Positions 1-64,000 of a stretch of DNA of 64,000 nucleotides are shown piece by piece. The stretch is from positions 1-64,000 of the forward strand of contig DASSIZ010000077.1 of assembly GCA_035691485.1 (NCBI GenBank), in the 5' to 3' direction. The notes beneath the pieces are model-generated. The model worked only from the letters and a program-made list of their open reading frames with translations. It had not been told where the DNA came from and searched no databases. This DNA is from Terriglobales bacterium (GTDB taxonomy: Bacteria > Acidobacteriota > Terriglobia > Terriglobales > Acidobacteriaceae). Every line of letters begins with the position of its first letter. Position 1 is the first letter of the stretch. The translations under genes were made by a program, and so were the position numbers.

Positions 1-1
1 C

Positions 2-373
2 GGCGTGGAAGGTCCCGTTGGCTGGCACACATTCCGGCGCACGGTAGCGACGCTCCTGGTCGCCAACGGCGAGGACATCAAGACCGTGCAAGAATCGCTG
101 CGGCACGCCAACAGCAAGCTGACGCTCGATCTCTATGCTCAGGCGGTCACGCCGACGAAGCGGAAGGCGCAGAGCAAGATAGTTCAGATGCTTCTTCCGG
201 CACAGAAATCGCCGGCGGAAGAGCACGAGTCTGCCGAGCAAACCCGCTTAACAAACCCTAACAAACCCTCGCCGCTTGACCCACGTTCACGCAAGCTGTT
301 GAAAGGTATGGTGGCCAGGGACGGAATCGAACCGCCGACGCCAGCCTTTTCAGGGCTGCGCTCTACCATCTGA
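2..373 (+). CDS. Tyrosine recombinase (phage/ICE integrase), C-terminal part, truncated by the window edge
   Basis: The open frame enters from the left edge and encodes the C-terminal catalytic half of a tyrosine-family site-specific recombinase. Visible motifs are the His-x-x-Arg box (GWHTFRR), the LRHANS segment and the nucleophile tyrosine in LTLDLYAQAV, in the order and spacing of the family. A charged tail of about 70 residues follows the nucleophile. The last 20 or so residues (VARDGIEPPTPAFSG and onward) are simply the antisense translation of the tRNA-Phe gene, so the stop codon lies inside the tRNA. An integrase reading into the 3' end of a tRNA is the usual arrangement of an element integrated there. 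The N-terminal DNA-binding and core-binding domains must lie upstream of the window. The family is clear; the element type is not visible. Confidence 0.88.
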   Translation, partial: GVEGPVGWHTFRRTVATLLVANGEDIKTVQESLRHANSKLTLDLYAQAVTPTKRKAQSKIVQMLLPAQKSPAEEHESAEQTRLTNPNKPSPLDPRSRKLLKGMVARDGIEPPTPAFSGLRSTI

Positions 374-384
374 GCTACCTGGCC
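309..384 (-). tRNA. tRNA-Phe (anticodon GAA) with encoded CCA
   Basis: Read on the minus strand, a full cloverleaf folds. The acceptor arms are GGCCAGG and CCTGGCC, the D arm is GCTC/GAGC, the anticodon stem CAGCC/GGCTG closes the loop CTGAAAA (anticodon GAA), and the T arm GGCGG-TTCGATT-CCGTC contains one G-U pair. The discriminator A is followed by an encoded CCA at 311-309. It is the apparent attachment site of the element whose integrase ends inside it; the tRNA 3' end faces the element and remains intact, as expected when integration restores the gene. Confidence 0.96.
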
Positions 385-666
385 ACGCTCGTATCCGGAG
401 TACCGCAGGAGAGGCGCCACACAAGCCGCGAACAGATCAGGGTCCGGAAAACACATTGTAGCAACCGGAAGCCGCATCCCTCAAATCAGGCCCTCGCTCC
501 ATTCAGAAAATCGGGATGCGCGGCGCTTCAACACGAGCGGCATAGCGCGTGCGCCTATCTTTCACCAAAACAGGAAACCGCAAACGGCAAGGACGCTTCT
601 TCTCCGCGCCGCTTGCGGTCTGGCTGACTTCCCGGCCGGTCCGCGCGGTGGCAAACAAAGACCTAC
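385..666. other. 282-base gap between tRNA-Phe and the M1 peptidase
   Basis: Besides the candidate tRNA promoter (455-484), no coding frame or RNA is supported here. The M1 gene is convergent with nothing on this side, so its 3' untranslated region ends in this stretch; no clear terminator hairpin was seen. Confidence 0.4.
455..484 (-). promoter_or_regulatory. Candidate sigma70 promoter of tRNA-Phe
   Basis: On the minus strand a TTGAGG box (484-479) is followed after 18 bases by TACAAT (460-455). This would start transcription near 448, about 65 bases upstream of the mature tRNA 5' end. Both boxes are close to the sigma70 consensus and no other gene lies downstream on this strand before the tRNA. 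This is a motif reading only. Confidence 0.45.
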
Positions 667-3276
667 TTACTTTCCGGCGGCGCTTCCGTGCTCCTTCAAC
701 CACGTTGCCAGGACAGTGCTCTGCGTGTTGCGCACGCGGATACAACCATCGATCCGCTCCAATCCCTGACGTAGCGCACGCGGACCTCCGGGATCCGGAT
801 GTTGAGCGAACCACTGCTGTACGTCCTGCTTCGCCTGCTCGCTGCAAAATACGCTGGCCAACCCACCAAAACCGAAGCCCACCGTGGCGCCGAACTTCTT
901 CTCAACTTCAGGCCAGTGTGACTTGAAGAAAGACCACGCCATATCGCGCGTCTCCGGGTTTTGCAACGAACTTAGCATGCTACGAAAGAAATCCTGCGCC
1001 CTGATTTCCGGCGTCAAAGACAAATCCAGTGTTCGCTGCGCAAGCTCCGGCTGGGAGAAATGAGTCAGACCTTCCATGTACGCATACAGCTCCTGCGGCG
1101 ACTTTGCCTGCTTCATGTGTTCCATGTACTCGTCGTAAAGTTTCGCGTCGCCGTGCAGGGCCGCCAACCCGACCGCGAGTTCTCCCACGTTGGGATCCAC
1201 CGAACCTGTATCTTTCATATATTGCTGGGCCACATCCGCGGATTGCCGCAGAAGCTCCGGATCGCGCCCGGAATACCCGAGCACCTCGATCACCGTCCTC
1301 CTCATGGTCTTCACGTCTTCGCTATCGCCCGGCCTTGCCTTCCAGCCGAATTTATCGAACATCGGGCGAAATTGATTCTGGACCCACGCGCGGTAGGGGC
1401 CTCGGTCTCGGTTGTCCACTACATAATCGGAGATGAACTGCACCCGTTCCGCGATCTGCTGCAAAACCTGGCGCGTGGGATCGCTGCGCATACCTTGTGC
1501 CAAACTCAGATATTGCGAGATGGGGTGCTGCCCACCTCGCGCCAATATCCACTCGTCGTTCAGCAGCGAGACACGCTCCTGTGGCGTCAACCCCTGCTCG
1601 GCAGCCCCGGCCAGTCTTGCGGTTAATTCCGGACTGTAGGCCGACCAGTAATACCCGCGTCCTCCCGCATTCACGAACACCCACGGCGAACAGCCGTTGA
1701 CTTGGAACGTCTGCTGCCTTTGCGTCATCAAGTGGCAACTTGCGCTCGCGCTGGTGGCGCTCTTGATGCACACCGGGATCTGCCATAGTTCAGGGCTTCC
1801 GGCTTTGAGCAGTTCCGGATCGGTGTAGTACCGGGTTTGTGCCAGTTCAACATTCGTCTGGTTTCCGGCACATTGTGCTTTCACGCTCAGCAGCGGCGCG
1901 CCGGGCTGCTCCACCCACGTCGACATCACCTTGTCCACCGGCTTGCCGGAAGCTTTTGCCATGGCATTCCAAAAATCGGCTGCGCGCGTATTTCCGTAGG
2001 CATGCTGCGCCAGGTACTGGTTCACCCCTTTCTGGAACGCTTCTTCTCCCACCCAGCTTTCCAGCATGCGCAGCACGGCAGCCGTCTTTTGGTAAGCGAT
2101 GCCGTCAAACAATGTTGCGATTTGTGCCGGGGTGTTCACCTCGCTCGCTGCCGCGTGGATGGCCCGAGTGGACTTCAGCGCGTCGATGCTCAAAGGCCCC
2201 TGCTGCGGCCAGACATTCCATTCCGGCTTCCAGGCCGCCAGCGGTTTGTCTGTCATCCAGGTCGCAAAGCCTTCATTCAGCCAAATGTCGTCCCACCATT
2301 GCATGGTCACCAAGTCACCGAACCACTGGTGCGCCATTTCGTGCGCCAATACCCCCGTGACGGCTTTGTGCTCGTTCACTCCCGAGGTCCGCTCATCGAG
2401 CAGCAATAACTCTTCGCGATAAGTGATGTCCGCCGTGTTTTCCATCGCGCCGGGCGCGAAATCGGGTAGCGCAACTATGTCGAGTTTCTGAAATGGATAT
2501 TTGATCCCGTAGTATTGGTCATAGAACTTCAGGATCTGCTCTGCCGATTCCAGCGCAAACTTGCCCATGTCCTTCTTGTCGGGGGTGGCACAGATGCGGA
2601 TGGGCGTTCCCTCTGCTTCGCCTTCGAGGCACTGGAAATCTCCCACCTCGAGCGCCACCAGGTAGGTTGACATCTTGGGACTGGTTGCGAACTTCAAGGT
2701 GTGCTTGCCCGAGCCCGGACCCGGCGTATCGGACACGATCCTGCCGTTGGAGATCGCCGTGTCGCCCTGGTCCACCACCGCGCTCAGGTCGAATGTCGCC
2801 TTCATCGCCGGTTCGTCAAACGACGGAAACGCCCGGCGAGCATCCGTCGCTTCGAACTGCGTCACCGCGTAATTTCGCTGCTTGGTCTTGCTCAGGTACA
2901 AACCGCGGAGTTGGTCGTTCAGGATGCCCGTAAACTTAATGTGGATCGTCGCTGGACCTGCAGGCACAGCATTCGCCAATGCCAGCGTCGCCATCTCGGC
3001 CTTCTCATCGGTCGTGACTTTGGCGGTTTGATTTGTCGATCCCGACGCAACGGTCGCGTCCACGAACTTGATCTCGGCCGCATTGAGCACGATCTTCGAC
3101 AGCGGCTTCGTCACGCGAACTTGAATTGTCTCCTCACCCTCAAAAGTGGCGTTCTTCAGGTCAGGAGTAAGCGTGATCTGATAATGGCTCGGAATCACAT
3201 CCCCCGGCAGACGTTGTGCCAATCCCACCGCCACCATCGCCAGCAACATCGCAACCCCGGCAAACAAGCGCTTCAT
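667..3276 (-). CDS. M1-family (gluzincin) metallo-aminopeptidase, exported
   Basis: This is a zinc aminopeptidase that removes N-terminal residues from peptides, probably in the periplasm or outside the cell. The start was placed at MKRLFAG because a clear signal peptide begins there (hydrophobic stretch ending VAVGLAQ); 11 codons upstream could be added but would spoil it. The product is 869 residues, a normal M1 length. The substrate-binding GAMEN motif lies near residues 276-280, and the zinc site HEMAH (312-316) plus Glu 335 in WLNEGFA gives the HExxH-18-E pattern. The N-terminal beta domain and the long helical C-terminal domain are both present. It follows hutI on the same strand with 86 bases between them, so it may be read through from the hut operon; peptide breakdown feeding histidine use is inference. 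Confidence 0.93.
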   Translation of the reverse strand: MKRLFAGVAMLLAMVAVGLAQRLPGDVIPSHYQITLTPDLKNATFEGEETIQVRVTKPLSKIVLNAAEIKFVDATVASGSTNQTAKVTTDEKAEMATLALANAVPAGPATIHIKFTGILNDQLRGLYLSKTKQRNYAVTQFEATDARRAFPSFDEPAMKATFDLSAVVDQGDTAISNGRIVSDTPGPGSGKHTLKFATSPKMSTYLVALEVGDFQCLEGEAEGTPIRICATPDKKDMGKFALESAEQILKFYDQYYGIKYPFQKLDIVALPDFAPGAMENTADITYREELLLLDERTSGVNEHKAVTGVLAHEMAHQWFGDLVTMQWWDDIWLNEGFATWMTDKPLAAWKPEWNVWPQQGPLSIDALKSTRAIHAAASEVNTPAQIATLFDGIAYQKTAAVLRMLESWVGEEAFQKGVNQYLAQHAYGNTRAADFWNAMAKASGKPVDKVMSTWVEQPGAPLLSVKAQCAGNQTNVELAQTRYYTDPELLKAGSPELWQIPVCIKSATSASASCHLMTQRQQTFQVNGCSPWVFVNAGGRGYYWSAYSPELTARLAGAAEQGLTPQERVSLLNDEWILARGGQHPISQYLSLAQGMRSDPTRQVLQQIAERVQFISDYVVDNRDRGPYRAWVQNQFRPMFDKFGWKARPGDSEDVKTMRRTVIEVLGYSGRDPELLRQSADVAQQYMKDTGSVDPNVGELAVGLAALHGDAKLYDEYMEHMKQAKSPQELYAYMEGLTHFSQPELAQRTLDLSLTPEIRAQDFFRSMLSSLQNPETRDMAWSFFKSHWPEVEKKFGATVGFGFGGLASVFCSEQAKQDVQQWFAQHPDPGGPRALRQGLERIDGCIRVRNTQSTVLATWLKEHGSAAGK

Positions 3277-3362
3277 GTGGCCTCCGAAAAACGAATGAGT
3301 GCAAGACACGAAATGCCGCGTCGGTTAGACGGACCAACCGGCCCATCGTTATCGCTTTTTTT

Positions 3363-4637
3363 CTATACGAATTGTGCCCCTGAAAGTTCCCGGATTGCGC
3401 CCGCCACCACCGTCATGCCGCACAGGTTAGAGCCAAACCAGTACGCGATTTCCCGGTAATCGCGAACTGCGTAAACGGCCAGGTCTGCATCTTTGCCCGC
3501 TTCGATGCTCCCCTTTCGTTGGCTGAGCCTCAACGCATGCGCGCCATTGACGGTGGCCGCCGCGATCGCCTCCGCCGGCGACATCCTCATGTGCGTGCAG
3601 GCCAGGGAGAGCACGAACTGCATGTTCGATGTTGGCGAACTCCCCGGGTTGTAGTCCGTAGCGAGCGCCACCGGCACGCCCGCATCGATCAATCTCCGCG
3701 CGCCGGGATATTCCATTCCCAAAAAGTAATTCGCCCCCGGCAAAAGTGTGGCTACGGTTTTTCCGCTCGCCAGGAGCTTCACCTCGGCATCAGCCACGTG
3801 GTCCATGTGGTCCAACGAAGCCGGTTCGAACTCCAGCAATGGCTCGACATTCTCCGCGCTGAGTTGACACACATGCGCGCGCGTTCCCAAGCCACGCTCG
3901 CGCGCAGCGGCAAAGATTTCCCCCGCTTCCTGCAGGGTAAACGCTCCGCGCTCAACGAATACATCCACGAACAGCGCCAGTTTGCGCCGCGCCGCCTGCG
4001 GGACCATCTCGCCGCAGATCAGGCGCACATACTGCTGGCGCCGGTCCGCAAATTCCTTGGCGATCACGTGCGCGCCGAGCAGCGTCGGCACCACCGTGCC
4101 CGGCCATTGCCGCGCCGCATCACGGATCGCCTCCAGCGACTTCAATTCCGCCTCGACGCTCAGCCCATATCCCGACTTCGCCTCCACCGTGGTCGTGCCC
4201 TGCGCCGCCATTTCGTTCAGCGCCGCCAGAATCTTCCGCGCTAGCTCTGCCCGGCTTGATTTCCGCACGCCCCCCACGCTCGATAGAATCCCACCGCCGG
4301 CCTCCGCTATCTGCTCGTAGCTTGCGCCGGCAATCCGCTTTTCGAAATCGAGTAAGCGCGCCGCCGCGAACGCCGGATGCGTGTGCGAATCCACGAATCC
4401 TGGCAGCACCACCCCGCCTCGGCAATCGATCTCTTGTACTTTTTTTCGCTGGGATTTCAGCCAGTCATCGCGTTCGGCGTCTCTGCGCCGGCCGACCGAT
4501 ACAATTCTCCCGCCGTGGCAGAGCACCGCGGCGTCTTCCATTAATCCGATCTCGCCCAGTGCGCGCCCGCGCCGCGGGCCCGGCGCTCCTTGCAATGTCA
4601 GAAGCTGGCCGATGTTGGTCAGCAGCAGCGCTGGCAT
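3363..4637 (-). CDS. hutI: Imidazolonepropionase
   Basis: The enzyme hydrolyses 4-imidazolone-5-propionate to N-formimino-L-glutamate, the third step of histidine degradation, in the cytoplasm. At 424 residues it matches the family. It has the amidohydrolase metal site GFVDSHTHPAF (His 85 and His 87), a later histidine-rich stretch SLDHMDHV, and the C-terminal ATDYNPGSSPTSNM segment characteristic of HutI. Its start immediately follows the stop of the DinB-like gene, which overlaps hutU, so the three form a compact operon. A histidase gene (hutH) is not visible in this window. The call rests on whole-length motif agreement. Confidence 0.95.
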   Translation of the reverse strand: MPALLLTNIGQLLTLQGAPGPRRGRALGEIGLMEDAAVLCHGGRIVSVGRRRDAERDDWLKSQRKKVQEIDCRGGVVLPGFVDSHTHPAFAAARLLDFEKRIAGASYEQIAEAGGGILSSVGGVRKSSRAELARKILAALNEMAAQGTTTVEAKSGYGLSVEAELKSLEAIRDAARQWPGTVVPTLLGAHVIAKEFADRRQQYVRLICGEMVPQAARRKLALFVDVFVERGAFTLQEAGEIFAAARERGLGTRAHVCQLSAENVEPLLEFEPASLDHMDHVADAEVKLLASGKTVATLLPGANYFLGMEYPGARRLIDAGVPVALATDYNPGSSPTSNMQFVLSLACTHMRMSPAEAIAAATVNGAHALRLSQRKGSIEAGKDADLAVYAVRDYREIAYWFGSNLCGMTVVAGAIRELSGAQFV

Positions 4638-5159
4638 CTATTGCATCGCCTTGCTGAACAGGATGTCGTGTCCCCAGTCCGTCTTCATTCCCTGCTGACG
4701 AAGCGCCGTCGCCAACTGCGCCCAATGCCGCATCCCGTGCAGGAACGCGTGCACAAAACACTTCCGCTTGCTGGCTGAAATCATGCCCGCGGACAGCGTT
4801 TTGAAGCTGATGGCCTTGTTCCAGTCCGCTTCCGTCGCGCGCGCCATGAACTCGCGAAATTTCGTGCGCGCAGTCGCCGCGATCCCGAACAGTTCATCGG
4901 CAGTTAGCTTGGGGAGCGCATCGGGCGCCGTTTCCGGCTGCTCCAGCAAACGCTCGGCATAGCGCAGTTCCACCAGGAAGATGTGGAACAGCACGCCGCG
5001 AACGTCGTGCATCATCGCCAGCTCCATTTTCGCGTCCAGCGCCTCCGGATGACGGCGAAACCATTCGTGCCATTGCTCGGTTTCCTGCTCATCGTGGTTG
5101 AGAAGCTCGGTATACGAGAGCGCCGCCGTGGCAGTTGCCGTCTCTGCTTGAGCTGTCAT
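4638..5159 (-). CDS. DinB-like four-helix metal-binding protein inside the hut operon
   Basis: This 173-residue protein has the look of the DinB/YfiT superfamily: four predicted helices with conserved histidines near [12 protein letters not shown] and in [13 protein letters not shown], the HxxxH-type positions that hold a divalent metal in this fold. Characterised members include thiol-dependent transferases and stress proteins, but most are uncharacterised, and no substrate can be named. The start overlaps the hutU stop by 4 bases (ATGA type) and its stop abuts the hutI start, so it is translated in step with the two histidine-pathway enzymes. That placement suggests a role with a urocanate or imidazolone intermediate, or in protection from one, but this is inference. 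Confidence 0.8.
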
Positions 5160-6850
5160 CGCTGCTCACCTTCCTTGCGCATGGGAATCCTGATTCCCTT
5201 CCGTTCCGCGAACTGGCCTGCCTCTTCGTATCCCGCATCCACGTGCCGCGCCACGCCGATCCCCGGATCATTGGTCAGCACGCGCTCTATGCGTTTCGCC
5301 ATCGCGTCGCTTCCGTCGGCGACCGTTACCTGTCCGGCATGTTGCGAATAGCCGATGCCAACCCCGCCGCCATTGTGAATCGAAACCCAACTCGCTCCGC
5401 TTGCCGTATTCAGCATCGCGTTCAGCAGCGGCCAGTCGGCGACCGCGTCGCTGCCGTCCTTCATGCCTTCGGTTTCGCGAAACGGCGAGGCTACCGAGCC
5501 CGTGTCCAAATGGTCGCGCCCGATCACGATCGGCGCCTTGATCTTGCCTTTCTTCACCAAGTCATTCATCGCCAGCCCGAACTGCGCGCGCTCGCCGTAT
5601 CCGAGCCAGCAAATTCGCGCCGGCAGACCCTGGAACTTGATCCGCTTCCTCGCCAGGTTGATCCACCTCGACAGAATGCGATTTTCAGGAAACAGTTCCA
5701 GCACCAGGTCGTCCGTAATGTGAATGTCCGATGCCTCGCCGCTCAGCGCCACCCAGCGAAACGGGCCTCGTCCTTCGCAGAACAGCGGGCGTATGTAGGC
5801 AGGCACGAATCCCGGAAAATCGTACGCCTGCTTCACTCCGCGCTCGAAAGCGAATGTCCGGATATTGTTTCCGTAATCGAAGGTGACCGCGCCCATTTTC
5901 AGCAGCGCCAGCATGCCTTCGACGTGGCGCGCGATTGAATCCAGCGCACGCTCCTGGTAGCCCCGCGGGTCGCGTCCGCGCAACTCCGCCGCCTGCTCCA
6001 CCGTCAGGCCTTGCGGGATATATCCATTGAGAGGATCGTGCGCGCTGGTTTGGTCGGTGAGGATGTCAGGGACCACACCGCGCGCCGCCAGTTCCGGCAC
6101 CACGTCAGCGCAGTTGCCCACCAGCCCGACCGAAACATTCTCCTTTTTTCGCAGCGCATTCTTCAGGATGCGCAGCGCCTCGTCCAGCGAGGTCACCATG
6201 AAGTCGCAGTACCCGGTCTTCAGCCGCTTCTTGATTCGCTCCGGGTCAACTTCAATCCCGAGAAATGCGGCCCCCGTCATGGTAGCCGCCAGCGGCTGTG
6301 CGCCGCCCATGCCGCCCATTCCGCCAGAGACAATCAGCTTCCCTTCCAACTGGCCGCCCAAACTTTTCTCGCCCGCGGCGGAAAACGTTTCAAATGTGCC
6401 CTGGATGATTCCTTGCGAACCGATATAAATCCACGATCCCGCCGTCATCTGCCCGTACATCATCAGCCCCGCGTGTTCTAACTCGCGAAACTTTTCCCAG
6501 TTCGACCAGTGCCCCACCAGGTTGGAATTTGCGATCAGCACCCGCGGCGCGTATTCGTGCGTCTGGAAAACCCCCACCGGTTTGCCGGACTGCACCAGCA
6601 GCGTTTCATCATTTTCCAACGACTTCAGCGCGCGCACGATCGCGTGGTAACACTCCCAGCTTCGCGCCGCTCTTCCCGTGCCGCCGTACACCACCAGGTC
6701 GCGCGGGCGCTCGCCTACCTCCTCGTCCAGGTTGTTCATCAGCATGCGCATCGCGGCCTCCTGCTGCCAACCTTTGCAGGAGATCTGCGTCCCCCGTGGC
6801 GCTTTTACTGGGACATAGGTGCTCTGTGTGATTTCCGTTTCCACCGGCAT
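5156..6850 (-). CDS. hutU: Urocanate hydratase (urocanase)
   Basis: The enzyme converts urocanate to 4-imidazolone-5-propionate using tightly bound NAD+, the second step of histidine degradation. The 564-residue length is standard. Visible landmarks are [12 protein letters not shown] near residues 54-65, the NAD-binding glycine run [11 protein letters not shown] (about 175-185), the [10 protein letters not shown] segment with the active-site cysteine, and the C-terminal [15 protein letters not shown] block. It is the first gene of the hutU-DinB-hutI operon; the upstream 150 bases hold a tandem repeat and one copy of a dispersed repeat, so the promoter must lie in or beyond them. Confidence 0.97.
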
Positions 6851-6872
6851 AACCGATGATGGTAGTCCTCAA

Positions 6873-6913
6873 GATCGGAAAGGTTCAACTGGAAGGGATC
6901 GGAAAGGTTCAAC
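6873..6913. repeat. Two-copy tandem repeat upstream of hutU
   Basis: The 17-base unit GATCGGAAAGGTTCAAC occurs at 6873-6889 and again at 6897-6913, a period of 24 bases, and the 7-base spacers (TGGAAGG, CGAAAGG) are also similar. It begins 23 bases upstream of the hutU start. It could be a binding site for a regulator of the hut operon or a simple duplication; the sequence alone does not decide. Confidence 0.6.
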
Positions 6914-6921
6914 CGAAAGGG

Positions 6922-7008
6922 CGGATTGCCGAACTGCCGAATGGGAAATTGTCGTATTGCAATTCCGCAGTTCCGCAATTCGTCATTCCGCAATTCAGCG
7001 GCTCACCA
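6922..7008. repeat. Dispersed intergenic repeat, ATTCCGCA-type, copy 1
   Basis: This AT-richer stretch repeats the words ATTCCGCA, GTTCCGCA and CAATTC several times and partly pairs with itself. Related stretches occur at 24999-25081 and 38538-38578, sharing the core CAATTCCGCAGTTC. It lies between hutU and the pseudopilin gene and its right end touches the pseudopilin stop codon, so it may also serve as that gene's 3' end. Confidence 0.6.
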
Positions 7009-7422
7009 GGTGTTATACGCAGTGCCGTCCGATGCCGTGCCGGTCGATCCGCTATGCACGTCGGTAATTCCCGGCTGGTTCTGATCGACGCTTTCCAGCA
7101 CGTCTTCCTGCACGATCTGCCAGGTGTCGCGCGAGGCGGTGAATGGATCTTTTGGAATTTCGCGGAGATACCCGCCGTCCGACACCAGGTCCTGCAGCGC
7201 CTGCGGCGCTTTCCCCTTGTCCATTGTGTACTGGTCGATCGCCGACCGCATGGTGAAGAGGTCCTGCCGCAGCACCGCTTCTTTGGCGCGGAGGATGGAC
7301 TGGCTGTAAATCGGGACCGCGATGGAGACCAGGATCAGGATGATGCTGATCACCACCATCAGCTCGATGATGGTGAACCCTCGCGAACTTTTGCTCCTCA
7401 ACAATTTCAGACTGTTCCTCAA
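7003..7422 (-). CDS. Pseudopilin, GspG-like
   Basis: The 139-residue protein has a class III prepilin signal: a short basic leader (MRNSLKLLRSKSSRG) cut before the F of FTIIELMVV, with Glu at position +5 and a hydrophobic helix of about 20 residues. The C-terminal globular part, with spaced Asp and Gly residues (DPFTASRDTW, TDVHSGSTGTASDGT), resembles the calcium-binding major pseudopilin GspG. It would be processed by a prepilin peptidase and assembled at the inner membrane. It follows a second pseudopilin by 42 bases and a secretin gene further upstream, all on the minus strand, which points to a small secretion or pilus-related operon. No assembly ATPase or inner-membrane platform gene is in the window. 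Confidence 0.88.
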   Translation of the reverse strand: MRNSLKLLRSKSSRGFTIIELMVVISIILILVSIAVPIYSQSILRAKEAVLRQDLFTMRSAIDQYTMDKGKAPQALQDLVSDGGYLREIPKDPFTASRDTWQIVQEDVLESVDQNQPGITDVHSGSTGTASDGTAYNTW

Positions 7423-7464
7423 ATCACCTGATCGCCAGGTCAGAAGATCGCTCGATGGTCAATG

Positions 7465-7953
7465 TTACCAGTCGCTATACTTGGTTCCATCCAGACCGGT
7501 TCCAGTGGACTGGGTGTAGACGTCAAACACGTTGTCGCCGCACCAGGACTGCGAATCCGGATCGTCCTTCATGCAGCGCTTGCCCCAATCGTCTTTGCCG
7601 GTCATCGGATCGATGGGAATCTTCCTCAAGAACCGCACTTTCTTGCCGGCCACGTCAACGCCCTTCACCAGCGTCTCCAGGTCGGGCGGGTAGCCTTCCG
7701 TCCCCAGCTTCACCTGGAATGCGCCCCGGTCGGCGGCGTCCTTGTAGCGGTCGATGGCATCCCTCAACTCCCAAAGATCGCGGCGCAGCTCACGTTCTCT
7801 GTCGCGGCGAATTCGCACCCGGGCCAGGGGAATAGCCGCGCCGGTCAGGATGGCCAGGATCGTGATCGCGACAATCAATTCCACCAGCGACAGGCCACGC
7901 TCGCGGCGCCGTCGCCAACCGGTCCCGGTTTTCTCAGGATTCCGCAAAGACAC
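7465..7953 (-). CDS. Pseudopilin, GspG-like (second copy)
   Basis: This 162-residue prepilin-like protein has the processing site RERG followed by LSLVELIVAITIL, with the +5 Glu, then a hydrophobic helix. The body is highly charged (RIRRDRERELRRDLWELRDAI) and ends in a GspG-type tail (DVYTQSTGTGLDGTKYSDW). It also contains a cysteine pair (KRCMKDD and SWCGDN) that could form a disulfide. The C-terminal pattern is shared with the neighbouring pseudopilin, so the two look like diverged paralogues. It sits between the secretin gene (87 bases upstream) and the other pseudopilin, and is probably co-transcribed with both. Confidence 0.87.
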   Translation of the reverse strand: MSLRNPEKTGTGWRRRRERGLSLVELIVAITILAILTGAAIPLARVRIRRDRERELRRDLWELRDAIDRYKDAADRGAFQVKLGTEGYPPDLETLVKGVDVAGKKVRFLRKIPIDPMTGKDDWGKRCMKDDPDSQSWCGDNVFDVYTQSTGTGLDGTKYSDW

Positions 7954-8040
7954 AACTCTCAGGAAAATCGGCTATACAAATTTTAGATGATTCCCCGCCC
8001 GCCAGAGAACCCCGGTTTGGGCCGCCTTGTTCGCTGCCAG

Positions 8041-10536
8041 CTATTTCACCGTCACCATCGCTTGACCGGGCGTGACTTGCACCGGCTGCATCGCCGGGTC
8101 GCGAGCTCCGGCGCGCGTGATCGCCAGTGTCGATTGGCCCGCCGACTTGGCCATGAACGTCAGGGTGAACACCGTGCCTGTTCCCGACACCCCTCCCGAA
8201 CCCGGCGGACGTGTCGCCGACACCTGCTCCAGCCCCGGTCCATCTTCGCGATGAACGATGACCACCGGCTGCCCGTCGCGCGACAGAAAACTACCGTTCG
8301 AGACGTTGAGCAACTGCAGCGACTTCGGATCGTAGCTGAGCTGCACCGGCACCGAGAACAGATTGTTGGCGCCGCTCACCGTCACGTTCACCGCGAAGGT
8401 TGAACCCACAGCAGGCGTCACCTGCGGCGGATCGAAGCTCATGATCGCCGCCCCGCTCGTGCCCTGGGGCGGTTGGGTCGCTGCCGGTCCCGTCTGCGGC
8501 GGCACAGGCGCTGGTACTGCTTGCGCCGGTTGCGTCGGTATGGGAGTTGCTTGTGCCGGCGCCGCCTGCGCGCCCGGCATCATGGAATTTTGTCCCGTGG
8601 CCGATTGCGGCTGTGCCGGAGCCTGGGCGGTCACCGGGCGTGCCGCCGAGGCGCTGCCTCCATTGCCGTTTGGAGAAGGCTTGGGCGCGGCGCGGCGCAA
8701 CCCGATAGCATTCGCGGTCCCGACCTCAATCGCTCTCAAATTCACGTCATTGACGTCCTGGCCGCGAATAATGTGCGGAATCAGGACGAACACGATCTCG
8801 TTGGTACGGCGTTCCGTATTTTGCGACGAGAACAGGTATTTCAGGATCGGCACCTGCGACAGCCATGGGTACCCGTTGACGCTTTTCAGCACATCTTCCT
8901 CTAGCATCCCGCCCATCAGGCTGACTTCGCCCTCCCGCAGCCGGATGGTATGCTCCACGCGCCGCTGCCCGATCACCGGCTGGTCGATGCCGCCGATGTT
9001 CACGTGCGAACTCACCGACGAAACTTCCATCGTGATCTTCAGCGTCACTTCGTGCGCCGCGTGCACGGTGGGCTGCACGTCGATGTTCACGCCGACGTCG
9101 ATATATTGGAATTGCGTATTGACCAGCGGGTTGATGCCGACGCCGCCGATGCCCGGCTGGAACGACCCGGTCGCTACCGGCACGCGATCGCCGATCTTCA
9201 GCGTGGCTTTCTGTCCGTCGAGCGCGCGTATCTGAGGATTCTGGATGATCTTAGTATCGCTGTCTGTAAAAAGAAAATTTGCGGTTGCGCCTGGGATGGT
9301 CACCAGGAAATCGTTCGAGGTCAGGTTGGCCAGCTTGTTGAGCGTGAGTCCCGTCGTGCCTGAAGTCGTGGGAGTGGTCGTCGTTGTAGTCGTCGTCGTC
9401 CCGGTGGTGGTCGTAGTCGGGGTTACGTTGTTCTGGAGCTGGATGCTGGCACTCGTCGGCGGGGACAGTCCCAGATTTTTCAGCTTGTCGCGGCTCACCT
9501 GCATGACCGCGATGTCCACAACTACTTCCGGACGCGCCTTGTCGAGGTCGGTTACCAATTTTTCCGCTAACGCCACCTGGTCCGGAGTACCCCGGATCAC
9601 AATCGCGTTTTGCGTCGGCAGCGAAATTACGCGCGTGATCTCCACCACCGTTCGCAGGGTGTTGACCACATCCTGGATCTCCGTCGTCTGCGCCAGGTTC
9701 GCCAGGTAAAACGTCTTGACGACGTTTTGCTCAATTTCCGTCCGCTTTGCCTTGGTGTCCGTCGCAACGAAGATCGTGTTCGGCGTCACCGCCCGCCAGA
9801 ACGTCTTGGATTCCAGCGCCACAATTTCCAGCGCCTGGTACAGCGATACATTGTTCAGGTCGATGGTAATGCGCCGCGACACGTAATCGGGATCGAACAG
9901 CACGTTAACGCCTGCCAGTTTCCCGACCGCGGTGTACACATTCTTCGTGTCTTCGGTCATGCGCATCGTGATCGGGACAGCGGAGATCGGCTTTAATTCT
10001 GCCGGTCCTTCCGCCTCAGCCGCCATCCGGCCGAGGTCAGTCACGCGCGAGGGAGCAGCCGCCTGCGGACCTTTGCCCTTATCCATCTCCTGCGTACGCC
10101 GGATTTCCTGGCGCGCGATGTCCGACGATGGATCGATTTCGGCAGCGCGCATGAATTCCACCAGCGCCTGCTGCAAGTTGCCGTCATCGCGCAGTTTCTG
10201 GCCGCGATGCACGTGCGAGGCCCCAGCCTGGAACCGCGATCGCTCGAAAGCGGCGCGGTAACGAAGCTCCTTGGGCTTCAGGTCGTACGCCTGCTTGTAA
10301 AATTCGTACGCCTGCTCCCAGTTCTGGCGAGCTTCCGCATCTCGACCTTTGTCGTAAAAACCCTTGGCTTTGTCGGCAGCCGCGGGCAGCGCGAGGGTCA
10401 GCACCAGCAGAAAGGCGGTGGCCAGGCGCCCGAATCGGACAACTCCCCACCGCGCGCCGCTGTTGCGCGCATTTGGATGCGATCGCAGACCGGCCCTCCA
10501 AGTCTGCCGAAGGCTTTGTCGTTGTAGCAGATGCAT
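8041..10536 (-). CDS. Secretin (GspD/PilQ superfamily) with N-terminal TPR repeats and C-terminal cohesin-like domain
   Basis: The protein (831 residues from the start MHLLQRQS) has an unusual domain order. A signal sequence ends near ALPAAADK. TPR-like helices follow (about residues 60-140), then secretin N-domains including a NolW-like stretch (TFYLANLAQTTEIQDVVNTL), a threonine-run linker, the secretin core (VPVATGSFQPG through NGYPWLSQVPILKYLF and IVFVLIPHII, roughly 420-600), a Pro/Gln/Ala linker, and a C-terminal beta domain of about 140 residues beginning FDPPQVTPAVGSTF that resembles cohesin domains. It should form an outer-membrane channel. I did not use a longer upstream reading because it would run into smpB on the other strand. 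The two downstream pseudopilins are its likely partners. The secretin call is firm; the cohesin call rests on fold-like spacing. Confidence 0.88.
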   Translation of the reverse strand: MHLLQRQSLRQTWRAGLRSHPNARNSGARWGVVRFGRLATAFLLVLTLALPAAADKAKGFYDKGRDAEARQNWEQAYEFYKQAYDLKPKELRYRAAFERSRFQAGASHVHRGQKLRDDGNLQQALVEFMRAAEIDPSSDIARQEIRRTQEMDKGKGPQAAAPSRVTDLGRMAAEAEGPAELKPISAVPITMRMTEDTKNVYTAVGKLAGVNVLFDPDYVSRRITIDLNNVSLYQALEIVALESKTFWRAVTPNTIFVATDTKAKRTEIEQNVVKTFYLANLAQTTEIQDVVNTLRTVVEITRVISLPTQNAIVIRGTPDQVALAEKLVTDLDKARPEVVVDIAVMQVSRDKLKNLGLSPPTSASIQLQNNVTPTTTTTGTTTTTTTTTPTTSGTTGLTLNKLANLTSNDFLVTIPGATANFLFTDSDTKIIQNPQIRALDGQKATLKIGDRVPVATGSFQPGIGGVGINPLVNTQFQYIDVGVNIDVQPTVHAAHEVTLKITMEVSSVSSHVNIGGIDQPVIGQRRVEHTIRLREGEVSLMGGMLEEDVLKSVNGYPWLSQVPILKYLFSSQNTERRTNEIVFVLIPHIIRGQDVNDVNLRAIEVGTANAIGLRRAAPKPSPNGNGGSASAARPVTAQAPAQPQSATGQNSMMPGAQAAPAQATPIPTQPAQAVPAPVPPQTGPAATQPPQGTSGAAIMSFDPPQVTPAVGSTFAVNVTVSGANNLFSVPVQLSYDPKSLQLLNVSNGSFLSRDGQPVVIVHREDGPGLEQVSATRPPGSGGVSGTGTVFTLTFMAKSAGQSTLAITRAGARDPAMQPVQVTPGQAMVTVK

Positions 10537-10690
10537 GAGAACGCAAATTATAACATCAGGCTTCCGCCGCAAAGCGACCGTTTGACGTGGCACCTTGGAT
10601 GCAAACCTCGTGCTAGCATGAAGGTTTCGGGTCATGCGGCGCGCCTTGCTGCAGGGGGGGCGCGTCGTAATTTGAGGGGCATTTATTTCC

Positions 10691-11218
10691 ATGGCACGGC
10701 AGGCGGCACATCAAACCCGGCCTAATCCGGAGAAAAACCCGCGCCGCGATCCGGTGGCCGCCGGATTGCGAGATGCCACCGTCAATCGCGCCGCCGCCCA
10801 CAACTACTTCCTGCTTGAAAAGTTCGAGGCCGGCATCGTTCTTACCGGTACCGAGGTGAAGTCCATCCGCGCCGGCCATGCCAATCTGAAAGACGCGTAC
10901 GCGCTCGCCAAGGACGGTGAACTCTGGTTGCTGAACGCCCATATCGGCCATTACGAACACGGGAATATCTTTAATCACGCGCCCTTGCGCACCCGAAAAT
11001 TGCTTGTCCACGCCGCGGAACTGCGGAAGCTCATTGGTAAAACTCAGCAAAAGGGTGTCACCTTGATCCCCACGCGCATGTACTTCAAGAATGGCCGCGT
11101 GAAGGTGGAGATCGCTTTTGCCAAGGGCAAGCAGCTTTGGGACAAGCGCGAAACCGAGCGCCGCCGTACGGCGGACCGGGAAGCTCGCGAAGCAATCGCG
11201 CGTTCGCGTAAAACATAG
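10691..11218 (+). CDS. smpB: SsrA-binding protein SmpB
   Basis: SmpB binds tmRNA and delivers it to stalled ribosomes for trans-translation. The 175-residue product shows the family landmarks: RAAAHNYFLLEKFEAGIVLTGTEVKSIR near residues 30-60, the HIGHYEHGN stretch, KLIGKTQQKG, and the basic tail GKQLWDKRETERRRTADREA that enters the decoding channel. A basic extension of about 20 residues precedes the usual start. It is divergent from the secretin gene, with about 150 bases between starts. The tmRNA gene itself is not in the window. Confidence 0.97.
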   Translation: MARQAAHQTRPNPEKNPRRDPVAAGLRDATVNRAAAHNYFLLEKFEAGIVLTGTEVKSIRAGHANLKDAYALAKDGELWLLNAHIGHYEHGNIFNHAPLRTRKLLVHAAELRKLIGKTQQKGVTLIPTRMYFKNGRVKVEIAFAKGKQLWDKRETERRRTADREAREAIARSRKT

Positions 11219-11333
11219 GACTCATGAGGAATGACCGGATCCCATGAACTTGCGTTCAGTTTAATAATTTTGCGCGGCAAGAATTTCTTAACGGACAGTC
11301 CAGAAATGCTTTTTGCCTGCAAGGAATAACAAC

Positions 11334-12947
11334 ATGAAGACAACGCTCTCCTTTTCCTCCCCGGCTCAGCTTGAGACTGAATGCCTCGTCATTCCGGTGC
11401 TTGATCATGGCGATAAGGACAAGCCCGTCGTTCGTATCACCGTCGGCGACAAAGCGCTCCAGGATGCCGCCGCCGAGCTCATCTCCACCGGCGAAGTCAC
11501 CGGCAAAATTTTTGAAACCGTCATGTTGCATCGTCCACCCGGACTTCGAGCCAAGCGCCTGCTCCTGATCGGCGGCGGAAAAGCCAAGAACTTCTCCGCT
11601 TTCGAACTGCGCAAGCTTGCCGGCACCGCCGTGCGTTTTCTCAAGCCGAAGTCCATTCGCACCTTCGCCTTCGTTTTGCCTGCGCTGGCCACCGGCTCTG
11701 CCGATGCCGTGAAGTCCGTGATCGAAGGCGCCTTCGTCGGCAACTTTGACCCCGACAAGTACCGCAGCGACCGCAAGGACCAGCAGATCGATGACCTCAC
11801 CATCGTAGCCGGCCAGGATGAACCCGCGCTGCGCGCCGTGGTTGAGCAGGGCCGCATCATCGGTGAGTCGCAGAACTTCACCCGCGAACTGGTCAACGAG
11901 CCCGGCAATCGCATGACCCCCACCATGATGGCGGAGCACGCCCGCCGCATGGTCGAGTCGCTCCATGTGCCCGAACTTACGATCGACACTTATGGTGCCG
12001 AGAAGATCAAGGAACTCAAGATGGGCGCTTTCTGGAGCGTCGCGCAGGGCTCCGACGAGCCCCCTGCATTGATCGTGGCGCGATATGAGCCCCAGGACGC
12101 CCCGGCGACGCCTGTCATCGGCCTCGTCGGCAAGGGCATCACCTTCGACACTGGCGGCATCTCCATCAAACCGGCCGACGGCATGGAGAAAATGAAGTAC
12201 GACATGGCGGGCGGAGCGGCCATGCTGGGAGCCATCCGCGCCATCGCGCTGCTCAAGCCGAAAGTCCGCGTTATTGCTGTTGTCTGCGCTTCGGAAAACA
12301 TGCCTTCCGGGAAGGCGCAAAAACCCGGCGATGTGCAGATCGCGATGTCCGGTAAGTCGATCGAGATCATCAACACCGACGCCGAAGGACGCCTCGTTCT
12401 CGCCGACGGCCTGTACTATGCCCGCCAGCTTGGCGCCACGCACCTGGTCGATGCGGCCACTCTTACCGGCGCCTGCGTGGTCGCGCTCGGCGCTGTCAAT
12501 GCCGGTGTTTTCACCAACAATGACGCCATGTGGGAGCGTTTTCGCGGCGCCTTGCAGCGGGCCGGCGAAAAGATGTGGCGTCTGCCCGTCGATACCGAAT
12601 ATCTGGAGCTCATTCGCTCTTCCATCGCCGACATCAAGAACACCGGCGGACGCTACGGCGGCGCCATCACCGCGGCGATGTTCCTGAAGGAATTCGTGGA
12701 CGAGACGCCGTGGATGCACCTCGACATCGCCGGCACGGCCTGGGAAGAAGAGAACAAAGCCTGGATCGCCAAGGGTCCGTCGGGAATAGCGGTGCGCTCG
12801 TTGGTGGAATTTGTGCGCGACATCGAACGCAATGGCCCGCCCACCGATGGAGCCCGCTCGCCCAATGATCTCGGAGCGCGCTCGCCCTCGAGCGCGACCT
12901 CAACCGAAGCCGCCCAAGCCCGCTCGGATCAAGGCGCAGGTTTGTAG
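11334..12947 (+). CDS. pepA: Leucyl aminopeptidase, M17 family, with repeat-derived C-terminal tail
   Basis: This cytosolic two-metal aminopeptidase releases N-terminal residues from peptides. The start MKTTLSF was chosen because the sequence upstream of it is not conserved-looking. The N-terminal domain (to about residue 170) precedes the catalytic domain with the metal and active-site residues Lys 267, Asp 272, Asp 290 and the signature NTDAEGRL (347-354). Family enzymes normally stop near the helix VRSLVEFVRDIE, whereas this one continues for about 40 low-complexity residues with repeated GARSP. That tail is encoded by degenerate copies of a hairpin repeat found elsewhere in the window, which suggests a repeat inserted at the 3' end of the gene and was absorbed into the frame. 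Confidence 0.95.
   Translation: MKTTLSFSSPAQLETECLVIPVLDHGDKDKPVVRITVGDKALQDAAAELISTGEVTGKIFETVMLHRPPGLRAKRLLLIGGGKAKNFSAFELRKLAGTAVRFLKPKSIRTFAFVLPALATGSADAVKSVIEGAFVGNFDPDKYRSDRKDQQIDDLTIVAGQDEPALRAVVEQGRIIGESQNFTRELVNEPGNRMTPTMMAEHARRMVESLHVPELTIDTYGAEKIKELKMGAFWSVAQGSDEPPALIVARYEPQDAPATPVIGLVGKGITFDTGGISIKPADGMEKMKYDMAGGAAMLGAIRAIALLKPKVRVIAVVCASENMPSGKAQKPGDVQIAMSGKSIEIINTDAEGRLVLADGLYYARQLGATHLVDAATLTGACVVALGAVNAGVFTNNDAMWERFRGALQRAGEKMWRLPVDTEYLELIRSSIADIKNTGGRYGGAITAAMFLKEFVDETPWMHLDIAGTAWEEENKAWIAKGPSGIAVRSLVEFVRDIERNGPPTDGARSPNDLGARSPSSATSTEAAQARSDQGAGL
12875..12896. repeat. Hairpin repeat (REP-like), copy inside pepA 3' end
   Basis: A perfect hairpin with 8-base arms CGCGCTCG and CGAGCGCG closes a CCCT loop at 12877-12896, preceded by GA. 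The same sequence occurs at 35914-35933 and with single changes at 35863-35882 and 35474-35493. A degenerate half copy lies just upstream near 12850. Here it is translated as part of the PepA tail. Confidence 0.75.
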
Positions 12948-13004
12948 CGGTTGCGGGCAACACGAGGAGAGCATAGGATTTCAAACTCTCGGAAAGGAGT
13001 TCCC

Positions 13005-13865
13005 ATGCATAAAGATCCGTCACTGGGACTCAACCGCCGCAGCTGGCTCAAGCTTGGCATTTCTGCCGCGGCCGCCGCGTCCGCATCAACCCTTCTGCTG
13101 CAAGCGCAAGCTGGGCCCGAAAGCTGCGCGCCCCCCATCCCGCAAGATCACGCTGTATCCAACGGGGGCTTGTGCCCGTTTCCCATCCCGTGGCTCGACA
13201 AGAATGGCAATCACAACCAGATGCCGAAGGATAATGTCGAGCTCTCCAACATTTTTCACTTTAACGGCAAACTGGCGCGCTGTGCCGGCTTCAAGGGAAT
13301 GGGCACCGACAACCAGGGCAACCGCCTCGCCTGGGGCAATCCGACTACGGATTACAGCTACATGGCCGGTGAGTACTGGGCCGCGCGCAAAGCTCAGCAA
13401 GGCATCTTCACCCATACTTGACTCACCGTCTTCAAGGGACCGGCGGTCCCTGCCAACCAGATCCACGATTTCCATCCGCCCATCTCACCGGAAGGTCTTT
13501 ACTGGGTCACTCCCGTTCCTGCCAGCGGCCTCGTGTTCAGTGCCGACGGAAAAGTCGCCACCCTGCAGATGAACAATGTTGCCGTCATTGACCAGCCCAA
13601 ATGGCCCGCCATGGACGCGGAAACTACGCCCGCATTCATGGACTTTAAGCTCGTTTTCAAGCAGCTTGACGAGACTGTGACCTTCGACAATCCCCAGCAG
13701 CAGTACCACTTCGAAGGACACCGGGCAAGCGCGCAACTGGAAGCCACCATCCGCGTGCCGTCGATCAATTTCACATTCAAGACCGACCCGCTGGAATCGT
13801 CGAAGTGTGATTTCGCGGTGATGGGCACCGAGGTCAACGGTAAGTACTACCCGGCGAAAGGATGA
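13005..13865 (+). CDS. Tat-exported protein of unknown function with an in-frame UGA at codon 139 (candidate selenoprotein or nonsense mutant)
   Basis: One continuous reading frame of 286 codons runs from ATG 13005 to the stop at 13865, interrupted only by TGA at 13419-13421. The frame between the TGA and the next possible start (13533) has the same codon style and sensible protein (LTVFKGPAVPANQ, HDFHPPISPEGLYW), so the two halves belong to one gene. The N terminus has a twin-arginine signal (NRRSWLKLG, residues 10-18) followed by an alanine-rich hydrophobic stretch, so the protein is probably folded before export. Cysteines occur at 41, 57 and 93 and near the C terminus. I do not recognise the family. 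UGA could be read as selenocysteine, or be a recent mutation (TGG to TGA), or a sequencing error. A ribosome-binding site (GGAAAGGAG) precedes the ATG. It converges with the amidohydrolase gene. Confidence 0.7.
13435..13451 (+). promoter_or_regulatory. Stem-loop just downstream of the in-frame UGA (bacterial SECIS candidate)
   Basis: Seven perfect base pairs (AGGGACC with GGTCCCT) close a three-base loop GGC. The loop begins 20 bases after the UGA codon and its first two bases are G. As I recall the bacterial SECIS model, it asks for a short hairpin in the reading frame with a G among the first two loop bases and a UGA-to-loop distance of roughly 16 to 37 bases. The match is suggestive, but GC-rich DNA makes such hairpins by chance. 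Confidence 0.4.
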
Positions 13866-13979
13866 GATCTTACCGGGACGGGAGCAGTTCCAAGACGGGG
13901 TAACCCGCCACGATGGCCGCGAAGGCATCCGGCGAGAACCAGCGCGCACGCGAAAGTAGCTGGAACGAATCTAAACAGA

Positions 13980-15698
13980 TTACTTCGCCGCTTCGTACAC
14001 GGTCTTACCGCCAACCACGGTGCGCAGCACCTTGGTCTGCAGAATTTCCGCCGGCGCAACCTTGCTGATATCGCGGTCAAGAACCACGAAATCGGCAAGG
14101 AACCCGGGCGCCAGCCTTCCCTTCTCCGACTCGGCAAATTCCGCGTAAGCGGCGCCGGTCGTGTAGGCAGCAATGGCCTGGTCAATCGAGATCTTCTGTT
14201 CCGGCACGTACTCCTTCGTGCCCGCTTCATTCTTGCGCGTGACCGCGGCGTAGAGTCCGCGGAAAGGCGTGATTGGTTCTACCGGATAGTCGGTGCCGAA
14301 CGCGAGCACCACACCGTTGCGCAGAAATTCATTCCACGCGTAGGAATGCTTCGCTCTTTCGGTACCGATGCGCTGAATCGCCCAATTCATGTCCGTCAGC
14401 AGGTGGTTGGGCTGCATGGAAGCGATCACCCGCAGCTGGCGAAAGCGTGCGAAGTCTTCCGGCTCGACCACCTGCGCGTGCTCCATGCGGAAACGAAAGC
14501 CGCCGGGCTGTTGCAGTTGCGGCGCGTTCGGATTTTTTTCTTCGACGTATCGTTCGGCGGCGGCAAATGCCTGCAAGGCCATGGCCACACCGCGATCGCC
14601 GATGGCGTGGAAACCCATCTGGAATCCCGCCGCCGCTCGCTGGGCAGACATCTGGTCCAGTGTTGCCTGTTCATATTGCGGCAGGCCGGAATTCTTCGGT
14701 TCGTCGGTGTACGGCGACAGCATCGCCGCGGTATGCGATCCGATCGAGCCGTCCATGAACGCTTTCAGCATTCCGGTGTGCAGCATCGGGTCTGCGGGCG
14801 AATGGAACACGCGGTGCTGCTCCAGAATGTTCAACGGCTGCGGGAACGGCAGCCACTCGGAAATACGCAGTGTCAGCTTGCCCTCATTTTCCAGGTCGGC
14901 ATAGGTGAGGAAGTCCTCCCATTGCGAGTTGTCCTGCGCCGATGTGAGCCCGTAGCGCGCCGCCTGCTGCAGCGCCAGTTCGGCTCCGCGCCGCCGTTGC
15001 GCCGGCGTCGGCGGGGGAACCATTTTCCGCGCCAGGACTTGCGCAGTTTCGCGCAAGCCGCCTTCGGGTTCACCCGTGTTGTCGCGATCGATGCGACCGC
15101 CCTCCGGATCCTGCGTTTGTTTCGTAATGCCCGCGATGCGCAGCGCCGCCGTGTTCGCCACCAGCATATGCCCGTCGGTGCGAATGAAGAGCGCAGGATG
15201 GTCCCCGGTGACAGAGTCCAGGTCCTGCCGCGTTGGAATTTTCTGCGCGGTCCACTTGGTATCGTCCCAGCCCCGGCCCAGGATCCACTCGCCAGGCCCG
15301 GCGCTCTTCACGCGCTCGGCAATGCGCGCCTTCATTTCCTCCAGAGATTTCACCTCCGACAGCTCAACGTTCAGCATCTCGAAGCCGCCGTTCGCGAGGT
15401 GCAGGTGTGCGTCGTTCAACCCGGGCATGACGAAGTGCCCGCCCAGGTCGATCACTTGCGTCCGCGGGCCTTTCCTCTTGCGAAGCGCATCGCTAGTGCC
15501 GACCTCCACGATGCGCCCTTTCTTCGCCGCGATTGCTTGCGCGCGCGGATACACCTTGGCTGCAGCGCCGCCGAATCCTTCCTCTGCGCCGGTGTAAATG
15601 TCGCCGTTGATGAAGATCTGATCGGGAGCTTCGAGCTTGCTGGACTGCGCTTGCAGGTTCATGGCGAACAGAATCATTAACGGAACAACAAGTTTCAT
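13980..15698 (-). CDS. Exported metal-dependent amidohydrolase, YtcJ-like
   Basis: The 572-residue protein is an amidohydrolase-superfamily member of the long YtcJ type. The N terminus is a signal peptide ([18 protein letters not shown]). The first metal motif is GLNDAHLHL (His 98 and His 100), later histidines occur in GFHAIGDRG and RMEHAQVV, and the aspartate in [10 protein letters not shown] completes the usual set. The C-terminal composite beta domain ([16 protein letters not shown]) is present. The substrate is not predictable. Its start overlaps the stop of the M20 peptidase gene by 4 bases, so the two are translationally coupled and may act on related amide or peptide substrates. Confidence 0.88.
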
Positions 15699-16969
15699 TC
15701 CTGGACTCCGGCCACCGCGAGCACGGTCAGCAGGATGCGCCGCAATCCGAGATCGCGCCCGGTAGGGTCATACCACTCGTGCAGCGTGTGCGCGCCTCCT
15801 CCAGCTCCACCGGCTCCGATCGCCACCGCGTCACGTCCTTGCGATAAGGGAATGTTGGCGTCAGTGGAAGCGCGTTGCAGGCGCGCATTGTTGTCCAGCA
15901 ACGTGTCCACGGCCTGGATCACCGCCAGCAGCGGACTTCCAGCGCCCAGCCTCGCCGCCGGTCTGCTGCCGATGAGCTTGATATCGGCGGCCAAGCCGCT
16001 ATGCGAGCGCCCGCCAAAAGTCGTACGAGGCTCCTGCGCGACGGCGCGCTCCACGGCATCGCGCAACGCTCGCTCCAGGCGTTCCACCTGCTCGCCTGCC
16101 ACGGAACGGATGTCCACCTTGATGCTTGCCGTTTCCGGAATCGAATTCACCGACGTGCCGCCGCTGATGACGCCGATATTAAACGTCGTCTTCGGCGATG
16201 CGGGAATCGGCGTGCGCGCGAACTGATCAATGGCGCGGGCCAGCACCACGATCGGGTTGGCTGTGCCGAAATCGCTCCAGGAATGCCCGCCCGGGCCGAA
16301 CAGCGTCACCAGGAAACGCTTGCTCCCGAGCGCCTCGGTCACCACGGTGTCAGTGCCGGCGCCATCGAGCACTAACGTCGCCGCAATTGTGTCCCGCCAG
16401 CACGCCTCGGCGAAAATGTAACGCATCCCGCGCACGTCGCCTTCTCCCTCTTCGCCGACGTTGCCGATGAATGCCAGCGGCCACTCGGTGCGGATTTCCG
16501 CGTGTTGCAAAGCGCCCGCCAGCGCCAGCAGTGCCGTGATCCCGGCGCTGTTGTCGGAAATGCCCGGACCATAAAGCCGATTGTTTTCGCGCCGAACGAC
16601 GACTCCCGTGCCGGCGGGAAATACCGTGTCCATGTGCGCCGTAACCGCCAGGTACTTCGGCTCCGGTTGCGCCGCCGCTCCCGGACGAATACCGATCACG
16701 TTGCCGATGCCGTCAATGTGCACTTCCTCAAGGCCCAGCTCGCGAAAACGCGCTGCCAGCCATTCTGCGCGCGCCGTTTCGCCGAACGGTGGCGCCGGGA
16801 TCCGCGTTACTTCCATCTGCCGTTCCAGCAACAACTCTTCGTGTGCCAAGAACCACGCAGTCGCGGCCTCCACCGGCGCCAGGGCGGCGATGCGCGACAC
16901 CTGCCGCGCGACGGCGGTTTGTGCCGGCATGGGAGACTCCGCGGCTGGCATGGGATTCGCCATGGGCAA
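15695..16969 (-). CDS. M20-family metallopeptidase
   Basis: This 424-residue protein has the di-zinc M20 pattern: TAHMDTVFP (His 112, Asp 114), the bridging Asp 139 in GISDNSAG, GEEGEGD (about 172-178) with the catalytic Glu, and a lid/dimerisation domain containing GGTSVNSIPETA. The closing HTLHEWYD supplies the last metal histidine. Family members hydrolyse tripeptides, dipeptides or acylated amino acids. The N terminus is rich in Met, Pro and Ala and shows no export signal, so internal ATG codons at residues 3, 7 and 14 are alternative starts. It sits 32 bases downstream of the DRE-TIM gene and overlaps the amidohydrolase gene, forming one operon. Confidence 0.9.
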   Translation of the reverse strand: MPMANPMPAAESPMPAQTAVARQVSRIAALAPVEAATAWFLAHEELLLERQMEVTRIPAPPFGETARAEWLAARFRELGLEEVHIDGIGNVIGIRPGAAAQPEPKYLAVTAHMDTVFPAGTGVVVRRENNRLYGPGISDNSAGITALLALAGALQHAEIRTEWPLAFIGNVGEEGEGDVRGMRYIFAEACWRDTIAATLVLDGAGTDTVVTEALGSKRFLVTLFGPGGHSWSDFGTANPIVVLARAIDQFARTPIPASPKTTFNIGVISGGTSVNSIPETASIKVDIRSVAGEQVERLERALRDAVERAVAQEPRTTFGGRSHSGLAADIKLIGSRPAARLGAGSPLLAVIQAVDTLLDNNARLQRASTDANIPLSQGRDAVAIGAGGAGGGAHTLHEWYDPTGRDLGLRRILLTVLAVAGVQE

Positions 16970-17001
16970 ATTGGGATCTTACCTAACTTGAAACGAGGAA
17001 C

Positions 17002-18255
17002 TCAATGAGTCGCGGATGCCGAGGGCTGGCAACATTCGAGGATCTCGTTTTCGGTCAGCATTCGGTCCGACCTCTTGGCGCGCTGGTAGATGCGCTCCAC
17101 CACCTCGCTGGTGGGGTCCAGGCCGCGGCGCTCCAGCCAGAAAACAATGTTGGACTTTCCGCTCATCGGGCCGATCTCGATAATCTGTTCCAAGCCGAAA
17201 TAGTGCGCTGGAACGCCGGAGTATACGTTGTTCGCCAGTTCGACGTCGTTCTTTTTGTAGGCCTTGATGACCGCCGCTGCGTGCACGCCGGTACCGGTGC
17301 GGTAGGCGTCTTCGCCGACCACCGGGTAGTTGCGCGGAATCGGCAGGCCGGTTGCGCGCGCGATCGCCACGCAATAATCCTTCAGCTTGGAAAGGTCCTG
17401 GTCATTCCACGGTGGAATCCCCATCAGCTTCAGATTGACCAGCATCTGGTCCATCTGCGTGTTGCCCACGCGCTCGCCGATGCCGAGGCCGCAGGCATGC
17501 ACGCAATGTGCCCCGCCCATCAACGCCGCCAGCGAATTTGCCAAAGCCATGCCGCGGTCACAGTGGCCGTGCCAGTCCACGCGGATCATCATGCCCGACG
17601 GCACCACGACTTCCTTGACCACGTAGCGCACCAGGTGCAGCGCGCCCATGGGCGTGGCGTGACCGCAGGTGTCGCAGATCACGATTGCTCGCGCCCCGCA
17701 GTTGATCGCCGTCGCATACAGCTTCTTCACCGTCGCCGGGTCACAGCGGGTGGTGTCCTCGGTCACGTACATGACGGGCAGCCCCAGCGACACCGCGTAC
17801 TTCACCGCTTTCTCCGTCGTCTGCAGCAGGAAGTCCTCGCTCCACCCCTCCGTATAGCGTCGGATCGGACTGGAGCCGATGAAGGTTGCGGCCTCAATCT
17901 CCAGGCCGGTCTTTTGCGCGATCTCGGCGATAGGACGAATATCGTTCTCGTGCGTCCGCGCCGCGCAATTGGCCTTGATCTTCATTTTATTGCCGGCGAT
18001 CTCGCGTGCCAGGGCGGTGGCGTGCTCCACCGCGCGTGGTCCGGCGCCGGGCAGGCCGATGTCGAGCGAGTTGATGCCCAGCGTCTCCATCAGGTGAAGG
18101 ATTTCGATTTTCTCTGCAATGGAGGGATCGCGCACCGACGGCGATTGCAGCCCGTCGCGCAGCGATTCGTCATTGAGCAACACCGGCCCGCCCGGCTTGA
18201 AATCCGGCCCGGGCACGTTGTTCCAGTCGTAAATCAGCTCCGACGCTTTCACGCT
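17002..18255 (-). CDS. DRE-TIM metallolyase (isopropylmalate/homocitrate synthase or HMG-CoA lyase-like)
   Basis: The enzyme belongs to the HMGL-like carbon-carbon bond-forming or -cleaving group. The name-giving Asp-Arg-Glu motif is recognisable in altered form as NDESLRDGLQ, followed by the TIM-barrel signature LGINSLDIGLPG and the metal-binding pair in VDWHGHCDRGMALAN. The C-terminal part (TGTGVHAAAVIKAYKK) matches the post-barrel region of 2-isopropylmalate synthase-type enzymes, but no regulatory LeuA dimer domain follows, so it is likely a homocitrate-synthase-like or lyase-type paralogue. I start it at MSVKASEL (417 residues) because the longer reading adds a basic segment unlike the family. 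The M20 and amidohydrolase genes follow. The exact substrate is unknown. Confidence 0.82.
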   Translation of the reverse strand, partial: SVKASELIYDWNNVPGPDFKPGGPVLLNDESLRDGLQSPSVRDPSIAEKIEILHLMETLGINSLDIGLPGAGPRAVEHATALAREIAGNKMKIKANCAARTHENDIRPIAEIAQKTGLEIEAATFIGSSPIRRYTEGWSEDFLLQTTEKAVKYAVSLGLPVMYVTEDTTRCDPATVKKLYATAINCGARAIVICDTCGHATPMGALHLVRYVVKEVVVPSGMMIRVDWHGHCDRGMALANSLAALMGGAHCVHACGLGIGERVGNTQMDQMLVNLKLMGIPPWNDQDLSKLKDYCVAIARATGLPIPRNYPVVGEDAYRTGTGVHAAAVIKAYKKNDVELANNVYSGVPAHYFGLEQIIEIGPMSGKSNIVFWLERRGLDPTSEVVERIYQRAKRSDRMLTENEILECCQPSASATH

Positions 18256-18379
18256 CATCCGCTTAGATGCGCTGTTTACCCCGCGGAACGCTGTCTTCCG
18301 CACTCAACTGCGACGGGAGAGTCTCCACCGGCCCGGTTGGCGGCGCTGCACCCCTGTGCCAAAACCGGCGCCTCCTCAT

Positions 18380-18730
18380 CTACTTCGTATCCTTCGGGGG
18401 CAGGGTCAGACCGAAGGTCGATATCTCGCCGCGCCCGGCGACATTGAGCCCGCTCGGATCCTTCGGATTGGGCAGGTAGAGCGTGCGGCAGTGCTCGCAA
18501 CGGTAAATCTCGGCGTTGGGGCCGAACGCCTGTTCCACATCACCGCAGGCTTTTTCCAGCACGTCGCTCGTGTAGAACCAGCGCTTCAGGTGTCCACCGC
18601 AGAGCTTTCCTTTGGCGTCTTTTTCATTGCAGGCGCGTTGCCCGGGTTTCTTGATCTTGATCTTGTGCTTTGCAAGTTGGGGCACGTTGCCGGAGTTAAC
18701 GCTGTCTGTTTGCATGGGGGCGGTCGCCAT
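18380..18730 (-). CDS. Small Cys-rich protein, probable zinc ribbon
   Basis: This 116-residue protein is not recognised as a named family. It carries possible metal knuckles: a Cys pair in RACNEKDAKGKLC, a lone Cys in LEKACGDVE, and CxxC in YRCEHCRTLYL near residue 80. A basic run (LAKHKIKIKKPGQR) precedes them. This resembles zinc-ribbon accessory proteins. It lies 124 bases upstream of the DRE-TIM gene on the same strand. An internal ATG six codons in is an alternative start. Confidence 0.65.
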   Translation of the reverse strand: MATAPMQTDSVNSGNVPQLAKHKIKIKKPGQRACNEKDAKGKLCGGHLKRWFYTSDVLEKACGDVEQAFGPNAEIYRCEHCRTLYLPNPKDPSGLNVAGRGEISTFGLTLPPKDTK

Positions 18731-18920
18731 TGGTTCTTTCTGAAAGATCGCGAAAATTGTGATGAAAACAGGCCATTTTACTGGTCAATCCGCGAAGAAG
18801 GAAGAGGATTGTAGCTGCCGCAGCAGGCAGCCGCATTAGAATAGCCGGATTTTGTCGAAGGTCGTGAGCCCCTGGCCGGCGGATTCCGGCCGGACGTCCC
18901 GCGACCCAGGTCCAACAAAA

Positions 18921-20237
18921 ATGCCTGCCCCACCAGCAATCCACGAGACTGGCCTGGTTCGCGCCATCGGGCGCTGGAGCCTGGCGGCGCTGATGTTCAA
19001 CACCATCATCGGCGCCAGCGTATTCGGTCTTCCATCGCTTTTGGCCGCACGACTCGGCGCGTGGAGCGTACCCGGTTATCTGATTGCCGGCGTAGGCGTG
19101 GGCGTCATCGCCGCTTGTATGGCAGAGGTGGGTTCACAATTTCGCGAGACGGGAGGACCGTATCTCTACGCGCGGGCGGCATTCGGGCCGTTTGTCGCTA
19201 TCCAGATCGGCTGGATGATGTGGCTGTCGCGCATCGCCGCCACCTCGGCTGTTGCAGACCTGTTCATCTCCTACAGCACGCAATTTTTCCCCGGCATTGA
19301 AGCCCCGTTGCCGCGAGCGATTCTATTACTCTCGCTGATCTCCTTCCTGGCCATAGTGAACTATCTGGGCGTGAGTGGCGCGACCACCGTGAGCAACTTT
19401 TTCAGCGCAGCCAAACTCGGTCTCCTGGCGTTTCTAATCGCAGGTTGCGGATTGGCGCTAGTGCTCCATCCCGCCCTACGCAGTATCCCGCCGGCGATTT
19501 CGGCCAGCGTTGGCGATTGGTTCGACAGCATTGTCCTGATGGTGTACGCCTACGGTGGATTCGAAGCCGTTTTCTTAGTGACGGGGGAGTCGCGGGACCC
19601 ACGGCGCGACCTCCCCTTTGCGATTGCTGTCTCCATTGCCGCCGCCGCCCTCGTGTTTGTCGCTTTGCAATATGTCGTCATTCACATCCTCCCCAACGCC
19701 GCAGCCAGTGGCAAACCCGCCGCCGACGCGGCACAGCGATTCCTGGGCCAAGTAGGAGGATGGTTCGTCGCGGCGGGGGCCCTGGTTTCAATGTATGGAT
19801 ATCTCAGTGCCAGCTTGCTGCACTCCCCACGCTTGACCTTCGCCATGGGAGAGCAGGGCGATTTTCCACGCTGGTTTGCCGCCATTCATCCCCGCTTCCA
19901 AACGCCCTATGTTTCGATTCTGCTGTTTGCCGCCCTGGCAATGGCCTTCTCCATCGCCGGAAATTTTCGATGGAACGCCGTCTTAACCACACTGTCCAAA
20001 ATCCTGGTATACGGTGGGGTCGCCGCTGCTCTGCCCGCATTGAGGCGAAAGCAGCCTCAGGCTGACGCATTCCGACTGCCTGCCGGAAACTTTTTTGCGG
20101 TGCTCGCGCTGTTGTTCATGGCAGTGCTGGCGACGCGTATCCAGCGTAGTGCCGGGGCGGTGCTGGCGATTACGCTGTTGGTCGGATTTGCCACCTGGAT
20201 GTGGGCACGGCGGAAATTCGTGATCACTCGCACCTAA
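18921..20237 (+). CDS. APC-family amino-acid permease
   Basis: The 438-residue integral membrane protein has about 12 hydrophobic segments and the APC-superfamily N-terminal signature WSLAALMFNTIIGASVFGLP, whose glycine-rich unwound helix binds the substrate amine and carboxylate. Further landmarks are YAYGGFEAVFLVTGESRDP at helix 6 and the loop FAMGEQGDFPRWFAAIHPRF. The transporter would import amino acids with protons or exchange them across the inner membrane. I chose ATG 18921 over one 23 codons upstream because the upstream part is Pro- and Arg-rich and not membrane-like. It converges with the aldehyde dehydrogenase with no gap. The substrate is not predictable. Confidence 0.9.
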   Translation: MPAPPAIHETGLVRAIGRWSLAALMFNTIIGASVFGLPSLLAARLGAWSVPGYLIAGVGVGVIAACMAEVGSQFRETGGPYLYARAAFGPFVAIQIGWMMWLSRIAATSAVADLFISYSTQFFPGIEAPLPRAILLLSLISFLAIVNYLGVSGATTVSNFFSAAKLGLLAFLIAGCGLALVLHPALRSIPPAISASVGDWFDSIVLMVYAYGGFEAVFLVTGESRDPRRDLPFAIAVSIAAAALVFVALQYVVIHILPNAAASGKPAADAAQRFLGQVGGWFVAAGALVSMYGYLSASLLHSPRLTFAMGEQGDFPRWFAAIHPRFQTPYVSILLFAALAMAFSIAGNFRWNAVLTTLSKILVYGGVAAALPALRRKQPQADAFRLPAGNFFAVLALLFMAVLATRIQRSAGAVLAITLLVGFATWMWARRKFVITRT

Positions 20238-21809
20238 TCACAACCTTTTCCGCAACAGTGATCCCGCCGAGCGCAGCGCCCCCCGCATTCGCGTGAGCAG
20301 CCTGGGCGCGAAAAGCCAGTCTGCGAAGGACTCCATCTGTCGCCCGAACTCTGGCCCATAGCCGTACCACCAGGTTTTTTTCATTCCCGGCAGGCGATCG
20401 GAATCGAGATACTGCGTCCAGACCATCTCTTCCAGACCCAAGCGTCCATGCGTGCGTCCCATCCCGCTGCACTTCACGCCCCCGTGTGGCGCCTCGCTGA
20501 TGCCGAAGCCGACCACAGCATCGTTGACCAGCACGGTTCCCGCTGAAATTTGCCGCGCCACCCGCTCGCCACGGCTGCGGTCTCGAGTCCAGACGCTGGC
20601 GGCAAGCCCAAATTCCGAGTCGTTGGCGAGACGAATGGCTTCCTCGTCGGAATCGAACGCCATGATGGGCAGCACCGGCCCGAACGTCTCCTCGCGCATG
20701 ACCCGCATGGAGTGGTCCACTCCAGTCATGACCGTGGGCGCGTAGAAATTCGGACCCAACTCCGTTATTCGCCGTCCGCCCGCGAGCACGCGCGCGTCAT
20801 GCGCCACCGCGTCGTTCACCTGCTCCTCCACGATTCGCAGCTGGCGCTCGTGGATCATGGGGCCGATGTCAGTGTCGGGCTCGGCGCCATTGCCGACCTT
20901 AAGCTTTCGCGTCTTCTCGACGCACATTTCCACGAAACGGTCATATAAGCTGCGATGCACGTAACACCGCTCCACCGATAAGCACGCCTGCCCCGCATTG
21001 ACGAACGCTCCCCACACCGCGCCGCTCGATGCCACGTCCAGGTCGGCATCGTCGAGCACCAGCATGGGATCCTTGCCGCCGAGCTCGAGCACCACCGGCA
21101 GAAATCGTGCCGCACAAGCCTGGGCAACTCGCCGCCCAGTGGCGACGCTGCCAGTAAACACCAGCTTGTCGATCGGCGACGCAATCAGCGCCGCGCCAGT
21201 TGCGCCGTCGCCGACCACCACCTCGAACAATCCGTCGGGCAATTTCGCGGCCTCGAATAACGATTTCAATTCCAGAGCGCACAGCGGCGTGAACTCCGAC
21301 GGCTTCAGCACCACCGCATTCCCCATGACCAGCGCCGCCACCACTTCTCCTGCCGGTGTGGAGAATGGAAAATTCCAGGGCGAAATGATGCCGACCACCC
21401 CGTGCGGACGCCGCAACAGCCGCCCGGCTTTTGCCTTCATGATTGGATTCCTGTGCGGCACCGGTTCAGCGCGCAGCATCTCCGGGGCCTGCTCGATGCA
21501 GAAGCGCGTCGCATCCAGCGCAACTACAACCTCCTGGACCAACGCCTCGGCATAAGGCTTGCCGGCCTCGCGGGTAATCAGCCGCGCAACCTCTTCTTTC
21601 TTCGCGTGAAGGCACGTCTGAAAGGCGCGCAGTATCTCGATCCGCCGCTGTATTCCGGTAGCCTCCCAGGCAAGTTGCGCCTTGCGCGCGCGCTCCACCG
21701 CGCCCGCGACCTCGCCGTCCTTCGCGCAATCGAACTCGCGCAAAGTCTCCCCGGTAGCGGGATTTACCGCGACAATGCGCCGGGCGACCACTTGGGGTTC
21801 CGTTGCCAT
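20238..21809 (-). CDS. NAD(P)-dependent aldehyde dehydrogenase
   Basis: Oxidises an aldehyde to the carboxylic acid. The 523-residue protein shows all the family signatures: the catalytic-domain block SPWNFPFSTPAGE, the nucleotide-binding FTGSVATGRRVAQ, the general-base Glu in VLELGGKDPMLV, and the catalytic Cys in NAGQACLSVERC. The start MATEPQVV was chosen because the open frame upstream of it (to 22331) is the unselected antisense of truA. The C terminus has about 50 extra basic residues (KKTWWYGYGPEFGRQ and onward), seen in succinate-semialdehyde-dehydrogenase-like enzymes of several bacteria. Substrate unknown. Confidence 0.92.
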   Translation of the reverse strand: MATEPQVVARRIVAVNPATGETLREFDCAKDGEVAGAVERARKAQLAWEATGIQRRIEILRAFQTCLHAKKEEVARLITREAGKPYAEALVQEVVVALDATRFCIEQAPEMLRAEPVPHRNPIMKAKAGRLLRRPHGVVGIISPWNFPFSTPAGEVVAALVMGNAVVLKPSEFTPLCALELKSLFEAAKLPDGLFEVVVGDGATGAALIASPIDKLVFTGSVATGRRVAQACAARFLPVVLELGGKDPMLVLDDADLDVASSGAVWGAFVNAGQACLSVERCYVHRSLYDRFVEMCVEKTRKLKVGNGAEPDTDIGPMIHERQLRIVEEQVNDAVAHDARVLAGGRRITELGPNFYAPTVMTGVDHSMRVMREETFGPVLPIMAFDSDEEAIRLANDSEFGLAASVWTRDRSRGERVARQISAGTVLVNDAVVGFGISEAPHGGVKCSGMGRTHGRLGLEEMVWTQYLDSDRLPGMKKTWWYGYGPEFGRQMESFADWLFAPRLLTRMRGALRSAGSLLRKRL

Positions 21810-21931
21810 GTGTCCGCAGATTAACGCAAAGGCCCCATCCTTGGCATTGTGTATCGCCGATTCGCTCAAACTGCCCGAATTGCTTCCCACTTCGGTTCGA
21901 AGCCTGTGGTCCCAATCCGAGGCCATGCGTC

Positions 21932-22687
21932 TCAATATTCCACCGAGACCAGGTACAGCCCGCCTGCCGGCGCGGTCGCCCCGGGATTCGCCGAGCGGTC
22001 GCGCGCCTGCAAGATGCGCACAACGTCGCCCGCCTGCAGTGATCTTTTGCCCACCAGCAGGAACGTTCCCACCAGGTTGCGTACCATGTGGTGTAAAAAT
22101 CCGTTGCCGCGGACCGTGTACACCAATTCCTCGCCCGCGCGCTCCCACTTCGAGACCGAGATGGCCCGCACATTTGACCGGTCGCCGTTCTCGTCGCGCT
22201 TCTCCGGATCGACTGCCGCGAATGACGTGAAATCGTGCTCGCCGACGACTGCAGGCGCCGCAGCCATCATGGCCTGCTCGTCCAGCGGATATGGATGGTG
22301 ATACACCTGCCTGGCCAGAAACGGCGGGCAAATGTCGCCGCGAAAGACGCGGTATCGATACGTCTTCGCCCGTGCCGACCTTCGAGCATGAAACTCCGGC
22401 TTCACTTCTTCCACCTGCATCACTCGGATGGTTGCCGGGAGGATGTCATTCAGCGCAATTACGAGGTTGGAATCCGGAATCGACGTTTCCATCGTGCACG
22501 ACGCCACCTGCGCCAGCGCGTGCACGCCGGCATCGGTCCGTCCTGAGCCCTGCGGCAGTACGCTCTCGCCGGTGATCCGGCGCAGCGCCTCGGCCAGCGT
22601 CCCCTGGATGGTCGGCCGGCCCGGCTGCACCTGCCAGCCGCTGAATTCGGAGCCATCGTAGGCGAGCGTGATTTTCAGCGTACGCAT
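21932..22687 (-). CDS. truA: tRNA pseudouridine(38-40) synthase
   Basis: TruA isomerises uridines 38-40 in the anticodon arm of several tRNAs. The 251-residue protein starts at MRTLKITLAYDGSEFSGWQ, the standard TruA N terminus, and the catalytic aspartate is in GRTDAGVHALAQ. The later blocks YRYRVFRGD, GEHDFTSFA and GNGFLHHMVRNLVGTFLLVG are all present. Sixteen upstream in-frame codons were excluded. The gene diverges from the TolC-like gene with 245 bases between the starts. Confidence 0.95.
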   Translation of the reverse strand: MRTLKITLAYDGSEFSGWQVQPGRPTIQGTLAEALRRITGESVLPQGSGRTDAGVHALAQVASCTMETSIPDSNLVIALNDILPATIRVMQVEEVKPEFHARRSARAKTYRYRVFRGDICPPFLARQVYHHPYPLDEQAMMAAAPAVVGEHDFTSFAAVDPEKRDENGDRSNVRAISVSKWERAGEELVYTVRGNGFLHHMVRNLVGTFLLVGKRSLQAGDVVRILQARDRSANPGATAPAGGLYLVSVEY

Positions 22688-22932
22688 GCGAGAAACTTTG
22701 CCGGCAACGAAACTCCTGCCGCTGTGTTTACACAATCTTTACTCGATGGAGGCGATGAGCCGCGCCGCCTCAGATATACTGGTGCGTTTCTGCAACATGC
22801 AGCGGGGCACCCAAACTCCGTCTGCCGGTTTTTTGAACCTGCCGGAGGGCAATTGCGTATCACCTGGTGACGAATCGCAACCTTCGGCAGTCTATCGCAA
22901 TGCACGCTGTACGACGTACGGGAGAGAGAAGC

Positions 22933-24993
22933 ATGTCATCGAGGTCTTTTTTTGTGTTTCGCGGCACTCTCATCGCTTTCACGGTTGCGGCATGCCTGGC
23001 TTCGTCGGCGTGGGCACAGCGAACCGATTATTCGAGAGGAGCACCACCCCTCCCCAATCCCATCGCGCCTTACCTGGCGCGGACTGTGCCGGCACCCAAT
23101 TTCGCCAACAGCCCGCGCATTGACCAGTTGATCCAGAACGGCAAGCTTATGCTTTCGCTGGACGACGCCATTACGCTGGCGCTGGAAAACAATCTCGACA
23201 TCGCCATCGCGCGCTATAACCTCGACATTGCCGACACCGACATTCTGCGCACCAAGTCGGGCGCCGCTGCCCGCGGCGTCGCCGCCGGAATCGTCAGCGG
23301 CACGCCCGGAGGCGGCGTGGGCGGTTTCGGCACCGGAGCCTCCGGGGCCAGCGCCGGCGGCACCAGCAGCGCGGCCGGCGGCGCCGGCACCGGCACCGGC
23401 GGTTTGGTCACCTCCACCACCGGCGTCGGACCGACAGTTCCTTCTTTCGACCCGTTCGTCAGCAGCACCTTGCAGATTGAACGCGCCGTCTTTCCGCAAT
23501 CCAACGCTGTCATTGCCGGCGTTTCTACCCTGAACCAGAACACGAGCACCGCGAACTTCACCTATAACCAGGGATTCGCCACCGGCACCAACATGAGCGT
23601 GGGGTTCAACAACTCTCGCGTTACCTCCAACAGCGCCCGGACATTTTTGAGCCCGGCGCTCAACAGCAGTTTTCGGCTCACGATCAGCCAGCATCTTCTG
23701 CAGGGTTTCGGCATCGCGCCCAACCTGCGCTTCATCCGGCAGGCGAAGAACAGCCGCGAAATCGCCGACGTTGCCTTCCGCGGCCAGGTGATTTCCACGG
23801 TCACTCAAGTCCAGAACATTTACTGGGACCTGGTGAATGCCTATGAGGATGTGCGCGTGAAGGAGCGCTCCCTCGGACTGGCTAACCAGTTGCTCGGCGA
23901 CACGCAGAAGCAGGTGCAGATCGGCACCCTGGCGCCGATCGAGGTCGTGCGCTCGCAAAGCGCGGTCGCTTCCGCGAAGCAGGACCTGATCATCAGCCAG
24001 ACGGCCCTCCAGTTGCAGCAGCTGCTGACCAAGAACGCACTCTCACGCAACCTTCAGGATCCCGCGCTTGCCGCCGCCGAGGTGATCCCGACCGACACCA
24101 TGTCCATGCCGAGCACGGAGCCGGTCACGCCGATTCAGGATATGCTCAACGACGCGCTCTCCCACCGCTGGGAACTGGCACAGTCGCGTATTGACCTCAC
24201 CAATCGCGAGATCAACAAAAAAGGCGCCCGCAGCGCCCTGCTTCCGACCGTGGACCTGTTTGCTTTCTATGGTGCTTCGGCGCTGGGTGGCGTGGGGACA
24301 CCCGCCAGCATTGCATTCGGAAGTCCCATTCCGACCACCGGCTACGGCTCCACATTCGGCGGTCTGTTCGACAGCAGCGCTCCCGACAAGGGGATGGGCC
24401 TGTCGATCAACATTCCGATTCGCAACCGCAGCGCCCAGGCTGACCAGGTTCGCTCCGAACTGGAATATAGCCAGGCGCAAATGCGCTTGCAGCAGCTGCA
24501 GAACCAGATTCGCATCGAGGTGCGCAACGCCCAGTACTCCCTGGAGCAAAACCGGGCGCGCGTTGACGCCGCGCAGGCCGGCGCCAAGCTCGCCGCCGAA
24601 AGCCTCGATGCCGAGCAGAAAAAATATCTCCTCGGCGCTTCCACCAATTACAACGTCCTGCAGTCGCAGCGTGACCTGGCGCAGGCGGAATCGAACCTGG
24701 TCAGCGCCCGCGCAGCGTACGAAAAATCGCGTGTCGAAGTCGACCGCGCTACCGGCGTCACGCTCAGTCATCTCGGTATCGATATTGCGGATGCCGAAAG
24801 TGCTCAAGTAAAGAAATCCCCGAATGTGCCGGGCGTCGTGCCTCGTACCGACAATCCGCAGGCTCCGCCGACCATTCCGCAGGCCGGTCAGCCCGCCCAA
24901 CCTTTGCCGCCAACGCCGACCGGTCCTGTCGGTCAGCCCCCGGCGCAGCAGCCGCCTGCGGCGGAGAAGCCAACTCCGCCGGAACTGCAGTAA
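22933..24993 (+). CDS. TolC-family outer-membrane efflux protein with glycine-rich insertion
   Basis: This would be the outer-membrane channel of a tripartite exporter. The 686-residue protein begins with a signal sequence (ending ASSAWAQ) and contains the two outer-membrane-efflux-protein repeats with long coiled-coil helices (for example DDAITLALENNLDIAIARYNL and the AQYSLEQNRARVDAAQAG region). It is longer than the usual 430-500 residues for two reasons: a Gly/Ala/Thr-rich stretch of about 60 residues after DILRTKSG, at the place of a periplasmic loop, and a Pro/Gln-rich tail of about 50 residues at the C terminus. It stands alone, away from the RND pump at 39-44 kb and the MacAB-like genes at 52-56 kb, neither of which has its own channel gene, so it could serve either; that is inference. 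Confidence 0.9.
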   Translation: MSSRSFFVFRGTLIAFTVAACLASSAWAQRTDYSRGAPPLPNPIAPYLARTVPAPNFANSPRIDQLIQNGKLMLSLDDAITLALENNLDIAIARYNLDIADTDILRTKSGAAARGVAAGIVSGTPGGGVGGFGTGASGASAGGTSSAAGGAGTGTGGLVTSTTGVGPTVPSFDPFVSSTLQIERAVFPQSNAVIAGVSTLNQNTSTANFTYNQGFATGTNMSVGFNNSRVTSNSARTFLSPALNSSFRLTISQHLLQGFGIAPNLRFIRQAKNSREIADVAFRGQVISTVTQVQNIYWDLVNAYEDVRVKERSLGLANQLLGDTQKQVQIGTLAPIEVVRSQSAVASAKQDLIISQTALQLQQLLTKNALSRNLQDPALAAAEVIPTDTMSMPSTEPVTPIQDMLNDALSHRWELAQSRIDLTNREINKKGARSALLPTVDLFAFYGASALGGVGTPASIAFGSPIPTTGYGSTFGGLFDSSAPDKGMGLSINIPIRNRSAQADQVRSELEYSQAQMRLQQLQNQIRIEVRNAQYSLEQNRARVDAAQAGAKLAAESLDAEQKKYLLGASTNYNVLQSQRDLAQAESNLVSARAAYEKSRVEVDRATGVTLSHLGIDIADAESAQVKKSPNVPGVVPRTDNPQAPPTIPQAGQPAQPLPPTPTGPVGQPPAQQPPAAEKPTPPELQ

Positions 24994-24998
24994 GCACA

Positions 24999-25081
24999 TT
25001 GCGGAATTGAAATTGCAGAATTGCTTCGCGCGACGAAAGCAATTCTGCAATTCCGCAGTTCGGCAATTCCGCAATTCAATC
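24999..25081. repeat. Dispersed ATTCCGCA-type repeat, copy 2, containing a 14-bp inverted repeat
   Basis: The stretch carries the same words as the copies near 6922 and 38538. Within it TTGCAGAATTGCTT (25013-25026) pairs perfectly with AAGCAATTCTGCAA (25037-25050) around a 10-base loop. It directly follows the TolC-like stop, so the transcript of that gene would end in a strong hairpin; there is no T run, so termination is uncertain. The glycosyltransferase start lies 13 bases after it. Confidence 0.65.
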
Positions 25082-25093
25082 TACAATCTCGCC

Positions 25094-25861
25094 GTGCTCT
25101 CGGTTGCCATCATCACGCTGAATGAGGAAGAAAACCTTCCGCGCACTCTGGAAAGCGTGAAGGACCTGGTGCGCGATCTCGGCGGCGAAATCATCATCGT
25201 TGATTCCGGTTCAACCGACCGCACTCTCGACATCGCGCGCCAGTACGGCGCAAAAATCTTTTCCGAGGAATGGAAGGGCTTCGCCGGACAAAAAAATTCC
25301 GCGCTGGAAAAAGCTGGCGGCGATTGGATTTTATCTCTGGATGCGGACGAGCCGCTGGAACCCGCTGCGGCAGAGGAAATTCACGCTCTGTTGACCGCCA
25401 CTCCGTCGGTGCAGGGCTACTGGATTCCCCGCAAGAATTTCTTTCTCGGTCGCTGGATCCGTCATGGCGGCTTCTATCCCGACCGCAAGTTGCGCCTCAT
25501 CCGACGCGGCGCGGGACTATGGATCGAGCACGGCGCTCATCCCACCATTCAGGTCACCGGCCCAACCGCCAATCTCCGCCACGCCATGCTCCACCACGCC
25601 TATCCCACGCTGGCCGGCTATATCGCGCACATGAACAGTTACTCCACCATGCAGGCCAAACACCTGCATCAAGCCCGCCGTCGCGGTTTCGATCTGGTCA
25701 ACATCGTCCTCAACCCGATCGCCACGTTTGTCTACAACTATGTTTTCCGGCTGGGATTCCTCGATGGCCGCGAAGGCTTGCTGCTCCACCTCTACCACTC
25801 AGTGTACGTGAGCTGGAAATACGCCAAGGCGTGGGAACTTGGTCGCAGCGTTGACGAATAA
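25094..25861 (+). CDS. Family 2 glycosyltransferase (WaaE/KdtX-like)
   Basis: The protein (255 residues, GTG start) has a GT-A fold N terminus: AIITLNEEENLPRTLESV, the IIVDSGSTDRTLDIA sugar-nucleotide motif, and LSLDADEPLE with the DxD metal site. The second half, with WIPRKNFFLGRWIRHGGFYPD and a hydrophobic C-terminal stretch, is typical of enzymes that add a sugar to the lipopolysaccharide core or to a lipid carrier on the cytoplasmic face. The GTG was chosen because the sequence upstream is the intergenic repeat. No sugar-nucleotide or LPS genes are next to it, so the acceptor is unknown. Confidence 0.88.
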   Translation: MLSVAIITLNEEENLPRTLESVKDLVRDLGGEIIIVDSGSTDRTLDIARQYGAKIFSEEWKGFAGQKNSALEKAGGDWILSLDADEPLEPAAAEEIHALLTATPSVQGYWIPRKNFFLGRWIRHGGFYPDRKLRLIRRGAGLWIEHGAHPTIQVTGPTANLRHAMLHHAYPTLAGYIAHMNSYSTMQAKHLHQARRRGFDLVNIVLNPIATFVYNYVFRLGFLDGREGLLLHLYHSVYVSWKYAKAWELGRSVDE

Positions 25862-25895
25862 GTTTCCAGCCCGTCTAACTTCCCGGAGAGTTCCA

Positions 25896-26954
25896 TTGCG
25901 CCGACTCATACTTGCCATGCTTTTGCTGGCCGCTGTTGCCTGCGCTTTTGCTGCCGACACATCCAGGCGTGTCCAACTCCGATTGGACACCAGTGAAGCC
26001 GACGCCGTCCTCGCGATTCTTGCCAGACAGAATGCCGGCCAGTCCGTCGCCACCGGTGATTGGGAAAGACTGTTCGCTACCGAACCCTACCAGCGTCTCA
26101 AGCGACGCGAGGCCGACATGCATCGCGACTTCACCGACGACGATTTCAAGAAGTTCGTGTTGTCTGACGCAACCCTGAAGCGTTCGGCCGAACTGCGACG
26201 CACACTCGCAGAATGGAAACAGGCCGACCTGAACGCCGCCGCCCAGCGCGTGCTGGCCTACCTGCCCGCCGAGTCCGTCATTCGCGCGAAGGTTTTTCCC
26301 GTCATTAAACCGCAAAGCAACAGCTTCGTGTTTGATACGGAAACGGACCCAACCATCTTCCTTTATCTCGATCCCGCCGAGGGCCAGGCGCGTTTCGAAA
26401 TTATCGTTGCCCACGAACTGCATCACATCGGCCTTTCCAGCAACAGCAAAGCTTATGACCAGGCCATCGCTTCCCTGCCTGCCGGACCCCGTGCCGCCGC
26501 CGAGTGGATGGGCGCGTTCGGAGAAGGGGTAGCCATGCTCGCCGCCGCCGGAGGTCCGGACATCGACCCTGTCGCAACCTATACGACGGAGTTGCAAGCG
26601 GAGTGGAAGCGCGACATGCAGAATTTCAATGCCGATCTGGATCGAGTTCAGCAGTTCTTCCTCGACGCATCTTCCGGCCGTCTTTCCAGCCAGGACGAAG
26701 TTCGCGGGCAGGCGATGAAATTTTTCGGAAGCATCGGCCCATGGTATTCACTGGGCTACCGGATGGCGGTCCTGGTCGAGCAACGCTACGGGCGCGCCGC
26801 CCTGATCCAGTGCATGCTGGATTTCCGCAAACTGCCGGCCTCGTATAACCGCGTTGCCGCAGAAATAAATGCGCGAGGTAAACAGCACCTCGCGCTCTGG
26901 TCCCCGGAATTGCTGAAAGCGGTCGACGCCCAGCCCGTCCCTCAAGCCCGTTAG
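25896..26954 (+). CDS. Exported HExxH metalloprotease-like protein (DUF5700-like)
   Basis: The 352-residue reading from a TTG codon preceded by GGAGAG gives a clean signal peptide (LRRLILAMLLLAAVACAFAAD); the ATG at 25917 is an alternative start. The body has a zinc-protease motif AHELHHIG (HExxH near residues 173-177) and a downstream Glu in GEGVAMLAAA, arranged like gluzincin-type peptidases of the DUF5700/DUF2268 group. The rest is helical. No catalysed reaction is known to me. The gene starts 34 bases after the glycosyltransferase stop and its 3' end overlaps the small membrane-protein gene on the other strand by 4 bases. Confidence 0.72.
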   Translation: MRRLILAMLLLAAVACAFAADTSRRVQLRLDTSEADAVLAILARQNAGQSVATGDWERLFATEPYQRLKRREADMHRDFTDDDFKKFVLSDATLKRSAELRRTLAEWKQADLNAAAQRVLAYLPAESVIRAKVFPVIKPQSNSFVFDTETDPTIFLYLDPAEGQARFEIIVAHELHHIGLSSNSKAYDQAIASLPAGPRAAAEWMGAFGEGVAMLAAAGGPDIDPVATYTTELQAEWKRDMQNFNADLDRVQQFFLDASSGRLSSQDEVRGQAMKFFGSIGPWYSLGYRMAVLVEQRYGRAALIQCMLDFRKLPASYNRVAAEINARGKQHLALWSPELLKAVDAQPVPQAR

Positions 26955-27286
26955 ATCTGCTTCAACATCCGCGCCGGTTTCGCCGGCAGCACGGACGGCA
27001 CGGATGGCTTCTGCGGCGCCGGAGCCACCTTTTCGGGCTTCCGTTTTTCTTGCTTGGACGGCCCCTTCGGATCGGTGACGTTCATTTTCGCGTGCTGCTT
27101 GGCCAGATCCTGAGCGCGCATCTGCGTCAGTTGCTTGCTGTCGCTCCACAGCTGCTGGATCAGTACGCGCTGCTTCTCGATCGTGAGGCCCTGTTCCGCC
27201 ACTACCAGCGTCATCACCAGGCAAGTCAATAAAGCCAAAATCCGCGGCCACCCCGCCTGTAGGCCGTCTTGTTCCAGCTTGTCCAT
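26951..27286 (-). CDS. Small single-span membrane protein with basic Pro/Lys tail
   Basis: A 111-residue protein is predicted from the ATG at 27286 (MDKLEQDGLQAGWP). It has one hydrophobic segment (ILALLTCLVMTLVVA), a helical stretch rich in Gln, and a C-terminal tail of Lys, Pro and Ala (KQEKRKPEKVAPAPQK). No family is recognised. A longer reading to 27523 is possible, but its first 79 residues are Arg/Cys-rich and look non-coding. The gene diverges from the mutase large subunit. Confidence 0.55.
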   Translation of the reverse strand: MDKLEQDGLQAGWPRILALLTCLVMTLVVAEQGLTIEKQRVLIQQLWSDSKQLTQMRAQDLAKQHAKMNVTDPKGPSKQEKRKPEKVAPAPQKPSVPSVLPAKPARMLKQI

Positions 27287-27528
27287 GGTCGTACCCCCGC
27301 CTTGTCGACTCTGCTGCTGAGTATCGCAACCGGAGAGCCATAGCTTGCATTTGTAAGCCATTGATATGTAAAGGCTTGTTTCAGTAACCTGGCGGCCGTT
27401 ACCGCAACCGTTTGCAGTTTCCAGGAAACACTTTGACCTTTTCCGGGCTGGCACTGTTTTCCGAATGCGTGCGATTGCTACGCCCCGCCGCATCTCTATA
27501 TGATGGGTAGTTTGTTTCGCCACTGCGT

Positions 27529-29328
<1,800 letters not shown>

Positions 29329-29362
29329 TATTTGATAATGCGTAAACGTTCAAAGAGTAGGA

Positions 29363-29384
29363 GCGCGGGCGCTCTCGCCCGCGC
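29363..29384. repeat. Strong hairpin after the mutase large subunit
   Basis: Nine perfect base pairs (GCGCGGGCG with CGCCCGCGC) close a CTCT loop, 35 bases after the mutase stop. The preceding bases (GGAGCGCG) resemble the start of the REP-like hairpins near 12875 and 35911. It could protect or attenuate the transcript; there is no T run. Confidence 0.6.
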
Positions 29385-29446
29385 ATAGCGACACGAGCCG
29401 AATAGGCGTGAGCAGCCCGCCAGAGTAGCCGCGCATCTCACTCCCC

Positions 29447-29665
29447 ATGCGCCCTCTACTCGCCGTCGGCTTGATCCTGATTGTCCTCGGAATACTTTCC
29501 TTGTTCGTCGGCATCCCGCACCAGCACAGCAGCGGTATCCAGGTGGGCGACGCCAAGATCGGGGTTCAGACCCAGACTTCCGACCGCATTCCCCTGCCCG
29601 CCTCTGTTGCCATCATCATTGGCGGCGTCGTGCTGGCTGCCGTTGGCGGTCGCTCCTCCCGCTGA
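29447..29665 (+). CDS. Small two-span membrane protein
   Basis: The 72-residue protein has two hydrophobic segments (LLAVGLILIVLGILSLFVG and SVAIIIGGVVLAAVGG) separated by a short polar loop with TQTSDRIPLP. This is the layout of a small family often annotated as DUF3185-like. Function is unknown. It sits between the mutase large subunit and the AlkA-like gene on the same strand. Confidence 0.7.
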   Translation: MRPLLAVGLILIVLGILSLFVGIPHQHSSGIQVGDAKIGVQTQTSDRIPLPASVAIIIGGVVLAAVGGRSSR

Positions 29666-29730
29666 GCCTTTTACACGTTTTTACCGGAATGCGAATCTAT
29701 AGCGTGCGCCGGTAAATCTATAATTTCGTC

Positions 29731-30432
29731 ATGCGCCGCGCCATCGATCACCTCAAGAAGTCCGATCCCGTCATGGCGGAACTCATTGCCCGGATCGGAC
29801 CTTTTCGCCTCGACCGCCGTCCCGCAACCTTCGAAGCCATGGTCCGCGCCATCGTCTTCCAGCAATTGGCCGGCGCCGCCGCCCGCACCATCTACCTGCG
29901 CCTGCAAATCGCCTGCGAGAAGGCTGTCCACGGACAGGACACCGAGCGCTCTCTCTATGGCGGCTTCGGCATCACGCCGGAATCCGTCCTTGCGCTGACC
30001 GAGGAGCAGATGCGCTCCTGCGGTCTTTCCCGGCAAAAGCTCAGCTACATTCGCGATCTCGCCGCCAAGACCATTTCACGCGAAGTTGATTTCGAGAGCC
30101 TCCCCAACATGACCGACGAGGAGGTCATCGCGCACCTCACGCGCGTCAAAGGCGTCGGCGTCTGGTCGGCGCAAATGTTCCTCATCTTCGCCCTGGGCCG
30201 TCTCGACGTCATGCCCACCGTCGATCTCGGCATCAACATGGCCATCTGCCGCCACTACAACAAACGCAAGGTCCCCAAGCCGAAACAGATCCTGAAATTT
30301 TCAGAAAAGTGGAAGCCCTACCGCTCTTTAGCCTGCTGGTATTTATGGCGCTCTTCCGACAAACCGGAAGCAAAATCTCAGCCACAGCGAACACCTAGGA
30401 ATACCAAGTCAAGACGCGCCAAGGCTTCTTGA
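29731..30432 (+). CDS. DNA-3-methyladenine glycosylase II (AlkA-like, HhH-GPD)
   Basis: This base-excision glycosylase removes alkylated purines from DNA. The 233-residue protein has the helix-hairpin-helix stretch LTRVKGVGVWSAQMFLIF followed by the catalytic aspartate in DVMPTVDLGINM, the HhH-GPD hallmark. The N-terminal AlkA domain is reduced compared with E. coli AlkA (282 residues), matching the short bacterial subfamily. A perfect GC-rich hairpin 13 bases after the stop probably ends its transcript, so it may be read separately from the B12 subunit gene. Confidence 0.9.
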   Translation: MRRAIDHLKKSDPVMAELIARIGPFRLDRRPATFEAMVRAIVFQQLAGAAARTIYLRLQIACEKAVHGQDTERSLYGGFGITPESVLALTEEQMRSCGLSRQKLSYIRDLAAKTISREVDFESLPNMTDEEVIAHLTRVKGVGVWSAQMFLIFALGRLDVMPTVDLGINMAICRHYNKRKVPKPKQILKFSEKWKPYRSLACWYLWRSSDKPEAKSQPQRTPRNTKSRRAKAS

Positions 30433-30444
30433 CTCCGATCCGTA

Positions 30445-30467
30445 GGTCCCGGCGCCTCGCCGGGACC
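30445..30467 (+). terminator. Probable terminator after the alkA-like gene
   Basis: A perfect 10-base-pair hairpin (GGTCCCGGCG with CGCCGGGACC, loop CCT) lies 13 bases past the stop codon and is followed by ACCTTTCC. The short T tract makes it a weak intrinsic terminator by the standard definition; it could instead be a REP-like hairpin. Confidence 0.5.
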
Positions 30468-30499
30468 ACCTTTCCTATCTTGACCCTGGCGTCTTCTGC

Positions 30500-30546
30500 T
30501 TTGCGCCTTGAGTGTGTTTTCTCTGTGTCCTCTGTGGTTAAATAAT
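30500..30546 (+). promoter_or_regulatory. Recurrent upstream element (TCTGTGG type), copy before the B12 subunit
   Basis: The stretch contains GTGTGTTTTCTCTGTGTCC and then TCTGTGGTTAAAT, and ends within 10 bases of the start codon of the B12-binding subunit. Related stretches precede the crotonase gene (31118-31150) and hpt (33427-33462). None of the three starts has a visible Shine-Dalgarno. A promoter, leader or mobile-repeat role are all possible. Confidence 0.45.
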
Positions 30547-30554
30547 GATTTGCC

Positions 30555-30977
30555 ATGCCCGCCGAGCGCAAAATCCGTGTCCTGGTCGCCAAGCCTGGAC
30601 TCGACGGCCACGACCGCGGCGCCAAGGTCATCGCCCGCGCTCTTCGCGATGCCGGCATGGAGGTCATTTACACCGGCCTCCGCCAAACGCCGGAAATGGT
30701 CGTCAACGCTGCCTTGCAGGAAGACGTTGACGTCATCGGCCTTTCCATTCTTTCCGGCGCCCATAACGCCATCGTGCCCCGCGTCATGGACCTGCTGAAG
30801 CAGAACAACATGGACGACGTCCTGGTGCTGGTCGGCGGCATCATCCCCGACCAGGACGTTCCCGCGCTGAAGCAAAAAGGCGTTGCCGGTATCTTTCAGC
30901 CCGGCACCGCTATGGACGAGATCGTCCAGTTCATCCGCCAGAACATCAAACCGCGCGGCATCCCCGCCAGCACCTAG
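30555..30977 (+). CDS. Cobalamin-binding subunit of the acyl-CoA mutase
   Basis: The 140-residue protein is a complete B12-binding domain. It has the motif DxHxxG in [13 protein letters not shown], whose histidine replaces the lower ligand of cobalamin, then [10 protein letters not shown] and [10 protein letters not shown], the Ser-x-Leu and Gly-Gly positions that line the nucleotide-tail groove. Split mutases pair such a subunit with a large subunit like that encoded at 27529, 1.2 kb upstream on the same strand. Together they give the domains of a full methylmalonyl-CoA-mutase-type chain. Cobalamin must be supplied by genes outside the window. Confidence 0.94.
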
Positions 30978-30994
30978 AATTCAAGAACGCCTCA

Positions 30995-31150
30995 GATTGC
31001 ACGGATGAACACGATTAAACGCACCCTGAACCTGTGTCATCCGGAGCGAGGGCGAATGCCCGCAGGTCCGCGGGCGTTTCGGCGAAAGTACCCCGGAGCG
31101 GAAGAATCTCTTGCCTTGTCTGTGTTCACCGTGTAAATCCGTGGTTCAAT
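30995..31150. repeat. MITE-like region with imperfect terminal inverted repeats
   Basis: The left end (30995-31015, GATTGCACGGATGAACACG) is, in reverse complement, similar to the right end (31121-31140, TGTGTTCACCGTGTAAATCC), so the region is bounded by imperfect inverted repeats of about 20 bases. The middle contains CTGTGTCATCCGGAGCGAGG and AGTACCCCGGAGCGGAAG, phrases that look like other intergenic Acidobacteriota repeats. No coding frame is visible. It fills most of the gap between the B12 subunit and the crotonase. Confidence 0.5.
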
Positions 31151-31154
31151 TTGC

Positions 31155-31742
31155 ATGTCGGAAACTCACTACAACCTCGACGAGCGGGACAGCGCTACCG
31201 TCCTTCGCATCATTTCCCCCGATTCCACCAATCGCCTTACCCGCGCCTGCGTCCTCGCGCTCACTGGCGCCGTGCGAGACCTCGCTCGCGATCCGCGCCC
31301 CTTGGTCATCACCGGCAATCACAAGTTCTTTTCCGCCGGCGCCGATCTCGAAGAGATCGTCGCCCTCACCGGCCCTGCGGCCTACGAGTTTTCCCACATG
31401 GGACAAGCGCTGATGAACGAAATCGAATGCTTCCCCGCCCCCATCATCGCCGCCGTCTCCGGCTACTGCATGGGAGGCGGGCTGGACCTGGCGCTAGCCT
31501 GCCATAGGCGCATCGCTTCGCCTCATGCCGTTTTCGGACATCGTGGCGCCGCGCTGGGATTGATTACCGGCTGGGGTGGAACGCAGCGCTTGCCGCGCCT
31601 GGTCGGAAAAACGCGCGCCCTGCAGATGATGATCGAAGCCGAGAAGATCCACGCCCGCGAGGCCCTTCGCATCGGCTTGGTGAACGCAATCGAAGACGAT
31701 CCGGTCAGTGCGGCGATCGAGCAGCTAGGGGCTAAGAGCTAG
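31155..31742 (+). CDS. Short enoyl-CoA hydratase/isomerase family (crotonase) protein
   Basis: The 195-residue protein has the crotonase core, including the oxyanion-hole segment KFFSAGADLEEIV and the second one GYCMGGGLDLALAC, then GHRGAALGLITGWGGTQRLP. It is about 60 residues shorter than usual: the C-terminal helical part is missing after GLVNAIED. The two glutamates of rat enoyl-CoA hydratase (in GGCELA and QPEI) correspond here to Asp (GGLDLA) and Gly (HRGAA), so ordinary hydration chemistry is doubtful. Neighbourhood with the mutase suggests an acyl-CoA substrate. Inference: an isomerase, thioesterase or decarboxylase activity remains possible. Confidence 0.82.
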   Translation: MSETHYNLDERDSATVLRIISPDSTNRLTRACVLALTGAVRDLARDPRPLVITGNHKFFSAGADLEEIVALTGPAAYEFSHMGQALMNEIECFPAPIIAAVSGYCMGGGLDLALACHRRIASPHAVFGHRGAALGLITGWGGTQRLPRLVGKTRALQMMIEAEKIHAREALRIGLVNAIEDDPVSAAIEQLGAKS

Positions 31743-31795
31743 CAGCCAGGACGCGATTTCCTCGCGTGTGTGGATGAACCCGCTGACTGAATTCT

Positions 31796-32467
31796 CTACT
31801 GCTTCAACGCCACTGCCACTCCATCCCGCAGCGGCAGGATCGTTGGAAACAGTTCCTTGGATCCGTACAGCAACCTGTTGAACTCCAAAATCGCCCGCGT
31901 CGACTCCTCCCTCTCTTTATTGGCGGGATCGGCCACACGCCCGCTCCACAGCACATTGTCGGTCACGAACAAGCCTCCCCGGCGTATCCGCGGCACAGCC
32001 AGCCGGAACACCTTGGGGTAGTCCTCCTTGTCGACGTCGTTAAAGATGATGTCGAACGGTTCCAGGTTCTGTTCCGACAGAATCTCCAGCGCGTCGCCAA
32101 CCTTGATTTCGATCCGCTTCTCCACCCCGGCTTGCTCGAAATTCTTGTATGCCTCCATGGCGCGATTGGAGTCGCCATCGGTGTACACCACGTGCCCTTC
32201 TTCACCCACTCCGAGCGCCCACCAGATTGTCGAATACCCGATCGCGGAGCCCATCTCGAACACGCGGCGCGCCCCGCTTAACCGCGCCAGCATGTACAGC
32301 AACCGGCCCACGGCCGGTCCTACAATCGGGATGTCGCGCTTCGCCGCTTCTTCTTCCATCTTGCGCAGCACCGGATCGCTTTCCGGCAGCAACGAATAGA
32401 TATAGTTGTCCACGGCTTCGCCGGTGACTCCGCCCATCGCCCACGACGGCCGCTTTGTCTTATTCAT
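31796..32467 (-). CDS. SAM-dependent O-methyltransferase, family 3 (CCoAOMT-like)
   Basis: The 223-residue protein has the class I methyltransferase core: the AdoMet motif RVFEMGSAIGYSTIWW near residues 68-83, the acidic post-II motif VVYTDGDSNRA, and the metal-binding aspartates in IIFNDVDKEDYP followed by FVTDNVLWSGRV, characteristic of cation-dependent O-methyltransferases. Substrates of the bacterial enzymes include phenolic or other small hydroxylated compounds; none can be assigned here. It is convergent with the crotonase gene and about 100 bases downstream of the UPF0173 gene. Confidence 0.9.
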   Translation of the reverse strand: MNKTKRPSWAMGGVTGEAVDNYIYSLLPESDPVLRKMEEEAAKRDIPIVGPAVGRLLYMLARLSGARRVFEMGSAIGYSTIWWALGVGEEGHVVYTDGDSNRAMEAYKNFEQAGVEKRIEIKVGDALEILSEQNLEPFDIIFNDVDKEDYPKVFRLAVPRIRRGGLFVTDNVLWSGRVADPANKEREESTRAILEFNRLLYGSKELFPTILPLRDGVAVALKQ

Positions 32468-32569
32468 AATCTCCCTTGCTCAACCAGTACCTCGGTGTCC
32501 AAACGTACCTGGTACTCAGGTACTTCTGCACAAAATTTCCAATTTTCAAATTTCCAATTTCAAACTCTT

Positions 32570-33277
32570 TCACCCGATCGTCTGCCCGGGTTTCATCTCC
32601 AACACATCCCAGGCGGCCTCCGAAGTCAACTTCTTGAACTGCGACGCCGTTCCTGTCAGCGCCGGAAAGGTTCCGAAGTGCATCGGGATCACCGTCTTCG
32701 GCCGCAGCAATTGGCACGCATAGGCCGCCTCTCGAGGCGACATGGTGTAAAGGTCTCCGATCGGCAGCATCACGATTTCCGGGTGATACAGTTCATGAAT
32801 GATGCGCATGTCGCCGAACACGTTCGTGTCCCCCGCGTGATATAGCTTCAGCCCGCTGTCCAGTTCGATGACGTATCCGCAGGCCTCGCCGCCGTAAATG
32901 ATGGTTCCGTCATCTTCCTGGATGCCGCACGAGTGCTGCGCCTGCACCATCGTGACCTTCACTCCCGCCACCTCCTGCGTTCCTCCCTTGTTCATTGGCA
33001 AGACATGCTGGGCGCCCTTCTTCTGCATCCACAGCGCCAGCTCGAATATGCCCACCACCTTCGGGTTGTGCTGCTTTGCGATCGACACCGCGTCCCCGAT
33101 ATGGTCCATGTGGCCGTGCGTGCACAGCAGCGCGTCCACTTTCTTAATCTTCTTTTCACTGTCCGGGCATGACGGATTTCCCATCACCCAGGGATCGATC
33201 AGGATGGTGCTCCCTCCGCTCTCCAGCCGGAACGTTGCATGTCCCAACCACGTCAGCTTTGCGCCTTTCAAGTCCAT
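32570..33277 (-). CDS. UPF0173 metal-dependent hydrolase (metallo-beta-lactamase fold)
   Basis: The 235-residue protein starts with WLGHATFRLESGGSTILIDPW and contains the zinc-binding motif CTHGHMDHIGDAV, followed by metal-ligand histidines in VQAQHSCG, LYHAGDTNVFGDM and IPMHFGTFPAL, the full UPF0173 pattern. Members are uncharacterised hydrolases of the metallo-beta-lactamase superfamily. It is divergent from hpt, sharing a 204-base intergenic region that carries two tandem copies of the TCTGTGG-type element. Confidence 0.93.
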   Translation of the reverse strand: MDLKGAKLTWLGHATFRLESGGSTILIDPWVMGNPSCPDSEKKIKKVDALLCTHGHMDHIGDAVSIAKQHNPKVVGIFELALWMQKKGAQHVLPMNKGGTQEVAGVKVTMVQAQHSCGIQEDDGTIIYGGEACGYVIELDSGLKLYHAGDTNVFGDMRIIHELYHPEIVMLPIGDLYTMSPREAAYACQLLRPKTVIPMHFGTFPALTGTASQFKKLTSEAAWDVLEMKPGQTIG

Positions 33278-33384
33278 GATGGCTGCCTTTCTGCCGTATC
33301 AGATGCAAACGAGGCCGAAGAATTCTACCAGCCTGCATTCAATCTCGGGAGCGGAGCGAAGGGGTCGATGCATTTCGCAGAGCC

Positions 33385-33462
33385 TTTTCCGCCGTGTTCC
33401 TCTGTTGCCAAATAAAATATTTCTCCTTTCCGCCGTGTTCCTCTGTGCCCTCTGTGGCCAAA
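33385..33462 (+). promoter_or_regulatory. Two tandem copies of the recurrent upstream element before hpt
   Basis: CCGCCGTGTTCCTCTGT occurs at about 33389 and again at about 33430, each followed within 15 bases by CCAAATA; the second copy also contains TCTGTGGCC. The copies are about 42 bases apart, and the second ends 20 bases upstream of the hpt ATG. This is the third site of the element seen before the B12 subunit and crotonase genes. Confidence 0.5.
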
Positions 33463-33481
33463 TATGTTGTAATACCCGTCC

Positions 33482-34030
33482 ATGCCCACGCCCACTGCCG
33501 TGACTCCACAGCTGAGAACGCTCTTCACCCGGGACCAGATCGCGCGCCGCGTCAGCGAAATGGCGGCGGAGATCACCCGCGACTTCGCCGGCCAGTCCAT
33601 CATCTTCGTCGGCGTTCTCAAAGGCGCCTCGATTTTCCTGGGCGACATTGCCCGCCAAGTCAAGCTGGACGCGACCTTCGACTTCATCAGCGTCGCCAGC
33701 TACGGCGCCGGCACCCGCACCAGCGGTGAAGTCAAGATGAATAAGGACGTGGATTCTTCCATGGCCGACAAGAACGTCATCATCGTCGAAGACATCCTCG
33801 ACACCGGACTCACCATGGGATACCTGCGCAAGCTTTTCCTCGCCCATCAGCCGCGCAGTCTGAAGGTGGCCGTGCTGCTCGACAAAGCTTGCCGCCGCAT
33901 CGAGCCCGTCCAGGCCGATTACGTGGGCTTTGTCATTCCGGATGAATTCGTGGTGGGATACGGCATGGATTACGGCGAACGTTATCGCAACCTGCCCGAC
34001 ATCTGCGTTCTGCCGCCGGAATTGCAGTAA
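33482..34030 (+). CDS. hpt: Hypoxanthine phosphoribosyltransferase
   Basis: The enzyme salvages hypoxanthine (and guanine) by joining it to PRPP to form IMP or GMP. The 182-residue protein has the PRPP-binding motif VIIVEDILDTGLTMGYL, the flexible-loop start SYGAGTRTSG and the purine-contact region VGFVIPDEFVVGYGMDYGERYRNLP. Length and motif order match bacterial Hpt closely. No Shine-Dalgarno precedes the ATG (ACCCGTCC), and a repeated element lies immediately upstream. Confidence 0.96.
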   Translation: MPTPTAVTPQLRTLFTRDQIARRVSEMAAEITRDFAGQSIIFVGVLKGASIFLGDIARQVKLDATFDFISVASYGAGTRTSGEVKMNKDVDSSMADKNVIIVEDILDTGLTMGYLRKLFLAHQPRSLKVAVLLDKACRRIEPVQADYVGFVIPDEFVVGYGMDYGERYRNLPDICVLPPELQ

Positions 34031-34037
34031 TAACTTC

Positions 34038-34496
34038 TTACTTACAGATCAGGGCGCCAATCGCGTCTGCCACGCGTTGCAGTACTTCGATTTCGTATTC
34101 CATGAAGTTGAAGGCTTGCGCCGAATGCATTTCCACTACGCCCCGCGGCTGCGAGTTCAGCGTCACTGGGGCGGCCACGAAGGCGCCGATTCCGCTCCCA
34201 CGGCAGGCCTCTGCATTGAGGCGCTTGTCGGAAATCACATCCTCGCAATCGATGAGTTTGGCGGATTGCAGGCATTGTTCCCGCAGGATCGCAATTGGAT
34301 CTTCCGCGCTGCGACCTTGGATTGCCAGCCCGGCGCTGGCACGCAGGGCGCCCGGGCTGCCGGCGTTCAGGGTGGCGACACATCGGTCGGCGCGCGTCGT
34401 GGTGCAAAGGTACTCCACCATCGACTGCAATGCCCTGCGGTCTTGCTCAGCCTGTGAGCCTTCTTCGAACTCAGGCTTGGCGCTGGTTGCTTCCAT
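34038..34496 (-). CDS. GAF-domain protein
   Basis: This 152-residue protein is essentially a single GAF domain. The pattern includes an N-terminal helix, LCTTTRADRCVATL, a central region with DVISDKRLNAEACRGSGIGAFVAAPV, and the closing LNSQPRGVVEMHSAQAFNFMEYEIEVLQRVADAIG typical of the last strand and helix. GAF domains bind small ligands such as cyclic nucleotides or haem, or act as redox sensors. No output domain is fused, and no sensor kinase is adjacent. It is convergent with hpt, with only 7 bases between the stops. Confidence 0.8.
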   Translation of the reverse strand: MEATSAKPEFEEGSQAEQDRRALQSMVEYLCTTTRADRCVATLNAGSPGALRASAGLAIQGRSAEDPIAILREQCLQSAKLIDCEDVISDKRLNAEACRGSGIGAFVAAPVTLNSQPRGVVEMHSAQAFNFMEYEIEVLQRVADAIGALICK

Positions 34497-34615
34497 ATCT
34501 CGGCGCCAGAGTAGGACAATCGTCTTCGCTTAGCAATAATTTCATGGGTTCGGCGCGTGCTCGTTCCGCCGGGATGGAACAGCCCCTCAACGGGCTGGAT
34601 GCGTGATTGCTTTCC

Positions 34616-35431
34616 TTACTCTGCCGGCGTACTGGCCTGTTCCGCTTCACGGCGCGAGCGTCGCCGCTTCGGGCTCACCAGCCAGGCGATGAAAATGCTC
34701 GCCACGTACAGCGCCACCATCGGGGCCGCGAACAGGCACATATTCAGGATATCGGTGGTCGGTGTGACGATCGCCGCAATGATGAAAATGACCAGGATCG
34801 AATAGCGCAAGTTGCGCCACATCCATCCCGCGCTTACCACTCCCATCAGCGCCAGGAAGAACACCAGGATCGGCATTTCGAAGATAATGCCCAGCCCGAT
34901 GATGATGGTCAGGAACAGGTCGGTATATTCCCCGATCGTGATCATGGGCTGGAATTGCGCGCCGTAACCGATCAGGAAATCCAGCGCCGCCGGGTACACC
35001 ATCTTGTATCCGAACAGCCCGCCGCCGATGAACAGCCCTACCGAGGAAAACATGAAGGGCAGCACGTAGCGCTTCTCGTGGCGGTAGAGGCCAGGCGCGA
35101 CGAACGCCCACACCTGGTAGAGCACGGCCGGCGAGGCCACGAATACTCCCGCGATGAACGCCACCTTCAGGTACATGTTGAACGGTTCGGTCGGGTTCAG
35201 GTACACCAGCCGCTCGGCGAGGTGGTGGTTGCGCAGCGCCTCCATGATCGGCGCCTGCATATAACCGTAAATCCGCTCCGCGTAGTACCAGCAGGCAAAG
35301 AAACCGGCCGCCACGAACAGCAATGACCAGATGATTCTCCGCCGCAGTTCCTCCAGGTGATTGAGGAAGCTCATGCTCGCCATTTTTTCGGAAACGGCTC
35401 GCCGTGCCGCGGCGGGATTGAAATCAGACAT
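34616..35431 (-). CDS. tatC: Sec-independent protein translocase TatC
   Basis: TatC is the receptor for twin-arginine signal peptides in the inner membrane. The 271-residue protein has six hydrophobic segments, the N-terminal signature FLNHLEELRRRIIWSL with the conserved Glu and Arg, and the family block NPTEPFNMYLKVAFIAGVF. The long C-terminal tail (PKRRRSRREAEQ) is basic. The start overlaps the tatB stop by 8 bases, an arrangement for coupled translation. The cluster serves exported folded proteins; the Tat-signal protein at 13005 is a plausible client. Confidence 0.95.
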   Translation of the reverse strand: MSDFNPAAARRAVSEKMASMSFLNHLEELRRRIIWSLLFVAAGFFACWYYAERIYGYMQAPIMEALRNHHLAERLVYLNPTEPFNMYLKVAFIAGVFVASPAVLYQVWAFVAPGLYRHEKRYVLPFMFSSVGLFIGGGLFGYKMVYPAALDFLIGYGAQFQPMITIGEYTDLFLTIIIGLGIIFEMPILVFFLALMGVVSAGWMWRNLRYSILVIFIIAAIVTPTTDILNMCLFAAPMVALYVASIFIAWLVSPKRRRSRREAEQASTPAE

Positions 35432-35804
35432 CGGCTGCCTTGGCCTGTCCAGGATGCTCCGCGTCGGTTGGAGCGCGCTCGCCCCCAAGCGCGACTTCCG
35501 CCTGCTCCGTGCGCGCGCGATCTTGCACGGTCACCGCCAACGCGTTGCTTGCGCTGGAATTCGGTACACTTTCTTGTGGCGGTAGGATCTGCGGCGTCGC
35601 CTCGCGCTTGGTGGCTTCTTCCAGCTCCAGGTTGCGGATCTCGCCTTCGATCTGCGACTTGAACTCGTTGCTGGCGCGCTTGAACTCGTTCATCGCTTTC
35701 CCGATCTGCTTGCCGATTTCAGGCAGCTTCTTGGGCCCGAAGATAATCAGGGCCAGCAAGAAGATAAAAATCATTTCGGGAAGGCCGAGGTTCATAGCTC
35801 CCAT
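35424..35804 (-). CDS. tatB: Sec-independent protein translocase TatA/TatB
   Basis: The 126-residue protein has the TatA/B layout: a short periplasmic N terminus, one membrane helix (MIFIFLLALIIFGP), the FGPKKLPEIGKQIGKAM hinge and amphipathic helix, then an unstructured tail. The length and the Glu-rich middle fit TatB better than TatA. The tail region is translated from a copy of the REP-like hairpin (GGERAPTDA), which is tolerated because TatB tails vary. It overlaps tatC by 8 bases. A TatA-only gene is not seen nearby. Confidence 0.88.
   Translation of the reverse strand: MGAMNLGLPEMIFIFLLALIIFGPKKLPEIGKQIGKAMNEFKRASNEFKSQIEGEIRNLELEEATKREATPQILPPQESVPNSSASNALAVTVQDRARTEQAEVALGGERAPTDAEHPGQAKAADV
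35471..35493. repeat. Hairpin repeat, degenerate copy inside tatB
   Basis: This sequence matches the pepA copy for GAGCGCGCTCGCCC and then has CAAGCGCG instead of CGAGCGCG, leaving one mismatch in an 8-base stem around a CCCC loop. It lies in the variable 3' end of tatB. Confidence 0.6.
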
Positions 35805-35862
35805 GATACTGCGGGCTGCCGCGCCCGGTCTATGGCGACCTGGCGCGATTTGGCATGGCTGG

Positions 35863-35933
35863 CGCGCTCGCCCTCGAGCTCGACTCCCGCAGGCCCTCCC
35901 GTGCGACTTGGAGCGCGCTCGCCCTCGAGCGCG
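35863..35933. repeat. Two hairpin repeats (REP-like) between tatB and the ctp gene
   Basis: Copies lie at 35863-35882 (one mismatch in the stem) and 35914-35933 (perfect 8-base arms CGCGCTCG and CGAGCGCG around CCCT), 51 bases apart and in the same orientation. The bases around the second copy also match those around the pepA copy. The gap between the divergent tatB and ctp genes is 285 bases, and these repeats occupy its middle. Confidence 0.7.
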
Positions 35934-36026
35934 GCGGGTACCCCCGGGGACAATCGCTACGCAGAGCGTGGTACTTTCGTGATTACACAGGGACCAAGGG
36001 CGGCAAATCCCTCAAAAAACCCATGT

Positions 36027-36032
36027 TATACT
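36027..36032 (+). promoter_or_regulatory. Weak -10 candidate upstream of the ctp gene
   Basis: TATACT occurs 57 bases before the start codon of the C-terminal processing protease, in the last part of the 285-base gap. No good -35 box is seen 16-19 bases upstream, so this is only a possibility. Confidence 0.25.
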
Positions 36033-36089
36033 TTCAGCAGCTCACGGTGAGGACAACTTCGTTATTCAGCCGCACCGTACAGGATTTCT

Positions 36090-37694
36090 ATGCTCCGTGG
36101 TGCTCGCCGCTCCATTCTGCTGGTCGTTCTGGTCATTCTGACTTGTGGTTTCATGGGCGCCCTGTTCGGTCAGCGCGCTGCCAGTTCCCAGCCGGCCTCC
36201 GATTCCGACGTCCGCGACAGCCTGCGCGCCTTTTCCCAGGTTTATGACGTCGTCGAGCAGAACTATGCCGAGCCGGTCAATGCCGATAAAGCCATCTTCA
36301 ATGGCGCCATTCCCGGTATGCTGCGCGTGCTCGATCCTCACTCCAACTTCTTCGATCCCAAGTCTTACTCCTTGCTCCGGGAAGAGCAGCGCGGCAAGTA
36401 TTACGGCGTCGGCATGTCGGTTGGCCCGCGCAACAACAAGGTTATCGTGCTTATGCCCTTCGTGGGCACTCCCGCGTACAAGGTCGGCATCCATCCCGGT
36501 GACGTGATCGCTGCCGTCGACGGCAAGCCCACCGACAATCTCAGCACCAGCGAAGTCGCCGACATGCTGAAGGGACCGAAGGGCACCCAGGTGCGCATCA
36601 CCATCCTGCGTGAAGGCGCTCCCAAGCCCATGGAATTCACCGTCACCCGCGACGAGATTCCCCGCTACAGCGTGGATCTCCATTTCCTCATCCGTCCGGG
36701 CGTCGGATATCTCCATGTCACCGGCTTCCAGGAGACCACCGAAAAAGAAGTGAGTGATGCCCTGGCGCAGTTCGGCGATCTCAAGGGCCTGGTTCTCGAC
36801 CTCCGTCAGAACCCCGGCGGTCTGCTCAGCGAAGGCGTCGGCGTGGCCGACAAGTTCCTGCCAAAGGGCGCCGTCATCGTTTCGCACCATGGCCGCTCAT
36901 CGCCGGAAAAGATCTATCGCGCCAGCCATGGCAACGGCGGCCGTAATTACCCCATCGTCGTGCTGGTCAACAAGGGCACCGCTTCGGCCGCGGAAATCGT
37001 AGCCGGCGCCATCCAGGACCACGACCGCGGCCTGGTCATCGGTGAGAACACGTTCGGCAAAGGTCTGGTGCAAACGGTTTATCCGCTCTCGGAGAACACC
37101 GGCCTCGCTCTCACTACCGCCAAGTATTACACCCCGAGCGGACGCCTCATCCAGCGCGACTACAGCAGCGTCTCGCTCTATGACTACTACTACAACCGCG
37201 AACCCTCTGATCCCAACAACGGCGGCCGCGAGGTCAAGATGACCGACGGCGGTCGTCCCGTCTACGGCGGCGGCGGCATTACCCCCGACGTGAAAGTCCC
37301 GGCCATCAAGACCACCCATTTCCAGGACACGCTGCTCCAGCACTACGCATTCTTCAATTTCGCCAAGCACTACCTCATCAACCGGCATATCCCGAAGAAT
37401 TACGAGGTGGATGACCAGGCCATGATGGACTTTCGCAACTTCCTCACTGACCAGAAGATTCCGTGGTCGGAAGCGGATATGGCGCCGGTCAGCGATTGGC
37501 TCCGCGCCAGCATCAAGAGCGAAATGTTCATCGACGAGTTTGGCCAGATCGAAGGGCTGAAGGTTCGCGCCGAAGCCGATCCCCTGGTGCAGAAAGGGCT
37601 GGAACTGCTGCCCAAGGCCAAGGAACTCGCTGACAATGCGCGCCGGACGATCGCCGATCGAAATAGCGCGCGCGCCAACGCACCTTCGAACTAA
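36090..37694 (+). CDS. C-terminal processing protease, S41A family (Ctp/Prc-like)
   Basis: The periplasmic serine protease trims or degrades proteins from their C termini. The 534-residue protein has a membrane or signal segment (SILLVVLVILTCGFMGALFG), a helical N-terminal region, a PDZ domain near residues 105-190 (carrying MPFVGTPAYKVGIHPGDVI), and the S41 catalytic core with LDLRQNPGGLLSEG, the nucleophile Ser 299 in NKGTASAAEIVAG and the base Lys 324 in TFGKGLVQ. It is divergent from tatB. A terminator shared with the converging response-regulator gene follows. Confidence 0.93.
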   Translation: MLRGARRSILLVVLVILTCGFMGALFGQRAASSQPASDSDVRDSLRAFSQVYDVVEQNYAEPVNADKAIFNGAIPGMLRVLDPHSNFFDPKSYSLLREEQRGKYYGVGMSVGPRNNKVIVLMPFVGTPAYKVGIHPGDVIAAVDGKPTDNLSTSEVADMLKGPKGTQVRITILREGAPKPMEFTVTRDEIPRYSVDLHFLIRPGVGYLHVTGFQETTEKEVSDALAQFGDLKGLVLDLRQNPGGLLSEGVGVADKFLPKGAVIVSHHGRSSPEKIYRASHGNGGRNYPIVVLVNKGTASAAEIVAGAIQDHDRGLVIGENTFGKGLVQTVYPLSENTGLALTTAKYYTPSGRLIQRDYSSVSLYDYYYNREPSDPNNGGREVKMTDGGRPVYGGGGITPDVKVPAIKTTHFQDTLLQHYAFFNFAKHYLINRHIPKNYEVDDQAMMDFRNFLTDQKIPWSEADMAPVSDWLRASIKSEMFIDEFGQIEGLKVRAEADPLVQKGLELLPKAKELADNARRTIADRNSARANAPSN

Positions 37695-37725
37695 TTACCG
37701 TTATCGGTTTTCGGTTTTGGAAAAA

Positions 37726-37758
37726 AGAAAAGGCACGGATCCCCTCCGTGCCTTTTCT
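37726..37758. terminator. Bidirectional terminator between the ctp and response-regulator genes
   Basis: A 14-base-pair perfect stem (AGAAAAGGCACGGA with TCCGTGCCTTTTCT) closes a five-base loop TCCCC, with A-rich and T-rich flanks on the respective sides. It lies 31 bases past the ctp stop and 67 bases from the converging response-regulator stop. A longer imperfect pairing (TCGGTTTTCGGTTTT with AAAACTGAAAACCGA) extends outward. Confidence 0.85.
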
Positions 37759-37824
37759 GTTCGGCCAAAAACTGAAAACCGAGACTTCAACCGAAAAATC
37801 GTTAACTGATAACGACTACCACTT

Positions 37825-38211
37825 TCACGCCGCCACGTGGTAATCCGCAACGCACTTGCGTACTTCTTCCAGAACTTCGCCGTAATTCCATTTGCAGGCG
37901 ACACCGTGCGCCCCTAATTGTTCCAGATACTCCACTGCAAACGGATGTCGCGGCACCGTATGCATTACTACACATGGCGTCCACGACTGCCCTTCGCGCA
38001 GCAGCTTGAGGACGCGCTCGCAGTTCAAGTCCGGCGGATGATCTCCCACCAGCAGCACATCAAAACGTGTTTCCTCCATCAACTTCAGGGCGTCCGTCAA
38101 ATTCCAGGACGTCGTGGTTTCGTATCCTTCTTCCTCCATGACCTGTTGCAAAGCGATGAGTACCGATTCGTCGTTGTCCACGATGAGCACTTTTTGGCGC
38201 TGCTGGCCCAT
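37825..38211 (-). CDS. Response regulator, single receiver domain
   Basis: The 128-residue product is a stand-alone receiver domain: the acidic pair in VLIVDNDESV near the N terminus, the phosphorylatable Asp in VLLVGDHPPDL, the Thr/Ser switch region VVMHTVP and the Lys in VACKWNYGEV. The start MGQQRQK was chosen because GAGGAGG lies 8 bases upstream. The frame extends 46 codons further to 38349, encoding two CxxC pairs (CLGC and CVFC) that could bind metal; I treat this as upstream leader, but it is not excluded. A partner kinase is not in the window, so its signal is unknown. Confidence 0.82.
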   Translation of the reverse strand: MGQQRQKVLIVDNDESVLIALQQVMEEEGYETTTSWNLTDALKLMEETRFDVLLVGDHPPDLNCERVLKLLREGQSWTPCVVMHTVPRHPFAVEYLEQLGAHGVACKWNYGEVLEEVRKCVADYHVAA

Positions 38212-38537
38212 GGGATTGGCCTCCTCTTCATCGATTTCACCTGCGCAGGCGGAAAGCCGGACCGGGACCCGCAACAGCGGCCCGCAGAACACACAGGGAT
38301 TATTAAGAATCGCGCAACCGAGACAATCGCGCTGGAAGATGGTGCGCATGGGCTCTATCCCCTCGCAGGACAGGTACCCGGCTCACCTAAAGCATACTCC
38401 CGCCGCCGCCCCAATTCAGCCATTACTTCGGTTTTGCAGCCGGTTCATCCCGAATTAGAAAGCTAGTTGCATTTCGGGCTTCCGCCCGCACCGGTTTTCC
38501 AGGCGTCCGGACCAGCGTGTTGCTGCTTCTGTCTCTA

Positions 38538-38578
38538 AGTTCCGCAATCCCGCAGTTCTGCAATCACCCAATTCCGGA
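38538..38578. repeat. Dispersed ATTCCGCA-type repeat, copy 3
   Basis: The words GTTCCGCAATCCCGCAG and CTGCAATCACCCAATTCCGG repeat the theme of copies 1 (6922) and 2 (24999), here more degenerate. It sits in a 446-base gap between the response regulator and VOC genes, which otherwise holds only a terminator-like hairpin. Confidence 0.45.
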
Positions 38579-38593
38579 GTCAATGAACGCAAA

Positions 38594-38624
38594 CAAGCAA
38601 AGCGACTCTTAGTCGCCTTGCTTG
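38594..38624 (-). terminator. Probable terminator of the VOC gene
   Basis: A 14-position stem with one A-C mismatch (CAAGCAAAGCGACT pairing with AGTCGCCTTGCTTG) closes a CTT loop. On the minus strand it lies 35 bases past the VOC stop and is followed by TTTGCG, a short T-rich tract. Confidence 0.6.
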
Positions 38625-38658
38625 TCTTGTAGTCAGAGCGCTGCGCGCCAATCATCGG

Positions 38659-39156
38659 CTACGCCGATTTCTTCTGCGTCCTCATGCTTTCCCAGAACGC
38701 CTTGGAGCGCTGCTCGACTTCCTGCTTGGTCAGGATCTCCTTGCGCGTCGCGACCCCCCAGGTGTGTCCAAAAGGATCCGTGAATGAGCCATAGCGATCG
38801 CCCCAGAACATGTCGGCAACCGGCATGGTTTCCTTCGCGCCTGCTGCAATCGCTTTCTTGAACGATGCATCCACGTCGGGCACATAAAGGTTCAGGGTGG
38901 AGGTACACGCCCCCACAGTCTGGGGAGATTTCGGGCAGCCCGGAGCGCCCGGGAACTCGTCGGCCAGGAAGATGATCGAATCGCCGATCTTCAGTTCCGC
39001 GTGTCCGATCTTGCCATCGGGACTCGCCATGCGCGCCAGTTCCTGCGCGCCCAGGGCCTTCTTGTAGAACTCAATCGCTTCGGCTGCCCCGCGAATTACA
39101 AGGTGCGGCGTGACGGTGTGAAATCCCTCGGGAATCGGTTGCACTGTTTCTGCCAT
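38659..39156 (-). CDS. VOC-superfamily (glyoxalase/PhnB-like) protein
   Basis: The 165-residue protein has the two beta-alpha-beta-beta-beta modules of the vicinal-oxygen-chelate fold: HTVTPHLVIRGAAEAIEFYKKALGA at the start and FWGDRYGSFTDPFGHTWGVAT near the end, where Phe-Gly-His-x-Trp matches the PhnB/YcgJ-like subgroup. Such proteins include metal-dependent lyases, dioxygenases and antibiotic-resistance binders. No substrate can be named. A TATAAT box on the minus strand (39247-39242) lies 86 bases upstream. Confidence 0.85.
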   Translation of the reverse strand: MAETVQPIPEGFHTVTPHLVIRGAAEAIEFYKKALGAQELARMASPDGKIGHAELKIGDSIIFLADEFPGAPGCPKSPQTVGACTSTLNLYVPDVDASFKKAIAAGAKETMPVADMFWGDRYGSFTDPFGHTWGVATRKEILTKQEVEQRSKAFWESMRTQKKSA

Positions 39157-39345
39157 GGTTCCTCCTTCGAAAATTTTTTCCCATCTTCCGCTAAGCGGCT
39201 AAGGTTTTAAATATCGGAGGGACGAACTGTGCGCGCGGGAAATTATACGAGCTTGCGACGCCCGCGGAGCATTGAGCCAACGATTTTACAATTTCCTGAT
39301 GTGCACTATTCTTTAGGCAGGGTGCAGAACGCCGGCACGAGTGAC

Positions 39346-42300
39346 TTAATCGGCGCTCACTGCCTCTCGCGCCGCTTCTTCTACGCTTTCCGCTTCCCGC
39401 TTTTTGAACCGCTTCCGCGACCATTGCTGCACCCGGTCGAGATAGATGTAGAAGACCGGAGTGATGTACAGCGTCAGCATCTGCGAGAACACCAGCCCTC
39501 CCACCACCGCCAGTCCCAGTGGACGCCTTGATTCCGCTCCTGCCCCGAAGCCCATGGCGATGGGCAGGGTGCCCATCAGCGCCGCCATCGTCGTCATCAT
39601 GATCGGCCGGAACCGCACCAGGCACCCGTAGTAGATGGCGTCGGCTGCTGTTTTGCCGGCATTGCGCTGCGCATCCAGCGCGAAGTCGATCATCATGATG
39701 GCATTCTTCTTCACGATGCCTACCAGCATGATGATTCCCACAAACCCGTACAAATTCAGGTCCAGGTGAAACAACTTCAGCGTGAGCAGCGCGCCCACGC
39801 CGGCGGCGGGCAGCCCGGACAAAATCGTGATCGGGTGAATGAAGCTCTCGTACAAAATTCCGAGCACGATGTAGATCACTAGGATGGCCATCATGAGCAG
39901 GATACCCATGCCTTTGAACGATGACTCAAAGGCCTGCGCCGCGCCCTGGAAGCTGGTGGTCACGCTCTCCGGCAGCACGCGGCGCGAAATCCGGTTGATC
40001 TCGGTGACCGCGTCGCCCAGCGCCACGCCCGGCTTGGTATCAAAGGAAACCGTGACCGCCGGCAACTGTCCCAGGTGATTGATCGCCATCGGGCCCAGGT
40101 TACGCGTGATGTTGGCCACCGTGTACAGCGGCACCAGTTGCCCGTCCTTATTGCGGATGTACAGCAACGACAGCGCTGACGGGTCCATCTGGTACTTCGG
40201 CTGCAGCTCCATCACCACCCGGTAGGCGTTGTTGGGGGCGTAGATGGTGGAGATTTGCCGCGAACTGTAGGCCGTATACAGCGCGTCTTCCACCTGCGTC
40301 GCCGTCACTCCCAGCTTCGCCGCCTTGTCGCGGTTGATCTCGATATTCACCTGCGGATTCTTGATCAGCAGGTCGCTGGTCACGTCCTGCAGCACGGGAC
40401 TCTTGCGCAGCTCAGCTTCCAGCTTGGGCGCCGCCTCGTACAGGTCCTTGGTGTCCGGGCTCTGCAGTGTGTACGCATACTGGCTCTTGGTGAGCTGCCC
40501 GCCGATGCGAATCAGCGGCGGGTTCTGCAGGAAGCTCTGGATGCCAGGAACCTTTGCCAGCATCGGCCGCCAGCGCTGCATGATTTCGTCCACGCCCGGG
40601 CGCTGGCCCAGCGGGACGAAACGCGCCACCAGAAATCCCTGGTTTTGCGCGCCCCGCGGCACCGCCGAGAACATGGTGTTGATGTACTTGCCGTCGGGTG
40701 AGTCCAGCAGTGCACGCGCTACCGCCACCTCGTGCGTCTTCATGTCCTCAAAGGAAATGCCCTGCGCCGCCTCGGTGAAAACGTAGATCTGTCCCTGGTC
40801 TTCGCTGGACAGAAATCCCTTGGGAATGGTGACGAACAGGTAGCCGGTGGCGACCAGCACCAGGGCTGAAACCCCCATGACCGTGAGCTTGTGCCGCAGC
40901 ACCGCCTGCAACGACTTGTCATAGACGCGCAGCATGCCGTCGAAAACCCTCTCCGACATCATGTACAGCTTGCCGTGCTTGACCTCGGCGTAAGGGCGAA
41001 GAATGCGGCTGCACAGCATCGGCGTCAGGCTCAGCGACACCACGCCCGACACCAGGATTGCCGCCCCGATCGTGACCGCGAACTCGTGCAGCAACCGCCC
41101 CACGATCCCGCCCATGAACAGCACCGGGATGAAGACCGCCGCCAGCGAGAGCGTCATGGAAACGATGGTGAACCCAATCTCGCGCGATCCGCGGAATGCC
41201 GCCTGCATCGGCTTCTCGCCCTGTTCCAGGTGGCGCACGATGTTTTCCAACATCACGATGGCATCGTCCACCACGAAACCCACCGAGAGGGTCAAGGCCA
41301 TCAGCGACAAATTGTCGAGCGAGTAGTCCAGCGCATACATCACCGCGAACGTTCCCACCAGCGAGAACGGAAGCGCGAGGCTGGGAATAAAGGTCGCCGA
41401 CAGGTTGCGCAAGAACAGGAAGATCACCAGGATCACCAGGATGAGCGCCAGGAACAGCGTGAACTTCACGTCATCGACCGAAGCCCGGATCGTCTTCGAC
41501 CGGTCGTAGAGAGTGTCCAATGAAACCGAGGCCGGTATTTGCGCCCGGAAGGACGGCATCAGCGCGTTGATGCTGTTGACCACCTCCACCGTGTTCGTGC
41601 CCGGCTGCTTCTGGATGGCCAGCACAATGGCCCGGTTCAGCTTGTGCTGCGGCCCGGCGTACCAACTCGCGGTCTTGTCGTTCTCCACGCTGTCGAAGAC
41701 ATCGCCCAGTTCGCCCAGGCGCACCGGATTTCCATTGCGGTAGGCGACGATCAGCGGACGGTACTGGTCTGCATTCGTAAGCTGCCCGTTGGCCTGCACC
41801 GTGAACGCCTGCCGGCTGCCCCACAAAGTGCCGGTCGGCAAATTGACGTTGCCGTTCTGCACCGCCTGGTTGACTTCATCGATGCCGATCTGGTGCGCTG
41901 CCAGCTTCTTGGGATCCAGTTGTGCCCGCACTGCGTACTTCTGCGCGCCGTAGACGAACACCTGCGCCACGCCGCTGACCATGGAGATGCGTTGCGCCAG
42001 CATCGTCTCCGCATATTCGTCAACCTCGGACAGCCGCAGCGTAGGAGAGCTCACCGACAGATACAGCACCGGCTGGTCCGCCGGATTGACCTTCTGATAA
42101 GTAGGAGGAGAAGGCAGGTCCTGCGGCAGGTCTTTGGCCGCCTTCCCGATCATCGCCTGCACGTCCTGCGCCGCGGCGTCGATGTTGCGGCTGAGGTTGA
42201 ACTGCAGTGTGATCGACGTCGAGCCCAGCATGTTGGTCGACGTCATCTGGTCCAGCCCGGCAATGGTGGAGAACTGTTTCTCCAGCGGCATCGCCACCGC

Positions 42301-42483
42301 GGACGCCATCGTGTCCGGACTCGCTCCCGGCAGTCCGACTTGCACCTGGATGGTCGGAAAGTCTACGTTCGGCAGGTCGCTCACCGGCAGCGAGCGATAC
42401 CCCATCACTCCAAACAGGAGGATAGCCAGCATGACCAGCGTGGTCATCACCGGGCGCCGGATACATAGTTCCGCGATGGTCAC
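39346..42483 (-). CDS. RND-family multidrug efflux transporter (HAE-1, MdtB/MdtC-like)
   Basis: The inner-membrane pump exchanges protons for drugs or other hydrophobic substrates. The 1045-residue chain has the expected 12 membrane spans and two large periplasmic domains. The N terminus MTIAELCIRRPVMTTLVM, the proton-relay aspartate pair in VGFVVDDAIVML, and the repeat in the C-terminal half (LVGIVKKNAIMMIDFALDAQR) are standard. The start overlaps the adaptor stop by 4 bases and a TetR repressor gene heads the operon. There is no TolC gene in the operon; the channel gene at 22933 is a possible partner. Confidence 0.96.
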   Translation of the reverse strand: MTIAELCIRRPVMTTLVMLAILLFGVMGYRSLPVSDLPNVDFPTIQVQVGLPGASPDTMASAVAMPLEKQFSTIAGLDQMTSTNMLGSTSITLQFNLSRNIDAAAQDVQAMIGKAAKDLPQDLPSPPTYQKVNPADQPVLYLSVSSPTLRLSEVDEYAETMLAQRISMVSGVAQVFVYGAQKYAVRAQLDPKKLAAHQIGIDEVNQAVQNGNVNLPTGTLWGSRQAFTVQANGQLTNADQYRPLIVAYRNGNPVRLGELGDVFDSVENDKTASWYAGPQHKLNRAIVLAIQKQPGTNTVEVVNSINALMPSFRAQIPASVSLDTLYDRSKTIRASVDDVKFTLFLALILVILVIFLFLRNLSATFIPSLALPFSLVGTFAVMYALDYSLDNLSLMALTLSVGFVVDDAIVMLENIVRHLEQGEKPMQAAFRGSREIGFTIVSMTLSLAAVFIPVLFMGGIVGRLLHEFAVTIGAAILVSGVVSLSLTPMLCSRILRPYAEVKHGKLYMMSERVFDGMLRVYDKSLQAVLRHKLTVMGVSALVLVATGYLFVTIPKGFLSSEDQGQIYVFTEAAQGISFEDMKTHEVAVARALLDSPDGKYINTMFSAVPRGAQNQGFLVARFVPLGQRPGVDEIMQRWRPMLAKVPGIQSFLQNPPLIRIGGQLTKSQYAYTLQSPDTKDLYEAAPKLEAELRKSPVLQDVTSDLLIKNPQVNIEINRDKAAKLGVTATQVEDALYTAYSSRQISTIYAPNNAYRVVMELQPKYQMDPSALSLLYIRNKDGQLVPLYTVANITRNLGPMAINHLGQLPAVTVSFDTKPGVALGDAVTEINRISRRVLPESVTTSFQGAAQAFESSFKGMGILLMMAILVIYIVLGILYESFIHPITILSGLPAAGVGALLTLKLFHLDLNLYGFVGIIMLVGIVKKNAIMMIDFALDAQRNAGKTAADAIYYGCLVRFRPIMMTTMAALMGTLPIAMGFGAGAESRRPLGLAVVGGLVFSQMLTLYITPVFYIYLDRVQQWSRKRFKKREAESVEEAAREAVSAD

Positions 42484-43760
42484 AGTCCGCTACCCTGCCG
42501 CGCAGGCCGCTGCCCGGCGCGCGATGCGGTCCCTCGCTTCGCTCGGGATTTCGGCAGCGGGCTTCCATCCGCCACGGCGGGCTCACGCCCGCTAAGCACC
42601 TCAACTTCCGCGTTGCTGGCGGCATTGGCCGGTTTCGACAGCGCCACTTTCTTGCCCGGCGTCAGACGCACCTGCCCGTCGATCACCACCTGGTCGCCCG
42701 CCTGCACCCCGGACGTAATCACCGAATCGCTTCCAATCACTCGCGAGACCGTCACGTTCCGCAGTTCCGCCGTGTTGTCCGGCTTGACCACGAATACATA
42801 CTGGCCATTTTGTCCTGTCTGTACCGCCGCGCTCGGCACTACGACTGCGTTCTTTTGCGTGCTCAACGTCATGCTGACGTCGGCAAACTGGCCCGGCCAC
42901 AAGCGCCGGTCGAGATTGCTGAATGTGGCTTTCAACTTGATGGTGCCGGTCGCCGCGTCCACCGTGTTGTCAATGAAGGTCAGCACGCCTTCTGCCGGCT
43001 TAGGCTCGTTCGGCACCCGCACCTCCACCGACAGCTTGCGGTTGCCTTCGTCCCGCTTGATCTCCGGCAGGTACATCTCCGGCACGGCGAAGGTCGCGTA
43101 GATCGGCTGGATTTGATTAATGGTCAAAATGTTAATGTCATTCGCCTTCACCACGTTTCCGCGGTGCACCATCAGGTTTCCCGTCCGCCCGTCAATCGGC
43201 GAATAAATCGTGGTATACGTCAGGTTGACTTTCGCCGTTTCTACCGCGGCCCGGTCCGCCTCCACCGCCTGTTTCAGCGCGTCGGCCGCCGTCGTTACCT
43301 GGTCGTACTGCTCGCGCGAAACCACGCCTTCCTTGAAGAGAGCCGCATAACGGGTCGCCTGCGCCCGGGCGTTGGCTTCCTGCGCCAGGTCGCGCGCCAA
43401 GTTTCCCTGCGCCTGCGCCAGCGCCGCCTGGTAGGGCCGTGGATCGATCACGAACAGCAGATCGCCCTTCTTTACGTCTTTTCCTTCGGTGAATCCAACC
43501 TTGGTGATCTCGCCCGCGATCATCGACTTCACCTGCACGTTGGAGTACGCCTCGACCGTGCCCACCGCCTTGACCTCTACCGGGACGTCGCGCTGCACCG
43601 CCGCCGCCACTACCACCGGTGCCGCCATTTCCGCCGGCGGTCCAGCTTTACTCTTACCGCACGCAGTCATTGCTGCGATGAACGCCAACACCACCGCGAG
43701 TGCCCAGGGTTGTCGTGTGCCCTTCCCCGCGTTCCTTCCGCCTCGAATGAGTTCATTCAT
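42480..43760 (-). CDS. RND efflux periplasmic adaptor (MFP), lipoprotein
   Basis: The adaptor bridges the RND pump to the outer-membrane channel. The 426-residue protein begins with a lipoprotein signal whose lipobox is MTAC (Cys 34), followed by a barrel-sandwich lipoyl domain (SNVQVKSMIAGEITKVGFTEG), a helical hairpin (AQAQGNLARDLAQEANA to TAADALKQAVEADRAAVE), and beta-barrel and membrane-proximal domains (TIKLKATFSNLDRRLWPGQFADV). The C-terminal 40 residues are basic and low-complexity. It overlaps the pump gene by 4 bases and follows the TetR gene by 55 bases. Confidence 0.95.
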   Translation of the reverse strand: MNELIRGGRNAGKGTRQPWALAVVLAFIAAMTACGKSKAGPPAEMAAPVVVAAAVQRDVPVEVKAVGTVEAYSNVQVKSMIAGEITKVGFTEGKDVKKGDLLFVIDPRPYQAALAQAQGNLARDLAQEANARAQATRYAALFKEGVVSREQYDQVTTAADALKQAVEADRAAVETAKVNLTYTTIYSPIDGRTGNLMVHRGNVVKANDINILTINQIQPIYATFAVPEMYLPEIKRDEGNRKLSVEVRVPNEPKPAEGVLTFIDNTVDAATGTIKLKATFSNLDRRLWPGQFADVSMTLSTQKNAVVVPSAAVQTGQNGQYVFVVKPDNTAELRNVTVSRVIGSDSVITSGVQAGDQVVIDGQVRLTPGKKVALSKPANAASNAEVEVLSGREPAVADGSPLPKSRAKRGTASRAGQRPARQGSGL

Positions 43761-43815
43761 GATGATTGACAGTTTTCCCGGCTCTCGATAATCGTTACCT
43801 GGTACTGGTCACCCG

Positions 43816-44436
43816 CTACTGCTTAGTCTTTCCCCGCTCTATCCCGGTCAACCACAGGTCCACCATCGCCTCCGCCACACGATGTGGATCGAATGCCTGC
43901 ACCCGCTTCCCCCCGAACAGCTCCTGAATTTGAAAGTGATACACCAGCATGCCCAGGAATCCGCGCGCTGCCAGCGCCGGATCCACATCGCGAAACCGGC
44001 CTTCGGCAACACCGTGGCGGATGTAATCCGCCAGCACTTCCAGATATTGCGTTACGTGGGTGCGGAAAAAACGATGCGTCAGTTCGTGGTTCTCCAGCGC
44101 AGTGTAGAGCAACAACCGGCTGAGCGTGACATCGCGGCTGAGCAGTTCCTCGGCGATGGCGGTCAGCAGTTCCCGATCGCTGCCTCCGGCCGCCAGCTTC
44201 GCTTCCAGGCGTGCACGCCCGCCGCGAACCTGGATCTGGTTCTCGATGACCGCCCAGTACAGCTCTTCCTTCGTCGCAAAGTGACGAAATATGATCGCTT
44301 CGTTGACGCGAACTTGCTGGGCGATCTGGCGCGTCGTCGTTCCTTGGTATCCCTGCCGGGCGAATAACTCGGTGGCCAGTTCCAAGATCTGCTGACGTCG
44401 CTCCTCCGCTGGAATTCTCACCTGGGAGGTCGACAT
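43816..44436 (-). CDS. TetR-family transcriptional regulator
   Basis: The 206-residue protein has an N-terminal TetR helix-turn-helix (RRQQILELATELFARQGYQGTTTRQIAQQVRVNEAIIFRHFATKEEL) of canonical spacing, followed by an all-helical ligand-binding domain that is not conserved. It is the first gene of a minus-strand operon with the adaptor and RND pump, as expected of a local repressor released by pump substrates. Two palindromes immediately upstream of its start could be its operators. Confidence 0.92.
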   Translation of the reverse strand: MSTSQVRIPAEERRQQILELATELFARQGYQGTTTRQIAQQVRVNEAIIFRHFATKEELYWAVIENQIQVRGGRARLEAKLAAGGSDRELLTAIAEELLSRDVTLSRLLLYTALENHELTHRFFRTHVTQYLEVLADYIRHGVAEGRFRDVDPALAARGFLGMLVYHFQIQELFGGKRVQAFDPHRVAEAMVDLWLTGIERGKTKQ

Positions 44437-44437
44437 T

Positions 44438-44473
44438 GTAAGTACCCGCTTACCTTTTAACCGACGTACGTCG
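44438..44473. promoter_or_regulatory. Two palindromes upstream of the TetR-led operon (candidate operators)
   Basis: GTAAG-TACCCG-CTTAC (44438-44453) is an inverted repeat of 5-base arms, and CGACGTACGTCG (44462-44473) is a perfect 12-base palindrome. They begin one base upstream of the tetR start and are spaced about 20 bases apart, as expected for a self-regulating TetR protein. The first overlaps the ribosome-binding region. Confidence 0.5.
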
Positions 44474-44631
44474 CCATGTCAATTGGAAACCGGTTCGGCG
44501 GGGACAGGCTGCGGCGAAACCGCGACTTCCTTCCTCCTCAGATACTGCTCGGGATTGGCGCTGGGCCGCCGTAGCATCAAGCGGTTCGCCGTGCGTTGCG
44601 CTTTGTAAGCCTCGCGCCGGTCGTTTTCCGG

Positions 44632-45315
44632 CTAGCGCACGACGAAATTCAGGTACGAAATCCCAACCCGCATGTGCCGTATCCAAACATCGGGCACCGT
44701 AATCGCCAGCGATAGACCCAGCATCGCGTGGGCGATTCCCAGCGGGTAAATATTCCGGTAACGCCGGAACACGGTCACGAAAAATATCGACGCCACCAGC
44801 GTTCCCGCCATCAGCACCGGATTAGGGAGATGCGCGAAGCAGAACAGCGCGGCCGCCGCCCACAGTGCTCGCTCGCTGTCGCCCAGCAATTCTTCAAAGT
44901 TGAGGTAGAAAAAAGAGTTCAGGATGAACTGCTGCATCAGCGCCCAGATGGCGTATCCGCTGGAATGCCAGAGCGGCGGGCGCGCACCGAACAGGCCGCG
45001 CAGCGTGCCTGCTTCCCACCCCAGAAGCACAATCACTGCAGCCGCCGCCATAGCCAACGGAATCGCAATCAGCGACTTGGTGAATCCCTTCCTGGCCAGC
45101 CCCAGGTCGCGAGCTGTACGCCGGTTTACCAGGGTCGCGGCCACGATCCACACCGCCGTCCCGAGCGCGAACATCCGCTGCGTGTGCCCGGTGGTCCACA
45201 ACGATGCCTCCAACAGGCCATAGGCGACGACCGTCTCCGTCCATACCCAGGTGCGGTTCAATGTCATTTCAGTGTAAGGCGGAAACGTGGAGCACGACAG
45301 TGACGGCGGAGTCAT
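44632..45315 (-). CDS. CPBP-like intramembrane protein with altered catalytic motif
   Basis: The 227-residue protein (start at MTPPSLS; an ATG at 45267 is an alternative) has about seven hydrophobic segments and looks like the CPBP (CAAX protease and bacteriocin-processing) family. The second and third motifs are visible as LFCFAHLPNP and GIAHAMLG. The first, normally a Glu-Glu pair followed by Arg, reads QQFILNSFF, so the catalytic Glu is absent and protease activity is doubtful. The gene lies alone between the TetR operon and the LPxTG-like gene. Confidence 0.7.
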   Translation of the reverse strand: MTPPSLSCSTFPPYTEMTLNRTWVWTETVVAYGLLEASLWTTGHTQRMFALGTAVWIVAATLVNRRTARDLGLARKGFTKSLIAIPLAMAAAAVIVLLGWEAGTLRGLFGARPPLWHSSGYAIWALMQQFILNSFFYLNFEELLGDSERALWAAAALFCFAHLPNPVLMAGTLVASIFFVTVFRRYRNIYPLGIAHAMLGLSLAITVPDVWIRHMRVGISYLNFVVR

Positions 45316-45369
45316 GGTGCGGTTACCTAAGTGGCAGGGTGCTTCTATTGTCCACTGTATGCAGCAGAT

Positions 45370-45402
45370 AAAAAAGGGATGGTTGCCCGCAGGCCCCATC
45401 CC
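45370..45402 (-). terminator. Terminator of the LPxTG-like gene
   Basis: Seven perfect pairs (GGGATGG at 45376-45382 with CCATCCC at 45396-45402) enclose an inner GCC/GGC helix. On the minus strand, 79 bases past the stop of the gene at 45481, the stem is followed by TTTTTTA. A plus-strand T run (TATTTTT) also follows, so it could work both ways. Confidence 0.75.
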
Positions 45403-45480
45403 TATTTTTGCGAAACAGCCCGCATCCAGCTATTCAGAGTAGTTGCCGACTCGAACAGTTGCCTGCGGAGCCGATAGCCC

Positions 45481-45834
45481 TTACTTACGTTTGCGCGACG
45501 CGACGCCGAGTCCGATCGAACCCAGGCCCAGCAAGCCGATCAGCGGCAGGGGCGAAGCGGTTTGCGGCAGGCCGCCGCGGCTCTTCTTGCTCTTGGTCGC
45601 GGTCGTGTCGCTCGCATTCGCGTTCTGATCGCTGGAACTGGTGGCCGCGTTGCCGGCGTTCTGGTCCGTGGTGGTTGTCGTTGTCGTCGTCTGGTTATTC
45701 TGGCTGGACGAAGGGTTCTGCGAAGAGCTGGCCGCGTTCTGGTTCGGGCTCGAGGTGCTCGAGCTGCTGGTCTGCGCCACTGCCATGCCCACCGCGAAAA
45801 TTACTACGACTAAGAGAAGCAGAATCTTCCTCAT
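45481..45834 (-). CDS. Secreted Ser/Thr/Asn-rich protein with an LPxTG-like C-terminal anchor
   Basis: The 117-residue protein has a signal peptide (MRKILLLLVVVIFAVGMAVAQ), a middle of about 60 residues made almost only of Ser, Thr, Asn, Gln and Asp with a run of Thr, and an end of the form LPQTAS, a hydrophobic stretch (LIGLLGLGSIGLGVAS) and RKRK. This is the three-part layout of cell-wall or surface sorting signals. The Gly of LPxTG is Ala here, so the match is partial. In diderms such tails can be read by sortase- or archaeosortase-type enzymes, none of which is in the window. Function is unknown. Confidence 0.75.
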   Translation of the reverse strand: MRKILLLLVVVIFAVGMAVAQTSSSSTSSPNQNAASSSQNPSSSQNNQTTTTTTTTDQNAGNAATSSSDQNANASDTTATKSKKSRGGLPQTASPLPLIGLLGLGSIGLGVASRKRK

Positions 45835-45999
45835 TTTTTCTCCTCAGGTTTGTGGGATTTTCCGATACCGTCTTTAGACCTCCCACGTCAGGGCGGGGTT
45901 TGCTACCGCCGGCCTGAATTCGAGAGCTGCCGGCCGTGGTTGCTTCCGCTTGGTTGCGGCGCTTTTTTCCTTCTGTGCAGCGGCTATAATCGAGGTGAC

Positions 46000-47613
46000 T
46001 TGACCTGCTTCTCGCGTATTTTCGCCCTGATTTTGGTGCTGCTTCCCCCGCTCGGCGCCGGCGCCCAGACGCGTCCGGCCAATCTTTCAGCCCAGACCCT
46101 GCTCGTTCTTCCCTTTGAAAACGAATCCAAGGCGCCTGGTCTGGAATGGATCAGCGAATCGTTTCCTGAGCTCCTCGGGCGACGGCTTGCCTCCCCGCAG
46201 CTGTATATCTTGTCGCGCGAGGACCGCAACATTGCCTTCGACCGCGCCGGCATTCCCGCCAACGTCCATCTTTCGCACGCCACGCTTTATCGCATCGCCG
46301 AGCAGATGGACGCCGATTTCGTCGTGCTCGGCTCCTACAGCTTCGACGGCCAGACCTTCACCGCTCGCGCACGATTGCTGGACATGAAAGCGCTCCGCCT
46401 CTCTGCGGAACAAAGCGAATCCGGCGCCCTCGTCAAGCTCATCGACGTCCAGAGCGCCCTCGCCTGGGACCTGCTGCGCCTTATCCATCCTGAACTGCTG
46501 CCTTCCCGCGACCGCTTTTTGGCCTCCGCGCCTTCCATCCGTCTCGATGCGTTGGAAAACTACGTTCGCGGCGTGGTTGCCACCTCGCGTCCTGACAAGA
46601 TCCGGCGCCTTCACGAAGCCATCCGCCTTAGTCCCGATTACACCCTCGCCATGCTTCAGCTCGGCCGCACCTATTTCGACGGACGAGACTACGAGCAGGC
46701 CGCCACTTGGTTTGGCCGCGTTCCCCACAACGATCCCGGCGCCCGCGAAGCCGGCTTCTATCTCGGCCTGGCCACTTACTACCTTGGCGATTTCGCCAGG
46801 TCCGAAGAGGCGTTCTCTTTCGTAGCGTCCCGTCTGCCGCTCACCGAGGTTTTCAACAATCTCGGCATCGTTGCCGGACGCCGCGGCAAGCGCGCCGAGA
46901 TCGAATATTTGCAGAAAGCGGTCAAGACAGATCCCAACGATCCCGACTACCACTTCAACCTCGGCATCGCGCTCTACAAGGCTGGGGACATCGCCGGCGC
47001 CACGCGCCAGTTAAGGGATACGCTGGGCCTGCATCCGGCGGATTCGGAGGCCAAAGCGCTTCTCGATAGCATCGCTCTCGCCGGCGTCACCCGCGGTTCC
47101 GATCCCAGCGGAGTCGCGCGAGTCTCCGATGCGGGTCGCGCCAAGGTTCCACTCCAGCGCATCAAGCGCAATTACGACGAGACATCGTTCCAGCAACTGG
47201 CGCTCGAGATTCAAAACGCCACCGAGCAGCGCCTCTCCCGGGCTGACCCGCGCACTCATGCCGCGTTTCACGTCACCCGGGGCCGCGAGTACCTGGCGCA
47301 GGGCTTCAAGGCGGAAGCCGAACGGGATTTCCGCGAGGCGGTTCAACTCGACCCCACCAGCGTCGAGGCGCATCTCGGACTCGCCTATTGCCTGGAGGAC
47401 ATCAGCGATGCCTCGGCGCGTGCCGAGGCGGAGACCGCCCTCCGTCTGCAGCCTATTTCCACCGACGCACTGCTGGTCCTCGCCCGTCTCGACCTGAAAT
47501 CCAACCAGCGCCAGGCCGCCGAAGAGACCGTGGATCGCGTGCTCGTGCTCGAACCGAACAACTCCGCCGCGCTCGCCCTCAAGCGCACCATTGCAGAAAA
47601 GGAATTGAAATGA
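46000..47613 (+). CDS. TPR-repeat secreted protein
   Basis: The start is a TTG preceded by CGAGGTGAC; it gives a signal peptide (FALILVLLPPLGAGAQ). The spacing is short, and the frame is open a further 50 codons upstream. The 537-residue body starts with a beta-rich domain (TLLVLPFENESKAPGLEWI) like that of periplasmic or adenylate-cyclase-linked TPR proteins, then about five to seven TPR units (for example YTLAMLQLGRTYFDGRDYEQA and DYHFNLGIALYKAGDIAGA). A TATAAT box lies at 45985. Its stop overlaps the nfeD-like start by 4 bases, so the two are coupled and may act together at the membrane. Confidence 0.82.
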   Translation: MTCFSRIFALILVLLPPLGAGAQTRPANLSAQTLLVLPFENESKAPGLEWISESFPELLGRRLASPQLYILSREDRNIAFDRAGIPANVHLSHATLYRIAEQMDADFVVLGSYSFDGQTFTARARLLDMKALRLSAEQSESGALVKLIDVQSALAWDLLRLIHPELLPSRDRFLASAPSIRLDALENYVRGVVATSRPDKIRRLHEAIRLSPDYTLAMLQLGRTYFDGRDYEQAATWFGRVPHNDPGAREAGFYLGLATYYLGDFARSEEAFSFVASRLPLTEVFNNLGIVAGRRGKRAEIEYLQKAVKTDPNDPDYHFNLGIALYKAGDIAGATRQLRDTLGLHPADSEAKALLDSIALAGVTRGSDPSGVARVSDAGRAKVPLQRIKRNYDETSFQQLALEIQNATEQRLSRADPRTHAAFHVTRGREYLAQGFKAEAERDFREAVQLDPTSVEAHLGLAYCLEDISDASARAEAETALRLQPISTDALLVLARLDLKSNQRQAAEETVDRVLVLEPNNSAALALKRTIAEKELK

Positions 47614-49007
47614 AGACTGCGGAAGTCAGAATGAATGGCGAACTCACTTCTCGCTCTCACCTCGGTCCTAACGGAGCGGTTATACGTCAATCGTCATTCT
47701 TCTTGACTGTGCTGCTGCTCCTGTCCGCCGCCGTCACGGCCCGCGCCGACGTCCTCCGACTCGACATCAACGACACCATTCACCCCATCACGCTGGAATA
47801 CATCACCCGCGCCATTGAAACCGCCAAGACCGAGCACGCTGACGCCATCCTCATCCGCCTTTCTACGCCCGGCGGCCTGGCTGAATCGACGCGCGAGATC
47901 ATCCAGCAAATCGTCGCCTCGCCCGTGCCTGTCATCATTTACGTCGGCCCCAGCGGCGCGCGCGCCGCCTCGGCCGGCTTCTTCATCCTGGAATCCGCCG
48001 ATGTCGCTTCCATGGCCCCCGGCACCAATACCGGCGCTGCCCATCCGGTGACGATCGGTGGCGGACAGCCCGACAAGATCATGTCGGAAAAAATCGAGAA
48101 CGATTCCGCCGCCCTCATGCGTTCCGTGGTCGCCAAGCGCGGACGCAATGTTGAGATCGCCGAGAGCGCGGTGCGCCAATCCAAGTCCTTCACCGATCAG
48201 GAAGCGCTCCAGGACAAGCTCATCGACCTGGTCACCCCCAACGAGCGCGATCTCCTCACTCAGCTCGATGGCCGCACCATCACCCGCTTCAATGGCGACA
48301 AGCTCACTCTTCATCTTGCCAACAAGCCAGTGCGCCAATTCGACATGACGCTCAAGCAGCGCATCCTCGCTTACCTCATGGATCCCAACATCGCCTTCGT
48401 GCTGCTCGCCATCGGGCTGCTGGCGCTCTACGTCGAATTCAACCACCCGGGCGCGGTCGTACCCGGCGTGGTCGGCTTCTTCTTCGTTGTGTTGGCTGTT
48501 TTTGCCCTGAATATCCTGCCGGTGCGTTACGCCGCGCTTGCTCTCATCCTGGTCGCGTTCGTCTTCTTCGCTCTGGAGGCGAAGTTCGCCTCGCACGGCA
48601 TCCTCACCATCGCCGGCATCGTCTCTATGGTGTTGGGCGCTCTGCTGCTGGTGGATGCGCCGATCCCGCAGATGCGCGTCCGCCTCTGGACCGCCCTCGC
48701 CGTCGCCGTTCCGCTCGGCCTCATCACGACATTCCTGATGGGTATTGCGCTCAAGGCCCGCCACAACAAGATCGCCACCGGCGTGCAAGGCCTGATCGGC
48801 GAGATCGCCATCGCGCGCACCGTGCTGGCGCCGCAGGGCAAGGTGTTCGTGCACGGGGAATTGTGGAACGCTATCTCGTCTGCTCCGGTTGAAGCCGGCG
48901 CTGAGGTCCGCATCCGCGCCGTCTCTGACCTCCACCTGGAAGTTGAGCCCTTGACCGGCATCGAGCGCAACCCGCGCCAATACGTCACACCCTTCGCCAA
49001 GCCCTGA
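47610..49007 (+). CDS. NfeD-family membrane-bound ClpP-class serine protease
   Basis: The 465-residue protein (start at ATG 47610, overlapping the TPR gene) has a signal segment (FFLTVLLLLSAAVTARA), a ClpP-like protease domain with STPGGLAESTREI, the nucleophile Ser in SGARAASAGFF and a Lys in MSEKIEND, then four to five membrane helices (IAFVLLAIGLLALYV and onward), and a soluble OB-like NfeD C-terminal domain (GKVFVHGELWNAIS). Such proteases usually act with SPFH proteins in membrane quality control; an SPFH gene is at 57993. An alternative start is the ATG at 47631. The first 15 codons look like a dispersed repeat phrase. Confidence 0.9.
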   Translation: MKTAEVRMNGELTSRSHLGPNGAVIRQSSFFLTVLLLLSAAVTARADVLRLDINDTIHPITLEYITRAIETAKTEHADAILIRLSTPGGLAESTREIIQQIVASPVPVIIYVGPSGARAASAGFFILESADVASMAPGTNTGAAHPVTIGGGQPDKIMSEKIENDSAALMRSVVAKRGRNVEIAESAVRQSKSFTDQEALQDKLIDLVTPNERDLLTQLDGRTITRFNGDKLTLHLANKPVRQFDMTLKQRILAYLMDPNIAFVLLAIGLLALYVEFNHPGAVVPGVVGFFFVVLAVFALNILPVRYAALALILVAFVFFALEAKFASHGILTIAGIVSMVLGALLLVDAPIPQMRVRLWTALAVAVPLGLITTFLMGIALKARHNKIATGVQGLIGEIAIARTVLAPQGKVFVHGELWNAISSAPVEAGAEVRIRAVSDLHLEVEPLTGIERNPRQYVTPFAKP

Positions 49008-49031
49008 TTAGCCGCGCGGTCGGCGCTCGCT

Positions 49032-50042
49032 TCACTGTTCGGCGTCGTACACGACCATTCTCGCCACTGGTCTTCCCTTCTCCTGTTCTTCCGGTGCATA
49101 AACGCGGTGCGTTCGTGGATCGACGGCAATGCTGTGCACCTTGCGTTCCACCGGGAAGTCTTCCAACTTCCGGTAGTGGTCGGCGTCGTCCTGTTGGATC
49201 ACGGCAATCGCTCCGCTATAACACGCGACATAAATGCGGCGCAGCCCCGGGTCGAACTTCACGACATCGCCCCCGGCCGGAATCGCGAGGGTCGCGATTG
49301 CCTTGTGCTTTTCCAGGTCGAAGACTGCCACGCGGTCGTTGCCCTCGCACACCAGGAATGCGCGCCGGCGCTCCTGGTCGAGCGTAATCCCGTGATTATC
49401 CTTGCAGTCCGGGACCGGATAGCGCGCTGTAACGGTGTCGCTTGCCGGGTCAATCTCCGCGATCGTGTCCTGGTCCTGCAGATTGACCAGCACCTTCCTT
49501 GATATCGGGTCGTACACCGGCGTGCCCATTTCGCTCTCGAAGCGCATTGTCTTGACGACTTTGTCGGTGGTGACGTCGATCACCGATTCTGTTTTCCCGC
49601 GCTCGTTCGACACATAAAGCTTGTGGAACGGGGCAGCGTAGGTGCTTCCGTCGGGCTTGTCGTCCACCGCAATCTTCGCCGTCACTTTCATCTGCTTGAG
49701 GTCAACGACGCCCACCTTGTTCTCATACCAGTCGGAGGTGTACGCCTTCTTCAGTTCCGGGACATATTCAACTCCCTCGCTTCCGGGTAGATCGGGAATC
49801 GATTGCACCACGCGATTGGTCTTGAGGTCGATCACGTACAGCAGTCCGGCCCCGAGGTGGGACGCCAGAAGGTAGTTGTCGTCAAAGTCGATCGTCATGT
49901 AGTCAAAGCGTTTTCCGACCGGACCCGGAAGATCGATGACGGCGACTCTTTTCAGCGTCGTCCCCTTGCTCGGGCGCTGCGAGTACCCGGGAACCGCCAG
50001 CGTCAGCAGGATGAGAGCAAGAAGTGTCAATCTGTGTTTCAT
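49032..50042 (-). CDS. YVTN-type beta-propeller protein, exported
   Basis: The 336-residue protein has a signal peptide (LLALILLTLAVPGYSQ) and repeated blades with the sequence feel of YVTN/NHL beta-propellers: LLYVIDLKTNRVVQSI, KVGVVDLKQMKVTAKIAV, ESVIDVTTDKVVKTMRF, TIAEIDPASDTVTARYPV and RVAVFDLEKHKAIATLAI. These folds bind ligands or act as surface proteins; no catalytic motif is seen. It is convergent with the nfeD-like gene, 24 bases apart. Confidence 0.85.
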   Translation of the reverse strand: MKHRLTLLALILLTLAVPGYSQRPSKGTTLKRVAVIDLPGPVGKRFDYMTIDFDDNYLLASHLGAGLLYVIDLKTNRVVQSIPDLPGSEGVEYVPELKKAYTSDWYENKVGVVDLKQMKVTAKIAVDDKPDGSTYAAPFHKLYVSNERGKTESVIDVTTDKVVKTMRFESEMGTPVYDPISRKVLVNLQDQDTIAEIDPASDTVTARYPVPDCKDNHGITLDQERRRAFLVCEGNDRVAVFDLEKHKAIATLAIPAGGDVVKFDPGLRRIYVACYSGAIAVIQQDDADHYRKLEDFPVERKVHSIAVDPRTHRVYAPEEQEKGRPVARMVVYDAEQ

Positions 50043-50187
50043 TGGTTTCGCACAATTCCGGCCCGCGTCACGAATCCTACGCTCGCAGGTTACTTTCGGC
50101 CAATGGCTTCGAGCCGCACAGCGTTACACCTTCGCGAATTTCATGCCCCCCGCAAAGTCGATAAGCTGTAGCTTTGACGAGGGTGAA

Positions 50188-51084
50188 ATGTCGATATCCA
50201 AAAAGAATCTTCTTGTGTGTGCCGTTCTATTCGTGACCACAGCCGCCATCGCGCAGCGCAGCCCCAGTCCAGCCCTGAACCAATCGGGACTTTACGAGTA
50301 CACCACCCTGGGCGCGGGGCACGATTCCTCCGCCGGATGGTCCAGCGTAATGAGTTCGGCCGTCGGCTATAGCTTTACTCCGGCTGTCTCCATCGAGGCG
50401 GGCATCCCCTTTTACCTGGTGACGACCACGCAGGCGCTATCCACCACCGGCGCCACCAGCACTACGCATGCTGGTTCACTGGGCGATGTCTTCCTCAATC
50501 TCAACGCCCACAAAGATTCCAGCGCGATTAACTATGCCACCGGCCTCACCTTCACGGCGCCTACCGGCGACACCAGCACGGGCGTCAGCACCGGGCGCGC
50601 TACCGCGACTTGGAATAACCGCCTGGAGCACGGCTTCGATCACCTCACGCCTTTCGGCGAAGCTAGCCTGGGCAACAGCTTGACGAGCACTCGCCGCTAT
50701 CGCCGCGACTACACCACCTTGGGTGCTGTATCCGAATTTCGCGGCGGAGTTGGTATCGACTTGCTCAAGAACCTGGGTTTGGAGACATCCGCCTTTGCCG
50801 ACGTCGGCTACGGCAACCAGAAGATCTTCAGCCGAACCGTTCGCAAAGGCGCCCTCGGAGTTGCAGGGGTTCCCAAGCACAACCGCGCCTTCGACACTGC
50901 CTATCTGACGACTGGCACGGCCAGCCTGGTCAACGACAACGGCCTCACTGCCGACCTGTCTTGGAATCCGACCGCGCGCCTGAATTTTGACTTGGCGTAT
51001 AACCACAGCCTGCATTTCGCGACCGACTCGGTTTCGGCCGGCATCGGCTTCCGCCTCGGACACGTTGCTGCGAAGCCCCGCTGA
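50188..51084 (+). CDS. Putative outer-membrane beta-barrel protein
   Basis: The 298-residue protein has a signal peptide (NLLVCAVLFVTTAAIAQ) and a body of alternating hydrophobic strands with frequent aromatic endings (IEAGIPFYLV, AINYATGLTFTAP, FDHLTPFGEASLGN, NFDLAYNHSLHF). It ends in VSAGIGFRLGHVAAKPR rather than in the classic C-terminal Phe, but the strand pattern and small-residue turns resemble outer-membrane transporters. The start has GAGGGTG a few bases upstream. No specific family is assigned. Confidence 0.65.
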   Translation: MSISKKNLLVCAVLFVTTAAIAQRSPSPALNQSGLYEYTTLGAGHDSSAGWSSVMSSAVGYSFTPAVSIEAGIPFYLVTTTQALSTTGATSTTHAGSLGDVFLNLNAHKDSSAINYATGLTFTAPTGDTSTGVSTGRATATWNNRLEHGFDHLTPFGEASLGNSLTSTRRYRRDYTTLGAVSEFRGGVGIDLLKNLGLETSAFADVGYGNQKIFSRTVRKGALGVAGVPKHNRAFDTAYLTTGTASLVNDNGLTADLSWNPTARLNFDLAYNHSLHFATDSVSAGIGFRLGHVAAKPR

Positions 51085-51120
51085 CGCAATGATTCGCGCG
51101 TTAAGCGGCTTCCGCTGAGT

Positions 51121-51159
51121 GTAGCGGCAGAATATCGGCGGATTGAAATCAGCCGCTAC
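51121..51159. repeat. Inverted repeat between converging genes
   Basis: GTAGCGGC (51121-51128) pairs with GCCGCTAC (51152-51159) around a 23-base loop, in the 97-base gap between the beta-barrel gene and the DUF2203 gene. It may be a shared transcription end; no T run is present. Confidence 0.45.
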
Positions 51160-51181
51160 GCAAGAACAGTCTATTTTGTGT

Positions 51182-51619
51182 TTAGTTGGATTTGCCCTTA
51201 GCCCGGGCGATGCGTTGGTCGATGGGCTTGCGGCCGGCGAAACCTTCCTCGACCCCGTGCCAGTGCGTGATGCGCTCTTCGCCCAGCTTCCAGCACAACA
51301 GGATGGTCTCACCCTCAACCACACAGGGAAAATCCAGCAGGCCGCTGTCCATGTCCTTCACCTGTACGCCGGTGGACTCGATTTCGGCGAGCGAGTCCTT
51401 GATCTGCTGCAACGACTTGTCGCTTTCGGCGCGGCGGCGGGCCAGCGCGACGACATCGACTTCCAATCCTCCGCTGAGAAAAATGCGGTGGTTCAGCTTC
51501 TGGAACTCCGCCTCGATCTCCTCCACCCGCTGCTTGGCTTCCATGCCGCGGCGGAGGAGGGATTGGAGCACCGGCAGCAGCGCGTGCGCTTCGTCGAGAC
51601 TAAAGGTGCGTTTGGACAC
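51182..51619 (-). CDS. DUF2203 family protein
   Basis: The 145-residue protein shows the DUF2203 pattern: FSLDEAHALLPVLQSLL at the start, a coiled-coil stretch EEIEAEFQKL, then VQVKDMDSGLLDFPCVVEGETILLCWKLGEERITHWHGVEEGFAGRKPI (abridged) in which Trp, His and Gly residues are conserved. Function is unknown; no neighbours suggest one. The start codon follows a poor ribosome-binding site. Confidence 0.85.
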   Translation of the reverse strand: MSKRTFSLDEAHALLPVLQSLLRRGMEAKQRVEEIEAEFQKLNHRIFLSGGLEVDVVALARRRAESDKSLQQIKDSLAEIESTGVQVKDMDSGLLDFPCVVEGETILLCWKLGEERITHWHGVEEGFAGRKPIDQRIARAKGKSN

Positions 51620-51712
51620 GAAAGGTAGATTAACACTCGCCGCGTACTTTGGAACCGGCGGCTTTGGGCGGCACTACCCAAATCCATTTATGAGATAACT
51701 TCGCCCCTCCTA

Positions 51713-52888
51713 CTACAACTCGCGCAATGCAACCGCCACCCGGGCGCGGGCGGCGCGGAATGCGGGGGGAACTCCGCCGACGATGCCCATCAGCAGCGCA
51801 AAAATTACTCCGCCCGCCAGCAGTGCGGGGGTGACCCGAAACGCGAACGCCATGTGCGAAAACGTTTGCCAGTTCATTGTCCCGGTAGTCAGCCCGTTAA
51901 GCGGCAGGACGGCAAGGCAGCCCAGCACGCCGCCGACGAGCGCGATACACAGCGCTTCAAAAACGAAGGACGACACCACGCTGCCCGCCCCAAATCCCAG
52001 GGCGCGCATGGTGGCAATTTCGCGGGACCGCTCCGCCACTGCCGAGTACATGGTATTGAGCGCGCCAAACACCGCGCCTACGCCCATTACCACCCCCACC
52101 ATGGTTCCGAGCACCAGGATCAGGCGCGTGAGCGTGCGCGATTGCTTGTCGTAGTATTCAATCTCGCGGTCCACTTGCACCGTCAGCCGCGGGTCGGAGG
52201 TCAGCGCATCCTTGAATTGCCCGAGCGCTTGCGGCGACGTCAGCCGCACGGTGACCGAGGATGAATTGCCCGGCGGACGTTTGTAGACGTCGCGCACCAC
52301 CTTGGCATCAGCCCAGATTTCGGAGTCGAAGGCGCTGCCGCCGGCGTCGAAGACGCCGACGACCCTCCACGTGCCGCCACCGAACTTAACCGTGTTACCC
52401 AGATCCAAGCCGGTATAAGTGCCGGCTACGTAGCGGCCTATCACCAATTCGTTAAGTCCCGGCTGGAACATGCGCCCGGAAACGATCTTCACGTTATCGC
52501 GAACCTGCAGGGCGGTGGGAGAGACCCCGCGCACCTGGACGTTGGCGTCGGTGCCGGTCGCGCGCAGCGGAAAGGCCGCGATGACGACGGTTTCCGGGCT
52601 GACCAGCGGCCCTGACGCGCCGCGCTCCACCCCGGGCGCGTCCTGGATGATGTTGAGGTGGTCCACCGAGACCGCGCTCATCAACTCCGAAGTCGATCCG
52701 GCGCGGCTGACGATGGCGTTCCGCGGCGAACCGGAGGAAACCAGCGTTGCCTTGAATCCCTTGGCCAGAGCCAGCATGGCTACGAATACGCCGACTGTGC
52801 CGGCGATCCCCAGCACGGCCACAACCGTCGAACTCCAGCGCACACGCAAGCTGCGCAGGTTGTAGGTGAGTGGGATGGCCAAGCTCAC
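51713..52888 (-). CDS. ABC transporter permease, MacB/FtsX type (second of two)
   Basis: The 391-residue inner-membrane protein has an N-terminal membrane helix, a long periplasmic domain and three C-terminal helices, with FtsX/MacB-type sequence such as AVAERSREIATMRALGFG and a C-terminal FxxxxP-type end (GVPPAFRAARARVAVALREL). It follows the other permease with 4-base overlap, so both subunits are made together with the ATPase. Likely a mechanotransmission-type exporter of peptides, lipoproteins or toxins. Confidence 0.9.
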   Translation of the reverse strand: MSLAIPLTYNLRSLRVRWSSTVVAVLGIAGTVGVFVAMLALAKGFKATLVSSGSPRNAIVSRAGSTSELMSAVSVDHLNIIQDAPGVERGASGPLVSPETVVIAAFPLRATGTDANVQVRGVSPTALQVRDNVKIVSGRMFQPGLNELVIGRYVAGTYTGLDLGNTVKFGGGTWRVVGVFDAGGSAFDSEIWADAKVVRDVYKRPPGNSSSVTVRLTSPQALGQFKDALTSDPRLTVQVDREIEYYDKQSRTLTRLILVLGTMVGVVMGVGAVFGALNTMYSAVAERSREIATMRALGFGAGSVVSSFVFEALCIALVGGVLGCLAVLPLNGLTTGTMNWQTFSHMAFAFRVTPALLAGGVIFALLMGIVGGVPPAFRAARARVAVALREL

Positions 52889-54027
52889 ACCCTCCTCAAC
52901 GCGTCTACCACGCGCAGGCGCATGGCTGTCAACGCGGGAATAATTCCACCCAGGATCCCGATCGCCAGCGCCAGAACGATGCCGAGCGCCGCCGCGCCCG
53001 TCTTCAGATAGAAAAATGGAAGCAGTCCGCGCGTCGGATCTCCGCCCAGGGTGAGCAGCTTCGCCAGTCCGATGCCCAAGCTTCCGCCCACCAGCGCCAG
53101 CAGCAAGGCTTCGGCCAGCACGAGCGCCAGCACGAAGCCATCGGAGTAGCCGACTGCTTTCAGCACCGCCAGTTCGCGGATGCGGTCGCGCACGGCGATC
53201 GCCATGGTGTTGCCAGTCACCAGCAGGAGCGTGAAGAAGACCACGCCGCCGATGCTTAACATCAGGAACTCGATATTGCCGGCTTGCTTGGCGAAACCTG
53301 TGGCAAACGCCTTTTCGGTTTCGGTCTTGGTTTCCCAGGGCGAGTTGCTGAAAACCTCGTCAATCGTCTTGGCGGCCGGAAGCGCGCGATCGGGACTATC
53401 GATCTTCACCGTGTACCAGCCCACCAGCCCGTGCCAGTACTGGTTCTGCCGCTCCTCCAGCAGCTTGTAATGAAACCAGAACTGCGTGGGATCGTCCCCC
53501 TGCCGGCTGCCGTGATAGATGCCTCGCACATTGAACTGCCACGTGCCCGGAAAGATGGTGCCCTTGATGGGAACACGGTCCCCGATCTTCCAGTGAAAGC
53601 GCTTTACCAGGTCCTCTCCGACAATGGCGCCTTCGCGGTCGGCGACAAACGCCTTCCACTGCTCCTCCGGAACCACAAACTCGGGAAAGATCTCGCGGTA
53701 GGTTTCCGTGTCAATGGCGAACTGCGGGAAGAAGTTGCGCTCGTCCTGGTACACGCCCCCGAACCAGTTGGCGTGGGTCACCGCTTTCACGCCGGCAACC
53801 TGCATCAGCCGTTCCTTGTAGGAACTCGGAAGCGGCTGGATGATGGAAACCTTATTCACCACCACCAGGCGGTCGGTGCCCGCAACATCCAGGCCCTGGT
53901 TGAATGCACTGCGGACGATCGCCAGCAGCCCGAACAGAAACAAAGCCACCGCGAACGAACCGACGGTCAGCGTGGTCCGGATCTTCTTGCGCCACAGGTT
54001 CGAGAACAGAAGATGGCGGTATTTCAT
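52885..54027 (-). CDS. ABC transporter permease, MacB/DevC type (first of two)
   Basis: The 380-residue permease resembles the DevC/MacB group: the N-terminal YRHLLFSNLWRKKIRTTLT and a helix (VGSFAVALFLFGLLAIVRSAF), a periplasmic domain of about 200 residues, and three helices with the conserved AVRDRIRELAVLKAVGYSDG cytoplasmic loop that contacts the ATPase. Its start lies one base after the ATPase stop, and its stop overlaps the second permease by 4 bases. Two different permeases would form a heterodimer. Confidence 0.9.
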   Translation of the reverse strand: MKYRHLLFSNLWRKKIRTTLTVGSFAVALFLFGLLAIVRSAFNQGLDVAGTDRLVVVNKVSIIQPLPSSYKERLMQVAGVKAVTHANWFGGVYQDERNFFPQFAIDTETYREIFPEFVVPEEQWKAFVADREGAIVGEDLVKRFHWKIGDRVPIKGTIFPGTWQFNVRGIYHGSRQGDDPTQFWFHYKLLEERQNQYWHGLVGWYTVKIDSPDRALPAAKTIDEVFSNSPWETKTETEKAFATGFAKQAGNIEFLMLSIGGVVFFTLLLVTGNTMAIAVRDRIRELAVLKAVGYSDGFVLALVLAEALLLALVGGSLGIGLAKLLTLGGDPTRGLLPFFYLKTGAAALGIVLALAIGILGGIIPALTAMRLRVVDALRRV

Positions 54028-54028
54028 C

Positions 54029-54760
54029 TCAGCTTCTCGTCATTTTTTCCGCCCACCGTGCTTCCTCGAGCACGCCTTTGTTGAGGTGCAGAACAGCGTG
54101 AGCGCGCTCGGCGGCGGCAGGGTCGTGCGTGACCAGCAGCACCGTCTTCTTGTGTTCGCTCACCAGGCGCATCAGCAGGTCCATGATCTCGTCGGCGCTT
54201 TTGCGGTCCAGGTCGCCGGTGGGCTCGTCGCAGAGCAGGAAGGTAGGATCGGCGACGATGGCACGCGCGATCGCAACCCGCTGCTCCTGCCCGCCTGAAA
54301 GTTGTCGCGGAAAGTGTTGCATGCGATCGGCGAGGCCCACCACCTGCAGCGCTGTTTCCACGTGCCGGCGGCGCTCGGCTTTTGAAAGTTTCGTCAACAG
54401 CAGCGGCAGTTCCACGTTCTGGAACGCGGTCAGCACCGGGATGAGGTTGTACATCTGGAAGATGAATCCAACGTGGCGCGCCCGCCAGTCGGTAAGCTTG
54501 CCCGCCGACATGTGCGTGATCTCGTCTCCGGCCACGGTGATGCTTCCTGCGGAGGGCAGATCCAGCCCGCCCAGCAGGTTCAGCAAAGTGGTTTTGCCCG
54601 AACCGCTAGGGCCCATGAAGGCGACAAAATCGCCGGCGTCTACGTCCAGGTTCAGTCCTTGCAGTACGTGAATTTCCTCGCTGCCGCGCTGATACTTTTT
54701 GTCCAGCCCGCGTACGCGGACCAGGCTGTTCCCATCGCCGCGGCCGTCAATCCTGACCAT
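54029..54760 (-). CDS. ABC transporter ATPase, LolD/MacB-type
   Basis: The 243-residue protein powers the adjacent permeases. Walker A is MGPSGSGKTTLLNL, the signature LSGGQEQRVAIARA, Walker B FLLCDEPTGDLD and the switch His in LLVTHDPAAAERA. The start MVRIDGRGDG follows a clear GGGAG; 26 additional codons upstream were excluded. The gene sits between the adaptor and two permeases, giving a complete MacAB-like exporter lacking only a TolC channel. Confidence 0.95.
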   Translation of the reverse strand: MVRIDGRGDGNSLVRVRGLDKKYQRGSEEIHVLQGLNLDVDAGDFVAFMGPSGSGKTTLLNLLGGLDLPSAGSITVAGDEITHMSAGKLTDWRARHVGFIFQMYNLIPVLTAFQNVELPLLLTKLSKAERRRHVETALQVVGLADRMQHFPRQLSGGQEQRVAIARAIVADPTFLLCDEPTGDLDRKSADEIMDLLMRLVSEHKKTVLLVTHDPAAAERAHAVLHLNKGVLEEARWAEKMTRS

Positions 54761-54888
54761 CGGTGGCTCCCTCTGTGCTCTGCCCGTGCGTGCGTGAAAC
54801 TCGAAACGTGAAACGTAGAAGTCTGACGCTTTCCCCACTCAAGCCAAGAGAAAGCTTGAGACGTTCTTGCCCGCGCTGTTCTCGTTAA

Positions 54889-54904
54889 GCGTGAAACTTC
54901 ACGC
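54889..54904. repeat. Perfect inverted repeat between adaptor and ATPase genes
   Basis: GCGTGAA-AC-TTCACGC has 7-base arms around a two-base spacer in the 164-base gap of the exporter operon. The surrounding sequence repeats GAAACGTGAAACG-like words. It might bind a regulator or moderate transcript level. Confidence 0.5.
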
Positions 54905-54924
54905 AAACTGTCGCTAATGTGCAG

Positions 54925-56154
54925 TTACTTTTTTATGGTGACCCGGCTGCCGTCCTTCAACCCCTCCGCCCCACTGACCACTACCTGGTCGCCGTCGGAA
55001 ATCCCAGCCAGGATGATCTGCTCCTCGCCTCGCGTGCCGCCGGAGCGGATGGCGCGGCGCTCCACGTGCCCATCTTTATATACGAACACCGCCCGGCCTT
55101 CGTCGCGCAACGCTGATTTCGGAATCACGACCTGCGGCTGAGCCGGCTGCGACGCACTCGGCGCGTCCTCCAGGAATGCTACTTTCACTCCCATGTCCGG
55201 CAGGATGCGTGAATCAAGCTTATCAAAAGAAATCCGCACCTTGACCGTTGCCTTCTGTCGGTCGGCGGTAGGAATGATCGTTCGCACTTTGCACGGAATT
55301 TTCCAGTCGGGATAGGCGTCCAGCGTTGCCGTGACCGGCTGCCCGGGAATCACCCGCGCGATGTAAGACTCGTTGACGTCCACCTCGATCTCGTTGGAGT
55401 TCATGTCGACCACGGTGGCGATGCCGGTGCGCGTGAAGCCCCCGCCGGCCGATACCGGCGAAACCATTTCTCCTACCTGCGCGTCCTTGGAAACCACCAG
55501 GCCGTCGAACGGAGAGCGAACCGTGCAGTTATCGAGGTCCTGCCGTGCCACCTGGATGCGGGCGTCGGCAGCCCTGATTTGCTCCTGGGCGAGGGAGATC
55601 TTCGCCCGATAGCTGTCGGCCGTGGTGCGAGCCAGGTCGAGCGCCTGCTGGCTGCTTACGCCGCCGCTTTTCAGGCTTTCCGTGCGGCGCAATTCGCGGT
55701 CGGCATTGGCCAGGTTGACTTCCAGGTCGCGCAAGGCGGCCGAAGTCGCGTTCCGGTCGGCGATGGCCGATTGCAGACGAACCCGGGCGTCGGAATCATC
55801 CAGCAGCGCCAGCACCTGCCCTCGCTGCACCCGCATGCCCTCGTCGGCATACATCGTGGTAACGCGAGCGGTGATCTTGGCGGCCACAGTAGCGCGGCGG
55901 CGCGGCGTGACGTAGCCACTGGCATTCAGCAAAGCTACCCGCTCGCCGGGGCCTGTCGTGGTATGTGCGACAGCCACTTGCACCGCCGGCGTCTTGCTCT
56001 GCACCGATACCACAACCGCCAGCAGCAGCAGGATCGCTCCCACAATGGCGGCGAACCAGCGCAAGAACTTCTTGCCGCCGCGACCGGCTCGGGCCCGGTC
56101 TTCGATCCTGAGCGTTGACAGGTCTGGACGTGTCGACCCCGAAGCGGGCGCCAT
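54925..56154 (-). CDS. Periplasmic adaptor (HlyD/MacA-like) of the ABC exporter
   Basis: The 409-residue protein has a short cytoplasmic N terminus, one membrane anchor (WFAAIVGAILLLLAVVVSV), the lipoyl domain (GYVTPRRRATVAAKITARV), a long coiled-coil hairpin (about residues 105-210) and a C-terminal beta-barrel part with KVRISFDKLDSRILPDMGVKV. This is the MacA/HlyD order. It is the first gene of the minus-strand operon: adaptor, ATPase, permease, permease. Confidence 0.93.
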   Translation of the reverse strand: MAPASGSTRPDLSTLRIEDRARAGRGGKKFLRWFAAIVGAILLLLAVVVSVQSKTPAVQVAVAHTTTGPGERVALLNASGYVTPRRRATVAAKITARVTTMYADEGMRVQRGQVLALLDDSDARVRLQSAIADRNATSAALRDLEVNLANADRELRRTESLKSGGVSSQQALDLARTTADSYRAKISLAQEQIRAADARIQVARQDLDNCTVRSPFDGLVVSKDAQVGEMVSPVSAGGGFTRTGIATVVDMNSNEIEVDVNESYIARVIPGQPVTATLDAYPDWKIPCKVRTIIPTADRQKATVKVRISFDKLDSRILPDMGVKVAFLEDAPSASQPAQPQVVIPKSALRDEGRAVFVYKDGHVERRAIRSGGTRGEEQIILAGISDGDQVVVSGAEGLKDGSRVTIKK

Positions 56155-56286
56155 GCCACAAGTCTCCTCAGTGTTCCGTACACACGAGGATTACACGGCT
56201 CTGCGGACCTTGCAACCGGGTCGGAACCGAAGGCAGCAGTTCCAGATCGAAATCAGTAACTCCGGAATCCAACGCGCTTGACGTCA

Positions 56287-56853
56287 TCATTTTTCGCCGA
56301 GATCGTCGCGCGACTCTTCGCGGGAAGCTTTGCGAATTTCGGCGCGAATTTCGCCTGCGGGGAAATTCACGGTGTGGATATTCCCATATGCCGCGTCGGC
56401 GAACAGCGCATCCGTCACGGCATCAAAATCTCCGGCGCTGACGTTTTGGCCGGGAATCGCCCTCACGCTGGCGGGCGTAATGGTTCCCGTGACTGTTCCT
56501 GCGACCGTAGGACAAGTCGGAGTTCCCGCCGGGCCGTTATTCAGGTTCGTGCACAAGAACACCATGATCCCGCCCGGGGTGTGGATTCTGCCGAAATGGA
56601 TGTGAGACTGCGAGACGTTGGCGCTCAGGCCTGAATAAGTCAACTCGTAGCTGATCGTCTGCGCGTCCTTGTCCAACTCGAGCTTGAGTGTACCTTTGCC
56701 CTCGGAGAGAATGGCTCCGGTTTCATTGTTGAGCGCACCAAGCTCGTTAAAGCCCGAAAATTTGCCGGAAAACTTCTGCGCACTCGCTGGAGCTAACGAC
56801 AGAACGAGCACGAATGTGGCCAGAAACACGCCCGTGAAAACTTTTCGACACAT
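56287..56853 (-). CDS. CHRD-domain secreted protein
   Basis: The 188-residue protein (start MCRKVFTGV) has a signal peptide ending ASAQ and then a single CHRD (chordin-like) domain with GFNELGALNNETGAILSEGKGTLKL and SQSHIHFGRIHTPGGIMVFLC, including the His-rich pair, and the closing YGNIHTVNFPAGEIRAEI. CHRD domains are beta-sandwiches found in secreted bacterial proteins; the role is unknown. Fifteen upstream codons were excluded. Confidence 0.88.
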   Translation of the reverse strand: MCRKVFTGVFLATFVLVLSLAPASAQKFSGKFSGFNELGALNNETGAILSEGKGTLKLELDKDAQTISYELTYSGLSANVSQSHIHFGRIHTPGGIMVFLCTNLNNGPAGTPTCPTVAGTVTGTITPASVRAIPGQNVSAGDFDAVTDALFADAAYGNIHTVNFPAGEIRAEIRKASREESRDDLGEK

Positions 56854-56898
56854 GGCTTTCCCTCCGGTGGATTTCTTGTTTCGTGCCCCAAGGCGCAC

Positions 56899-57268
56899 GG
56901 AGTATATATCAGGCGAACATGCAAGTTGTCGTGGCTAGGGGCCACTCGCCACCCTGATGGGATGAACCGCGCTCTTCGCTTTTCGCTCAAATTTACGACG
57001 CATCAAATTTATTCCGCTCCTTAGTCAAACTGAGATTGCGATGGCATTAATGCGCCATCTTCTGACAAAAACTGTCAATAAGCCTGCATTTCCGTCTTCA
57101 ATCAAATGCGCGGAAGCTCGCAAACTCGGCCGCTCATCCCTGCAAGTCTTCTTGAATCATCAGCTCCGGCGGGGACCTCTTCCGGCACTGGGTCACGCCC
57201 TTTGCGGCCTATGGCGTGCATTGTTATTCGAGGAACCGGAAGGTTCCTGGAAGAAAGAGGTTTTGATC
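56899..57268 (+). other. 370-base non-coding leader region before the pilin gene
   Basis: No convincing gene is visible here. The region contains an inverted repeat GATGGC-(8)-GCCATC at 57040-57059 around ATTAAT, and a hairpin of AGGAACC with GGTTCCT closing GGAA at 57231-57248, just before the pilin ribosome-binding site AGAAAGAGG. I looked for a cyclic-di-GMP riboswitch (GEMM) and a sigma54 promoter and found no good match. A frame open from 57041 reads into the pilin but has no pilin-like leader. Confidence 0.45.
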
Positions 57269-57745
57269 ATGCGCAAACAGAAAGGTTTCTCACTGATCGA
57301 GTTGCTGATCGTAGTGGCGATCATCCTGATCATCGCCGCCATTGCCATTCCCAACTTGCTGCGCTCGCGCATTGCCGCCAATGAAGCTTCGGCAGTGGGC
57401 TCGATTCGTACTATTAACACCGCGCAAGTCACCTTTGCTTCTACCTATCCGAACCACGGCTTTGCCGCTTTGACCGATCTCGGCCCGCCGAGCTCGGGCT
57501 CGGTTGGCGACACCGGCGCCGGCCTGCTTGATTCCGTGTTGGCGAGCGGTACCAAGAGCGGTTACGTGTTTTCCGTCGTAACCAGCGGCGCCCCCAGCGG
57601 CGGCGGCGCGGCAACGATCTATACCGTCAACGGCGACCCCCAGAACTCGCAGACCGGTCAGCGGCACTTCTTCAGCGACCAGTCGGGCGTGATCCGCTTC
57701 AACGTCAGCCAGACCGCCAGCGCCAGCGACAGCCCGCTGCAGTAA
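57269..57745 (+). CDS. Type IV pilin (PilA-like), major pilin
   Basis: The 158-residue prepilin begins MRKQKGFSLIELLIVVAIILIIAAIAIPNLL, with the cleavage site after the Gly and before FSLIE (Glu at +5), a near-perfect type IVa leader and hydrophobic helix. The remaining 120 residues are Gly/Ser-rich and contain few charges, ending QTASASDSPLQ. The globular part resembles the short pilins of Acidobacteriota and Geobacter-like organisms. The ATG is preceded by AAGAGG. A long leader region lies upstream and a strong terminator lies 52 bases after the stop, so it is a single-gene transcript. Other pil genes are not in this window. Confidence 0.93.
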   Translation: MRKQKGFSLIELLIVVAIILIIAAIAIPNLLRSRIAANEASAVGSIRTINTAQVTFASTYPNHGFAALTDLGPPSSGSVGDTGAGLLDSVLASGTKSGYVFSVVTSGAPSGGGAATIYTVNGDPQNSQTGQRHFFSDQSGVIRFNVSQTASASDSPLQ

Positions 57746-57796
57746 ACAGGAATCTAGCGTTTCTGTTTGTGCACTGCCTCGGGTAGCATGACGACA

Positions 57797-57829
57797 GGAG
57801 CACCGGACATTCCGGTGCTCCTTTTCCTT
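57797..57829 (+). terminator. Intrinsic terminator after the pilin gene
   Basis: An 11-base-pair perfect stem (GGAGCACCGGA with TCCGGTGCTCC) closes a CAT loop and is followed directly by TTTTCCTT. It lies 52 bases past the pilin stop and is the clearest intrinsic terminator in the window. Confidence 0.9.
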
Positions 57830-57992
57830 GTGAACACCGCGCTGCACCCGATCAGCGAAGATCGCTCTTCCCAACCCGCAACCGGTTACTCGAAGGTTGC
57901 ACGCGCGGAATCGCCGCTGGAGCCAACCATGAAAACTGCTACAATCCGCGCAGAATGCCCAGGGTTACGCGCCGCGGGAGCGGAGTGTGGAT

Positions 57993-58784
57993 ATGAATCC
58001 GTTGATGTTCATCCCCATCGCCATTTTTATTCTCTACCTCCTCAACTCCATCAAAATCCTTCCCGAGTATGAGCGCGGCGTCATCTTCCGCCTGGGCCGC
58101 GTTCTCGCCGACCCCAAGGGTCCGGGAATTTTCCTGGTATTCGCCCCCATCGACAAGATGGTCCGCGTCTCGTTGCAGCAGGAAGCGCTCGAAGTCCCGC
58201 CGCAGGACATCATCACTCGCGATAACGTGACCTTGAAGGTGAACGCGGTCATTTTCCTGCGCGTCGTCGATCCCCGCCGCGCCGTCATCGAGGTCAAGAA
58301 CTACCTATACCAGACCTCGCAATTCGCGCAGACCACCTTGCGCTCCGTGCTCGGCGAGGTCGAACTCGACGAACTGCTCTCGCACCGCGACAAGCTCAAC
58401 CTCCGCATCCAGAGCATCCTGGACCAGCACACCGCTCCCTGGGGCGTGAAGGTCGCCAATGTCGAGGTCAAGCAGGTGGACCTGCCGGAATCGATGCTCC
58501 GCGCCATGGCCAAGCAGGCGGAAGCGGAACGCGAGAAGCGCAGCAAAATCATTCACGCTGAAGGCGAGTTCTCCGCCGCCCAGCGCCTGGTCGATGCCGC
58601 GCACCTGCTCGCCACCGAGCCGGTGACCATCCAGTTGCGTTACCTGCAGACTTTGACCGAAATCGGCGTGGAGAAGAACACGACCATCGTCTTCCCGCTG
58701 CCCATCGACCTGATGGAAGGCTTGCAGGCACTGATCGATAAGCGTACCCGGGACCGTGCCGTAACCTCGGGGACGGGAACCTAG
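57993..58784 (+). CDS. SPFH (Band 7) slipin-like membrane protein
   Basis: The 263-residue protein has an N-terminal membrane anchor ([18 protein letters not shown]), then the Band 7 domain: [53 protein letters not shown], followed by a helical C-terminal stretch with [25 protein letters not shown]. Slipins oligomerise at the membrane and commonly work with NfeD-type proteases such as that at 47610. ATG 57993 is preceded by GGAG seven bases upstream; a GTG two codons earlier is an alternative. It is followed by the SPOR gene after 43 bases. Confidence 0.93.
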
Positions 58785-58827
58785 TGATGCGATTGGCAAT
58801 TTCAAAATTCTAATTGCCGGAGCAGGA

Positions 58828-59421
58828 ATGGAATCACAGGATCAGGAAATCACGCTCGGAACCGGCCGCTTGCTGGCCTTGTTCATCGGCTTGGTGATCA
58901 TTTGCGCCCTCTTCTTCAGCCTGGGATTCTCCCTGGGACACCGCTCGGAACCGGTGTCCGCAGCAAGCTCCGCCGCGCCGTCAAGCGCCGCCGAATCGCG
59001 GCTTTCTCCCACGCGGTCCGCCCCGGAGGCCAAGAGCGATCCGGAAGCGACGCCGAAATCCGGCGCCGATGAGCTTACGTTCTACAAGGCGGTAGAGCGC
59101 AATGAACCGAAGGCGAAGCTGGAAAAGCCCAACCCGCAGGTCACAACCCGGATTGTGGAATCCCGCCCCGCCGCGCCGGAGTGGCGCCGGTCCAGCGCCG
59201 GCGGCGGGTACATGGTGCAGGTGGCAGCCGTCACTAAGCAGGAAGACGCGGACGCGCTGGTCCATGCCCTGCGCAGAAAAAGTTATCCTGTCCTCGCCAT
59301 TAATGGACCCGGCGACAGGCTCTATCACGTCCAGGTCGGCCCCTTCGGCGAACTGAAGGACGCCGAAGCCGCGCGCTCGAAACTGGTCGGCGACGGCTAC
59401 AACCCGATCGTAAAAAAATGA
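58828..59421 (+). CDS. Membrane-anchored SPOR-domain protein
   Basis: The 197-residue protein has a short cytoplasmic N terminus, a membrane helix (LLALFIGLVIICALFFSLGFSLG), an unstructured Ala/Ser/Pro/Glu-rich periplasmic linker, and a C-terminal SPOR domain (GGYMVQVAAVTKQEDADALVHALRRK to LYHVQVGPFGELKDAEAARSKLVGDGY). SPOR domains bind denuded peptidoglycan glycan chains at division sites. It follows the SPFH gene on the same strand, probably as one transcript. Confidence 0.92.
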   Translation: MESQDQEITLGTGRLLALFIGLVIICALFFSLGFSLGHRSEPVSAASSAAPSSAAESRLSPTRSAPEAKSDPEATPKSGADELTFYKAVERNEPKAKLEKPNPQVTTRIVESRPAAPEWRRSSAGGGYMVQVAAVTKQEDADALVHALRRKSYPVLAINGPGDRLYHVQVGPFGELKDAEAARSKLVGDGYNPIVKK

Positions 59422-59532
59422 AGACTTCAGAATGAAGAATGGATTGAACTCGGACTAAGCGTTATAGCGCGGTCTTGTGAAGGCCAGTTTTTGAACCCCA
59501 ATGAGCGTCAAAACGTTCCGCATTCTTGATTC

Positions 59533-60141
59533 TCATTCGGAAAACCTCTGATCTTGGAACGGATCTCCATACATGTGATACCCGTTCTGCTCCCAAAAAC
59601 CTGCCTGCTCATGGTCGAGAAATTCCAGGCCGCGAACCCACTTCACCGATTTCCAAGCGTACAAATGCGGAACGATCAGGCGCAGCGGATACCCGTGCTC
59701 CGCCGTCAGCGGTTCACCGTCATGATGTGTCGCAAACAGAACATTGTCGCGATCGAGATCGGCAAGCGGGATGTTCGCGGTGTAACCCTGTTCCGCGTGA
59801 ACCAGCGTGTACTTCGCCTCCGGGTGGAGTTGAACCTGCTTCAGAACCTCGCGGAACAGCACGCCGGTCCATGTGTTGTCGAAGCGGCTCCAGCGCGTCA
59901 CGCAGTGGAAGTCGCTGCTGACTTGTGACTTCGGTAGCCGGTTGAACTCTTCCCAGGAAAGCCGCAGCGGGCTCGCCACCAGTCCCCAGACGCGAAAATC
60001 CCACTTCGCGGCATCGAAACCAGGCACCGATCCATACTGCAGCACCGGCCATTTCAGAGTGAGTGATTGCCCTGGAGGCAAGCGCCCGGCTCGTCGCATC
60101 TCGTGTTCGCGTTCTTTGCGCTCGTTGCCTTCGAACAGCAT
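59533..60141 (-). CDS. Molybdopterin-dependent oxidoreductase, sulfite-oxidase fold (MsrP-like)
   Basis: The 202-residue protein (start MLFEGNERK) is a minimal sulfite-oxidase-family domain. The molybdenum-binding cysteine is in SDFHCVTRWSRFDNTW, and the flanking LPKSQVSSDFHC and GYTANIPLADLDRDNVLFATHHDGEPLTAEHGYPLRLIVPHLYAWKSVKWVRGLEF (abridged) blocks are family landmarks. MsrP-type enzymes repair oxidised methionines in the periplasm and carry a Tat signal. None is visible here, so this one may act in the cytoplasm or on another substrate. It follows the tonB gene on the minus strand, separated by a terminator. Confidence 0.85.
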   Translation of the reverse strand: MLFEGNERKEREHEMRRAGRLPPGQSLTLKWPVLQYGSVPGFDAAKWDFRVWGLVASPLRLSWEEFNRLPKSQVSSDFHCVTRWSRFDNTWTGVLFREVLKQVQLHPEAKYTLVHAEQGYTANIPLADLDRDNVLFATHHDGEPLTAEHGYPLRLIVPHLYAWKSVKWVRGLEFLDHEQAGFWEQNGYHMYGDPFQDQRFSE

Positions 60142-60169
60142 GTCTGTTCCGGATCGGATTCCCTGCCGG

Positions 60170-60218
60170 CGAAAAAGTTTCAGGGTCCAGTTCCAGCCAT
60201 GTAGCTGGAAAGGACCCT
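60170..60218 (-). terminator. Terminator of the tonB gene
   Basis: On the minus strand the hairpin combines AGGGTCC/GGACCCT (7 pairs) and TTCCAGC/GCTGGAA (7 pairs) with a small internal bulge around a 6-base loop, 24 bases past the tonB stop, and is followed within 4 bases by CTTTTTCGCC. This fits an intrinsic terminator. Confidence 0.8.
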
Positions 60219-60242
60219 GACAACCACGACAGTATCCCGCTC

Positions 60243-60983
60243 TTACGAAGCGAGCTTGAAATTGACGGTGACCGTGGACTCGATTTCCACCGGCTGTCCG
60301 TTCAGCACGTATGGTTTGTACTGCCACTGCTTGACAGCGGTTGTGGCCGCCTGCGCCAACATCGGCTGCCCGCTGACAACGCGGACCTCTTTCACGCGCC
60401 CATCTTTGCCGATCACAGCTTGCAGCACCACCGTTCCCTGTATGCCCGAACTCCTCGCCACCGCCGGATATTCCGGCTTCACCTGATGGATCAGCAGCCC
60501 TTGCGTTACGCCTGAGGACACCTTCACCCGGTTGGGCGCGGCCAGTTTTGGCACTGCGGCGCCAACCCCGCCCAGGACGCCCCCCATTACGCCGCCCACG
60601 GTTCCGCCTTCAACTCCGCCAGGAACGCCACCCACCACGCCGCCCGCCGCCGGCGCCGCGTCCGCGATCTGGTCCGATTGCGGCAAGTCTTTTACCGTCG
60701 TAACCCGCTGCGGAATCTTGAGGGGGACTTCCATTTCGCTCCTCACCTGCGTCTGCTCCACGCGACGCGCTGCGCTCGCCGCTCCGGCCGGAAGTGGCGG
60801 TGGGGGCGGCGGTGGCGGCGCCACCAGCGAACTGGTCAACAACCTTGTCGGAAGCGCCTGCGTGAACAGCAGCGGAATGATGACCAGGAACGTCACCAGG
60901 CACATCTGCAAGATGAACGAGAGGATCGTGGTCTTGCCTCGGTGTGTCTTGATCTTTTCGTCGATCAACATGTCTTCAAACAT
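60243..60983 (-). CDS. TonB-family energy transducer with Gly-Val repeat linker
   Basis: TonB-type proteins couple the inner-membrane proton gradient to outer-membrane receptors. The 246-residue protein (start MFEDMLIDEK) has an N-terminal membrane helix (ILSFILQMCLVTFLVIIPLLF), a short Pro run, and a C-terminal TonB domain (VKPEYPAVARSSGIQGTVVLQAVIGKDGRVKEV to QWQYKPYVLNGQPVEIESTVTVNFKLAS, abridged). Instead of the usual long Pro-Lys/Pro-Glu stretch, the linker contains a Gly-Val repeat (VGGVPGGVEGGTVGGVMGG). No ExbB/ExbD genes are adjacent. Confidence 0.9.
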   Translation of the reverse strand: MFEDMLIDEKIKTHRGKTTILSFILQMCLVTFLVIIPLLFTQALPTRLLTSSLVAPPPPPPPPLPAGAASAARRVEQTQVRSEMEVPLKIPQRVTTVKDLPQSDQIADAAPAAGGVVGGVPGGVEGGTVGGVMGGVLGGVGAAVPKLAAPNRVKVSSGVTQGLLIHQVKPEYPAVARSSGIQGTVVLQAVIGKDGRVKEVRVVSGQPMLAQAATTAVKQWQYKPYVLNGQPVEIESTVTVNFKLAS

Positions 60984-61168
60984 GCAAAAGTCCTTTCCGC
61001 TGGCCCAGTTGGCGCGGCACAAACAGCGGGCCTTACAAGGCCCGCACGAACATTTTTCGGTTTGACCAATAGTTAGATGGCTTGCGGAAACTATGGGGAA
61101 CTGCTGCTGAAAACATCGGGAGTTGCTGCGGAAGCAGAGTTGGGATGAGGTGAGAAGAGGCAGGTCAG

Positions 61169-61194
61169 GAGCGGCGGAGTCGATTCCGCCGCTC
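61169..61194 (-). terminator. Probable terminator of the secreted-unknown gene
   Basis: GAGCGGCGGA pairs with TCCGCCGCTC (10 perfect pairs) around a GTCGAT loop, 10 bases past the stop codon at 61204 on the minus strand. The downstream sequence lacks a T run, so termination is uncertain. Confidence 0.5.
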
Positions 61195-61203
61195 GAACCC
61201 TGG

Positions 61204-62133
61204 TTATCGAATCACAGACGAGAACAAATCCGACTGCACCAGGGACTGGAACTTCTTTTCGTCGGACTTGAAGCTCAATTTCAGGTTGGCGCTGTCGGAA
61301 TCTACGGTCACGCTGTCCAGCGCCGTCTTCTCTACACCCTGCGCGTTCATCTTGCGAAACAGTACCCCCGCCTTGAGCAGCGACGCCAGGGTGGCGGCCG
61401 TCATGTTGTCGGAGGTCACCACGCTGAGATTGAAGTTCACGCCGTTGTTGAAGTCCATGGTGTAGCGCGAGCCGAGCAGGCGATTGCGGACCATGTCGTA
61501 GTCGGCGAGTTTGGCGGCATCGCCCAGGGTGGAGTGCAGCATGTTCTGCGTCCCCTGCGCATCCAGAACGCTCCACACGGAACCGGCATCGACGGCGACG
61601 ATGTTATCGGACACCTTGGAATTGCTGGTGAGCGCCGGGGCTTCGCCATCGCGGGCGTCGAGCGCGGCCTTGATGGCCGCCGGCAGGCCAAAAAGCATGG
61701 TGAAATCGTCGAGGAAGGTCATGTCCTGCCCGCCGGACATGGAATACAGATCGTTGCCGCGATACTTCAGCGCTTTGACCTTCTTCAGTTTCATCTTCGC
61801 CAGGATTTTCTTAGTAGGAAAAGTTCCCTGCGCGAGGCCGATGATGTGAATCGTCTTGCCGTCACGGAACGACGCGAAGGTAAGTTGCTCAACGTCGTTC
61901 TCGGGATCGATGCCCACCCCCTTCAGCGAGCTTTCAAACTCCTTCAACTGGTCCGGCAAAACGCGCGCCTTCAGGGCAAGCGCTGTCGGCGAACTCTTCA
62001 GCGCGCGATAATCGACGGAAATGATCTGCTGAATGTCAGCGGGGATGACGGCACGCGCCGACGTGCCCAGCGGCACCGCTGCCAGCGGTAATGCGGCCAG
62101 CAGCAACACGCAAAGACAAAGTATCCGCTTCAT
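61204..62133 (-). CDS. Secreted protein of unknown function
   Basis: The 309-residue protein has a signal peptide (ILCLCVLLLAALPLAAVPLG) and no recognised domain. Visible features are a helical start (PADIQQIISVDYRALKSSPTALALKARV, abridged), a Lys-rich patch (KKILAKMKLKKVKALKY), and a C-terminal half with regular alternation of acidic and hydrophobic residues (MNAQGVEKTALDSVTVDSDSANLKLSF). This is compatible with a large lipid-binding or stress-response domain. It is encoded alone, between the tonB and ftcD genes. Confidence 0.65.
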   Translation of the reverse strand: MKRILCLCVLLLAALPLAAVPLGTSARAVIPADIQQIISVDYRALKSSPTALALKARVLPDQLKEFESSLKGVGIDPENDVEQLTFASFRDGKTIHIIGLAQGTFPTKKILAKMKLKKVKALKYRGNDLYSMSGGQDMTFLDDFTMLFGLPAAIKAALDARDGEAPALTSNSKVSDNIVAVDAGSVWSVLDAQGTQNMLHSTLGDAAKLADYDMVRNRLLGSRYTMDFNNGVNFNLSVVTSDNMTAATLASLLKAGVLFRKMNAQGVEKTALDSVTVDSDSANLKLSFKSDEKKFQSLVQSDLFSSVIR

Positions 62134-62452
62134 GCGACCTCGCGAGAATAGTTCTTAGTCATCCAGATGGTACTTGCCTGCTTTTGGTTGGAACCCGGTT
62201 CTGCTCACATTGTAGCGGAAATCGCCGCCGGGAAAGTACGTGAGATGGCTTACTTCCGAGGGTCGGGGAAACCTTAGTACAGGGGCGGAGGATAAGCGGT
62301 TCCCGGTTGTCGGCGATCGGTCCATCGTAAGGCGGCCGTCGGGTTTGGTGATCGGTAACCAGGGGCAGATGAAGAGGTTCGTGTCACACAAGGCGACCGC
62401 CGATGGCCGAAAGCCGATAGGCGAAAGCCAAGAAGATGTATCCTAATCCGCT
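62134..62452. other. 319-base gap before ftcD with no gene
   Basis: I see no supportable coding frame. The sequence has repeats of CGAAAGCC-like words near 62405-62435 (GGCCGAAAGCCGATAGGCG). A promoter for ftcD probably lies in its last 100 bases, but no clear sigma70 pair was found, and no Shine-Dalgarno precedes ATG 62453. Confidence 0.4.
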
Positions 62453-63937
62453 ATGTCCACGCTCGTGGAGTGTGTACCGAACTTTTCCGAAGGCCGCGAC
62501 AAGGCAAAGGTTGACGCCATCATCGAGGCTATGAGGATACCTGGCGTTTACCTGCTTGATCGCGAAATGGACGCGGACCACAACCGCTGCGTGATCACGC
62601 TGGCAGGCAACCGGGAAAACATCGGCGAAGCGGCGATTCGCGGCGTCGGCAAGGCCGCCGAACTCATCGACCTGACCCGGCACCAGGGAGCGCATCCGCG
62701 GATGGGCGCGGCCGACGTGATTCCCTTCATTCCGATTGACGGCGTCACGCTGGAAGATTGCGTGGCCATCGCGCGCAAGGTGGGCGAAGAGATCTGGCGG
62801 CGATTCCAGATTCCGGTGTACTTGTACGAGGCGGCGGCCGCAACGCCGGAGCGGCAGAACCTGGAAAACATCCGGCGCGGGCAGTTCGAGGGCATTCGCG
62901 ACGAGATTGCCCGCAACCCGGCGCGCAAACCCGATATCGGGGAGCCGCGCCTGCATCCGACGGCGGGCGCGACCGTGGTCGGGGCAAGAAAATTCCTCAT
63001 CGCTTACAACATCTACCTGAACACGCCGGATGTGGAGATCGCGAAGAAAGTGGCGAAGGCGGTGCGCTTCTCCAACGGCGGCCTGCGCTACGTGAAGGGC
63101 ATGGGTATCCCGGTACGCGGCCTGGCGCAAGTTTCCATGAACTTGACCGACTTCGAGCAGACAACGGTGGCGCGCGTCTTCGAGTACGTGAAGCGCGAAG
63201 CGGTGCGCTACGGGGTGTTACCTGCGTTCAGCGAAATTGTCGGGCTGATTCCGAAAAAAGCCTTGGAAGATGCGGCGGAGTGGTTTCTCCAGGTGGAGAA
63301 CTTTGACTCCTCGCTGATCCTGGAAAACCGGCTGGCGGCGGTGATGGCCGGGAAAACCGCCGTAGGCGGGTTGCGCGCGGGCGTGGAACCGTTTGTCGAG
63401 CAACTGGCGGCCCCGACCGCGACCCCGGGCGGAGGCAGCGCGTCGGCGGCGGCGGGCGCGATGGCGGCGGGCTTGGCGCACATGGTGGCGGGCATGTCTC
63501 GCGGAAAGAAAAATTTTCTCCCCTACGAGCGCGAGTTGAGCGATGCGATCGCCCGCCTGTCTCAGTTGCGTGAGGAGTTGAAGTCCGCAATCGATGCCGA
63601 CGCCGCCTCCTATGACGCGGTGGTGAAGGCATACAAGGCGGCGAAGGATTCGGCGGGGAAAAACGGCGCGGTGAACGCCGCATTGCGCAATGCAACCAAT
63701 GTCCCGCTGGCGGTGGCGGAGCGCGCGCGCGAGGTCTCGCGAATTACGGAAAGCTTGCGCGGGATGACGAATCCGAAAATGGCTTCGGACCTGACGGTCG
63801 CGAAGGCATTGGCAACGGCGGCGATGGAGGGCGCCATCGCCAATGTCGAGATCAACCTGGAGTCGCTGCAGGCGGAAGAGCCAATGTTCGCCGAAGAAGT
63901 GAAGGAGAAAGTTGCCGGACTGAAAAGTGGCCACTGA
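62453..63937 (+). CDS. ftcD: Formimidoyltransferase-cyclodeaminase (histidine degradation)
   Basis: The bifunctional enzyme transfers the formimino group of formiminoglutamate to tetrahydrofolate and then releases ammonia, giving 5,10-methenyl-THF. The 494-residue chain has the N-terminal formiminotransferase subdomains (start VECVPNFSEGRD, catalytic His 81 in RHQGAHPRMGAADVIPF) to about residue 300, and the cyclodeaminase domain from about 330 (FVEQLAAPTATPGGGSAS). It completes the pathway whose middle steps are hutU and hutI at the other end of the window, 56 kb away, so histidine genes are dispersed on this chromosome. It stands next to a possible new gene at the right edge. Confidence 0.95.
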   Translation: MSTLVECVPNFSEGRDKAKVDAIIEAMRIPGVYLLDREMDADHNRCVITLAGNRENIGEAAIRGVGKAAELIDLTRHQGAHPRMGAADVIPFIPIDGVTLEDCVAIARKVGEEIWRRFQIPVYLYEAAAATPERQNLENIRRGQFEGIRDEIARNPARKPDIGEPRLHPTAGATVVGARKFLIAYNIYLNTPDVEIAKKVAKAVRFSNGGLRYVKGMGIPVRGLAQVSMNLTDFEQTTVARVFEYVKREAVRYGVLPAFSEIVGLIPKKALEDAAEWFLQVENFDSSLILENRLAAVMAGKTAVGGLRAGVEPFVEQLAAPTATPGGGSASAAAGAMAAGLAHMVAGMSRGKKNFLPYERELSDAIARLSQLREELKSAIDADAASYDAVVKAYKAAKDSAGKNGAVNAALRNATNVPLAVAERAREVSRITESLRGMTNPKMASDLTVAKALATAAMEGAIANVEINLESLQAEEPMFAEEVKEKVAGLKSGH

Positions 63938-63961
63938 ACCGTGATCCTGGCAGCCTCAAAC

Positions 63962-64000
63962 ATGAGCGGCCCTGTAGTCATTTTGTACACGCGTGACGGC
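63962..64000 (+). CDS. Possible start of a gene cut by the right edge
   Basis: A plus-strand ATG at 63962 opens a frame of 13 codons (MSGPVVILYTRDG) that runs off the window; a GTG at 63941 in the same frame is an alternative. The position 24 bases after ftcD and the same strand are consistent with a downstream gene. Nothing can be said about its product. Confidence 0.3.
   Translation, partial: MSGPVVILYTRDG

Follow-up and report, generated by a model that had tools for sequence, protein, structure and literature searches.

The window, that is, the whole stretch of 64,000 nucleotides of a Terriglobales contig that was analysed, carries on its forward strand a gene (Table 1) separated by 57 bases from the M17 aminopeptidase gene preceding it and facing an amidohydrolase gene in convergent orientation. 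The initial annotation had described it as a single frame of 286 codons interrupted by one TGA at codon 139, and the translation bears this out: no other in-frame TGA is present before the terminator, which is a second, real UGA at 13863-13865. The occurrence of UGA both within the frame and at the end of the same gene argues against a genome-wide recoding of this codon.

Table 1. Features of the putative selenoprotein locus (coordinates refer to the window).
Feature	Position	Strand	Remarks
Predicted selenoprotein gene	13005..13865	+	286 codons including putative Sec139 (UGA); one frame, homologues align over full length
Candidate ribosome-binding site, AGGAG	12995..12999	+	5 bases upstream of the ATG; by sequence
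Putative twin-arginine (Tat)-type N-terminal signal (LNRRSWLKLG and hydrophobic stretch)	13005..13118	+	by eye and by homology for the window protein
UGA read as Sec, codon 139, context THT-U-LTVF	13419..13421	+	TGA in 25 of 25 distinct homologues
bSECIS-type hairpin, AGGGACC[GGC]GGTCCCT	13435..13451	+	position conserved, covariation, within bSECIS constraints, raised synonymous conservation
Apical loop of the bSECIS-type hairpin	13442-13444	+	loop begins 20 nt after the UGA
His, codon 154	13464..13466	+	only His invariant across all three clades (alignment of 25; residue counts)

Homologues of the gene were collected with patterns and profiles independent of the residue at the TGA site. Six were present among 60 relatives; each carries a single in-frame TGA, and its aligned position is the same in all. 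In 84,980 species genomes, scanned with conserved peptides lying away from this site, 19 loci were detected, every one having TGA there, and three further loci came from profile searches of the phylum. After the removal of duplicates the set comprised 25 distinct loci falling into three clades, all of them taken from assemblies, mostly metagenome-assembled genomes (MAGs). The initial annotation had left the reading of codon 139 to the homologues, with Cys or further UGA on one side and Trp on the other. The answer is uniform, as TGA occupies this column in all 25, and Cys, Trp or any other sense codon in none. Clade A (HTULTVFKGP and similar motifs; n=18) includes single MAGs labelled Verrucomicrobia, Betaproteobacteria and Nitrospirae as well as two labelled Syntrophaceae, clade B (FAFIULDSL) has five members and clade C (FALIUIDLF) two, with the identity to the window protein dropping to about 24-29% among the three clades (lowest 24%). 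In one clade C copy (L066, G289:C36), the N-terminal stretch of the profile match contains an additional in-frame TAG, possibly because the match was extended wrongly upstream or because the gene is damaged. When about 1,050 more genomes from three other phyla were searched with profiles, the centre genomes alone were recovered, once more with TGA, and neither plasmid records (searched with tblastn) nor viral contigs yielded relatives. Members of the family thus occur sporadically, at low frequency among soil Acidobacteriota and in a few other bacteria.

Comparison of the window gene with its nearest relative revealed 14, 15 and 65 differences at codon positions 1, 2 and 3, respectively, upstream of the UGA (138 codons), and 16, 17 and 59 downstream of it (147 codons). 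This concentration of substitutions at third positions, seen in comparisons of the window gene with its relatives, indicates that both halves are translated in this frame and, judging from the aligned sequences, purifying selection is acting on either side of the UGA. A TGG-to-TGA point mutation, a sequencing error or a pseudogene, which a single genome alone could not have ruled out, can practically be discarded, as the identical TGA is conserved in 25 distinct loci across several assemblies, genera and phyla and both gene halves are under such selection. It is scarcely more credible that the locus encodes two separate proteins, the second starting past the UGA, e.g., at the GTG at 13533. An ORF of 110 amino acids can indeed be drawn there, but conservation runs unbroken through the UGA, residues 135-147 that span it being among the most conserved of the protein in the alignment of 25, and a start at this GTG would forfeit the conserved residues 140-176, including the invariant His154 and Trp167. 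The substitution patterns, with both sides of the TGA protein-coding, agree with the initial view of one protein rather than two.

Downstream of the UGA lies a hairpin whose geometry is exactly as first described, with 7 base pairs, a GGC loop, distances of 13 bases from the UGA to the stem and 20 to the loop, and G as the first loop base. The published model of bacterial SECIS elements (bSECIS) specifies a loop of 3-9 nt, a stem of 4-16 bp, G in the first two loop positions, a distance of 16-37 nt from the UGA and an energy of at most -7.5 kcal/mol (PMC13188914); the window hairpin, at -10.7 kcal/mol, lies within these constraints, and all 25 family members pass the model. In its loose form the model is also passed by 7.4% of the 1697 TGA triplets found on both strands of the window, and in a strict form (stem of at least 6, 3-nt loop G[G/T]N) by 0.18% (3) of them. 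A hairpin in a single sequence is therefore not decisive against chance, whereas its conservation in 25 of 25 members is. In clade A, 93.3% of the cells are paired, compared with 34-55% when the partners are slid, and at two pairs both partners are replaced (A-U by G-C in 7 rows, C-G by A-U in 5). The clade A covariation score was unreached by any shuffle, a count that is not a probability and is inflated by related rows. Hairpins of clades B and C are wholly unlike in sequence, with spacings of 17-26. Additionally, conservation at fourfold-degenerate third positions amounts to 0.58 in the hairpin vs 0.36 elsewhere in the gene, a difference reached by none of 20,000 random draws.

The genome from which the window derives encodes the complete machinery for selenocysteine synthesis and insertion that the initial annotation had named for checking: selA (547.8 bits), selB (373.6 bits), selD (361.1 bits) and a tRNA-Sec (selC) with the anticodon tca (UCA) all score over the curated cut-offs. 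Its selD (L033 1501-2526; G000:C13:72551-73507, minus strand) itself contains an in-frame TGA in the catalytic loop, AAG-U-ASKL, so that this genome holds at least two selenoprotein genes. A selB match over the cut-off was found in 22 of the 25 carrier genomes vs 40 of 54 non-carrying relatives; as selB is common in non-carriers, the co-occurrence is consistent with selenocysteine insertion but constitutes weak, non-discriminating evidence. In the three carriers with no selB match over the cut-off (G001, G449 and G459), incomplete assemblies or loss of the gene may be the cause.

With TGA conserved throughout, bSECIS-type hairpins in every member and the full set of sel genes, the selenocysteine reading of the initial annotation gains firm support, and the UGA at codon 139 is almost certainly decoded as selenocysteine. 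SelB and tRNA-Sec would perform this step, directed by the hairpin at 13435-13451, and the UGA at 13863 would terminate translation. A selenium-free alternative is a conserved stop codon subject to programmed read-through by tRNA-Trp or another near-cognate tRNA, so that a shorter and a longer product are made. In favour of such a scheme, UGA leaks more than the other stop codons do, and the upstream part alone (an ORF of 156 amino acids) would give a secreted fragment. We nevertheless consider it very improbable, given that a SECIS-type hairpin with the published spacing and G in the first two loop positions accompanies the UGA in each of the 25 genes, that the same genome combines the Sec machinery with a second UGA-containing selenoprotein, SelD, and that Trp occurs in no homologue.

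Searches for a known family to which this selenoprotein might belong gave consistently negative results. Among Pfam models, searched with the 25 members up to E 10, only those of Tat signals matched; NCBIfam release 20 (June 2026), searched up to E 1 or 10, yielded only Tat signals and a chance-level match to NF038083 (E 0.14). None of the 119 selenoprotein families of the 2026 inventory (PMC13188914) matches by name, motif or model, the comparison covering name and motif only for those families without Pfam or NCBIfam models. A PDB sequence search returned chance matches only, and nothing relevant was found in the literature on selenoproteins with Tat signals, in Acidobacteriota, or associated with haloperoxidases. 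The family shares with known bSECIS selenoproteins the in-frame UGA, the hairpin 16-37 nt downstream, G in the first two loop positions and the SelA/B/C/D machinery (PMC13188914), and differs from them in matching no listed family. Taken jointly, the sequence evidence makes it very probable that 13005-13865 encodes a selenoprotein and that this protein is a member of a previously undescribed family.

No Cys was found at the Sec position, either in the 19 loci from the 84,980 species genomes or in the profile searches of four phyla. This is the only point at which the family departs from what was expected of a bacterial selenoprotein, for which Cys homologues are customary, though they do not define one. 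It is rather likely that the family is strictly Sec-only, a provisional conclusion resting on the collections covered. Glycine reductase selenoprotein A (GrdA), formerly thought to be without Cys homologues, was later found to have some, and such homologues now seem to exist for every known selenoprotein (PMC12013277). In the collections covered here, the family is an apparent exception to this rule. It resembles GrdA in that the latter was long regarded as the sole family without Cys homologues, but the two are unrelated, as PF04723 is not matched in Pfam.

The N terminus of the protein suggests export by the twin-arginine (Tat) route. Arg11 is nearly invariant across the 25 homologues; the TAT_signal model (PF10518) matches 7 of 25 members, the window protein itself not being among them, and TIGR01409 matches 4 of the 7 members of clades B and C. 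AlphaFold2, supplied with 25 sequences, returned a domain that is beta almost throughout and spans about residues 84 to 281 (pLDDT 74.9 overall, about 90 in the core), and the fold is predicted to be an antiparallel beta-barrel; the model of a clade B protein was too poor for use (pLDDT 47). In structure comparisons the clade A model resembled 8-stranded barrels at a level near background (Foldseek E of 0.027 at best; highest Z of 9.4, to a porin barrel), and none of the folds of known function stood clear of this barrel background. Lipocalin/AttH-like and other 8-stranded barrels show a similar arrangement of the predicted barrel, with Z of about 6-9 (7.2 for AttH), but share only 4-9% identity, and their Z values lie near background for barrels. 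A thioredoxin fold with a UxxC/CxxU-type motif was considered and rejected, since the model is almost all beta and no invariant Cys occurs near Sec139. When all Cys and His positions are compared, Sec139 and His154 alone are common to the 25 members, whereas Cys41, Cys57 and Cys93 are confined to part or all of clade A, which leaves no conserved partner Cys. Judged by this conservation pattern, His154 is a probable active-site partner of Sec139.

The gene neighbourhoods differ among the clades. Conserved neighbours across clade A are limited to the aminopeptidase (pepA) linkage of the window gene, which recurs in one relative (G003), and to flanks that the two Syntrophaceae copies have in common; an M17 aminopeptidase and an amidohydrolase as neighbours indicate nothing about oxidants from the context of the window gene. 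Two clade A members belonging to different phyla have genes for bicupin proteins with Tat-like N termini nearby (L040 6721-7974 and L048 7708-8967), which may be a coincidence. One Syntrophaceae copy is followed downstream by genes for a Fur-family regulator and a KatG-like heme peroxidase (L050 4576-7321). Each of the five clade B genes has, no more than about 3 kb away, a gene resembling the vanadium haloperoxidase that adjoins L053; these neighbours are located at L053 2043-3563, L052 5739-7232, L015 1-1206, L072 3616-4626 and L054 4884-6108. Three of these five are confirmed by Pfam (DUF6851 and VCPO_2nd), the contig of L059 gives a sub-threshold PAP2 match only, and the L054 gene shows only weak similarity (25-33%). 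No haloperoxidase-like genes were found near clades A or C. The haloperoxidase-like, Fur-family and heme-peroxidase neighbours would point to oxidant chemistry outside the cytoplasm.

On this basis, we envisage a protein exported already folded via the Tat pathway, consisting of one antiparallel beta-barrel, some 200 residues long, whose active site contains Sec139 and the invariant His154. It would act as an extracytoplasmic selenol enzyme without a conserved resolving Cys, most likely engaged in the turnover of peroxide- or halogen-derived oxidants with the help of an external reductant. Because this role is deduced from the vanadium-haloperoxidase-like genes adjoining the clade B members, an oxidant-handling function of the family can be proposed only tentatively. 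A comparably serious possibility, short of an even chance, is that the protein is a true selenoprotein in which Sec, instead of reducing oxidants, serves metal binding or a non-redox chemistry, e.g., on a cyclase or hydratase scaffold of lipocalin-like type. The lack of a conserved resolving Cys and of a thioredoxin fold would suit such an activity, as would the AttH-like lyases, pericyclases and kievitone hydratase that appear among the weak barrel matches. Against it, characterised selenoproteins are mostly redox enzymes, and clade B is linked to haloperoxidase-like genes. As a tentative proposal, the family may represent a never-Cys exported beta-barrel enzyme with a strict need for selenium, one clade of which is functionally coupled to extracytoplasmic vanadium haloperoxidases.

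Standard methods of finding selenoproteins depend on Cys homologues. An all-UGA family without a Cys relative is precisely what such methods filter out, which suggests that selenoproteomes are undercounted, and in routine annotation genes of this kind are expected to appear as truncated hypothetical proteins. With this family, one could examine why selenium should ever be indispensable, here on a presumably extracytoplasmic scaffold other than thioredoxin.
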